Shown here: piece after piece, positions 1 to 34,057 of the stretch
Position numbering within the stretch: the stretch's first letter is position 1
How the letters are laid out: the number at the start of each line of letters is the position of its first letter
IMG/VR virus record: IMGVR_UViG_3300044960_000145
Span: 1-34,057 of that record
DNA from: a virus
Length of the DNA: 34,057 bases
Direction: 5' to 3' (one strand)
The notes under the pieces: model-generated
What the model saw: only the letters and a program-made list of their open reading frames with translations
Database searches by the model: none
What the model was told of the DNA's origin: nothing
Translations under genes and position numbers: made by a program

Positions 1-118
1 CGCATCAGCCGCTCATCAGGTCCGAGCTCGACCCGTCACGTGGCGTGACCGCCGCCTGGGTGGGGACACTCGTCTCCCGCCTGTTCCGGGAGGCGGGCGT
101 GAAACGTCGGCCGTGGGA
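1..118. repeat. Terminal direct repeat (contig circularity)
   Basis: Bases 1-118 are identical to bases 33940-34057. The repeat lies inside the integrase gene and keeps its reading frame, so joining the ends restores one uninterrupted integrase. The simplest reading is a circular molecule assembled with a 118-base overlap, which gives a unique length of 33,939 bp. True terminally redundant virion ends are less likely because the repeat falls in the middle of a gene and away from the terminase and packaging region. Confidence 0.95.
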
Positions 119-350
119 CGGCAAGTCTGCACATGCGCTCCGCCATACGACGGCGTCGGACCTGCTCGACGCGGGCGCTGACCTGCGGGACGTGCAGGAA
201 TGGCTCGGCCACGCGAACCTGTCGACGACAGCGGACGTGTACGCGCGTCGCCTGCGGGCGGTGCGGCAGCTCCGGGAGGCGGACCGGCGGCCGTCGTACA
301 TCGACCTCACACGCGCAGAGACGGCCCCCGCCGGAGCGGAGGCCGTCTGA
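3..350 (+). CDS. int: Tyrosine integrase, C-terminal part (continues from 33303)
   Basis: This is the 3' part of the phage integrase, whose 5' part is at 33303-34057. Across the circular junction the protein is 328 residues, the normal size for a phage tyrosine recombinase. This portion holds most of the catalytic domain: the HxxR box [11 protein letters not shown] (His257, Arg260), [10 protein letters not shown] (His283) and nucleophile Tyr293. The enzyme cuts and joins attP and attB through a 3'-phosphotyrosine intermediate to insert or, with an excisionase, remove the prophage. The stop at 348-350 is followed directly by a strong stem-loop and then by the probable attP. Confidence 0.96.
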
Positions 351-354
351 CAAG

Positions 355-404
355 CCCCGCCATTCCCGGTCGCTTGCCGCCAGCAGACGACCGGGAAGGC
401 GGGG
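355..404 (+). terminator. Stem-loop after integrase
   Basis: Positions 355-371 and 389-404 form a 16-bp stem with one bulged A at 362 and a 17-nt loop, starting 4 nt after the integrase stop. There is no U-tract, which is common for actinobacterial terminators. It probably ends the repressor-integrase transcript. It could also be structural DNA of the attachment region. Confidence 0.7.
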
Positions 405-624
405 AGCATTCGTGGCGAGAGTGTAGCAATTGCTAGGGCCGTCTAAGCGGTCGGTCGACGGCTTATGCGATTGTTCTCGAACCCCAACGGACCGCCGAAG
501 AACATGCTCATAAGCGTGGAGGTGGCCGGAGTCGAACCGGCGTCCGCCGCCCTCCCGCATGCGGGCTTGCGGCGTCGAACCCACCAGGCACCCCCGCGAC
601 CGACTCACCGTACCCCAGGAATCT
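405..624. other. attP region, putative core near 515-545
   Basis: This non-coding stretch between int and the first rightward promoter is where attP is expected for this family. It holds a 10-bp palindrome AGCAATTGCT (425-434) and the dyad GCCGTC/GACGGC (440-463), both candidate arm-type or accessory sites. At 517-545 the minus strand carries the 3' end of a tRNA/tmRNA-type molecule, the T-arm plus the 3' acceptor strand. Such 3' ends are the classic crossover targets of tyrosine integrases. By inference, integration would rebuild the 3' end of the host ssrA gene. The exact core needs the host attB. Confidence 0.65.
517..595 (-). ncRNA. tmRNA-type tRNA-like domain, 79 nt, without an mRNA-like domain
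   Basis: On the minus strand GGGGGTG (595-589) pairs over 7 bp with CACCTCC (524-518), followed by discriminator A517. The T-arm is GCCGG-TTCGACT-CCGGC. The 5' part reads CCTGG then GTTCGAC, and the 3' part begins GGACG before the T-stem. Both ends match the tRNA-like domain of bacterial tmRNA better than a tRNA: there is no T8, no real D-stem and no 7-nt anticodon loop. A GCCGC/GCGGC stem (573-569 with 550-546) enclosing the palindrome CCCGCATGCGGG replaces the tmRNA body. CCA is not encoded. This may be an attP remnant of ssrA that kept both ends, or a functional mini-RNA. Confidence 0.6.
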
Positions 625-641
625 GTCAAGAAATGCTTGAC
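625..641. promoter_or_regulatory. Operator-like dyad over a rightward -35 box
   Basis: GTCAAG-AAATG-CTTGAC is a perfect 6-bp inverted repeat with a 5-nt spacer. Its right arm overlaps the TTGACT -35 box at 637-642, so a bound regulator would block polymerase. The phage repressor (32967-33287) and the small HTH protein (1063-1239) are both candidate ligands. Confidence 0.5.
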
Positions 642-665
642 TCAATGGTGCTGGTGGCCGATACT
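637..665 (+). promoter_or_regulatory. SigA-type promoter for the 716-1239 genes
   Basis: A -35 box TTGACT (637-642) is separated by exactly 17 bp from a -10 box GATACT (660-665). Transcription would start near 672, about 45 nt before the ATG at 716. Five of six bases match the consensus in the -35 box. Confidence 0.7.
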
Positions 666-715
666 GTCCCTGTCAGACCACGACGGCTGTGGCAGCAGCC
701 CAGGAGGACACCACA

Positions 716-985
716 ATGACCACCACCGACGAACTCACCCGCTGGGACATCATCCGCTTCGACGCCCCCGAGACCGGCCGGTCGCTCGGCTACGACGACC
801 CCGCCGACGTCGGCCGGTACCACGTGCAGGCAGACGGCGAGTGGGCCTCGTCGCACGACACGCTCGCCGCAGCGGTCGAGTGGCTGGCCGGCCGTGCCGG
901 TGTCGCCGTCCGCAGCCACCGCAGCCACGGCTACGGCAGCGAGGAGCGTTGGGTCGTCGAGCCCGCCGACGTGCCGGAGGACTGA
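716..985 (+). CDS. Small acidic protein of unknown function
   Basis: The 89-residue product is not one I recognise. It is acidic, has no membrane segment and no obvious metal motif, and contains a His/Arg-rich stretch (RSHRSHGYG) near residue 67. The ATG at 716 is chosen because AGGAGG lies 7 nt upstream (702-707). The gene has its own strong promoter with an operator-like dyad and lies between the attachment region and a small HTH gene. It may therefore be expressed in the lysogen or belong to the lysogeny switch; that is inference from position only. Confidence 0.75.
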   Translation: MTTTDELTRWDIIRFDAPETGRSLGYDDPADVGRYHVQADGEWASSHDTLAAAVEWLAGRAGVAVRSHRSHGYGSEERWVVEPADVPED

Positions 986-1004
986 ACCCCCCGATGGTGG
1001 GTGC

Positions 1005-1038
1005 GGCCCCTGGGAGCCTGGCAGGGCAACCAGGGGCC
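1005..1038 (+). terminator. Intercistronic stem-loop
   Basis: GGCCCCTGG (1005-1013) pairs perfectly with CCAGGGGCC (1030-1038) across a 16-nt loop, between two rightward genes. It lies 20 nt after the first stop and 24 nt before the next ATG, so it may attenuate the downstream gene or protect the upstream mRNA. Confidence 0.55.
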
Positions 1039-1062
1039 TACCCGCGTCCACAAGGACCACCG

Positions 1063-1239
1063 ATGAACACGGGCACACCCAGCCTACGCGACCTCTACCA
1101 GGCCATCAGCACAGCACGCGCCGCGTTCATCGCCGCGCTCGTCGAGGCCCGCCAGCATCGGACGCTCGACGACATCGCACGAGAGCTCGGCATGACCCGC
1201 CAGGCCGTACACGACTGGCTCCGCCGGTCGCGGGAATGA
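1063..1239 (+). CDS. Small helix-turn-helix protein
   Basis: The 58-residue protein has a C-terminal helix-turn-helix: RTLDDIARELGMTRQAVHDW (residues 33-52) fits the pattern of sigma-70 region 4, resolvase and Hin-type HTH domains. The N-terminal half is a predicted helix rich in Ala. The ATG at 1063 is preceded by AAGGA about 7 nt upstream. It is the last gene of the short rightward operon and is followed by a strong terminator. It may be a second regulator of lysogeny or of the dyad-covered promoter upstream. The target is unknown. Confidence 0.75.
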   Translation: MNTGTPSLRDLYQAISTARAAFIAALVEARQHRTLDDIARELGMTRQAVHDWLRRSRE

Positions 1240-1244
1240 AAAGA

Positions 1245-1276
1245 GGCCCCCCACCCCGAGTGAGGGGTGGAGGGCC
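1245..1276. terminator. Bidirectional terminator between converging operons
   Basis: A 13-bp stem, GGCCCCCCACCCC with GGGGTGGAGGGCC, has one mismatch and a 6-nt loop. It sits between the rightward HTH gene (stop 1239) and the end of the leftward late operon (stop 1296). It is flanked by AAAAGA on the left, so the leftward transcript would carry T residues after the hairpin. Confidence 0.85.
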
Positions 1277-1295
1277 GTACCTTCAGGCTGCCGTG

Positions 1296-1682
1296 TCAGT
1301 GGCTCGCGAGCGCGTCGAGGCAGCGGCGCAACTGGTCAGCGACGACGCGGCGGCGGTCCTCACACTCCCACCAGCCCGCCTCATCCTCGGCACGCACAGC
1401 GTCCGCAAGGACAAGCAGCAAACGGCCAAACTCGCCCCGCATCTGCAACAGATCGTGCAAGAACATGGCGAGGTCGCGGGCCCCGAACCCGTAGTCGGAC
1501 GGCGAGTAGCCAGCCTCGACCTGCTCCCAACCGTCGCAGATGGCGTCGGCGATGAGTGCCCACAACGGGAGGCGGGATCGGCCGACGGTGATGGACCCGC
1601 TCACGCGGTTGTCGTGGATGCACAGGCCGGGGTAGAGGTCGTGCGATTCTTCGGCGGGTTCGCGCCACACGCCGCGTTGCAT
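1296..1682 (-). CDS. Hypothetical protein, last gene of the late operon
   Basis: The product is 128 residues when started at ATG 1682. It is Asp/Glu/Arg-rich and mostly predicted alpha-helical, with several Trp residues. I see no catalytic motif, signal peptide or membrane segment. It lies 17 nt after the SGNH-hydrolase stop and ends at the bidirectional terminator, so it is transcribed with the tail genes. I do not recognise the family. Confidence 0.7.
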   Translation of the reverse strand: MQRGVWREPAEESHDLYPGLCIHDNRVSGSITVGRSRLPLWALIADAICDGWEQVEAGYSPSDYGFGARDLAMFLHDLLQMRGEFGRLLLVLADAVRAEDEAGWWECEDRRRVVADQLRRCLDALASH

Positions 1683-1699
1683 GGTCGAGATTCTAAAGG

Positions 1700-2740
1700 T
1701 TAGGCGGCGCGGAACCTTCCCCATTGGCCGCCCCGCGCGAGTATCGGGTTCGCGAGACGTTGCGCCATGTACCGGGTACCGGCCGCCGACGGATGCAGCG
1801 AGTCGAACATGTACCCGGCCGCATTCGCCGCCGCATAGTTGCCCCACAGGTCGTAGAAGTCGACGATGTAGAGGCCGTTCGACGCGGCGAGGTCGTGTGC
1901 CATCGTCCGCATCTCGGCCTGATGCGTCGTGTTGCGGCCGTCCTGCTCGCCGGAGCAGAACAGCATCGTCTCGCCGCCGTAACCGTCGACAGCGTCAATG
2001 ATGGCCTGCATGTTCGCCTCGACCGACGACGACGGCCAGAACGCGATGTCGTTCGAGAACGGACACTCGAGTATCACGTAGGCGGGTTGGACGGCCTGCA
2101 ACCACGCGTCCCAGTCTCCCGACGTGGTACGCACGACCGAGAACGAGAACTCCGACGACGCGCCGAGCGCATGCACGACCGTCCCCGACCCGCCGCTGTC
2201 GTGCGGTTCGAGCCCGACGAGGTAGGTCCGCACGGCGGTGCCGGCCGCGTTCGCACACCGCACCGCGACGGTGCTTGTGACCGCACTGGTGATCGTGATG
2301 CGGTCGTAGCTGTTGTCTTGCCCCCACGTGTTGGAGACGTTCGTCCAGGCGCCACCGTCGATCCGGTAGGCGAAGTTCGCCGACGACGCGCCGTCAACGA
2401 CATGCAGCGTGAACGACGTGACGGTGACATGCGACGGTTTCGTCCACGTCGCGACCTTGCCCGAGCCGGCACCGGTGAACGTCCCGCAGCCGGTCGTCGT
2501 ACCGAGCAACGGTCCTCGGTCCCACGCGTCCGATGTGGTCGCACGCGTCCACGCGTTGCCGCCAGTCGTCAACGACCATTCGTCGCGCCACAAGCCGAAG
2601 AACCCGTAGCCCTTGACGCCGACAGGCGAGATGTCCAACAGTCGGCACAGTTCGAGCGGCAGGCTGTGCTCGCCGTAGAGGCTGTCGACGTCGTCGACGA
2701 CGCTGTCACCGAGGACAGCGATAGAGGCTGGCGCGGCCAC
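1700..2740 (-). CDS. SGNH/GDSL-family hydrolase, tail-associated esterase
   Basis: The 346-residue protein has the SGNH signatures: block I VLGDSV (Gly11-Asp12-Ser13, Ser13 the nucleophile), an Asn in FSND as the block III candidate, and block V DSLHP (Asp313, His316) as the rest of the catalytic triad. A beta-rich insert of about 130 residues lies between blocks I and III and could bind carbohydrate. Such enzymes in phage tail modules remove acyl groups from host glycans or teichoic acids. It starts 1 nt after the stop of the fibre-like gene, so the two are translationally coupled and probably act together in host-surface recognition. Confidence 0.9.
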   Translation of the reverse strand: MAAPASIAVLGDSVVDDVDSLYGEHSLPLELCRLLDISPVGVKGYGFFGLWRDEWSLTTGGNAWTRATTSDAWDRGPLLGTTTGCGTFTGAGSGKVATWTKPSHVTVTSFTLHVVDGASSANFAYRIDGGAWTNVSNTWGQDNSYDRITITSAVTSTVAVRCANAAGTAVRTYLVGLEPHDSGGSGTVVHALGASSEFSFSVVRTTSGDWDAWLQAVQPAYVILECPFSNDIAFWPSSSVEANMQAIIDAVDGYGGETMLFCSGEQDGRNTTHQAEMRTMAHDLAASNGLYIVDFYDLWGNYAAANAAGYMFDSLHPSAAGTRYMAQRLANPILARGGQWGRFRAA

Positions 2741-2741
2741 G

Positions 2742-4400
2742 TCACGACGCCCATTTCCGCACGATCACCAGGTTCGGGTCGAGCGACAGTTGCGTGTCTG
2801 CGACCGAGAGCTGCCCGCGGACGTCGAACGTGATCGCCTGCGTCGTGTCGATCGTCGCTGACGCGACCGACGAGATCTGCGACGCGGTCGTGTCGAGCCC
2901 GAGCCCGAGTGGCTGCGAGCAGTCGAGCGTCGCGAACGACGATGCGCTGCCGGACGCGCCGATCGACGCGATCCTGATGTACCCCATGTACCGCCAGGTG
3001 CGCAGGAACGCGTTGGTCGCGACGTTGCCGGACACGGTCGGCGCTACCTCGACGCCGTCCATCTCGCAGAACACTTCGTAGGTGCGGTTCGCGCCGGTGT
3101 TGTTCGTGATCGTCCCGGACGCCAGGATCTCGATCACGTCGCCTGCACGGAGCGAGTTCGCCGGGATGTCGAACGTCGCGGAGATGATCGACGCCTCCGC
3201 CGCACTGTTCGTGATCGTTGCGCCGCCACCGTCAGCAGCGAGCAAGACCGGCAGGCCAGCCTTCGCGAAACTGTTGCCGTCCCACGAGTAGCCGCGGCCG
3301 ACATCGGTAGCGGCGAACGCACCCGCGTCGACAGTGTTGCCGCGGATACCGATAACTGACAGCGACACCGTGTCGGCACCCTCATCGACCGTCGCATCAA
3401 TGTCGGTCGAATCGACAAGCGCCTTCGGCGTGTTCGACGTCCACTTGCTCGTCCCGTCCGACACGAACTCGCGCCACTCGTACGGCGACGTCAACGTCAC
3501 CGACGTCCCACCATTCAACGTATCGGACCCGGCACGCTGCACCGTGATGCTGTTAGCGGCGGTCACCGTCCCGGACTCGTCCGCGACCGTCACCCTCCAA
3601 CCAGCAGGCACACCATTCGCGGCAGGTAACGTCACCGTACGTGCAGCCGACAGCGTCCCTGTCTGCGCCACATACCGGTCGGTCGCGAGCACCGTATAGT
3701 CGGCGTTCGCGAACGTCGTCCGGTCCGCACGCAACTCCGCCAACACCGTCTCGACGTCGGTACCGGCGAACACGCCTGCCGTGTCGGCGACCGAGATAGC
3801 CGACGCATCATGCGCATCGACCGTGTCGGCCAGATGTGCGTCGAGCTCGGACTGTGTCGCGACATCAGTCCATGCCGTGTTCCCCGCACCGTCCGACACC
3901 GGCGCAGTACCCGACGACGCAACCCCTGTAGCGATACGCGCCTGAGCCAACGTCCCGGACGTGATATCCGACGCCGCATGACCATGCGAACTCGCAGCCT
4001 TCTCGCTGTCGAGTTCCGCAAGCGCGGCCTGCACGTCGGTCGCGGCGATATTGCCAGTCGGGGAGACCGAAATCGCCGACGCTGCATGAGCCGCCGACAC
4101 GTCATTCACATGCGCGTCCAACTCGGCCTGTGTCGCCATATCCGCAGCGAACGACGGATTCGGCAACGACCCGGCGAGCACACCACCCAGATTGTTGATC
4201 TTGTAGTCGATGCTCGACGTGTCCGCCGACCCGTCGACACCGACCTTCGCCGCGACCGCACGCACCTCTCCCGTCAGCCGGCCGTGCTCGGTCGCATGGT
4301 TAAAGCCAGACCCGCCAGCACCGGCGAGGTCGTCGTCGGCATCATTCAAATCATCGGCGGTCGGGTTCGCGTCAGGAAGCGACGTCGGGAAGTTCGCCAT
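2742..4400 (-). CDS. Tail fibre-like minor tail protein with internal repeats
   Basis: The protein is 552 residues, rich in Ala, Thr, Ser and Asp and nearly free of Cys, as is typical of fibrous phage proteins. Residues about 90-240 contain a diverged repeat: TQ[AS]ELDAH, then AAHAASAIS or DAHDASAIS, then a TDV..[AV]LAEL box. It is a common pattern in siphovirus tail fibres. The C-terminal half is predicted beta structure. The start overlaps the preceding stop in a TGATG arrangement. It probably makes host contact together with the downstream SGNH esterase. Naming it receptor-binding protein is inference. Confidence 0.8.
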   Translation of the reverse strand: MANFPTSLPDANPTADDLNDADDDLAGAGGSGFNHATEHGRLTGEVRAVAAKVGVDGSADTSSIDYKINNLGGVLAGSLPNPSFAADMATQAELDAHVNDVSAAHAASAISVSPTGNIAATDVQAALAELDSEKAASSHGHAASDITSGTLAQARIATGVASSGTAPVSDGAGNTAWTDVATQSELDAHLADTVDAHDASAISVADTAGVFAGTDVETVLAELRADRTTFANADYTVLATDRYVAQTGTLSAARTVTLPAANGVPAGWRVTVADESGTVTAANSITVQRAGSDTLNGGTSVTLTSPYEWREFVSDGTSKWTSNTPKALVDSTDIDATVDEGADTVSLSVIGIRGNTVDAGAFAATDVGRGYSWDGNSFAKAGLPVLLAADGGGATITNSAAEASIISATFDIPANSLRAGDVIEILASGTITNNTGANRTYEVFCEMDGVEVAPTVSGNVATNAFLRTWRYMGYIRIASIGASGSASSFATLDCSQPLGLGLDTTASQISSVASATIDTTQAITFDVRGQLSVADTQLSLDPNLVIVRKWAS

Positions 4401-4744
4401 CAGATCACTTCCTTCGCCACAATCCGGAACTCCATATAGCGGTCCTTGCTGTCCGACGTGCGCCGCGCACGCAACTGTGCGAGATAGACCGTCCCGGCCG
4501 TCAGCAAGTTCAGCTCACCGGCCGTCGACCACGAGATCGTCAAGTTCGGTGATGTCGCCGCACCAGTGAACCCGGTCGTCTTCACGAACGTCGTCGCGGC
4601 CGTGTTCGAGATCGGCGCGACCGTCAGCTGGTAGGTGTGTGCGGCCGACAGGTCAACGAGCGTTGTGGGTGTCGCATACCAGTCGAACGTCGTGTCGGGG
4701 AGTTCCTGCCCGACCCACACTTCCAATGTTGGCATCTGTGCCAC
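4400..4744 (-). CDS. Small tail-region protein, predicted beta-sandwich
   Basis: The 114-residue protein has alternating hydrophobic and Thr/Ser residues, suggesting an immunoglobulin-like beta-sandwich similar to N-terminal domains of baseplate or fibre-upper proteins. The GTG at 4744 is chosen because GAGGG lies 6 nt upstream; an ATG three codons later is the alternative. Its stop overlaps the ATG of the fibre-like gene by one base. It could be a fibre adaptor. No specific family is recognised. Confidence 0.7.
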   Translation of the reverse strand: MAQMPTLEVWVGQELPDTTFDWYATPTTLVDLSAAHTYQLTVAPISNTAATTFVKTTGFTGAATSPNLTISWSTAGELNLLTAGTVYLAQLRARRTSDSKDRYMEFRIVAKEVI

Positions 4745-4745
4745 G

Positions 4746-4907
4746 TCAGACCCTCAACAGTCGCAGCGTGAGCCGCGTCAGCGGCGAATGGACGGTCAGC
4801 CTCGTCGGAGTCGGGTCGGGTGTTTCCTCGACCGGTTCGAGCGACACACCAAGCCACGTATAGCCGGTGTCGGCCCACGTAACTGACGCATCGGACCATG
4901 CAGCCAT
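4746..4907 (-). CDS. Small hypothetical protein (53 aa)
   Basis: The ATG at 4907 has GGAG about 10 nt upstream. The product is 53 residues: an aromatic N-terminal half followed by a Pro/Thr-rich stretch (EETPDPTPTRL) and a basic, leucine-rich end. It fills an otherwise empty gap and keeps the tight gene spacing of its neighbours. No function can be assigned. Confidence 0.6.
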   Translation of the reverse strand: MAAWSDASVTWADTGYTWLGVSLEPVEETPDPTPTRLTVHSPLTRLTLRLLRV

Positions 4908-4914
4908 CCGACTA

Positions 4915-5148
4915 CTACTCCCACGGCCAGACGAACGGACCCCACCGGCCGAACTCTTGCGGCGGCACCCCACCGAAACAGGTCTCCACAGACGACGACT
5001 CCGCCATCTGCGCCACCGACGGCGTAACACCGCGCTTCAACGGACCGGCCACCATCCGACATCCACCGACGAAACAGCGCAGCTCGCACGCCTCGATGTC
5101 GTGGACGGGACAGTGATGCATCGTCGCAGCGAGAACGCTGTCAGCCAC
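4915..5148 (-). CDS. Small Cys/His-rich protein
   Basis: Starting at GTG 5148, which overlaps the holin stop by 8 nt, gives 77 residues. An ATG at 5121 would give 68. The N-terminal region has HHCPVHD, EACELRC and FVGGC, four cysteines and nearby histidines that could bind one zinc ion. A fifth Cys lies near the C-terminus. It belongs to the run of very small genes in the lysis region. Role unknown. Confidence 0.6.
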   Translation of the reverse strand: MADSVLAATMHHCPVHDIEACELRCFVGGCRMVAGPLKRGVTPSVAQMAESSSVETCFGGVPPQEFGRWGPFVWPWE

Positions 5149-5317
5149 GGAAGTTGAGCGCCGCCCACTTCGCGACCGCCAACACGCCCGCGACCGCAGC
5201 CGCCTTCCACGCAGTCGACGACCCCACATCGAAACCATCGACCGCAACCACCGCGGCGAACGCCTGCACGAACGTCGCGGCCGCACGCTCAACAAGGTCC
5301 TTCACCTTCGCCGACAT
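5141..5317 (-). CDS. Holin, r1t type
   Basis: This 58-residue protein starts LVERAAATFVQAFAAVVAV, followed by a short polar turn (DGFDVGSS) and a second hydrophobic helix WKAAAVAGVLAVAKWAAL. The basic amphipathic start, two membrane segments separated by a Gly/Asp turn, and the small size match the r1t holin family of Gram-positive phages. AGGGAGAG lies 5 nt before the ATG. Holins pierce the cytoplasmic membrane at a set time so that endolysin reaches the cell wall. It is 2.3 kb downstream of the amidase rather than adjacent, but on the same transcript. Confidence 0.85.
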   Translation of the reverse strand: MSAKVKDLVERAAATFVQAFAAVVAVDGFDVGSSTAWKAAAVAGVLAVAKWAALNFRG

Positions 5318-5329
5318 CTATCTCTCCCT

Positions 5330-5512
5330 CTAGTCGTCAGGGTTCTCTTGGCGGGGCAACACGTCACCCCGCCACTTCTGGTGCAGCCGTGCGAGCACAT
5401 CCGCCCGGAACTGCACGTCAGCCGTCACGAACCGTGCAGTCCGGCGCGCCAACAGCTCCGCGTACAGCCGCTCCGCCTCGCGCTCTACCGCCCGCGCGCG
5501 ACCTGTCGACAC
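5330..5512 (-). CDS. Small helical protein (60 aa)
   Basis: A GTG at 5512 with GGGAG 6 nt upstream gives a 60-residue, Arg/Glu-rich, predicted helical protein that ends 12 nt before the holin start. Its 5' end overlaps the preceding small zinc-motif gene by 28 nt in another frame. A longer start (GTG 5566) lacks a ribosome-binding site. The composition suggests a short coiled coil or nucleic-acid-binding helix. No family is recognised. Confidence 0.6.
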   Translation of the reverse strand: MSTGRARAVEREAERLYAELLARRTARFVTADVQFRADVLARLHQKWRGDVLPRQENPDD

Positions 5513-5640
5513 GTCTGACTCCCACACTCCGGACACCGCCACCCGCCCAAAATCTGTGTCTCCCACAGCCGGACGATGCGCGCATGACAGCTCACAGGAA
5601 GGTCCGGCAGTAGACGCCGGACCAGCTCGTCAACCGTCAC
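5485..5640 (-). CDS. Small CxxC protein (51 aa)
   Basis: The GTG at 5640 overlaps the stop of the previous gene by 3 nt (GTGA), the junction type used throughout this phage. The 51-residue product has a Cys near residue 18 and a CPECGSQTC motif near residues 40-48, a likely zinc knuckle. It sits among other tiny proteins between the metallophosphoesterase and the holin. Function unknown. Confidence 0.6.
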   Translation of the reverse strand: MTVDELVRRLLPDLPVSCHARIVRLWETQILGGWRCPECGSQTCRQVARGR

Positions 5641-5816
5641 TCGTCGTCCGTATCGAGCGCGTCGGCCGCGTCCGCCTCGAGCGCCACCAGCGCAACACGC
5701 AACAGGCCGATCGCTTCGTAGATGGAGCAGCCGGACCAGTCGACCTGTGGTTCCCCGTCATCGGCCCACACGACCGCTACCGTCCGCACATCGATCTCGG
5801 GGAGGTCGTCGCTCAT
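5637..5816 (-). CDS. Small acidic protein (59 aa)
   Basis: The ATG at 5816 overlaps the metallophosphoesterase stop by 3 nt (ATGA), and the stop overlaps the next GTG. The 59-residue product is strongly acidic at both ends (MSDDLPEID; ending ALDTDDE) with a central amphipathic helix. The chain of overlaps is the main evidence that it is translated. Function unknown. Confidence 0.6.
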   Translation of the reverse strand: MSDDLPEIDVRTVAVVWADDGEPQVDWSGCSIYEAIGLLRVALVALEADAADALDTDDE

Positions 5817-7162
5817 GCTGCGTACACCTCGCCACGGAACATCACGAACCCGTCATGGATAGGCACCAACTCCAAATGGAATGGTGCGTCGCCCTCCTGG
5901 TAGGTCACGACCGCGACACCGTGCTGCCAGTTCTCCGCGGTCGGGATCGGACGGCCGAGAGGATCGGTGGAACCCTTGGTGGACGGGACGGCACCGTCGA
6001 TCCGGCAAAGGCATCCGGGCGACGCCGCCAACGAACTACGAGCGCCGCTATACGTCCTGCGCGTCCGATGCTGCAGTTCGATCCGGTGGACATGCCCGAA
6101 GATCACCGACACCCGTTCGTCGTCCACGACAGCCGCGGCCGTACTCCCCGCGCTGCGGACCTTGTGGCCGTGGATACACGCAAGCCGCTCGTTGATCCAG
6201 TAGATGCCAGCCGGATAGCCACCCACATATTCGACTCCGAGCTCGTCGAGCCGCAGCAGGTACGGCACAGAGAGGACCGGCCATTCGTCGGGCCTGTCGG
6301 CACGTCGGATACCGAACGCTGCCAGCGCGTTCCGGACGATGGCCTTCTGCAACCGGCGGTCGTGGTTCCCCTCCATCAGCACTTGCCGTGCGCGCGGCGC
6401 GGCTGCCACCACTTCCGCCAAGAACCGGTGCGCGCGGTCAAGCGCGGGCTGCACCGTCAACGCGAACCCGGCTTCCTGTTCGTACGTGCCGAACGGAGCG
6501 AAGTCCAAGAAGTCGCCGAGATGCACGACGAGGTCCGGGTCGACCGCCTGCACTACTTGCAGTGCTGCCGCCATTGCCTTCTCGTCGTGGAATGCGTCGA
6601 GTTCAGCGGTGTCGATATCGCGCCGGTAGCCGATCTGCACGTCCGGCAACACGACCGCCGTCCGCCACTTCCGTTTAGCGGACAGAGTCTTACGCTTTAC
6701 GGCGACCGGAGCTTGTGCTGCACGGTCCACGACCGGCCACCGCGGCCCGTCCTCCCACGCCGGCGTGAGAAGGATAGAAGCGCCTTTGAGGTCGTGGATT
6801 TCGGCTTCGCCGTCCTCGTTCTTGATCAGCCCCTGCCACTCCGACAGACGGACCGCCTTCACCCGGCCGATATCGTCCGCCGCCACCCCGAACGAATCGA
6901 GCAGATGCTTGATCCGTTCGAGCTGTTCTTTTTCCGTCTCGGCCGGACGGGTCAACGGTGCGTCGCGGGTACCCCAATGCTTCCCGCGGTTCAGACAACC
7001 ATCGATTCGCGTGCCAGGCAGCGCGATGCCGAACTCGTCCTTGAGGGTCCGGGCGATGGACACGCCACCACGGCCCGCTTGCCATTCGGCGATGAACCGT
7101 TCACGGACCTTCGGGTCGCGGTTGATGGCCGCGCATACCGAGCACGAACCGCCCTTCGGCAC
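5813..7162 (-). CDS. Calcineurin-like metallophosphoesterase
   Basis: The GTG at 7162 is preferred because AGGAG, overlapping the upstream stop, lies 5 nt before it; the product is 449 residues. The C-terminal two thirds carry the metallophosphoesterase metal-ligand motifs in order: PDVQIG (about residue 173), HLGDF (Asp217), EGNHD (Asn266-His267), IHGH (to 333) and FGHVH (357-359). The first motif has Gln where many members have His, as in several phage homologues. The N-terminal part has CSVC and a helical region that may bind DNA. The substrate is unknown. It lies between lysis and tail genes and could act on nucleic acid, nucleotides or cell-envelope phosphodiesters. Confidence 0.88.
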   Translation of the reverse strand: MPKGGSCSVCAAINRDPKVRERFIAEWQAGRGGVSIARTLKDEFGIALPGTRIDGCLNRGKHWGTRDAPLTRPAETEKEQLERIKHLLDSFGVAADDIGRVKAVRLSEWQGLIKNEDGEAEIHDLKGASILLTPAWEDGPRWPVVDRAAQAPVAVKRKTLSAKRKWRTAVVLPDVQIGYRRDIDTAELDAFHDEKAMAAALQVVQAVDPDLVVHLGDFLDFAPFGTYEQEAGFALTVQPALDRAHRFLAEVVAAAPRARQVLMEGNHDRRLQKAIVRNALAAFGIRRADRPDEWPVLSVPYLLRLDELGVEYVGGYPAGIYWINERLACIHGHKVRSAGSTAAAVVDDERVSVIFGHVHRIELQHRTRRTYSGARSSLAASPGCLCRIDGAVPSTKGSTDPLGRPIPTAENWQHGVAVVTYQEGDAPFHLELVPIHDGFVMFRGEVYAA

Positions 7163-7170
7163 GAGGGCTC

Positions 7171-7383
7171 CTAACGTCGGCGGATATGACCGCCCGCCAC
7201 GCTCAGCGGGTCGTAGCGGGACCACCGGTCCGGACGAGTCAAATGCCAGACCAGCCCGACACACACCAACGACGCGACCACCGGATGCTGCCGCCAACGG
7301 CGACGCAACCGAGTCGATATCGCGTCACGTCCAGAACGCAACAGCCACACATCCCACACGAGAAGTGCGGCAAGTTCAGCCAC
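7171..7383 (-). CDS. Small membrane protein of the lysis region
   Basis: A GTG at 7383 overlaps the previous stop and gives 70 residues. There is a short hydrophobic N-terminus (AELAALLVWDVWLL), a very basic middle (RLRRRWRQ), and a hydrophobic segment VVASLVCVGLVWHL, then a hydrophilic tail. Position after the endolysin and a second membrane protein suggests a role in lysis timing or membrane disruption. No family-specific motif is visible. Confidence 0.65.
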   Translation of the reverse strand: MAELAALLVWDVWLLRSGRDAISTRLRRRWRQHPVVASLVCVGLVWHLTRPDRWSRYDPLSVAGGHIRRR

Positions 7384-7642
7384 CGAGCCTCTCGATACGC
7401 GACCTGAACTCGACATGCTCGAGCTCGTTACGCACAAACTCGGCCTTGATGTCAGCGAGCTTGTCGTTCAGTTCGCGGCGCGCGTCTTCTTCGGACGCCA
7501 TGTGCGCGCGCAGGTCATCGGCCAACGGCTTCACTGTCTCGGCGACAACATCGCGGACGGCACGTTTCGTGACCCACGGGACGCCTCTGAGGATGAAGGC
7601 AAGGACGACACCAGCGGCGACCGTCCAGAACGCAGCTTCCAT
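7376..7642 (-). CDS. Holin-like membrane protein with coiled-coil tail
   Basis: ATG 7642 overlaps the endolysin stop by one base (TGATG). The 88-residue protein has one N-terminal membrane segment (FWTVAAGVVLAFILRGVPW) followed by a charged helix with heptad spacing (residues about 35-85). This one-helix-plus-coiled-coil layout occurs in small proteins next to endolysins in many actinophages, where they are taken as holins or antiholins. Since an r1t-type holin also exists at 5141-5317, this one may be an antiholin or pinholin-like partner. Confidence 0.7.
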   Translation of the reverse strand: MEAAFWTVAAGVVLAFILRGVPWVTKRAVRDVVAETVKPLADDLRAHMASEEDARRELNDKLADIKAEFVRNELEHVEFRSRIERLGG

Positions 7643-8337
7643 CACGTCGCGTCGTACACGTACACGCCGCCATCCGACGCATACGCAACAACCTTCCGAG
7701 GATTCGTAGTCCCGTCCGCGTTGATCCCGTAGGTCAGGCCGACGATCTTGTGGCCGGCGTTCACCGGCACCTTCTTGACGCGGATACCGAACGCCGCGAT
7801 GTCGCCGCCGACCGCCGCACCGTTATAGGCCAAGATGTGGTCATCGTTGTGCGAGTAGAACGGGGTCGGGCACTTCCCGACCTTCGCGGGCGGATACTTC
7901 ACCGGCAGGACTGCCATCTCTCCTCCAGATGCTGGGAGCACGACCGACGTCGGCACCACACGACACGCGTTCTCGATGGCGGCACGTCGTGCCTTGACAT
8001 GCCCGCCAGGACATTCGGTGCCCTTGTCGGTATCTCCATGTAGGAACACGTCGGGCCGGTCGGTCACCCACCCGCGCGCGCGTGCGTCGTCAACGAGCGC
8101 GCGCAGCAGGACGAGGTCGTTGTCAGACAGCTCGTAGAAGCGGCGGTCGCCCGAGAAACAGACCTGCAAGCTGCGGACGCCGCCCTGCCCGCGCGTCACG
8201 AACGACTCGTGCGGCGACCGGACCAGCTCGTAGCGGGTCAAGCCAACACCACCCGAATAGCCGGCCCCGAGGAACCCGAACTGGTCGCGGGGCTTGCCGG
8301 CCCCCTCATGATGGATAGTGACCCGGTTGACCTGCAT
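7642..8337 (-). CDS. lysA: Endolysin, N-acetylmuramoyl-L-alanine amidase
   Basis: The product is 231 residues from ATG 8337. It is an Amidase_2/PGRP-type domain: VTIHHEG (His9/His10), FLHGD (His100) and TECPG (Cys109) supply the zinc ligands in the order and spacing of T7-lysozyme-like amidases. It cleaves the bond between N-acetylmuramic acid and L-alanine of peptidoglycan. The C-terminal 90 residues are beta-rich and may bind the cell wall. There is no signal peptide, so release depends on a holin, in line with the membrane-protein genes that follow. The upstream AGAGGAACAGG acts as a modest ribosome-binding site. Confidence 0.93.
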   Translation of the reverse strand: MQVNRVTIHHEGAGKPRDQFGFLGAGYSGGVGLTRYELVRSPHESFVTRGQGGVRSLQVCFSGDRRFYELSDNDLVLLRALVDDARARGWVTDRPDVFLHGDTDKGTECPGGHVKARRAAIENACRVVPTSVVLPASGGEMAVLPVKYPPAKVGKCPTPFYSHNDDHILAYNGAAVGGDIAAFGIRVKKVPVNAGHKIVGLTYGINADGTTNPRKVVAYASDGGVYVYDAT

Positions 8338-8373
8338 GTCCGAACACCTGTTCCTCTTTATCGTGGAGTCCGA

Positions 8374-8799
8374 ATGTCCGATAATGAGGACATGCACCCA
8401 CGATGGAAGCTCGCCGGCATCGCGGCCGGTATCGCAGTCGGCGCGTCAGTCGGATCGATCGCAGCGTTCGCTGCCGTCTCCAACGACGACGGCGGCGGGA
8501 CGCTGGAGGTCGAGCAGGTCGCTGACGTCGACCCGACCACGACGACCTCGACGGCGGCACCGTCGACCACGACGACGTCGACTACGGTGGCAGCACCGTC
8601 GACGACTGTTGCGTCTGCGCCGCCGCCGCCTACTCAGACGCCGACGCTCGATGAGCGGGTCACGGTCGTCGAGGAGCGAGTCGACGCTGTCGAGGACCGG
8701 GTAGCGACCATCGAGCAGCAGCCGGCCGCACCGCCGGCGCCTACAACGTCTACGCTGCCGACGGTCGCGCCAACAACAGCGCCGCCTGCTCCGTCCTAG
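8374..8799 (+). CDS. Membrane-anchored Thr/Pro-rich protein (moron candidate)
   Basis: This rightward gene interrupts the leftward late operon. The ATG at 8374 has GTGGAG 5 nt upstream and gives 141 residues: a short cytoplasmic start, a membrane segment AGIAAGIAVGASVGSIAAFA (residues 15-34), a Thr/Ser/Pro linker with two TTTTST-type blocks, a short coiled coil with heptads (VTVVEERVDAVEDRVATIEQ, 96-115) and a Pro/Thr-rich end. It diverges from the endolysin across 36 nt and its last 4 bases overlap the converging tail gene. I see no clear promoter. It could be expressed by the lysogen as a surface protein, or take part in lysis. The family is not recognised. Confidence 0.75.
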   Translation: MSDNEDMHPRWKLAGIAAGIAVGASVGSIAAFAAVSNDDGGGTLEVEQVADVDPTTTTSTAAPSTTTTSTTVAAPSTTVASAPPPPTQTPTLDERVTVVEERVDAVEDRVATIEQQPAAPPAPTTSTLPTVAPTTAPPAPS

Positions 8800-9470
8800 A
8801 CCCCCGACGCGGTCGCTCCGGCGATGTAGCCGGCGACCTGGTAGGACTTCTGCGGCGCGAAGATGCGGACGTTTCCGGCCCCGCCGGTACGTCGAGCCTG
8901 AACGGTCGGCTGGAACGGCCCTGTCGTGAGCTGCTGGCCGTGCAGCCATGCGAACACCGCGAACCCGGATGACCCGGCAGCGACCGAGATTGCGTCGGTC
9001 GTATTGCCGCCGGTGATGACGTTAGCGATCCGGATCTCGCCGGTTGTGCCGCCAGCAGTTACCCACGGCACCTCGACTACGTAGCCGTCTGTGACGGCCT
9101 GGTGGAAGATCGCCCGGTGGGTGTCCTGGAACGAGCTGGATGTGACATCGACGAACGATCCGCTGAGCGGCACCATCGCCGCGTGCGTCGCCGGCACTTG
9201 GATACCAGCCGACCCGATTTCCAGCGAACGGAACGCGGCGATAGACGGGTCGATGGTGTTGACGGTCAGGCCGATCCGCTCATTACCGGCCTGGTCCGTG
9301 TATGTCCCCATCTCGGCGTAGGTGAGTTCTCCGTCCTCGCTCATCAGCGCGAGCGCGCCGCCCATGATCGCCGACGAGCCAAGCTGCCCGGCCCGTTCGA
9401 GATTTGAGATCCGCCGCTTCAGCTCCTCGATCTGTTCCAGGAGACTGTCGGTACGTCGGCCGTACGGCAT
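8796..9470 (-). CDS. Minor tail protein with N-terminal coiled coil
   Basis: The 224-residue protein begins with a coiled coil (SLLEQIEELKRRISNLERAG, residues 8-28) typical of trimeric phage fibres, followed by a Gly/Ala/Thr-rich beta domain. It follows two minor tail genes at the distal end of the tail block, immediately before the lysis genes. A short fibre or tail-tip appendage is the likely role. Its last codons overlap the convergent rightward gene by 4 bases. Confidence 0.75.
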   Translation of the reverse strand: MPYGRRTDSLLEQIEELKRRISNLERAGQLGSSAIMGGALALMSEDGELTYAEMGTYTDQAGNERIGLTVNTIDPSIAAFRSLEIGSAGIQVPATHAAMVPLSGSFVDVTSSSFQDTHRAIFHQAVTDGYVVEVPWVTAGGTTGEIRIANVITGGNTTDAISVAAGSSGFAVFAWLHGQQLTTGPFQPTVQARRTGGAGNVRIFAPQKSYQVAGYIAGATASGV

Positions 9471-9482
9471 CCTTGCGTCCTC

Positions 9483-10553
9483 TCAGGTCGCGAACGCGTC
9501 TACTGGCAGCAGCTCGGCGGTAACGATCTCGCTGCCCGAGTCGTCGGGTTGGACGGTGTACGACATGATCCGCCAGAACTCGTCGATGTCGAGGTAGCCG
9601 CGGGAGACACGGAGGCGGACCTGGTCTCCCGGTATGTAGGAGCCGAGCGGCGCGTCGGCCTGATTCACGACCTGCACGCGCGCGGAGCGCTTGCTGTTCT
9701 TGTAGAAGTTCAGAGCGGCCTGCGCATGTGCAGTGAGCGTGGTGGAGTTGTTCACGTCCTTGAACTGTTCGATCCGTTCGATGCGAAGCTTCGCTGTCGA
9801 GTCGACAGCGTGCGAACGGATCATTCTTGCGCCTTCACCCGCACCGACCGCTGTGACGACGGTCGCGCGTTCAATGCCGTCGGCCGTGTAGTCGAGAAGC
9901 TGGACGTTCTTCCCGACCTCCCACACGATGTCGGTCTTACGGCCGCGCTGCGGATACCACACCTGCAACGTCTTCGTGAACGCTCCGAAGCTGCCGCCAG
10001 CTTCGAGCTCGAAATCGAAGCCGTTGACGACCGATGCGAGCTGCTCGATTGCCTCTCCGACGTTCTTGTACTCATGTACTGAATACCGACGGTCGCGGGT
10101 AACGCCGCTGGTCGTAGGTGTCCGCGTGACGGTGACACCAAGGTTCCCGTCTGCGAAGTCGTCCTGTGCATGGTCGATGATCGTCTCTACGATCTCGAAC
10201 TGGTCGGCCGCTGTGAACACGAGGTTCTTGCGGATGTGCCGACGCCGAAAGTACGACCAGAATCCTTGGCCTCCGACACGCAACGTCTCCTGATCGGAAC
10301 TAGCGTTGACCGCCCAGAGGATGCCGCCGAACACGACGACGTTGTCGCGCAACACGTACAGAGCCGTGTCGGCCTCTGCTAGCTCTGACGCTCGGACGAG
10401 TTCGTAGCCGTCCTTCACGATCGACAGCGGCAGTTCGGCGGACCAGCCTCCAGGCCCGTTGACTTCGCGCGTGAAGCTGACGTTCGTGCACGGCAGCTCG
10501 GTGCGGACCTGGTCGGTCGCCAGATCGGTGAACACGTACTGGTACTCGGCCAT
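9483..10553 (-). CDS. Minor tail protein, baseplate/tail-tip hub-like
   Basis: The product is 356 residues. The layout resembles siphovirus tail-tip (Gp37/Gp44-like hub) proteins: an N-terminal region with YELVRASELAEADTALYVLRD, then VVFGGILWAV, and a C-terminal beta domain (GDQVRLRVSRGYLD). Position two genes after the distal tail protein fits the tail-associated hub. The start overlaps the previous stop by one base (TGATG). The assignment rests on gene order and fold-like pattern rather than a unique motif. Confidence 0.75.
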   Translation of the reverse strand: MAEYQYVFTDLATDQVRTELPCTNVSFTREVNGPGGWSAELPLSIVKDGYELVRASELAEADTALYVLRDNVVVFGGILWAVNASSDQETLRVGGQGFWSYFRRRHIRKNLVFTAADQFEIVETIIDHAQDDFADGNLGVTVTRTPTTSGVTRDRRYSVHEYKNVGEAIEQLASVVNGFDFELEAGGSFGAFTKTLQVWYPQRGRKTDIVWEVGKNVQLLDYTADGIERATVVTAVGAGEGARMIRSHAVDSTAKLRIERIEQFKDVNNSTTLTAHAQAALNFYKNSKRSARVQVVNQADAPLGSYIPGDQVRLRVSRGYLDIDEFWRIMSYTVQPDDSGSEIVTAELLPVDAFAT

Positions 10554-11491
10554 CAGGTGAGGAAGCCGCCGACATCGTCGACGACGATGAAGTGGGTTCC
10601 CGTGCCATTGTGGACGTTGGCGTCAACAGTGCCGGCGCTGGACTGCAACACGAGCTTGAAGAAGCTGGTGCCGTCAGTGAACTCTGCCTCAGCCCAGAGG
10701 AAGCCGTTATCTCCGTTCGCGTACGTCTGCCGCGTCCGCCACCGTTCCGTGGAGTTGTCGGAGATGCGGATGATGACGTCGCCTGCCGATCCGGTCTTCG
10801 TGATGCCGACGTAGCCGCGTACACGGTAGCGGCGGCCGGTGACGGGGCTGATCGTTACGGAGAGGCCGGTCAGGTCGGTGGGACCGGAGATTCCGTTCTG
10901 GCTCGTGTTCGTGGACGCACGGGCGATCTCGCCACGTCCGCGGGTCCATGCGAGTGATGCGGTCCGGCGGTCGGTGATCTGACTGTTTGTGATCGCCGTA
11001 TCCAGCGCGGGGACGGCGACGAGAGCGAGGACCGCGTAGTTCTCGTAGCCGAGCGCATCCAGGTCCGGTTCGACCGGAGACGCAGCCGGGGTACCGGCCA
11101 CATAGACGAGCTGGGCGTCGTCCGACGCACCTGAGTATTGCGAGTCCCGGACCCGACAGATGACCAGGTCCTTGCGTGGGTTCGTCGCGTCCGCTGCCGC
11201 CGCCGTCACGTTCACGGTCGCGTCGTTGTAGACCGCGTAGATACCGGACGGTGAAGTTTCGGTACCTTTGATGAACACCCATCCGGCCGCGATATCGACC
11301 GACATGTTCGGCGTTGACGACTTCTCCGTCACTTTCAATGAGGTCGCGCCGACAACGCCGGCACTTGCGGGCGATGACGTCGCTGCGTCGCCAAGCAGAT
11401 GTTGCAGCATGAGCCGGAACTCGTCGGCGTTCGGCCGTTCCGTGCTGGACGCGTTCTCGAGCGCGATCGGCTGACGTAGAGCCACAACCAC
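10553..11491 (-). CDS. Minor tail protein
   Basis: The 312-residue protein has an N-terminal region seen in actinophage tail proteins, with ISVDIAAGW-like text near residue 64 (actual MSVDIAAGWVFIKGTE) and an alternating beta-rich C-terminus (about residues 200-312) that may be a carbohydrate-binding or receptor-contact domain. The GTG at 11491 is preceded by GAGAGG 4 nt upstream; a second GTG two codons later is possible. It lies between the distal tail protein and the hub-like protein. Confidence 0.75.
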   Translation of the reverse strand: MVVALRQPIALENASSTERPNADEFRLMLQHLLGDAATSSPASAGVVGATSLKVTEKSSTPNMSVDIAAGWVFIKGTETSPSGIYAVYNDATVNVTAAAADATNPRKDLVICRVRDSQYSGASDDAQLVYVAGTPAASPVEPDLDALGYENYAVLALVAVPALDTAITNSQITDRRTASLAWTRGRGEIARASTNTSQNGISGPTDLTGLSVTISPVTGRRYRVRGYVGITKTGSAGDVIIRISDNSTERWRTRQTYANGDNGFLWAEAEFTDGTSFFKLVLQSSAGTVDANVHNGTGTHFIVVDDVGGFLT

Positions 11492-11506
11492 AACCTCTCG
11501 GAGTCG

Positions 11507-12379
11507 TTAGATGCGAGCGGACCGCCACGTGAACGTCACCGACGGCGTACCAGCGGTCGTGCCGGAGAACCGACACTGGGTGGTGCCGGCCGGCAGATCC
11601 CACCACGACGACGCGGCTGTCAACGACGAATACCGCGAGCTCGTCCCGTTCAACAGCACGAGCCGCAGGTCCGAATCGATCGTGAGCCACTCGCCGGACG
11701 CGACCGTCAAAGCGAACTCGAGCTGCTGGCCGGTCGTCACATTCTCGATCTTCGGGTCCGTGACCGGCCCGTCGATGCGTGCCTGCCACGGCGTCGTGAA
11801 GTTCCCGCTGTTCGTCAGGTCAACGAGCCCGGACGTGCCGGTCCCGCCGAAATCGAGCGGGAACGTCAGCGGGAACGTGAGCCCGCCCGTCGATGTCGTG
11901 ACACCGGTACTCGCGGTCGCTGCCGTGTTGTCGTAGACGCGCGGGTCGGTCGCCTCGAACATCAACGCCGCTGACGCTTTGCGGCCGACCACATACTCGA
12001 CGTCGAGCGGCAACTGCCGTTTCCGGCACTTCACGTTCACACGGAACTTCTCGAAGACGTCGCCGGGGAGCTTCCCGACCAACGGCAGCTCGTCGGCACG
12101 TACGACGGTCGCGTCGCCGAGCAGCTGCACGTTCTGCCGGAACTCTGTCTCGGACGTCCCCCACACCTCGAGCTCGAACGTCACGACCCGTTTGCGTGCG
12201 AGATCTGCGCCGGCGAACTGGCCGTGACGTAACGCACGGTCCTTGTCGTACACGGCAAGGTCCGGAAGGTCGTCGAGACCGACCACCTGGACGATGTCGA
12301 TGCCGTTGTTGCCGTTCCCGAACGCCCAGCCGTGGAACTCAAAATCGAAGTTGTTGACGACCAGGTCACCTGCGGCCAT
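11507..12379 (-). CDS. Distal tail protein (Dit, Sipho_tail family)
   Basis: The 290-residue protein comes directly after the tape measure, overlapping its stop by one base, the usual place for Dit. An N-terminal beta domain (FEFHGWAFGNGNNGIDIVQV) is followed by a region with RHGQFAGADLARKRVVTFEL, matching the pattern of Dit N-terminal ring domains, and a C-terminal galectin-like half (WQARIDGPVTDPKIEN...). Dit forms the hexameric ring that closes the tail tube and anchors the tail tip and fibres. Confidence 0.85.
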   Translation of the reverse strand: MAAGDLVVNNFDFEFHGWAFGNGNNGIDIVQVVGLDDLPDLAVYDKDRALRHGQFAGADLARKRVVTFELEVWGTSETEFRQNVQLLGDATVVRADELPLVGKLPGDVFEKFRVNVKCRKRQLPLDVEYVVGRKASAALMFEATDPRVYDNTAATASTGVTTSTGGLTFPLTFPLDFGGTGTSGLVDLTNSGNFTTPWQARIDGPVTDPKIENVTTGQQLEFALTVASGEWLTIDSDLRLVLLNGTSSRYSSLTAASSWWDLPAGTTQCRFSGTTAGTPSVTFTWRSARI

Positions 12380-14199
12380 CAGCGCACTCCGGTCAGCTGC
12401 AACCAGCGTGCCTCACGCACCGCGTCCGCTGCGGTGATGTTCGAGCCGTTGAACACGAGCGTTATCCCAACCGATTCTTCGGGGGTGAGGACTCGTTCAC
12501 CGTCGCGCAGCAGCGCGAGTCCTTCGCCGCCGCGGGTTGGCGCATGGAAGACGCCGCCGTCGTGGAGGGTCGGGATGTGCGGGATGTCGGGCGGGTCGAG
12601 GTTGATGTCGGGGATCGGGCCCGGCACGGAGATCTTCACTTCGAGCGCGTTGTTGATGCGGTCGATGATCTGCTCGTTCACGAACCCGATCGCGGCGTTG
12701 ACGATCGCTTTGCCGATGTCGCCTGCGAACCCGACGAACCCGACGATCCCGTCCTTGATCTTCTGCATGATCGTCTTGCCGATCTCGAGCGCGGCGTTGC
12801 CGATGTTGCCGAGCAAGCCGAGGATCCGGCCGGGCAGCTCGCGGAAGAATCCGACGACACCGTCGATGGCGTTCCCGGCCGCGGTCTTGATGCCGTTCCA
12901 TGCGCCCTTCGCGATCGACCCGATGATCTCGAGGCCGATGCCGAGCAACGCACCGATCGTTTCGAGCGCTGTTTTCACGACACCTTGGATCGCGTTCCAT
13001 ACGCCCGACACGGTCTGCTTGATGCCATCCCACACTGCCGACCAGTCACCCTGGATCAGCGCGGTGATCGTCTGGACGACACCGCGGATCGTGGTGAGCG
13101 CACCTTCGATGATCTGCTGGACCGGACCCCACACGCGTCGCACGAACGTGAGGATGTTGTTCCCGAAGTTGTTCCACAACGTCGTGATGATGCTCACCGC
13201 GCCGGCGATGATCGTCTGCACGGTCGTCAACACCTGTTGGATGATCCGCTGGATCTCCGGCCAGTGGGTACGGACGGTCTGCACGACGGTCTGGATGACC
13301 TGCCCGACGGTCGCGAACACTTGCTGCGCGACCTGCTGGATCTGCGGCCAGTGCTCCTCGATCCTCGCGGCGAGGTCAGCGGCCATCTCGCCGGCCTGTG
13401 CGAGGAACGGCTCGAGCTTGTCGCCTGCTTTCGGGAGCACTTCGCCGAGGAACGTCGCGGCCTTGTCGACGATCGGGATCAGCGCGGTGCCGAGCTGCTC
13501 CTTCAAGTTGCCGAACTTTACGGCCAGCTTGTCGGTCGGTGTCGCTGCTGCCTCGGCCGCGCCGCCGAACTGGCGGCCGACCTCGTCGAGAATCACCTTC
13601 TGTGCCGACAGCAGATCGCCGGACTCGACGAAGTTCTTAATCTGCTCCTTCTGTTCTTCGGAGAACTGGACGCCTGCGCGGCCGAGCGCCGTCACACCAC
13701 GAATCGGGTCGTTCAACGCCTTGCCGAGCTGCAGCGCCGACGACTGTGCGTCGCCGCCCATCACGGTCGCCATGTCCTGCGCGAGGCCGACCGCACGGTC
13801 GAACACGGCGTTCCCTGCGCCTGCCTCGTTCCGCAAGTTAGTGAACGTCAACAGCAGGTTCGCGGTCGACTGGACGGCTTCGTCGTCGATGCCGGTCTTG
13901 TTCGAGATCGCCTCGGCGAGACCGGCGACCTGATCGGCCGTGACCTTCGCGGCACCACCAGTCGAACGGATCAGCGACTCGGTGATCTTCCCGATCTTCT
14001 CGGCTTCGCGTGCTTCGCCGAACGCGTCGACCAGTCCTGCGCCGACACCGACCGCGATGCCGCCGAGCGCAAGCCCGGCACCCTTCGCGACCGTGCCGAG
14101 CTTCCGGCCGAACGAACCTGCCGCGGTGGTCGCGTCGTCGAACGCGCGTCGCAGTCCTTTCGCGTCGCCGGCGATGATGACCTCGATCTTCCTGGCCAC
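12379..14199 (-). CDS. Tail tape measure protein
   Basis: At 606 residues it is among the longest proteins of the genome. It has an N-terminal TMP core (AGDAKGLRRAFDDATTAAGSF), a hydrophobic Gly/Ala segment near residues 40-62, long amphipathic helices with repeated WPEIQ/WPQIQ turns (about 295-345), repeating G.W..I..V blocks (395-470), and hydrophobic stretches able to cross the membrane during DNA entry. The GTG at 14199 has GGAGG 7 nt upstream. It sets tail length. The small size predicts a short tail, on the order of 90 nm by the usual 1.5 angstrom per residue rule. Confidence 0.95.
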   Translation of the reverse strand: MARKIEVIIAGDAKGLRRAFDDATTAAGSFGRKLGTVAKGAGLALGGIAVGVGAGLVDAFGEAREAEKIGKITESLIRSTGGAAKVTADQVAGLAEAISNKTGIDDEAVQSTANLLLTFTNLRNEAGAGNAVFDRAVGLAQDMATVMGGDAQSSALQLGKALNDPIRGVTALGRAGVQFSEEQKEQIKNFVESGDLLSAQKVILDEVGRQFGGAAEAAATPTDKLAVKFGNLKEQLGTALIPIVDKAATFLGEVLPKAGDKLEPFLAQAGEMAADLAARIEEHWPQIQQVAQQVFATVGQVIQTVVQTVRTHWPEIQRIIQQVLTTVQTIIAGAVSIITTLWNNFGNNILTFVRRVWGPVQQIIEGALTTIRGVVQTITALIQGDWSAVWDGIKQTVSGVWNAIQGVVKTALETIGALLGIGLEIIGSIAKGAWNGIKTAAGNAIDGVVGFFRELPGRILGLLGNIGNAALEIGKTIMQKIKDGIVGFVGFAGDIGKAIVNAAIGFVNEQIIDRINNALEVKISVPGPIPDINLDPPDIPHIPTLHDGGVFHAPTRGGEGLALLRDGERVLTPEESVGITLVFNGSNITAADAVREARWLQLTGVR

Positions 14200-14202
14200 C
14201 CG

Positions 14203-14678
14203 TCACCTCCGGCGTGCACGCGCACGCTGCGCCTCACGTCGCTGGTCGCGCAACGCGGCGTTCATCTGCCGCACGTACTCGGCGATCTCCACCGGCCACA
14301 TCTCGTCGAGATCCTGCGGCCGGAGCCCAAAGAACTTGGTCAGCTGCGGGAGCTGCTTTCGGAGCGCCCGTCGAGGTCGGCTTTTGGGTCGTCTTCCGCC
14401 TCGTCGACCGCCTCGACGTCGCTGTCGTACGTGACCTGACGTGCGACCGTCTCGTACATGAGGGTCGTTTCGCCGGCCTGCCGGCGGGCCATCCACACGA
14501 CCGCGGCGATCACGTCGATGTCAGGGTCGGTCGACGCCGCCGTGAACAGGCCCTGCACAGAGAAACCGGTAGCGCGGCGCAGCATCGACGCGTCGAGCGC
14601 GTTCACTTCCCCGGCACGCAACGTGTACGCGCTGCCGTCGAGCCGGATCGTGATCTCGGCGTCGGTCTTCGCCATCAT
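14203..14678 (-). CDS. Tail assembly chaperone GT (by -1 frameshift)
   Basis: Ribosomes that slip back one base on CCCAAAA (14388-14382) leave the G frame after 99 codons and read 59 more to the stop at 14203, giving about 158 residues. The added T part contains KQLPQLTKFFGLRPQDLDEM and then a basic C-terminus (RREAQRARARRR). There is no good independent start for T and it runs up to the tape measure start. This matches the conserved translational fusion upstream of tape measure genes in long-tailed phages. Confidence 0.87.
14340..14678 (-). CDS. Tail assembly chaperone G
   Basis: The 112-residue protein precedes the tape measure and is the unshifted product of the lambda G/GT-type chaperone pair. 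It contains an Ala-rich helical region (VNALDASMLRRATGFSVQGL) and an acidic C-terminus (EAVDEAEDDPKAD) that overlaps the slippery site. GAGGGAG lies right next to tandem ATG codons, so the second ATG (14675) may be the true start. It keeps the tape measure soluble and helps recruit tail tube subunits; it is not in the virion. Confidence 0.88.
   Translation of the reverse strand: MMAKTDAEITIRLDGSAYTLRAGEVNALDASMLRRATGFSVQGLFTAASTDPDIDVIAAVVWMARRQAGETTLMYETVARQVTYDSDVEAVDEAEDDPKADLDGRSESSSRS
14382..14388 (-). promoter_or_regulatory. -1 programmed frameshift site (CCCAAAA)
   Basis: On the minus strand the G frame reads C CCA AAA, an exact X XXY YYZ heptamer, and the next codons in the -1 frame begin AGC CGA. 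Both tRNAs keep their codon-anticodon pairing at the first two positions after slipping. It lies 13 codons before the end of the G frame. Confidence 0.88.
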
Positions 14679-14688
14679 CTCCCTCTCG

Positions 14689-15201
14689 TCAGCGTTCTGC
14701 CTTGCGGGCGAGCTGGTCTATCAGCCGCTCGTACTCCGACACGAACTCGTCGCGTGTGCGGCGGATCGCCCAATACAAGAACCGGTCGGCTGCTCCGCCC
14801 CTCCACTGGTTGCCGCCCCATTCGGGGAACTGGTTCCAGCCGAGCACGAGCCCACGGGACGTGTTCCGTGCGATGTTGTGCTGCGCACCGAAGTTCGCGC
14901 CGAGAGCGAACGGATACCGTGCGCCGCCGAGACTGACCTTCGCGTACCGTTGCTCGCCGCCTGCCTTTACCGACGGTGCGGACTTCGCGGCGACGCCGCC
15001 GAGCGAGAGGGCCCGGTCGCGTGCTGCCGACGCAACAATCTCCGCAGCGGACTTGTTCGCCTTGCGCAACTCGCGCGGCATCGACTGGTCGATGTCCCGC
15101 AACGCACGCTGAAACTCGGTCAGCCCGCGTACCTCGACCGCGTCGCGCGACACGGTACGGGACGTGCTGCCCCGCGCACGCGACGCACGGACCGGAGGCA
15201 T
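14689..15201 (-). CDS. Head-tail joining protein, HK97 gp10-like
   Basis: This protein has 170 residues, with RGLTEFQRALRDID near the start, a long helix with SAAEIVASAARDRA, and a conserved-looking PFALGANFGAQHN/FPEWGG segment. This pattern matches the HK97 gp10-like tail-component family found between connector and major tail genes. Here it lies just after the major tail protein in transcription order, which is a small departure from the common order. The ATG abuts the upstream stop (TAGATG). Confidence 0.7.
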   Translation of the reverse strand: MPPVRASRARGSTSRTVSRDAVEVRGLTEFQRALRDIDQSMPRELRKANKSAAEIVASAARDRALSLGGVAAKSAPSVKAGGEQRYAKVSLGGARYPFALGANFGAQHNIARNTSRGLVLGWNQFPEWGGNQWRGGAADRFLYWAIRRTRDEFVSEYERLIDQLARKAER

Positions 15202-16143
15202 CTACGGGGTGCTGTCGGCGTTCACGAGCACGGCGGTGATTGCTGCCGCGTCCGACGTGCCGGACACGCACGTGAACGGCAACGGCTGCTCGAGGACCTC
15301 GCGTGCGACCTGCGGTGTCTCGCCGTCGAACTCGACGTTCATCGTGATCGTCAGCTGCGCGGACGCGCCCGCATTGAACGTGAGCACCACCGCCGCTTCG
15401 GTCAAGTTCACATACCGTTCGTACGCGGTGAGCGACTCGAAGTCGGCCGAGATAGTCCCCGAATAGTCGCGGACATCAGACTCGAGCGGCTCCTTCGGCC
15501 GTGCCGGGTTCGTCGCCGAGATCCGATGCCGGTCGGTACCGAGGTTGTTGTTCCCCGACAGCGAGAAGCTGCGGATATCGACCGCTCCCGCAGCGATCGT
15601 CAGACTCCCGTGCACGAACGTGAACGGCGACCAGCCCGTCGGGTACGACACCGCGGCGAGCGACTGTGCCCGGTCCTCGTGGGTGCCGTACAGCGAGCAG
15701 GTCAACATCGCGAGCTCGCCGACCTCGGCGGCAAGTTCCCACTCGGTGATCTTGCAGCCGAGGTACGAGAACGCGCGGGTGACGCCGCCGGTGTCGGTGC
15801 GGCCGACCTGCACAGTCAGGCTCTTGTCGTCGAGAAGCCCCGGCGTGAACGTGTGCGTGTACGGGTTCGTGCCGGTCGTGTTGACCGCACCGAACATGTG
15901 CTTGAACAGCAGGCCGGTGCCTTGCGGCGCGAGTTCGATCGTGAAGTCGCCGGCGACACGCTGCACGCCGCCGTGCACACGGTGACGGGTACGGCGGCCG
16001 TTACGGTACGCCTGCGAGAAGATCCGTTCGACCTCGAGCTTCAGCGACTCTTCGGTGAACTCGAAGAACCTGGTCGGGGCCTGGTAAGTCCCGTACGTGA
16101 CCTCTTCGCCGATGCCGAGCTGTGCGTCGAGCAAGGTAGCCAT
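15202..16143 (-). CDS. Major tail tube protein
   Basis: The 313-residue protein starts MATLLDAQLGIGEEVTYGTY, the typical opening of tail tube subunits of the actinophage kind, and contains the arms and loops expected of such a beta-barrel (FTPGLLDDKSLTVQVGR, then YLGCKITEWELAAEVGELAM near residues 127-146). The second half appears to be an additional beta domain. It polymerises around the tape measure to form the tail tube. Position upstream of G/GT and the tape measure supports the call. Confidence 0.88.
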   Translation of the reverse strand: MATLLDAQLGIGEEVTYGTYQAPTRFFEFTEESLKLEVERIFSQAYRNGRRTRHRVHGGVQRVAGDFTIELAPQGTGLLFKHMFGAVNTTGTNPYTHTFTPGLLDDKSLTVQVGRTDTGGVTRAFSYLGCKITEWELAAEVGELAMLTCSLYGTHEDRAQSLAAVSYPTGWSPFTFVHGSLTIAAGAVDIRSFSLSGNNNLGTDRHRISATNPARPKEPLESDVRDYSGTISADFESLTAYERYVNLTEAAVVLTFNAGASAQLTITMNVEFDGETPQVAREVLEQPLPFTCVSGTSDAAAITAVLVNADSTP

Positions 16144-16317
16144 CTACTCGCCCTTCTTCGTCTTGGCCGGTTCGGCCGGCTGCCAGTGGGTTGACAGCCG
16201 CGCTGCGATGTCGTCGGGGACGTCGATCGTCTCGCCCGGCTTCGCGGACCATTCACGGTCGCCGGCGACGATCGTTTCGCCGTCGCCGAGCGGCCCTACA
16301 TACGTCACGCGCATCAT
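16144..16317 (-). CDS. Small head-tail region protein (57 aa)
   Basis: ATG 16317 has AGGAG 3 nt upstream and the stop is directly followed by the major tail ATG (TAGATGG). The 57-residue product reads VTYVGPLGDGETIVAGDREW, with GETIDVPDDIAARL, then a basic Lys-rich end. Short proteins with this VxYVGP...V.VP...A..L layout are common in connector regions of siphoviruses, often unnamed. It may help head-tail joining. The coding evidence is strong although the gene is short. Confidence 0.75.
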   Translation of the reverse strand: MMRVTYVGPLGDGETIVAGDREWSAKPGETIDVPDDIAARLSTHWQPAEPAKTKKGE

Positions 16318-16323
16318 TCGCTC

Positions 16324-16767
16324 CTATGCGAGTCGGGTGTGGACTGTTACCCGCGCAGACATGGCGGCCTGCCACCCTTCGCTGCCGGGGAACACGTCCG
16401 GTCCTTCGACCTGGCCGATCTGCGCCCACAGGACGCCGTCGAGTGATGTGAGGCCGGGATCGTCGGCGCAGATGTCGTCGAGCGCCTGGAAGAACTCTTG
16501 GACGCGTGCGCGGGCCTCCGCCGCGGTGGCCTGGCCCGGCATGTCGGCACGGAAGAACACGGTCACGTCGAACGTGTCGTCGCGTGCTTTGCGGCCGGTC
16601 TTCATCGTCGGGACGTCGTTAGCGACCGGTTCGATCGGGCCGATGACGACCGCTTCACGTTCGAGGAGCCGCTCGTCGAGACCGTCCAGCACTTGGACGG
16701 TGAGGCGTGCGGCGAGCAGCTCGACGAGCCGCGCGACCGTCTCAGCTCGGATACACGCAGTCGCCAT
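16324..16767 (-). CDS. Tail terminator / tail completion protein
   Basis: The 147-residue protein has a mixed alpha/beta pattern (VARLVELLAARLTVQVLDGL at the start, then DDTFDVTVFFRADMPGQ, then WQAAMSARVTVHTRL) that fits the lambda gpU-like tail terminator fold. It lies between connector and major tail genes, where the terminator normally is. The terminator caps the finished tail tube and joins it to the head. The function is based on order and fold pattern. Confidence 0.7.
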   Translation of the reverse strand: MATACIRAETVARLVELLAARLTVQVLDGLDERLLEREAVVIGPIEPVANDVPTMKTGRKARDDTFDVTVFFRADMPGQATAAEARARVQEFFQALDDICADDPGLTSLDGVLWAQIGQVEGPDVFPGSEGWQAAMSARVTVHTRLA

Positions 16768-16769
16768 CT

Positions 16770-17639
16770 CTACGCGATTCCGAATCGCATCGAGTAGCGG
16801 TCGAGGACCGCGTCGATCTCGGGGTCGCCGGTCGCGGTCACGCCCGGCGTCGCGAGCCGGTACGTAGCGCCGTTATCGGCCGTGAACGACACGGCCCGGT
16901 CCGGGATCGCAGAGCGGGCCATGTGGTGGCGGGCCCGGATGCGGCGGACCGCCGCACGTTTCACGTCAGCAGGCGGCCGGTCGAGTCCATGCTCGTATGC
17001 GACGACGATGTTGCGGATGCCGGCCGGGAACGTTGCGCCGTCGGTGCGGACGATGCGGCCCGACCGGTCGGCCGCGAGCGCCGCGAGTTCCGACGCGTCG
17101 AACTCGTTGAAGTCTGTGCCCGTGTAGACGCGGACCGACCGGACCGACCGGACGTACGGGTGCGGGACCACGATCGTCGAGCGGCCGGTACCGTCGACAC
17201 GTTCGCGCGCGAACCGAGGCACGAACGCCAGCCCGCAGATCTGTTCGAACTCGTCCTCGACTTCGCGACGCACCTGCTTCAACTGTTCGGCGCTGGCAGC
17301 TTCGAGTGACGGTTCGCCTGTCTTGATGTCGCCGACGTCGCAGTAGACGCCGCCGACGATCTCGTGTGTCGTGACCGCACGTGTCTCGGACCCGACTGTC
17401 CAGGTCGCGGTGAGCAGCTCAAGCTGGGCGAGTTGCGCTGCGGTCGCGGTGACGGTGTAGGTACCGGTCGTGCCGACCTCGGACGCGGCGGTGCCGTCAG
17501 CGATGACGACAGTGCCGTCGGCTTTCGTGACACCGACGGTGACGGTCAGCCCGGAGGCGGGGTCGCCGTCGCTGTCGCGGATCGTTGTTTGGATGCTGCC
17601 GGCGACGCCGCGCAGCAGCTGCTGGTCGGCGACCGGCAT
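16770..17639 (-). CDS. Head-tail connector with N-terminal Ig-like domain
   Basis: The 289-residue protein has two parts. Residues 1-92 are Thr/Val/Asp-rich beta strands (GLTVTVGVTKADGTVVIADG), an immunoglobulin-like fold often displayed on phage surfaces. Residues about 99-289 start with CDVGDIKTGEPSLE and contain the helical core and the conserved-looking PHPYVRSVRSVRVY and VKRAAVRRIRARH segments of Gp6-type head-tail adaptor proteins. It probably forms a ring under the portal. The Ig-like extension on an adaptor is not universal. Confidence 0.8.
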   Translation of the reverse strand: MPVADQQLLRGVAGSIQTTIRDSDGDPASGLTVTVGVTKADGTVVIADGTAASEVGTTGTYTVTATAAQLAQLELLTATWTVGSETRAVTTHEIVGGVYCDVGDIKTGEPSLEAASAEQLKQVRREVEDEFEQICGLAFVPRFARERVDGTGRSTIVVPHPYVRSVRSVRVYTGTDFNEFDASELAALAADRSGRIVRTDGATFPAGIRNIVVAYEHGLDRPPADVKRAAVRRIRARHHMARSAIPDRAVSFTADNGATYRLATPGVTATGDPEIDAVLDRYSMRFGIA

Positions 17640-17642
17640 CGG

Positions 17643-17849
17643 TCAGCCCTTCCGGGCCCGCGGTTTCGCGGGCGTTGCCCGTTCCGGCACAGGTTCGGCT
17701 GCCGTGGTCTCGGTACGGTCGTCGGCTCCGGTGAGCCGCGCGATCTCGCGCCGTACCTGCGCGGCACGGTCGGCGTTGCCGTCGGCGACGTAGCCGGCGA
17801 GTTCGCGCTTGAGCGCGGCGACAAGGCCGTCGGGGGACGGTTCCGACAT
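17643..17849 (-). CDS. Small protein after capsid gene (68 aa)
   Basis: ATG 17849 is chosen because AGGAAGGAG lies 8 nt upstream and because a longer start (ATG 17921) would place a terminator-like hairpin inside the gene. The 68-residue product has a helix (LVAALKRELAGYVADGNADR and following) and an Ala/Pro/Arg-rich tail. Small proteins of this type, with a helix of the form L..EL..Y...GN..RA..V..E..R, often follow the capsid gene in actinophages. Function unknown. Confidence 0.7.
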   Translation of the reverse strand: MSEPSPDGLVAALKRELAGYVADGNADRAAQVRREIARLTGADDRTETTAAEPVPERATPAKPRARKG

Positions 17850-17876
17850 CGGTCTGTCTCCTTCCTGGCGGACGAC

Positions 17877-17910
17877 GACCCGGTCCCCCTCCGGAGAGAG
17901 GAACCGGGTC
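17877..17910 (-). terminator. Hairpin after the capsid gene
   Basis: GACCCGGT (17877-17884) pairs with ACCGGGTC (17903-17910) around an inner CTCCGGAG. It is 22 nt past the capsid stop on the minus strand and has no U-tract. It probably reduces read-through or stabilises the capsid mRNA, giving more capsid than downstream proteins. Confidence 0.6.
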
Positions 17911-17931
17911 GTGAGCGCCATCAGCCCAGCC

Positions 17932-19305
17932 TCAGAAGGTCGGGGTGACGAGCCCGGTGCCGGAGATGGTTCCGTGCGCCGACGGGTAGCGGCCGGCCGT
18001 GAAGGCGCTGTAGCCGAACACGACGAGCTTCACGGTCAGGCTTCCGGCCTGGGTCTGCTCGGCCCGGACAGTGAGCGGAGCGTTCGGCTCCTCCCACAGG
18101 TGCAGCTCGGAGGCGGTGACGCCGAGGATCACGTCCTCGTTCGTGCCGGCACCGAGGTTCGTCGGGATGTTCCCGTCGAGGACGACCGGGACGCCGAACA
18201 GCTGCCGGTTCATCGCCTCGTAGCTCGTGTCGCCGGCGTTGCCCGCAACCTGCGGGGCCGTGCCGGGGAACTGGACGAGCGGGAACGACGTGCCGAGCTC
18301 CTTCGCGATCCACCACCAGCGACGCGGGTGCATCACGAAGTGGGAGATGCCGAGGAACACCGCCGCCTGGATCTGCTGGATCAGGTCGGCGAGCTTCGGG
18401 TACAGCTCGGCTGCGGTCGGCGACGCGTCCGTGTACGTGACCGCGACGATCCCGGACGTGGACCGGATGCCGAGGTGCGTACCGGAAGTGCCGTCAGCGT
18501 TGAGGATCTGACGGTCCAGCTCGGTGTTGTACGCACGGACGAGGTCCTCGAGGACGATCGTGTCGATCCCGGTGCCACGGTCGATGGCCTGCCGCGACAC
18601 GTCCTGCTGGCCGGCGATCGTACGGACGTTCACGGTGAGGAGCGTGTCGTCCGCGTCGGTCTCCTGCACCGCCGAGTTCTCCGTCGCCTGCGCCGCGACC
18701 GCAGTACCGGTCGTGATCCGCGAGATGTTCACGGTCATTCCGGCCGACGGCAACGGATGCGCGTTGGCGATGTCGGCGACGGGACGGCCGGCACGCCGCA
18801 GCGGAGCGACGAGGTCGGTGAGGTACTGCGGGACGACGAGGCCGGTGAACGCGCCGGTACCGACGTCGCGGGTCTCGACGTCGGCGGTCTCCGCCAGGTG
18901 GCGACGAATCCGGTCCTCTGCGGCCGGGTCATCATGCCGGTTGATGAGGTCGCGGAAGAACGAGACGCCGCGCCGCTCAGCCTCGGCCGAGTAGGTGCGG
19001 GGTTCGTTCGTCACGCGTACCGGCTGCTCGCGGGTGTCGCCGAACCGTTCGGCGGACTCGCGGGCCGCACGTTCGCGGGTCTGCGCGTCCTCGATCGCGG
19101 CGATGCGCTCGTCGAGCTGGCCGATCGCCGTGTCGTGCTCGTCGAGCGACCGTCGGACGGCGTCGAACCGTGCGGCCTCGTCTTCGTTGAGGTCGCGGTT
19201 CTCGGCCGCGGGGCCCTCGAGGATCGAGTCGAGTTCGGCCTGGGCGGCCTGCCGCTGGTCGTATCGGGCGCGCCGCTGGGCGCGCAGGACATCAATGAGA
19301 TCCAT
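17932..19305 (-). CDS. Major capsid protein, HK97 fold
   Basis: The protein has 457 residues. Residues 1-95 are helical and highly charged (coiled coil), the HK97 delta domain that acts as an in-line scaffold and is cut off by the protease. The rest has HK97 features: VPQYLTDLV, the E-loop region, TVNVRTIAGQQDVSRQAIDR, the long spine helix LVRAYNTELDRQIL, GISHFVMHPRRWW and the C-terminal FGYSAFTAGRYP. GGGAGGAG lies 6 nt before the ATG. It forms the icosahedral shell. Protease and portal genes directly upstream complete the standard set. Confidence 0.95.
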   Translation of the reverse strand: MDLIDVLRAQRRARYDQRQAAQAELDSILEGPAAENRDLNEDEAARFDAVRRSLDEHDTAIGQLDERIAAIEDAQTRERAARESAERFGDTREQPVRVTNEPRTYSAEAERRGVSFFRDLINRHDDPAAEDRIRRHLAETADVETRDVGTGAFTGLVVPQYLTDLVAPLRRAGRPVADIANAHPLPSAGMTVNISRITTGTAVAAQATENSAVQETDADDTLLTVNVRTIAGQQDVSRQAIDRGTGIDTIVLEDLVRAYNTELDRQILNADGTSGTHLGIRSTSGIVAVTYTDASPTAAELYPKLADLIQQIQAAVFLGISHFVMHPRRWWWIAKELGTSFPLVQFPGTAPQVAGNAGDTSYEAMNRQLFGVPVVLDGNIPTNLGAGTNEDVILGVTASELHLWEEPNAPLTVRAEQTQAGSLTVKLVVFGYSAFTAGRYPSAHGTISGTGLVTPTF

Positions 19306-19421
19306 CGGATCTCCTCCCTTCAGTGATGAGGGTTCGGTGCTGCTTGCCCGAGTGGTGGCACGCGAGTGGTGGCCTCAACGAGAGGCTCCGGCTTGCGACT
19401 CCGGCTCGAGAGAACGCCGCG
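19306..19421. other. Intergenic region before the capsid gene
   Basis: This 116-bp gap is the largest inside the structural block. It contains an 11-bp direct repeat CGAGTGGTGGC (19349-19359 and 19363-19373) with a 14-bp period, and CTCCGGCT twice (19386-19415 region). A GC-rich hairpin GCCGCC...GGCGGT lies near 19420-19437 next to the protease stop. I see no convincing -35/-10 pair. It may carry a capsid-boosting promoter or an RNA element. Confidence 0.4.
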
Positions 19422-20177
19422 TTAGGCGGCGGTAACGCGGACCCGATACCGATCGGCCAACGCGGTAGCGAACGACCGCGACATGGCAGGAACGGCAGGT
19501 TCGGGTTGCGAGGTGGGGTCGGCGACGAGTTCCCGCAGCGCGTCGCGTAGCTCGTCGGTGAGCTGGCGGCCGGCGCGCAGCTCGGCGAGTGCTTGCTCGA
19601 GCGCACGGAAGCTGCCGGACGTGGCCGGGTTCGCGCCGGTGTTGACGGCGGAGACGTCACCCTTGTTGAGGTTGACTTCGGTGATCCGCCGCTTCGTGCC
19701 TTCGAGCGCGTTCGACGGCGCGTCGTTGTCGTCGTACCACTCGTCCTTGACGACCCGGAACGCGAACGACATCTCGTCGATGTCGCCACGTTCGGACGCG
19801 ATGAGCAGGTCAGCGACAGGCTGCATACGACGGTCGAGATGCGCCTCGACATGAAGGCCGGTCGGTGACCCTTCGGTGATCTCGGTGAGGGTCATCGTCC
19901 CGGACTTCGTCCGCGCGAGCGTCATCCCGTCATGGTTGACCAAGAACTTTACGTCGGCCTTCTCGCGCAGCGTCTTCTTGAACGCGCCGGCGGCGATGGT
20001 CTCCATCCAGCCCGGCCAGACGCCACCCATGATCGGGTACTCGTACTCGGTGACGGAAGCCATCCCTTCGAACACGAGATGGTCCGGGTCGCGGTCGGAT
20101 GCGCGCAGCTCGAACTGGCGTGCGAACGGGCGGGTCGCGCGCTGCTGCTCGATGTCGAGCAGGAAGTGACGGTCCAT
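19422..20177 (-). CDS. Prohead maturation protease (HK97 family, U35)
   Basis: The 251-residue serine protease carries the family motifs: VKFLVNHDG with His82, and GDIDEMSFAF with Ser137 as nucleophile. The C-terminal third is a helical, charged region often used as a scaffold-binding tail. It digests the capsid delta domain and itself during head maturation. Its ATG directly follows the portal stop (TAGATG) with AGGAG 3 nt upstream of the stop. Confidence 0.93.
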   Translation of the reverse strand: MDRHFLLDIEQQRATRPFARQFELRASDRDPDHLVFEGMASVTEYEYPIMGGVWPGWMETIAAGAFKKTLREKADVKFLVNHDGMTLARTKSGTMTLTEITEGSPTGLHVEAHLDRRMQPVADLLIASERGDIDEMSFAFRVVKDEWYDDNDAPSNALEGTKRRITEVNLNKGDVSAVNTGANPATSGSFRALEQALAELRAGRQLTDELRDALRELVADPTSQPEPAVPAMSRSFATALADRYRVRVTAA

Positions 20178-21359
20178 CTACTGCTCCTGATCAGATTCAA
20201 TCGGGAACGCCCGGTACGGCGGCCACAGGAACTCGCCGCCGGTCCCGTCGGGGATCGGAGCGAGCTCTTCCTTCTCGCGGACTTCGTCGCGGCTCTTCCA
20301 GCCGCCACGGATCGCGATGTCATGCAGCCGGTATCGGGTAAGCGTGTCGGTCCGCAACAGAGCGTCGCGGTTCAGCTTCACGTACCGGTCCGACGGGCCG
20401 CCCGGCAACAGTGCGGTCATGGCCCGCTCAAACCGGACGAGCCACGGATCGAGGTCGTAGGTGAGCAGGTTCAACGATCGTTGCTCGACGTTCTGGTAGG
20501 TGATCGACCCCTGCCCGAGAGTCAGGATGAAGCTCGGGAAGAAGAACCGTGCGATGTCCTCGGCGTTCGCCTTGATCGTCTCGAGGAACTGAGACTCGTT
20601 CGCCGACACCTGAATCGGCTGATAGTCCATGCCGAGGCCGAGCACCGCAGGTTCACGCTTGCCGCGTACCGCGTTCAGGAACCGGTCCTTGATGACCTTC
20701 GCCTGCGTCTCGTCGACCTTCTGTGCCGTCTTCAGGATCGCCGACGGATGCGCGCCCTCGTCGAACCACTGCGCACCGAACGACTGTGCGGCGATCCCAA
20801 GCCCGATACTCAGACGCGCGTACTCGAGGACTGATACACCGACCGGTGCGCCGGGCATCGTCAGGCCGGGTACATGCCACAGGTTCCCAGCCGGGAACTT
20901 GTCGATCGGCTTGCCGTCCACCCGGAACGTCGGCGGCCCCTGCTTCCCGACACGTGTGACCGTGACCTGGTCGGGATGGAGGATCTCGATCTGCGCCGGC
21001 CAGCCGTTCGTGAGCCGCTGCACGATCCCGTACACGTTGCCGCGCATCAGCCACGACACGAACACCTGCCGCCGCCAGCTGATCGCGTCGACCGACTGCG
21101 ACGGAGCCACAAGCAGGCTCGGCGTCGGAGACACAGGTTCGGGTAGCGTGCCACGCTTCTCGTACGCGTCGATCGGCAATGTCGCGGCGATGTCCGCGAT
21201 CAGGTTCACGCACGCCCACACTGCCGACTGCCGCATCGCAGTTTCGGCGGTTACATGCACGCCTGCGATGGTCGGACCGCCACGCAACGATTCGAGAACG
21301 TCCGCGAGCGAATCACCGAACGCGCGCCGTTCGGCGACGGCTTTCCTGATGAGACTCAC
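20178..21359 (-). CDS. Portal protein, HK97 family
   Basis: The product is 393 residues from GTG 21359, the start that follows the stop of the small membrane-protein gene and has AGGG about 4 nt upstream. A longer start (TTG 21407, 409 residues) would overlap that gene. Signatures of HK97-type portals are present: AVWACVNLIADIAATLP, WLMRGNVYGIVQRLTNGWP, GPVGVSVLEYARLSIGLG-like text and LGQGSITYQNVEQRSLNLLTYDL. It forms the dodecameric DNA channel, binds terminase during packaging and the connector after it. Confidence 0.92.
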   Translation of the reverse strand: MSLIRKAVAERRAFGDSLADVLESLRGGPTIAGVHVTAETAMRQSAVWACVNLIADIAATLPIDAYEKRGTLPEPVSPTPSLLVAPSQSVDAISWRRQVFVSWLMRGNVYGIVQRLTNGWPAQIEILHPDQVTVTRVGKQGPPTFRVDGKPIDKFPAGNLWHVPGLTMPGAPVGVSVLEYARLSIGLGIAAQSFGAQWFDEGAHPSAILKTAQKVDETQAKVIKDRFLNAVRGKREPAVLGLGMDYQPIQVSANESQFLETIKANAEDIARFFFPSFILTLGQGSITYQNVEQRSLNLLTYDLDPWLVRFERAMTALLPGGPSDRYVKLNRDALLRTDTLTRYRLHDIAIRGGWKSRDEVREKEELAPIPDGTGGEFLWPPYRAFPIESDQEQ

Positions 21360-21360
21360 G

Positions 21361-21498
21361 TCACCCTGCCAGATATCCGACGGCGACGCAGCCGACGCCT
21401 GCGACAATCAGGCCTGCTGGTACCGCGATCATCGCAGCACCCCACGCGATGAGTCCTATGCCGACAAGTTCGAGCAGCGTCGTCATCGCCTGGCGCAT
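21361..21498 (-). CDS. Small two-helix membrane protein
   Basis: The 45-residue product begins MRQAMTTLLELVGIGLIAWG and continues with AGLIVAGVGCVAVGYLAG, giving two membrane helices joined by a short Pro turn. GAGAGGTGAC lies just upstream of ATG 21498. Small hydrophobic proteins of this kind often lie between terminase and portal genes in actinophages. It ends 1 nt before the portal GTG. Role unknown; portal membrane targeting is a guess. Confidence 0.7.
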   Translation of the reverse strand: MRQAMTTLLELVGIGLIAWGAAMIAVPAGLIVAGVGCVAVGYLAG

Positions 21499-21511
21499 CG
21501 GTCACCTCTCA

Positions 21512-22930
21512 TCACCAGACGCTCCCAGCCACATCAGCGGTCGCGGTGTCAACAGCAGCGAGCGCGACGGTCGCCGCTACCAGCGGAGAGATGTCCGCCG
21601 TCGCTGTCTTACGTGCCCACGTCCACACGTCACCCGACGTGCGGACAGCCGCGCCTGCGACCGCCGCGTCCAACGGTGCCTGACCGAGATGCCTCAGCGT
21701 CCCGTTCACGACCGCGTCCTGCAACATGGCGCACGCCTGAGCCATCCCACCCGCGGGCAGTGCCAACAGCGGCACGTCCGCTCTTTCCAACCTCGGGACC
21801 AGCCCATTCGCCGGCGACCGCGGGTCGTACGCGACCGGCACATCCCACCGTCCAGCCAGTTCCTTCGCCCGGCCGACAACCCACTCGGTACCGGGATGCC
21901 GCTCAATCAACTCGATATGCAACAGGCCATCGGCACGTCGGCCGGCCGCAGCGAACGACGACCACGCCATCTCGGGAGCGACATCCAACGCGATCGCCAT
22001 GTCCGACACGATCGACGACTGTTCGTCGACACACGCCGCCCATTTCCCCGGCCCGAACACGGCAGCGCCCGCGTCCTCCGGTGACGGGATACCGAGACGC
22101 TCACGGTCGAACTCGTCGCCGAGTTCAGCGAGCGCAGCCAGCTCGGTCTCGATCCACTCTTCGGTGATACGCAGCCCGAGACCAGGGTTCGCGCGATACC
22201 ACGCGTCGCGGTCATGCCGGTCGGTGCCCGGCTCGTTCAACCAGCCGAAGTAGGCGAGCCGCGGTGCCTTCGCCTGCGCACGCCTCCGCACGTTATGCAA
22301 CACGGCCGAGTCGTGATGTGCCGGAGACGAAAAGTAGAACACCTGCGGTCCCGGCACCTCCATCGACCGTGCCGACAACGCCGGCAACATCGCTCCCATC
22401 GCGGCAGCATCCAGCGAGAACGCCTCGTCGAACATCATCCGATCGGCGCTGAACCCGCGGCCGCCACCACGAGACCGAGCAAAGAACTTCAGGCGACGGC
22501 CGCCGCGCAACACGATTGCCTCTTTGCCGTTCGCCGTGTAGATGTCGTCGAGCAGCTCCGCCAGCAACGGACAGTTCTCGAAGTGATACCGCATCCGCAA
22601 AAAGTGTTCGGTCGCGGTCGAGAACAGATGCGCCGAATGGGTGATCAGCTGCTCCTCGAACAGCACCAGGCCCGCGATCTCAACGATCTCCTGGATGACG
22701 TTCTTGCCGTTCTGGCGCGCCACCTCGACGGCACACTCGAGCGCCGCCCACTGACCGCCCGGCCGTTCGAGCAGACAACCCTCGACAACAAGCTCCTGCC
22801 ACGGATCGGGCCGGATACCGACCTCTGCAGCAAGATCAAGCGCCTCCCGCCCCGCGCCGCTTCTTCCGTCCGGCAGCAGCATCAGCGTCGGCTCTTGCGA
22901 GCCGATCCTTGCGGCGAGTTGCGAGCTCAT
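21512..22930 (-). CDS. terL: Terminase large subunit
   Basis: The DNA packaging motor, 472 residues from ATG 22930. A deviant Walker A, ARQNGKN (71-77), and Walker B, MMFDEA (165-170), form the ATPase. The C-terminal RNase H-like nuclease begins with IALDVAPE (Asp316 as first metal ligand). The conserved RPDPWQ segment (40-45) is typical of this terminase group. The chosen start overlaps the small-terminase gene by 95 nt in another frame; starting at Met17 would shorten the overlap. It cuts concatemers and pumps DNA through the portal. Confidence 0.94.
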   Translation of the reverse strand: MSSQLAARIGSQEPTLMLLPDGRSGAGREALDLAAEVGIRPDPWQELVVEGCLLERPGGQWAALECAVEVARQNGKNVIQEIVEIAGLVLFEEQLITHSAHLFSTATEHFLRMRYHFENCPLLAELLDDIYTANGKEAIVLRGGRRLKFFARSRGGGRGFSADRMMFDEAFSLDAAAMGAMLPALSARSMEVPGPQVFYFSSPAHHDSAVLHNVRRRAQAKAPRLAYFGWLNEPGTDRHDRDAWYRANPGLGLRITEEWIETELAALAELGDEFDRERLGIPSPEDAGAAVFGPGKWAACVDEQSSIVSDMAIALDVAPEMAWSSFAAAGRRADGLLHIELIERHPGTEWVVGRAKELAGRWDVPVAYDPRSPANGLVPRLERADVPLLALPAGGMAQACAMLQDAVVNGTLRHLGQAPLDAAVAGAAVRTSGDVWTWARKTATADISPLVAATVALAAVDTATADVAGSVW

Positions 22931-23117
22931 CGATCTTCGACACCCTCGGCTGCGGCAACGAACGCAACTCGGCCAACGTCGCCCGCAACTCGCGCGACAG
23001 CTGCGGGATCGCATACGGCGGCGTCCGAGGACTATTGATCTGCGCCTTCAGCCGCGCAGCCAACGCCTCAAGGACAGCCCGATCATCACCAGTCGCGGGA
23101 AGTCGAGAACCGCTCAT
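22836..23117 (-). CDS. Terminase small subunit candidate
   Basis: The 93-residue helical protein begins MSGSRLPATGDDRAVLEALA and ends in a very basic tail (RKDRLARADADAAAGRKKRR). It directly precedes and overlaps the large terminase, which is the normal place for the small subunit. Phage small terminases recognise the packaging site and hand DNA to the large subunit. No HTH is obvious, so the call rests on position, size and basic helical nature. Confidence 0.7.
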   Translation of the reverse strand: MSGSRLPATGDDRAVLEALAARLKAQINSPRTPPYAIPQLSRELRATLAELRSLPQPRVSKIDELATRRKDRLARADADAAAGRKKRRGAGGA

Positions 23118-23343
23118 GCCGCAACCTCGCTCCCGCCCGCGCATTACACGACCGATGCTCCGCCGCCAACGGCGACGCAGGATCACCATCCACAAGATGA
23201 CCGGCCTGCCACGGATCGTCCACCCGAGCCAACCCGCCACACCGCCAACAACGCGTCAACGGATCAGCACACGCCGCCTCCACCACCAGCCGCGCACGCC
23301 GCCGATACGACCCCGCATAATGCCGACGATCCAACCCAGGCAC
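23086..23343 (-). CDS. HNH endonuclease
   Basis: The GTG at 23343 with AAAGGGG about 6 nt upstream gives 85 residues. The sequence CWRCGG (zinc pair), DDPWQAGHLVDGDP (first His, with the Asp-Gly-Asp turn) and AAEHRSCNARAG (His, Asn and final Cys) is a compact HNH with a zinc-binding frame. HNH proteins encoded next to terminase in cos-type phages stimulate terminase cutting at cos. It overlaps the small terminase by 32 nt and lies at the packaging end of the late operon. Confidence 0.88.
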   Translation of the reverse strand: MPGLDRRHYAGSYRRRARLVVEAACADPLTRCWRCGGLARVDDPWQAGHLVDGDPASPLAAEHRSCNARAGARLRHERFSTSRDW

Positions 23344-23366
23344 CCCAACCCCTTTTTCCACAGCCC

Positions 23367-23405
23367 GGGGAGGGAAACCACGGCGGGGGTTTCGGGGGGT
23401 GGGGG
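23367..23405 (+). other. G-run cluster, potential G-quadruplex
   Basis: The plus strand contains runs of 4, 3, 5, 6 and 5 G within 39 bases (23367-23370, 23372-23374, 23385-23389, 23394-23399, 23401-23405), with loops of 10, 4 and 1 nt between the last four. This meets the usual G-quadruplex pattern and is the densest G tract in the window. It lies 24 nt upstream of the HNH start codon. Confidence 0.55.
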
Positions 23406-23455
23406 TGTGCGAAAGAATCGCGGGTGCCCCTCCCGCTGGTGGTGTGTGGTCGCGA

Positions 23456-23490
23456 GAGGGGTCTGCCCCGGTCGTGTGGGCAGACCTCTC
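23456..23490. terminator. Strong hairpin between early and late genes
   Basis: GTCTGCCC (23461-23468) and GGGCAGAC (23478-23485) pair perfectly and the stem extends outward 5 more pairs with one G-U, around a 9-nt loop. It follows the stop of the last early gene (23538) in the leftward direction. It can serve as an early/late boundary terminator or as a structured packaging element. Confidence 0.6.
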
Positions 23491-23537
23491 CACCCTGGCC
23501 GTGTTTACCATAAGTCCTGGTCAGCGGTCAAGTGTGG

Positions 23538-23978
23538 TCAGGCTGCCGGGGGGCGGGATGTCTTCGGCCACTGTTCGCCGTGGTTGCGTCTGTGGTTGCG
23601 GCACCGTGAACACTCGCCGGATTTGCGGCCCTCCTCGAGGAAGCGGTCGCAGGCGACGTTCATGCACGGCACCGGTGCTGGCATGTCGGGTGGACGTTCG
23701 GCTGGTTGGAGCAGCCAGTTCTGTGCCCGCAACGCCCGTTCGAGCAGAGCGGCGGCTTTGAGGATGTCGGCCCGGTAGCCGAACCACCGTTCCTTCAGGA
23801 GCCGGTCGAACCGGTCCGGTAGCGGCAACGGTGCTTCCGCGGTCCGTGAACCGTCCGGCATCGACGACGACGGCAGCCCACCGCGCTGCCAGTCACGCAT
23901 CCGTGCTCGGAACTGGTGCGGCTCGAGCTCGGCTACGAGCATCCGGATACGGCCCAACGCCTCAAACGGTTGGCTCAA
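23538..23978 (-). CDS. Hypothetical protein with C-terminal zinc motif
   Basis: The TTG at 23978 is favoured because GGGGGAGGAG lies 6 nt upstream, giving 146 residues; ATG 23942 is an alternative. The C-terminal 40 residues contain CMNVACDRF and GECSRCRNHRRNHGEQWP, four cysteines plus basic residues, a small zinc ribbon that probably binds DNA or RNA. The N-terminal part is helical with FDRLLKERWFGYRADILKAA. It is the last gene before the packaging region. Similar CxxC...RRRxG tails occur in unnamed actinophage proteins. Confidence 0.72.
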   Translation of the reverse strand: MSQPFEALGRIRMLVAELEPHQFRARMRDWQRGGLPSSSMPDGSRTAEAPLPLPDRFDRLLKERWFGYRADILKAAALLERALRAQNWLLQPAERPPDMPAPVPCMNVACDRFLEEGRKSGECSRCRNHRRNHGEQWPKTSRPPAA

Positions 23979-24047
23979 CTCGAACTCCTCCCCCAGCAGA
24001 CCCGACCGGAATCCCGGTCTCGACCTCGCCGCGGCTCATGCGGTGTC

Positions 24048-24125
24048 TCACGAACTTGGAATCGGTGGCGAGATTCCAAGTTTTCGACTGCCGCAGCCGC
24101 AACCCTCGTACGCGTCGTCGGCCAT
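24048..24125 (-). CDS. Possible tiny gene (25 aa)
   Basis: ATG 24125 overlaps the previous stop by one base (TGATG), and 25 codons follow before TGA. The peptide begins MADDAYEGCGCGSRKLG and ends in PPIPSS. The inverted repeat at 24053-24082 lies inside it. The overlap suggests translation, but the length and the overlapping hairpin leave open that it is only a leader or chance frame. Confidence 0.35.
   Translation of the reverse strand: MADDAYEGCGCGSRKLGISPPIPSS
24053..24082. repeat. Perfect 11-bp inverted repeat with 8-nt loop
   Basis: AACTTGGAATC (24053-24063) and GATTCCAAGTT (24072-24082) are exact complements separated by GGTGGCGA. The arms are unusually AT-rich for this genome. On the plus strand the stem is followed by two more T (24083-24084), so it looks like an intrinsic terminator for rightward (antisense) transcription; on either strand it could be a protein-binding dyad or an mRNA hairpin. 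Confidence 0.75.
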
Positions 24126-24367
24126 CAGTCCTCCCCTACAGACTCGCTCAACAGGCGGCGAGCACGCTCGAACGGACACGGCCACTTCGCCAAGTCCATG
24201 GCGCACTGGCCGAGGTGCTCGGCGTGGTCGCCTTCCCAATCGAGAATGCCGCGCAGTGCAGCAGTGAGCGCATCCACCCGCTCACGCAACTCCTCCCGTT
24301 CACAGATGACGATTGGAGCGCCCGCCCCATCAACCACGCCGGGGATCTGCGGGCAATGCCACGTCAC
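24125..24367 (-). CDS. Hypothetical helical protein (80 aa)
   Basis: GTG 24367 is preferred because GGAG lies 7 nt upstream, giving 80 residues; GTG 24421, which overlaps the previous stop, would give 98. The core REELRERVDALTAALRGILDW is a predicted coiled coil. Four cysteines are scattered (HCPQ, ICE, QCAM, PCPF). It follows the helicase-loader-like gene and may be a small replication accessory protein. No family is recognised. Confidence 0.62.
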   Translation of the reverse strand: MTWHCPQIPGVVDGAGAPIVICEREELRERVDALTAALRGILDWEGDHAEHLGQCAMDLAKWPCPFERARRLLSESVGED

Positions 24368-24410
24368 GTTGGTGCTCCGTCCTTCCTCCACCCGCGCCCG
24401 CATGCGGCCA

Positions 24411-24905
24411 TCAGTCCTCACCTACCAGCCGCGCACGGTACTCCGCACGCACCGACTGCCACGCCTCGTCGAACCACCGGCGATGCGAACCGTCCTCGCC
24501 ATCCCGACGCGACGCATCAGCAAGCCGCTCACGCCACGACAGCACCCCCGCCGCGTCGAGCTCGCGTTCCCCCACCGTCTTGCGCCGCTCATCCAACAAC
24601 GGACGGACCATCTCCAAGAACCGTCGTGCAGTATCGGACCGCACCGGAGCCTCCAGCGCCGGCACCGTCCTCCCGTACCGTCGCTGCTGTCTGACCGCCA
24701 CGAGCTCACGTTCCACGTCCGCGATCGACGGGAAGAACCGGAGACTCCGCTTACAGGCCGACAGTGCCTCGCGGGCCGTCTCAACATCGAGACCGGCGAG
24801 GTAATCGACCCAGACGCGGGCGGTCGGTTCGTCGTGCTGTTCATGCGCCGACGGCCAGACGGCGAGCATGTGCTGGTAGAGCCCGACAGCTTCTGCACGG
24901 TTCAT
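24411..24905 (-). CDS. Helicase loader-like replication protein
   Basis: The 164-residue protein shows the pattern of phage helicase-interaction proteins (G39P/DnaI N-terminal type): helices around EAVGLYQHMLAVWP and VWVDYLAGLDVETAREALSA, then SLRFFPSIADVERELVAVRQ, where the FPSIADV box is the most recognisable part. Such proteins bring the host DnaB helicase to the phage origin. Its ATG overlaps the stop of the replication initiator (ATGA), so the two form a lambda O/P-like pair. There is no ATPase motif, so it would act as an adaptor, not as an AAA+ loader. Confidence 0.65.
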   Translation of the reverse strand: MNRAEAVGLYQHMLAVWPSAHEQHDEPTARVWVDYLAGLDVETAREALSACKRSLRFFPSIADVERELVAVRQQRRYGRTVPALEAPVRSDTARRFLEMVRPLLDERRKTVGERELDAAGVLSWRERLADASRRDGEDGSHRRWFDEAWQSVRAEYRARLVGED

Positions 24906-25774
24906 TGGTCGGCCACGATTCGTGCGAGTGCCGCCTCAGCACGCGAGATGCGCCGTGCCGGCAGATGGTCGGGGTTCGGTTCACACTCGGCCCACCGTCG
25001 TGCCAGCGCAGTGGGGGTGAGGCTGACTGACGGCCACCGGGTGCGGAACACGACCGCCCGTTGGTGGATGCTGTCGGGGGTGGCGCCCGCGCCGCGCAGG
25101 TCCTTCAGCGCTCGGTTGTATGCGCCGCGTGCGCTGTCGGGGATGGGTCCGTTGATGCCGCAGGCGGCGAGGAGCGCGTCCCAGAGGTCGTCGCGTTTTC
25201 GCGCCGCACGCGGCGCAATTACTTCTCCCTCTCCTTCTCCTATCTCCTTACTCCTATCTCCTATCGGCACCAGGGCGCCCTTAGTAGCCGCCACATCGTC
25301 AACCGGTTCGCCTTCGGTTGTCTCCGTGTCGCGCACCTGTCGCGCACCCAGGGCGCCCTTAGTAGCCGCCACATCGTCAACCGGTTCGCCTTCGGTTGTC
25401 TCCGTGTCGCGCACCTGTCGCGCACCCGTCGCGCACCAGTCGGGTGGGGGTGGGAGATGGCTGTCGAACCGCTTGCGCGGCTTCTGGAACCGGTCCCACT
25501 GGGTGACCGCCAGGTACCGTCGGCCGTCCGTCTCGTAACGGACGATGAGGCCAAGCGACGCCAGCTCCGACAGCCAACCTTCGACCGTCGAAGCGCGGAG
25601 GTCGTCGTCGAGGGGGAACAGCCACGACCGGAACAGCCGAGCGTCGTCCTCGGCGCGGCCCTCGTCGTCGCAGTGCGTGAGCAGCCGCCAGTAGCACCGT
25701 TCGGCCTCCGCCGACGCCGCTTGGAGCTTCTCCGACTTGAGAGCGTCGGGATGAATCGAGCGGATGCGGGCCAC
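24902..25774 (-). CDS. Replication initiator-like winged-helix protein
   Basis: A GTG at 25774, 1 nt after a leader-peptide stop, gives 290 residues. Residues 1-105 (VARIRSIHPDALKSEKLQAA onward, then TVEGWLSELASLGLIVRYE and YLAVTQWDRFQKP) form the winged-helix N-domain of phage replisome organisers. Residues 117-168 are two identical 26-residue copies (GARQVRDTETTEGEPVDDVA...). The C-domain (about 195-290) resembles helicase-recruiting domains (DDLWDALLAACG). It probably binds the origin that seems to lie within its own gene and recruits helicase through the next gene. Confidence 0.8.
   Translation of the reverse strand: MARIRSIHPDALKSEKLQAASAEAERCYWRLLTHCDDEGRAEDDARLFRSWLFPLDDDLRASTVEGWLSELASLGLIVRYETDGRRYLAVTQWDRFQKPRKRFDSHLPPPPDWCATGARQVRDTETTEGEPVDDVAATKGALGARQVRDTETTEGEPVDDVAATKGALVPIGDRSKEIGEGEGEVIAPRAARKRDDLWDALLAACGINGPIPDSARGAYNRALKDLRGAGATPDSIHQRAVVFRTRWPSVSLTPTALARRWAECEPNPDHLPARRISRAEAALARIVADQ
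25201..25427. other. Putative replication origin inside the initiator gene
   Basis: Three elements lie side by side: a perfect hairpin GCGCCG-CACG-CGGCGC (25201-25216), a pyrimidine-rich and comparatively AT-rich tract (25217-25265, with TCCTATCTCC repeated), and two exact 78-bp tandem repeats (25270-25427). An initiator gene that carries iterons and an easily melted tract is the arrangement of the lambda O gene and its ori. The role is inferred from architecture. Confidence 0.55.
25270..25427. repeat. 78-bp perfect tandem duplication
   Basis: Copy 1 (25270-25347) and copy 2 (25348-25425) are identical, and 2 more bases continue the period. The unit is a multiple of three and adds 26 residues to the initiator. 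Within it GTCGCGCACC recurs at about 10-11 bp spacing at the right end (three copies up to 25437). Identity at every third base argues for recent duplication or DNA-level selection. Confidence 0.95.
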
Positions 25775-25775
25775 G

Positions 25776-25823
25776 TCAACCCCGATTCGCAGGGTCGTTG
25801 ACGGGCATGGCACGATGGACCAC
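25776..25823 (-). CDS. Leader peptide of the initiator gene (15 aa)
   Basis: A perfect AGGAGGT (25836-25830) stands 6 nt before GTG 25823, which opens a 15-codon frame (VVHRAMPVNDPANRG) that ends 1 nt before the initiator GTG. The initiator itself has no good ribosome site. The leader therefore probably feeds ribosomes into the initiator by translational coupling. The peptide sequence has no obvious attenuation codons. Confidence 0.55.
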   Translation of the reverse strand: MVHRAMPVNDPANRG

Positions 25824-25852
25824 GTCGGTACCTCCTGTCAGGTATCGGCCAC

Positions 25853-25881
25853 GGCCCCGGACGTTCCCGCGTCGCGGGGCC
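25853..25881 (-). promoter_or_regulatory. Hairpin upstream of leader peptide
   Basis: GGCCCCG (25853-25859) pairs with CGGGGCC (25875-25881) over a 15-nt loop that itself contains CCCGCG. It is 17 nt upstream of the leader's ribosome-binding site and 45 nt after the preceding gene's stop. It may partly terminate the early transcript or control translation of the replication genes. Confidence 0.5.
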
Positions 25882-25925
25882 ACTTCTATGTTCCGCCAAC
25901 CATGGCCGTACAGCCGTTCGCCCAT

Positions 25926-26345
25926 TTACGCCGCCTCACCCCTCTCATTCACGCCATTCCCGCACCGGCAGCCGTCCACCGCACACCGATGCGGCCGCAC
26001 CCGATACCAATCCGGCCAACCCCAAAACCGCTCGCCACGACGACGCCGCGACCGCTCATCACGACGACGATTCCGCACGGCCACCTGGCCGGCACGCCAC
26101 GCAGCCCACGCTTCCTCCGACCACCGCCACGACCTCCCCCATACCTCCTCCGGCAGCCAGCCGGCCTTGACCGCCAGCTCCTCCGCGCGGCGTGGCGTCA
26201 ACAGCAGGCCCTTGCGGCGCGCTCTGACGACGCTGTTGCGTGTGACGCCGAGCCGTTCGGCTTTCTCGCCATCGGAGACCGGCCCGAACTTCTCGTCGAG
26301 TGCAGCCCACGACAGGCAGAACATCGGCGGCGGCAGATTCGCCAT
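25926..26345 (-). CDS. Helix-turn-helix DNA-binding protein
   Basis: The 139-residue protein has an HTH in residues 26-45 (GEKAERLGVTRNSVVRARRK), followed by LLTPRRAEELAVKAGWLPEEVW, a layout seen in unnamed actinophage regulators encoded near WhiB. The middle is strongly basic and Trp-rich; the C-terminus has CAVDGCRCG, a possible zinc site. The start overlaps the WhiB stop by one base (TGATG), so the two regulators are coexpressed. It may control early-to-late switching or bind near the origin. Confidence 0.75.
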   Translation of the reverse strand: MANLPPPMFCLSWAALDEKFGPVSDGEKAERLGVTRNSVVRARRKGLLLTPRRAEELAVKAGWLPEEVWGRSWRWSEEAWAAWRAGQVAVRNRRRDERSRRRRGERFWGWPDWYRVRPHRCAVDGCRCGNGVNERGEAA

Positions 26346-26734
26346 CAGTCGCGACGACGCTCATAGTCGGGACAGTCACACTCGCCGCACGGCATACGCA
26401 CATAGGCGTCCTCACGGACCGCATCATGGTCACGCAACCTGTGGCCACACCTACAGCGGAACATCACGACGCCCTCCCTCCGTGCCCGCTGCTGCCGACG
26501 TGTCGCGGCACGCCGCCGACGCACCAACTCGCGGCGCTCATCCACCGTCAAACCACCCCACACCCCATCCCACTCACCCGACTTGAGCGCGAACTCGAGA
26601 CAGTCCTGCCGGACCTCACAACGACCACACAACGCCTTCGCCTGCAATGCACGCCACTGCGGCCGTTCCTCACGGAAGAACAGGCTCGTGTCCGAGTCCT
26701 TACATGCCGCCAAGTCACGCCAGCCTTCACGCAT
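26345..26734 (-). CDS. whiB: WhiB-family regulator fused to a Cys-rich tail
   Basis: The product is 129 residues from ATG 26734. Residues 1-75 are WhiB: Cys11, Cys36, Cys39 and Cys45 (C-x24-C-x2-C-x5-C) to hold a 4Fe-4S cluster, and the GVWGG turn (57-61). A basic segment (RRRRAATRRQQRARRE) would bind DNA. Residues 91-129 add CRCGHRL...MPCGECDC, five cysteines resembling a separate small phage zinc protein. A GGAGGGAGG 7-11 nt before the internal Met91 codon could also make this tail alone. Phage WhiB proteins bind the principal sigma factor and redirect host or phage transcription. Confidence 0.9.
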   Translation of the reverse strand: MREGWRDLAACKDSDTSLFFREERPQWRALQAKALCGRCEVRQDCLEFALKSGEWDGVWGGLTVDERRELVRRRRAATRRQQRARREGVVMFRCRCGHRLRDHDAVREDAYVRMPCGECDCPDYERRRD

Positions 26735-27179
26735 TGACCGCCGCCTCGACCACGTGTGCGAACTGCGACAGCCGACACACCACCAGACCATCCGACACAC
26801 CCGCTGGCATCGCGACCAGCAGGAATGGCCGCACATCACCGACCGCAAGCGACCGCTCCGCCTGCCGCTCAGCCGCCACATACCGCGTCCAAATCGGTCC
26901 GACCTGCGCTCCCGACTTCACCTCGACCCGCAACGGCAGACCTGCCCACGCCTCCTCGTTCCCGAGCTGACCGACAAACCTTGCGGCCGACGTAGCCGTC
27001 AACTGCTCCAGTGCCTTGCGTGCCTCCCGCTGCTTCCTCATCCCGCTTCGGCGGTTCCGTGCGCCACGACAGGACGCGCACGGACGCGTGCGAGTGCAGT
27101 CCGGGTCGTCGCGGCGACATGACCACGGCCGCGTCTGCTTCTCGACACGCGGGAACCCTTCCGGCAGCTCCTTCGTCAC
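26727..27179 (-). CDS. Possible nuclease with EVK motif and zinc knuckle
   Basis: GTG 27179 overlaps the previous stop (GTGA), giving 150 residues. Residues 21-38 contain four Cys (CRRDDPDC, CASC) with basic residues around them, a zinc knuckle. The core LRVEVKSGAQVGPIWTRYVA holds an E-V-K motif followed by a conserved-looking PIWTR helix, and later RPFLLVAMP and DGLVVC strands. The alternation resembles a small PD-(D/E)XK or resolvase-like nuclease fold, as expected beside a recombination protein. Catalysis is inferred, not shown. Confidence 0.65.
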   Translation of the reverse strand: MTKELPEGFPRVEKQTRPWSCRRDDPDCTRTRPCASCRGARNRRSGMRKQREARKALEQLTATSAARFVGQLGNEEAWAGLPLRVEVKSGAQVGPIWTRYVAAERQAERSLAVGDVRPFLLVAMPAGVSDGLVVCRLSQFAHVVEAAVNA

Positions 27180-27328
27180 GGCCGCACCTTGAAGGTCGCT
27201 TGCCAGCCGCGGCAGAACGGCTCGCCACAATCACACTCGACCGCCGCGAGCCCCCAGTCGCGTCGCAGCTCGTCGAGCAACAGCACGTCGCCGTCGCAGT
27301 AGGCGAGCTCGAACTCGTCGCGGGTCAC
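27176..27328 (-). CDS. Small protein (50 aa)
   Basis: Both ends are GTGA overlaps with its neighbours, strong evidence for translation. The 50-residue product is acidic in its first half (FELAYCDGDVLLLDELRR) and has CDCGEPFC near residues 33-40, a possible metal site. It sits between a Rad52-like gene and a possible nuclease. No function can be named. Confidence 0.7.
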   Translation of the reverse strand: MTRDEFELAYCDGDVLLLDELRRDWGLAAVECDCGEPFCRGWQATFKVRP

Positions 27329-27852
27329 CGTGTCCTCGCTTCCAGATGAGCGGGGCCGGACAGGTGCCCACCGTCCATGCCATCTGTGGTGGGCGCAGCC
27401 TGTTGTGTGACGCCGGAGGACGCAGCCTGTGGCTGCTCGGTACCTGCCCGGCCCGCGAGCTGCTCGTACAGAAAGAAATCGCCGCCCGACCCCGCCCACA
27501 GATGCAACCCGAGACCGAGCCGCATCGCGCACCGCTTCAACGCGTCCGACGCTGCCTTCTTCAGACGGTCACCCTGCGTCTTGCAGTTTCCCGGCTGGTC
27601 GCAATCGCCAGCCTCCGTGACCGTCACCTCGACGCCATCGACCGTCACCGTCAGAGACGCAGTGCAACCCTCCACGACCCGTTCAGGACTGTAGACCACC
27701 TGCTCGACGCGGAACGAGAAAGGCCCGACAATCGCGAGGAGAATCTGCGTGATGATTTCGTGGTCGACGTACTCGCCGTAACCGCTTGGCGCCCTCTTTA
27801 TGTACTTGCCGGGGACGGGACGTGCGAGCCGCAGCAGTTGCGAGTCGCTCAT
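27325..27852 (-). CDS. Rad52-like single-strand annealing protein
   Basis: The product is 175 residues from ATG 27852, which overlaps the upstream stop (ATGA). The region YVDHEIITQILLAIVGPFSF, then ECCTASLTV-like strands (CTASLTVTVDGVEVTV), then GDRLKKAASDALKRCAMRLG and LGLHLW, matches the Rad52/Rad22-type annealing core, in which the DRxKxAxSDALKRxAxxxGLG helix is diagnostic. It would anneal complementary single strands during phage replication and recombination. The C-terminal 45 residues are Gln/Gly/Ala-rich and flexible, suited to contact a single-strand binding protein. Confidence 0.8.
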   Translation of the reverse strand: MSDSQLLRLARPVPGKYIKRAPSGYGEYVDHEIITQILLAIVGPFSFRVEQVVYSPERVVEGCTASLTVTVDGVEVTVTEAGDCDQPGNCKTQGDRLKKAASDALKRCAMRLGLGLHLWAGSGGDFFLYEQLAGRAGTEQPQAASSGVTQQAAPTTDGMDGGHLSGPAHLEARTR

Positions 27853-28145
27853 GCTGCGCTCCCGCAGTAGACACAATGCGTCTTGCAATACGCGAACGGT
27901 CTGCCGTCCTCCAACCATGCACAAGCCATCTCGCGCGACAGCGGGACATTGCAGACACGGCAGCGTTGCCAGCCGTCAGGCCATGCGACCGGGAAGAACA
28001 CGCTGGCCAGGTCGCGGTCCGACGTCTCATCCACCCAAGCGCCACATGCCGCGCACCGCCAGCTGAGTACCTCATCATCGATGAACGAGCCGTCGGCAAG
28101 TCGGGGGAACTTGTGGGGTCTATGACCGTCATGCATAGCGCTCAT
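27849..28145 (-). CDS. Zinc-binding protein with several CxxC pairs
   Basis: ATG 28145 overlaps the upstream stop (ATGA); the product has 98 residues. Three cysteine pairs are visible: CAAC, CRVC and CVYC, plus additional Cys in MACAW and KTHC, enough for two zinc sites. The N-terminal part is His-rich (MHDGHRPHKF). This looks like a small treble-clef or zinc-ribbon protein, perhaps binding DNA or RNA in the recombination complex. Not recognised further. Confidence 0.72.
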   Translation of the reverse strand: MSAMHDGHRPHKFPRLADGSFIDDEVLSWRCAACGAWVDETSDRDLASVFFPVAWPDGWQRCRVCNVPLSREMACAWLEDGRPFAYCKTHCVYCGSAA

Positions 28146-28354
28146 GCGACGTGTCCCATGTCGGGCTCGAGCGTCGGCTGCGACCATGCCAACAGCCGTT
28201 CGGTCGCCTCACGCCGCCGCCGCTCCGCCTGCTCGAACACACGTTGCGCGTCCCAGTAGGCATACAACGCTTCAGACATCGCGTCGCGTGCGCGTGACGC
28301 CTCAGCGTTCGCGACAGCGACCGCGTTCACCAGCTCGGCAGCCGTCTCGTCCAT
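28142..28354 (-). CDS. Small coiled-coil protein (70 aa)
   Basis: ATG 28354 overlaps the previous stop by one base. The 70-residue protein is almost wholly helical with Ala/Glu/Arg heptads (ELVNAVAVANAEASRARDAM, then VFEQAERRRREATERL). It is likely a short coiled coil. Function unknown. Confidence 0.7.
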   Translation of the reverse strand: MDETAAELVNAVAVANAEASRARDAMSEALYAYWDAQRVFEQAERRRREATERLLAWSQPTLEPDMGHVA

Positions 28355-28674
28355 CACTGTGCCTCCATGAATCCGGCGACAACGTCGTCCGTCGACCACA
28401 GCCACTCCAACCACCGTTCCCGCGCCGAATACAGGTCGTCACGGGCCGACTGGAACCGTTCGACCTGGCCGACCGCACGGACCGCCTCTCCCCACCGAGA
28501 CCGCGGCACCACCTGCCACAGCCAGCGGCCACAACCACCCGGACACCGCCACATCGCACGCAGCTCGTCCGGGAAGAAGAACATCAGGCGTACCGCGTCA
28601 ACACGGACGTGTTGTGTGCCGTCAAGCGCGCACGGCGTGTCGAGCTTCGGGACACGACGACGGAACATGCTCAC
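28354..28674 (-). CDS. Hypothetical protein with CPGGC motif
   Basis: GTG 28674 overlaps the upstream stop (GTGA) and gives 106 residues; the ATG two codons later is possible. WRCPGGCGRWLW near residues 42-53, together with an earlier Cys, is a likely zinc turn. The C-terminal half is helical and Trp-rich. It lies between the GQHR-type gene and small helical genes of the early operon. No family is recognised. Confidence 0.68.
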   Translation of the reverse strand: MSMFRRRVPKLDTPCALDGTQHVRVDAVRLMFFFPDELRAMWRCPGGCGRWLWQVVPRSRWGEAVRAVGQVERFQSARDDLYSARERWLEWLWSTDDVVAGFMEAQ

Positions 28675-29507
28675 CGGTTCCAGTCCGGCAGCGGGTTCTT
28701 CCGCAGCCCCTTGTTGTAGACGTCGACCATCACCTCGGCGACAGCACGCCACAACGTCGTACCCGTCACCTCGCGGCGGATACGCGCACGGGCGGCGAGA
28801 CCCAACGGACCGCCAGGGAACACACTCAGCTTGCGGGCGAGCATGTCGAGGTCGAGGTCGTCGCCGTATCGGAGATGCACCGCGCCGGCCGCGTGCACCA
28901 TGTGACCCGACACGGCGTCACGGTTCGAGCCCCACGCTGACGTGAGCGTCCGCAACGCGCGGGCGAGCGCCCACGGCGTCGGCTCCTTCGACCGGAACGG
29001 CCGACCGAAGTAGACGTCCTCACACGCCTTGACCGCAGTGATGTTCCCGTCGACGGCCTGGTCGGACAGCTTCAGGCCGACAGCCTCGATCATCTTGAGG
29101 ATGGCTTGCGCGTCGGCGTCGTAGTTGAGCCGTACACGGAACTGGTCGAAGTAACGGACGGCCTTCGTCGTGTTGATCCCGTTGAAGATCTGCGCTTCCT
29201 CGGGCTTCGTCAGCCCCTCGTACACCTTGCATTCGAGGAGCCGGGTCGGTTCGCCGCGCAGACGGCAGGCAAAGATCCGATGCTGGCCGTCCATCGCGTA
29301 GAACGCGTCGCGGCGCCGCGAGACGTGGATGATGCCGAGCTTCGTCTCGTCGAAGTTCTCGGCGAGGAACCTGACCCATTCGGGCCGCAACGCACGTTGG
29401 GCATCGGGGTCGATGCGGATGTGATCCGCCCGAATCCACTGTGTGGACGAGGTGCCGTTCTGCTGCACGGTCGCGAGCTCGTCGGCTCGCTTGGCCTTGG
29501 TTCTCAC
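28671..29507 (-). CDS. ParB-like GQHR domain protein (DUF6551 type)
   Basis: GTG 29507 has GGAG 6 nt upstream and overlaps the previous stop (GTGA); the product has 278 residues. The N-terminal domain includes IDPDAQRALRPEWVRFLAEN, IIHVSRRRDAFYAMDGQHRI and a KPEEAQIFNGINTTKAV helix. DGQHR is the ParB-fold nucleotide-binding signature seen in DUF6551 and DGQHR proteins of actinophages. The C-terminal half is helical. Its direct neighbour upstream is a second ParB-fold protein. Biochemical function is unsettled; CTP/ATP binding or nicking are options for the fold. Confidence 0.8.
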   Translation of the reverse strand: MRTKAKRADELATVQQNGTSSTQWIRADHIRIDPDAQRALRPEWVRFLAENFDETKLGIIHVSRRRDAFYAMDGQHRIFACRLRGEPTRLLECKVYEGLTKPEEAQIFNGINTTKAVRYFDQFRVRLNYDADAQAILKMIEAVGLKLSDQAVDGNITAVKACEDVYFGRPFRSKEPTPWALARALRTLTSAWGSNRDAVSGHMVHAAGAVHLRYGDDLDLDMLARKLSVFPGGPLGLAARARIRREVTGTTLWRAVAEVMVDVYNKGLRKNPLPDWNR

Positions 29508-30322
29508 GCTATGCTCCTCAACTGGTTGATGGCCCTTGTGAGGGCCGGTCGGGATCGGCTGAGGCTGGCTGCCAACCGTTCAGCCTCAGCCGGTTCGACC
29601 TCTGCGAAGTCGAGCTTGTCGAGCATCTCGGTGATGCCGTCGAGTTGTTCGCACGCCCGGTTCAAGATGTGGGTGGCGGGCTTGCGGCGCGTGATTGTGC
29701 GGAGGTTCCCGACCGTGTCCGGTAGTGCGCCGCGCTCGCGGACGTCCTTGTCGGCGCGACTGATCGTCTTGGTGCCGCTGTCGACCGCCTTGAGTGCTTC
29801 GATGGCGGCTTCGTCGCCCGCCGCTGCTGCGTCACCAACCCGCTTCAGCCGCTCCCACTGCGACTTCGACATGCCGACGGCTTCTGCGACCTTTTCGTTC
29901 GTCGCGACTTTTTCTTCATCCGAAGAAGAAGTCGCGGGCCGAAGGTCCGAACGCCTTCCTTGCCGTTCCTTCGCCTTCGGCCGTTCGAGCCGCTCGATTT
30001 GCTTGCCGAGCGCGTACAACTCCGACGCCGTCATGTCCTTCCGGCACACGTTCTCGTCACGCTCCGCCCGCAACCGCGCCAACGCGTCGTCCAACGTCTC
30101 CACCACAACCGCCGGGATCGCCTTGCTGTCCGGACGGGCACGCTTCCACGCCTCCAACCGACGTTGACCGGCGATCAAGTTGTGGAGCCGATCGACCACA
30201 ACCGGGTGCAGCAGGCCGATCTCGCGGATGCTGTCCTCGAGCGGGCCGAGGTCACCGAGGTCGGAGCGGTATCGCTTCCCGACCTTGATGTAGGAGATGG
30301 GGAGGTTCCGGTACGCCGTCAC
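29504..30322 (-). CDS. ParB-like N-terminal domain protein
   Basis: A 272-residue protein whose first 90 residues are ParB/Srx-like: ISYIKVGKRYRSDLGDL, then LEDSIREIGLLHPVVVD and NLIAGQRRLEAWKRA, where GQRR-L is the nucleotide-binding box and IGLLHP the helix before it. Residues 140-175 (EKVAEAVGMSKSQWERLKRV) look like the ParB central HTH. The C-terminal region is helical. No parA is present, so partition is not the obvious role. Regulation, replication or anti-host-defence functions are alternatives. GTG 30322 overlaps the upstream stop. Confidence 0.82.
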   Translation of the reverse strand: MTAYRNLPISYIKVGKRYRSDLGDLGPLEDSIREIGLLHPVVVDRLHNLIAGQRRLEAWKRARPDSKAIPAVVVETLDDALARLRAERDENVCRKDMTASELYALGKQIERLERPKAKERQGRRSDLRPATSSSDEEKVATNEKVAEAVGMSKSQWERLKRVGDAAAAGDEAAIEALKAVDSGTKTISRADKDVRERGALPDTVGNLRTITRRKPATHILNRACEQLDGITEMLDKLDFAEVEPAEAERLAASLSRSRPALTRAINQLRSIA

Positions 30323-30525
30323 GCCGCCTCCTCGTCCTCGAACCGTTCTGTCTCGTCATCCAGCCACGACCCCGCGCCGATAACCACCAGCGCGCACGAC
30401 GCGAACAGACACCACAATCCGATAACCGCAAGCGTCACCGAATCGACCACCAGAAACGCGAGCAACACGCCAGTCGCCGCAAACACGAACGCGCAGAACA
30501 TGACCAGCGCAGCTACCGCGTTCAC
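30319..30525 (-). CDS. Two-helix membrane protein (68 aa)
   Basis: GTG 30525 overlaps the preceding stop (GTGA). Two strong membrane helices are visible (ALVMFCAFVFAATGVLLAFL and VTLAVIGLWCLFASCALVVI) separated by two or three polar residues, followed by an acidic tail (WLDDETERFEDEEAA). The protein forms a membrane hairpin with the acidic tail inside the cell. Its early expression suggests a superinfection-exclusion or host-membrane role; this is inference. Confidence 0.75.
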   Translation of the reverse strand: MNAVAALVMFCAFVFAATGVLLAFLVVDSVTLAVIGLWCLFASCALVVIGAGSWLDDETERFEDEEAA

Positions 30526-31136
30526 GACACAACCTCGCCGTCGATGTCGACCGCGAAACACTCCAACACCCGCGGCACCTTCACCTTCTCGACATCGATG
30601 ACCACCACCTCATCGAGCCGCACCCGACAGCCAACAAACCGCGACGCCTGCGAGTCGTACCGGCAGCCCTCCCACGGCAGCGCCACCAAATGCAGGCCGC
30701 CGCCACACGACCGGGACGGCTCCCAATCGTCCGCGACAGGCGACGCACCTGGCGCATACGACGTGCCGTGCGCGCTCCGCCAGTCGTCCCGGACCGCCTT
30801 GTGCAGCACGACTGTCTCGCCATCGACCGGTATGTCGTGGTAGTTGCACCAGTCGGCAGCGTCAGTCAGATGCGGGACACGGATCTGGACTCCGCCGTCA
30901 ACGCGTGGCGTGTCGCCGTGGATGTGGACTGCGACGAACGCGGACGCTCGCACCGTCACCGAGCCGTACGCCCACACTGTCGCCGAGCCGTACGCTCGCA
31001 CCGTCGCCGAGTCGTACGCCCACACCGACGCCGAGCCGTCGATCGTGAAGGTGCCGTCACCGACACATTCGATGTTGGTGTGGCCGTCGGCGACGGCGGC
31101 GTCGAGGTCCTCTTGAGTGCGTACCTGGATGGTCAC
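30522..31136 (-). CDS. Beta-repeat protein with DUF7666-like C-terminal domain
   Basis: GTG 31136 gives 204 residues. Residues about 30-75 are tandem 8-residue repeats of the form SATV.AYG (SVWAYDSATVRAYGSATVWA...), which would stack as a small beta-solenoid. The C-terminal part has DGETVVLHKAVRDDW, a DWEPSRSCGGGLHLVALPWE segment and RLDEVVVIDVEKVKVPRVLE, the layout of DUF7666 domains (Cys-Gly-x-Gly-Leu-His core). Such proteins are common in actinobacteria and their phages, without known function. The repeat suggests a surface for binding a partner protein or DNA mimicry. Confidence 0.75.
   Translation of the reverse strand: MTIQVRTQEDLDAAVADGHTNIECVGDGTFTIDGSASVWAYDSATVRAYGSATVWAYGSVTVRASAFVAVHIHGDTPRVDGGVQIRVPHLTDAADWCNYHDIPVDGETVVLHKAVRDDWRSAHGTSYAPGASPVADDWEPSRSCGGGLHLVALPWEGCRYDSQASRFVGCRVRLDEVVVIDVEKVKVPRVLECFAVDIDGEVVS
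30950..31045. repeat. 24-bp tandem repeats (4 units)
   Basis: Four diverged 24-bp units (30950-30973, 30974-30997, 30998-31021, 31022-31045) share CACCGTCGCCGAGCCGTACG as a loose consensus and encode the SATV.AYG peptide repeats of the surrounding gene. Confidence 0.85.
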
Positions 31137-31435
31137 TGTTGCGGCCTTCCGCCAGGCCACAGAGCGAACAAGACCAGGCCGACCAGACCACACGCGACCG
31201 CCAGCAGCGACACCGGACCCGTGTTCCACGCGCCAGTCTCAGGCAGCCGCGCCGGCGGCTGCTCGACGTCCATCTGCACGACCGGCAGCGACACGGTGGT
31301 CGGCTCGTCGATGACGACCACATCGTCGTGGGTTGCTTCGGTGTCGGGTGTTTGCGCGTCGGCGGTGGCTGCGAGCATGAGTGCGAGGACGATGCCGCCG
31401 AGTACCGCCAGCCCGTAGTCGCGGACGGCACGCAT
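31133..31435 (-). CDS. LPXTG-anchored surface protein
   Basis: ATG 31435 overlaps the previous stop by one base; 100 residues. A signal peptide (MRAVRDYGLAVLGGIVLALM and LAATADAQ, cleavage near 28) is followed by a short acidic, extracellular stretch (29-63), then LPETG at 64-68, a membrane segment (GPVSLLAVACGLVGLVLFAL) and a polar tail (GGRPQQ). This is the complete sortase substrate layout. Host sortase would attach the 36-40 residue exodomain to the peptidoglycan. Encoded in the phage early operon, it may alter the cell surface to block superinfection. Confidence 0.82.
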   Translation of the reverse strand: MRAVRDYGLAVLGGIVLALMLAATADAQTPDTEATHDDVVVIDEPTTVSLPVVQMDVEQPPARLPETGAWNTGPVSLLAVACGLVGLVLFALWPGGRPQQ

Positions 31436-32166
31436 CACTGTCTCCCCACCGCGCACATGCGGTCGAGCAGCTCGCACGCCGACCGCTGCAGCTCGTCGAC
31501 GGTGTCCGCAAGCGCGGCCCCCGCAGCGTCCCACGCAGCGGCCCACGCAGCGGCCCACGCAGCGTCCCACGCAGCGTCCCACGCAGCGGCCCCCGCAGCG
31601 TCCCACGCAGCGGCCCTCGCAGCGGCCCTCGCAGCGTCCCACGCAGCGGCCCCCGCAGCGTCCCCCGCGGCCCACGCAGCGGCCCACGCAGCGGCCCTCG
31701 CAGCGTCCCCCGCGGCCCACGCAGCGGCCCACGCAGCGGCAGCGCGTTCGCGTGCCTCGCGGATCGTCGGCAACGCCGCGTCGACGAGCTCGGTCGCGGT
31801 CAGCTCAGGCAGCGCTTCGAGCGCGGCGGCTTCCGCGTCGAGGCGAGCCCGTCGCAGCCATGCGGGCGTGAACGTCCGGACGAGCCAGTCGCAGGCCATC
31901 CACGCACGCCGCTCGTCGTCCTCGCGGCCCGTGTTGGTGCCGATGACCTTCGGGATGAATGGCCGCAGCAGACGCGTACGCGTCTCGGCGTCGGGAATCG
32001 CGTCGTTCCACGAGACGCAGAACGCGCGGATGACGGGTGACACACACTCGGGCGCGTCGGTGAAGTCCTCGGACGCGTAGAGCGCGGCGGCTTCCATGAC
32101 GCACATGCCGTCGTCGGGTGTCGCGTGCTTGCCGAGGTCGAGGACGATGCTGTCGAGGTCGAGCAT
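31435..32166 (-). CDS. Conserved protein with Ala/Trp tetrapeptide repeats
   Basis: The product is 243 residues from ATG 32166. The first 120 residues are a distinct domain, starting MLDLDSIVLDLGKHATPDDG and containing MCVMEAAALYASEDFTDAPE and LLRPFIPKVIGT, known to me as an unnamed domain widespread in actinobacteria and their phages. Residues about 140-220 consist of A-A-A-W or A-A-W-D type tetrapeptides, a long Ala helix with Trp in register. The end (LQRSACELLDRM) is helical. The Trp/Ala rod could oligomerise or line a membrane. Function unknown. Confidence 0.8.
   Translation of the reverse strand: MLDLDSIVLDLGKHATPDDGMCVMEAAALYASEDFTDAPECVSPVIRAFCVSWNDAIPDAETRTRLLRPFIPKVIGTNTGREDDERRAWMACDWLVRTFTPAWLRRARLDAEAAALEALPELTATELVDAALPTIREARERAAAAWAAAWAAGDAARAAAWAAAWAAGDAAGAAAWDAARAAARAAAWDAAGAAAWDAAWDAAWAAAWAAAWDAAGAALADTVDELQRSACELLDRMCAVGRQ
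31514..31743. repeat. 12-bp tandem repeats
   Basis: About 19 units related to GCAGCGGCCCAC follow each other without interruption, with substitutions mainly at positions 7 and 10-11 (GTCCCAC, GGCCCTC, GGCCCCC). In the minus-strand gene they encode the Ala/Trp tetrapeptides. A few units are shortened to GGCCCAC, keeping the frame. Confidence 0.9.
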
Positions 32167-32185
32167 GTATGCTCCTTGTTGTCTG

Positions 32186-32232
32186 CGCCGCAGCGGCGTC
32201 CGTCCCCAGACGTAAGGGGCGTCGCTGCGGCG
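32186..32232. terminator. Intergenic hairpin upstream of the Ala/Trp-repeat gene
   Basis: CGCCGCAGC (32186-32194) pairs perfectly with GCTGCGGCG (32224-32232), and CCCC/GGGG (32204-32207, 32216-32219) can pair inside. The gap holds no gene. The hairpin may partly terminate the early transcript after the first small genes. Confidence 0.5.
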
Positions 32233-32248
32233 TCGTCTGTCTTGCCGG

Positions 32249-32344
32249 CTACCGGTACCGGAGTCGTGGTGCGCCGCCAGCCCACAGCAGGCCGGCAGCA
32301 CAGACCGCGGCGGTGCAGAGCCCGACGTAGACCCGTGCTCTCAT
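32249..32344 (-). CDS. Short membrane peptide gene (31 aa)
   Basis: ATG 32344 has AGGAAGGA 7 nt upstream and gives MRARVYVGLCTAAVCAAGLL and 11 more residues, a single hydrophobic helix with a basic end at each side. An in-frame ATG at 32437, overlapping the previous stop (TGATG), would extend it to 62 residues with a Pro/His-rich front. The ribosome site favours the short form. Role unknown. Confidence 0.5.
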   Translation of the reverse strand: MRARVYVGLCTAAVCAAGLLWAGGAPRLRYR

Positions 32345-32436
32345 GGACGGTCCTTCCTCGTCGTGGGGTTGGGAGGGTTGTGCGATGAGGAGGTCGCACG
32401 GGCGGTGGCGCGGGCCGAGGTGTCGCGACGGGAACA

Positions 32437-32610
32437 TCACGCTGCCCCCCGCTCCTTCGCCACGCGTCGCCGGTATGCGGCCGACCCGACGTCCTTCATG
32501 TCCGGGATGTTCGAGAGGCCCTTGGTGAACCGGCGGCCGTGCGGGTAGCCCTGCTTGATGAGGTTGGCGGCCATCGCCTGGTCGCGTGCCCGCTGGTCTT
32601 GCGCCGACAT
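32437..32610 (-). CDS. Small basic protein (57 aa)
   Basis: ATG 32610 overlaps the stop of the excisionase-like gene by one base (TGATG). The 57-residue protein is basic, with QAMAANLIKQGYPHGRRFTK and a C-terminal YRRRVAKERG. It may bind nucleic acid. As the second gene of the early operon it would be made at once after derepression. No family is recognised. Confidence 0.68.
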   Translation of the reverse strand: MSAQDQRARDQAMAANLIKQGYPHGRRFTKGLSNIPDMKDVGSAAYRRRVAKERGAA

Positions 32611-32795
32611 CAGGCGACGTCTCCCGTGAGTGAGCGGGCGAACTGGTCCACGTCGAGCTGCCGGAACTTCCGCCAGCCGCCCGGCGTCCGTACGCAGGGG
32701 ATGAGTCCCTGGTCTGCCCAGCGGGCGATGGTGTCGAGCGACACGCCGAGCTGGTCGGCGACGGCTCGGGTGGAGAGCGTGTAGTCCCGCAGCAC
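32610..32795 (-). CDS. xis: MerR/BldC-like excisionase candidate
   Basis: Starting at GTG 32795 the protein has 61 residues. STRAVADQLGVSLDTIARWA is the winged-HTH recognition unit, followed by DQGLIPCVRTPGGWRKFRQLDVDQFARSL, the wing and second helix of the MerR/BldC/excisionase group. Size and position beside the integrase-repressor switch fit a recombination directionality factor; a Cro-like role is also possible. The -10 box ends 7 nt before the GTG, so the mRNA is probably leaderless and starts at this codon. A TTG at 32831 would overlap the promoter itself and is rejected. Confidence 0.82.
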   Translation of the reverse strand: MLRDYTLSTRAVADQLGVSLDTIARWADQGLIPCVRTPGGWRKFRQLDVDQFARSLTGDVA

Positions 32796-32798
32796 GCC

Positions 32799-32829
32799 GA
32801 CGACTGTACGGGATATCCGGACAGTCGTC
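32799..32829. promoter_or_regulatory. Operator dyad for the early promoter
   Basis: GACGACTGT (32799-32807) and ACAGTCGTC (32821-32829) are perfect inverted repeats around a 13-nt centre with GGATATCC. The dyad covers the space from the -35 to just past the -10 box of the leftward promoter, so occupancy would shut it off. The divergent XRE repressor is the obvious ligand. Direct and inverted GCGAAG copies (32839-32844, 32851-32856, 32875-32880) nearby may be further half-sites. Confidence 0.7.
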
Positions 32830-32831
32830 AA
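32803..32831 (-). promoter_or_regulatory. Leftward early promoter (leaderless)
   Basis: On the minus strand TTGACG (32831-32826) and TACAGT (32808-32803) are 17 bp apart. The distance from the -10 box to the GTG at 32795 is 7 nt, so transcription should start on or next to the start codon, a leaderless arrangement common in actinobacteria. It serves the whole leftward early operon. Confidence 0.75.
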
Positions 32832-32880
32832 GCACTGGGCGAAGGGTGGAGCGAAGCCGCGACCGTTCCGCGATCTTCGC

Positions 32881-32909
32881 TAGACACCACGACCAAGAAT
32901 CCGTACACT
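32881..32909 (+). promoter_or_regulatory. Rightward promoter for repressor and integrase
   Basis: TAGACA (32881-32886) and TACACT (32904-32909) are separated by 17 bp. Transcription would start near 32916, 50 nt before the repressor ATG. It lies about 50 bp from the divergent leftward promoter, so one regulator could control both. Confidence 0.65.
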
Positions 32910-32966
32910 CCGCAGGACGGAGCGGGGACGACCTAGCGACCGAACGACAGGCGAGGTACACACCAC

Positions 32967-33287
32967 ATGGCGAAGACCGCTGAACGGCCCTTCCAGCTCA
33001 GGATCGCCCGCAACCTGCGGACGCTCGCACGCGACCGCGGTATCCCCATCCAGCTCGTCGCTCACCGGCTCGGCATCAGCCGTCAGCAGCTCCACTCGCG
33101 GCTCAACGGCCAGACCGGCCTCGAAGTCGACGAGCTCCGCGAGCTCGCGCGGATTCTCGAGACGTCGGTCGACGAACTGTTGCGTGACCCCGAGGAGCGG
33201 TTCCCGCGGCCTCCCGACCAGGGAGAACATGGGTCCGGATGGATACCGATCACCGCAGGTCACAGGCCGTACGCGGCCGCGGCGTGA
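32967..33287 (+). CDS. XRE-family repressor (immunity) protein
   Basis: The 106-residue protein has an XRE-type five-helix HTH in residues 12-70: LRIARNLRTLARDRG, VAHRLGISRQQLHSRLNGQT (recognition helix region) and DELRELARILETSVDELL. The C-terminal 35 residues are flexible and contain no LexA-like protease domain, so induction cannot occur by self-cleavage. It diverges from the excisionase-like gene, and the perfect dyad between them is its likely operator. It is cotranscribed with the integrase 15 nt downstream, an economical lysogeny operon. AGGCGAGG is a moderate ribosome site. Confidence 0.88.
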   Translation: MAKTAERPFQLRIARNLRTLARDRGIPIQLVAHRLGISRQQLHSRLNGQTGLEVDELRELARILETSVDELLRDPEERFPRPPDQGEHGSGWIPITAGHRPYAAAA

Positions 33288-33302
33288 CCGGACCGTCCCC
33301 AA

Positions 33303-34057
33303 ATGGTCAAGTTCTCGCGGCCGTCTGCCGATACAGACCCCGGTCACACCCCACACGACCCTCGGGGGGAGGTCGTGCCAACACTCTGGACCGCCACCCA
33401 ACGGTACGTACGGGCCCGCGTCGCCGCCGGCGAGTTCGCGCCGTCCAGCGCCGAGAAGAACCACTACACGCTCACCCACTTCGCGCGGACCGTCGGCGAC
33501 CACGTGGCGGTCGCGCGAGTGCGCCGCAAGCACATCGAGCAGTGGCTCGAGTCGCTGACCGTCGCCCAGTCGACCCGGGGCGTCAGGCTGACGATTGTCC
33601 GGAGCTTCTTCGGCTGGTGCGTGGACGTCGGCTACTGCGAGCTGAATCCGTGCGCTGGTATCAAGGGGCCGCGGCGTCCTTCAGCCAACCCGCGTCGGTT
33701 GAAGCGCGAGGAGATAGCACAGCTGCTATCTCATGCTGACGACCGGATGCGGTGTGTGCTGCTGCTCGGCCTGCAGGGGCTGCGGCGCGCCGAAATCGCG
33801 CGGCTCACCACCTCCGACATCGACTGGGACGAGCAGGTCATCTACGTGGCCGGGAAGGGCGGACGGGAGCGGGTCGTCCCACTCTCCGACGATGCCGCGT
33901 TCGGCGTTCGGCAATACCTGAACAGCCACCCGGCTGGGCCGCATCAGCCGCTCATCAGGTCCGAGCTCGACCCGTCACGTGGCGTGACCGCCGCCTGGGT
34001 GGGGACACTCGTCTCCCGCCTGTTCCGGGAGGCGGGCGTGAAACGTCGGCCGTGGGA
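33303..34057 (+). CDS. int: Tyrosine integrase, N-terminal part (continues at 119-350)
   Basis: This part encodes residues 1-251 of the 328-residue integrase. It includes the SAM-like core-binding domain (TLWTATQRYVRARVAAGEF through SFFGWCVDVGYCELNP) and the beginning of the catalytic domain with Arg161 in GLRRAEIARL and Lys185 in GKGGRER. A basic N-terminal arm-binding domain as in lambda Int is absent or very short, so it is a small simple integrase. The ATG at 33303 lacks a clear ribosome site; GTG 33375, with GGGGGGAGG just before it, would remove 24 residues and is a real alternative. It follows the repressor stop by 15 nt. Confidence 0.95.
   Translation, partial: MVKFSRPSADTDPGHTPHDPRGEVVPTLWTATQRYVRARVAAGEFAPSSAEKNHYTLTHFARTVGDHVAVARVRRKHIEQWLESLTVAQSTRGVRLTIVRSFFGWCVDVGYCELNPCAGIKGPRRPSANPRRLKREEIAQLLSHADDRMRCVLLLGLQGLRRAEIARLTTSDIDWDEQVIYVAGKGGRERVVPLSDDAAFGVRQYLNSHPAGPHQPLIRSELDPSRGVTAAWVGTLVSRLFREAGVKRRPW

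Follow-up and report, generated by a model that had tools for sequence, protein, structure and literature searches.

The window analysed here is the whole 34,057-base record of an IMG/VR virus, the two ends of which carry an exact direct terminal repeat of 118 bp (1-118 and 33940-34057), so that the genome, of about 33.9 kb, is probably complete and circular or circularly permuted. The contig was opened inside a tyrosine integrase gene on the plus strand. Its N-terminal part lies at 33303-34057 (start codon approximate; PF00589 positions 2-123 at 33696-34040) and its C-terminal part at 3-350 (PF00589 112-168 at 66-251), and the two halves join across the terminal repeat. The phage also encodes a portal protein and a capsid of HK97 type, and the terminase is nearest to those of actinophages, at 35-41% identity. 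BLAST of the window against phage and plasmid records found no near relative, and the relatives of the integrase among viral contigs are distant only, yielding no attachment data.

Positions 517-595 of the minus strand form a complete tRNA-like domain (TLD) of tmRNA, about 80 nt long, without a tag and without pseudoknots. In this mini-tmRNA gene, which runs from G1 at 595 to the discriminator A73 at 517, the 5′ acceptor strand GGGGGTG (589-595) pairs at all seven positions with the 3′ acceptor strand CACCTCC (518-524). The third pair, which the initial annotation had taken for a departure from tRNA-Ala, is actually G3:U70, with U70 at 520, and G3:U70 is the determinant for alanyl-tRNA synthetase (PMC8363625, PMC3985003). 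The D region CCTGGTGGG (580-588), placed by the Rfam alignment, is followed by TTCGAC (574-579), which includes the equivalents of U17 and G19 of E. coli tmRNA, two bases that touch SmpB in ribosome-bound structures (PMC8363625). The C of GAC and five further bases (569-574) make the 5′ strand of helix 2 and form six Watson-Crick pairs with 550-545, the 3′ strand, which continues into GGAC at 545-542 (542-550 as a whole). Between the two strands, the place of the pseudoknots and the mRNA-like domain is taken by an apical hairpin, CCCG-CATG-CGGG (554-565). The T arm (525-541) has five perfect base pairs and the loop TTCGACT. The 7-bp acceptor, the perfect T arm, the TTCGAC and GGAC motifs and the GC hairpin instead of an mRNA-like domain had all been noticed in the initial annotation, and the alignment to Rfam, the sequence itself and, for the hairpin capping a 6-bp helix 2, the folding agree with that description. 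CGC comes after A73, that is, CCA is not encoded; it is encoded in 41 of 121 unique relatives among the matches listed.

That this is a tmRNA-like domain lacking tag and pseudoknots, as had been claimed, is borne out by the comparison with Rfam covariance models that had been proposed along with the claim. In cmscan, the tmRNA model RF00023 matches 514-595 (minus strand) at 54 bits, above its gathering threshold of 47 (E 1e-18), and the alignment spans model positions 1-374 with the middle deleted; the same result was obtained with the record searched alone. Only 28 nt separate GAC from GGAC, with no room filled by a tag frame or pseudoknots. The gene is thus tmRNA-derived and has no mRNA-like domain, hence is no full tmRNA. 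Neither is it a tRNA, because it has no anticodon arm and no four-arm cloverleaf, the tRNA model RF00005 is not reported for it, and ARAGORN misses it. A permuted two-piece tmRNA is also ruled out by the gene order, 5′ acceptor, D region, helix 2, T arm and 3′ acceptor, in which the T arm does not lie upstream of the D region; the permuted-tmRNA model RF04321 gives a partial, sub-threshold match at 477-544 (18.7 versus 47 bits). A family covariance model, R1, built from 15 relatives of the mini gene, matches the window gene over its full length at 70.5 bits; its scores on 82 mini genes, the 15 training sequences among them, lie between 50 and 89 bits. Among the controls, tRNAs reach at most 35.5 bits and full host or phage tmRNAs at most about 39, with the exception of one (L167) at 49.6. 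The structure as drawn has a folding energy of -40.0 kcal/mol and the minimum free energy is -42.1, with the same stems present. As this energy is unexceptional (z -0.58), it is the covariance score and the relatives that carry the case for the mini gene. No promoter for it was recognised in the sequence of the minus strand.

How widespread are such genes? A first pattern, a TLD with a middle of 14-44 nt and no acceptor base imposed, found 59 viral contigs, and the acceptor is paired in 53 of the 59. When the middle was set to 45-75 nt as a control, 30 matches appeared, only three of them with a paired acceptor, and a chance origin of the matches was rejected on this ground. A second scan of viral contigs with a TLD pattern gave at least 120 matches; both scans together comprise at least 160 loci, at least 121 unique sequences and at least 86 clusters at 85% identity. 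A third scan, in which TTCGAC was not required, added 43 new sequences, and the phage mini genes are well over 100 distinct ones in total (at least 121 in the first set and about 40 later). They include unannotated ones in four named isolates: Stenotrophomonas virus Jojan60, Streptomyces phage pSt2308 and, with greater divergence, Streptomyces phages Alone3 and Riptide. Several sit inside tRNA arrays. The lengths of the D-region and helix 2 arms compensate each other among the cluster representatives (6+31, 7+30, 8+29, 9+28), so that the total length of the genes stays near 82 nt. It is a warning for annotation that ARAGORN overlooks or misnames mini-tmRNA genes; some are called tmRNA with false tags (L003, L121) and one tRNA-Glu (L017).

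Covariation was examined on 85 representatives, that is, the clusters from the matches listed minus L167, which is a true full tmRNA, with an APC-corrected G-test, for which the stem columns had been extracted by a script. The 13 variable stem pairs of the acceptor, helix 2 and the T stem take ranks 1-13 of all column pairs, with scores of 33-191 where the highest background pair reaches 14. It is to be noted that the acceptor and the T stem had entered the sequence filter, of which the acceptor part removed just 6 of 166 candidates, while helix 2 was unfiltered. G3:U70 is present in 85 of the 85 representatives and A73 in all of them; G1:C72 and G2:C71 do not vary either, while acceptor pairs 4-6 vary freely. 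Several conserved bases were fixed by the search patterns, and their conservation is therefore not countable as evidence. In the first scan, which imposed no acceptor base, G3:U70 and A73 were each found in 30 of 30. In the third scan, GAC stands at the site of tmRNA G19-A20-C21 in 40 of the 43 new sequences, 39 of these 40 have U at position 17, and two of the three sequences without GAC resemble tRNAs. To judge from these alignments, the D-loop bases predicted to contact SmpB persist where the search did not impose them, and 517-595 belongs to a phage family of true RNA genes with strong covariation. Such a gene family accounts for the retained and paired 5′ half, which the initial annotation had left unexplained.

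Bacterial genomes give a different picture from viral contigs. A scan of 84,980 genomes, one per species, gave three matches, two of them genuine, where viral contigs had yielded over 120; the pattern used for the genomes was stricter, so the contrast is strong but not exactly matched. One genuine match lies on a phage-like contig of a Mycobacterium MAG (L166) and the other in a tRNA cluster close to which phage-like genes are found (L165); the third was L167, rejected as a mini gene. A search of 396 Actinomycetota genomes with R1 found no further mini gene. The mini-tmRNA thus seems nearly restricted to phages, many of them unrelated. No SmpB gene was found in any of 50 phage records, many of which are fragments. 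Presence in many phages together with near absence from bacterial genomes suggests phage interference with host ribosome rescue.

A TLD-only tmRNA is already known from one phage. As cited in PMC4131195 and PMC11915505, Mao et al. (2009) described such a gene in mycobacteriophage DS6A, and a 2025 census of 97,179 unique tmRNA sequences, in which only nine of standard form have no tag frame, gives DS6A as its phage example (PMC11915505). The window gene is a further member of this type: as far as these citing papers describe DS6A, both are phage genes with little beyond the TLD and no tag, and the window gene carries G3:U70 and A73. By description, they differ in that the window gene adjoins an integrase gene and may overlap attP, whereas DS6A integrates at tRNA-Lys-CTT. 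With bacterial tmRNA (RF00023), the window gene shares a TLD with G3:U70, TTCGAC, GGAC and the T arm, but it has no mRNA-like domain or pseudoknots and its helix 2 is cut to 6 bp and capped. A tag frame is likewise absent from the message-less mitochondrial tmRNAs of jakobids and oomycetes (RF02544) and from the plastid forms of about 65 bp in Mallomonadaceae; these are organellar, with the mitochondrial genes usually permuted, while the window gene is phage-derived. The tmRNA genes of PegLeg (L173), Stenotrophomonas phage IME-SM1 (L225) and the methylophage Melnitz are also phage-borne but, unlike the mini gene, retain a message domain or are two-piece. In the open-licence papers covered, the breadth of the family, its covariation and its invariant identity elements were not found described.

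What would such an RNA do in an infected cell? The reading we favour, with moderate confidence, is that it is an alanine-chargeable decoy which hijacks host SmpB and damps host trans-translation. Host AlaRS would charge the mini-tmRNA with alanine, host SmpB and EF-Tu would bind the charged molecule, and it would compete with host tmRNA for SmpB and stalled ribosomes. Because it has no message, it could neither tag a protein nor transfer the ribosome to a stop codon, and the net effect would be that host trans-translation is damped during infection or lysogeny. We infer that the gene is transcribed, that its product is charged and bound by SmpB, and that the phage benefits. A molecule similar to the DS6A gene product strongly inhibits tmRNA whether charged or not, perhaps via titration of SmpB (PMC4131195). 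SmpB and EF-Tu are also known to accompany a tmRNA fragment into the ribosome (PMC8363625). By analogy, a decoy function fits the published inhibition. Titration of SmpB alone needs no G3:U70, yet G3:U70 is invariant, so the simplest form of the decoy model is incomplete; that G3:U70 and A73 never vary is an argument for selection on charging as well as on SmpB binding. To judge from these bases, the RNA probably works on the ribosome in a complex of Ala-RNA, SmpB and EF-Tu and is more than an SmpB sponge. The initial annotation had suggested either a reduced ssrA, whose ends recombine with the host gene, or a mini tRNA-like RNA that could be charged with alanine or serve as a decoy. The TLD-only form of a reduced tmRNA, the alanine identity and a decoy role in line with the published inhibition are supported; the support for attP is weaker and circumstantial.

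A related view is that the charged mini-tmRNA, as has been proposed for the message-less mitochondrial tmRNAs, relieves a non-stop ribosome of its nascent chain. The peptidyl-RNA would then drop off or be hydrolysed, and stalled phage translation would be cleared while phage proteins escape tagging and proteolysis. Selection for charging, as indicated by the invariant G3:U70 and A73, would suit such a rescue factor, as would the persistence of mitochondrial tmRNAs without a tag frame alongside SmpB (PMC11915505) and the location of the mini gene within tRNA clusters in several phages, like a translation helper. We nevertheless consider it unlikely, since there is no known way to complete the cycle and the sole reported experiment, on a similar molecule, gave inhibition of tmRNA (PMC4131195). 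On the ribosome, the RNA may either block rescue or carry it out without a tag. A broader proposal, which we put forward tentatively and with some doubt, would embrace both outcomes: many kinds of phages independently keep an Ala-charged, message-less tmRNA that frees or jams non-stop ribosomes without tagging. If true, phages would share a general strategy for countering host trans-translation or substituting for it. Now that the family has grown, one can test whether suppression or replacement of trans-translation is routine among phages, and its short RNAs are convenient material for studying how tmRNA and SmpB act.

Quite improbable as a full explanation is that the RNA shape is a mere by-product of attP, the integrase having its attB in the 3′ end of host ssrA. 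The site had been called a probable attP, and in the window phage there is something to be said for it. The integrase gene ends 166 nt from the mini gene (350 to 517), and a 93-bp block (452-544), covering the T arm and 3′ acceptor strand of the mini gene and about 65 nt downstream, is 98.9% identical in a relative, one phage seen in two metagenomes (L230/L233; IMGVR_UViG_3300044960_000642 and IMGVR_UViG_3300045136_000441), in which no tyrosine integrase was found and the mini gene has lost most of its 5′ half. The block looks as an attachment core would, and in 396 Actinomycetota genomes the three best matches, to its first 30 nt or so, are true ssrA 3′ ends, the best being 94% over 32 nt. 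However, attB was not found: in these 396 genomes a search allowing 0-1 mismatch gave no match, and the block did not turn up at full length. A tyrosine integrase (PF00589) is present in 9 of 50 records and missing from the other 41, and in only three does it lie no further than about 1.3 kb from the mini gene; DS6A integrates at tRNA-Lys, not ssrA (PMC10865867). The paired 5′ acceptor, the D region, the closed helix 2 and the covarying family would be left unexplained. In a Moorella phage record (L226 1-200), the ssrA stretch at its start, which overlaps the annotated integrase gene and is probably an attachment fragment, comprises the 3′ part alone (model positions 171-374). For the 5′ half, the covarying family and the integrase census, attP was rejected as the full explanation and is not the general one across the family; in the window phage, the 3′ half of the mini gene is probably also part of attP, as a secondary role that the conserved block points to. 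Points that count against the decoy reading are the missing CCA, the lack of a recognised promoter and the loss of the 5′ half in a close phage relative, so that one lineage at least can do without the RNA. An unusual or minor tRNA-Ala-like RNA with another role, such as an alanine sink or a processing spacer in tRNA arrays, would suit the many copies among phage tRNA genes but is very improbable, as there is no anticodon arm, the tmRNA-specific TTCGAC and GGAC are retained, and R1 and RF00023 set the mini gene apart from tRNAs.

Some further observations were made on the same genomes and on other phages. Just 3′ of the mini gene, the window has an imperfect inverted repeat at 461-515 (arms 461-477 and 499-515). 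The terminase, portal and capsid genes of L230/L233 share 72-78% nucleotide identity with those of the window. That relative also has a 48-nt remnant, GGACGTG...GACG, in which the third pair is A3:U70 and which may represent the mini gene in decay. Window positions 31305-32164, with short internal repeats, are 89% identical to L230, and the matching gene in L233 encodes an Ala-rich repeat protein (AALDAALDAA...). Unannotated permuted tmRNAs were seen in phages (L169, L172, L174, L177, L220, L223, L225) of Alcaligenes, Xanthomonas, Bordetella, Stenotrophomonas, Pseudomonas and Acinetobacter, and in Tunturiibacter phage Tunturi_4 (L222 1120-1881) a release-factor gene with an RF-1 domain lies directly before another (RF04321, 79 bits). 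Mycobacteriophage PegLeg has a GOLLD RNA (216 bits, 2804-3217) inside its tRNA cluster, and one viral contig with a mini-tmRNA (L216) also carries a Pistol ribozyme (65 bits, 5471-5534, minus strand).
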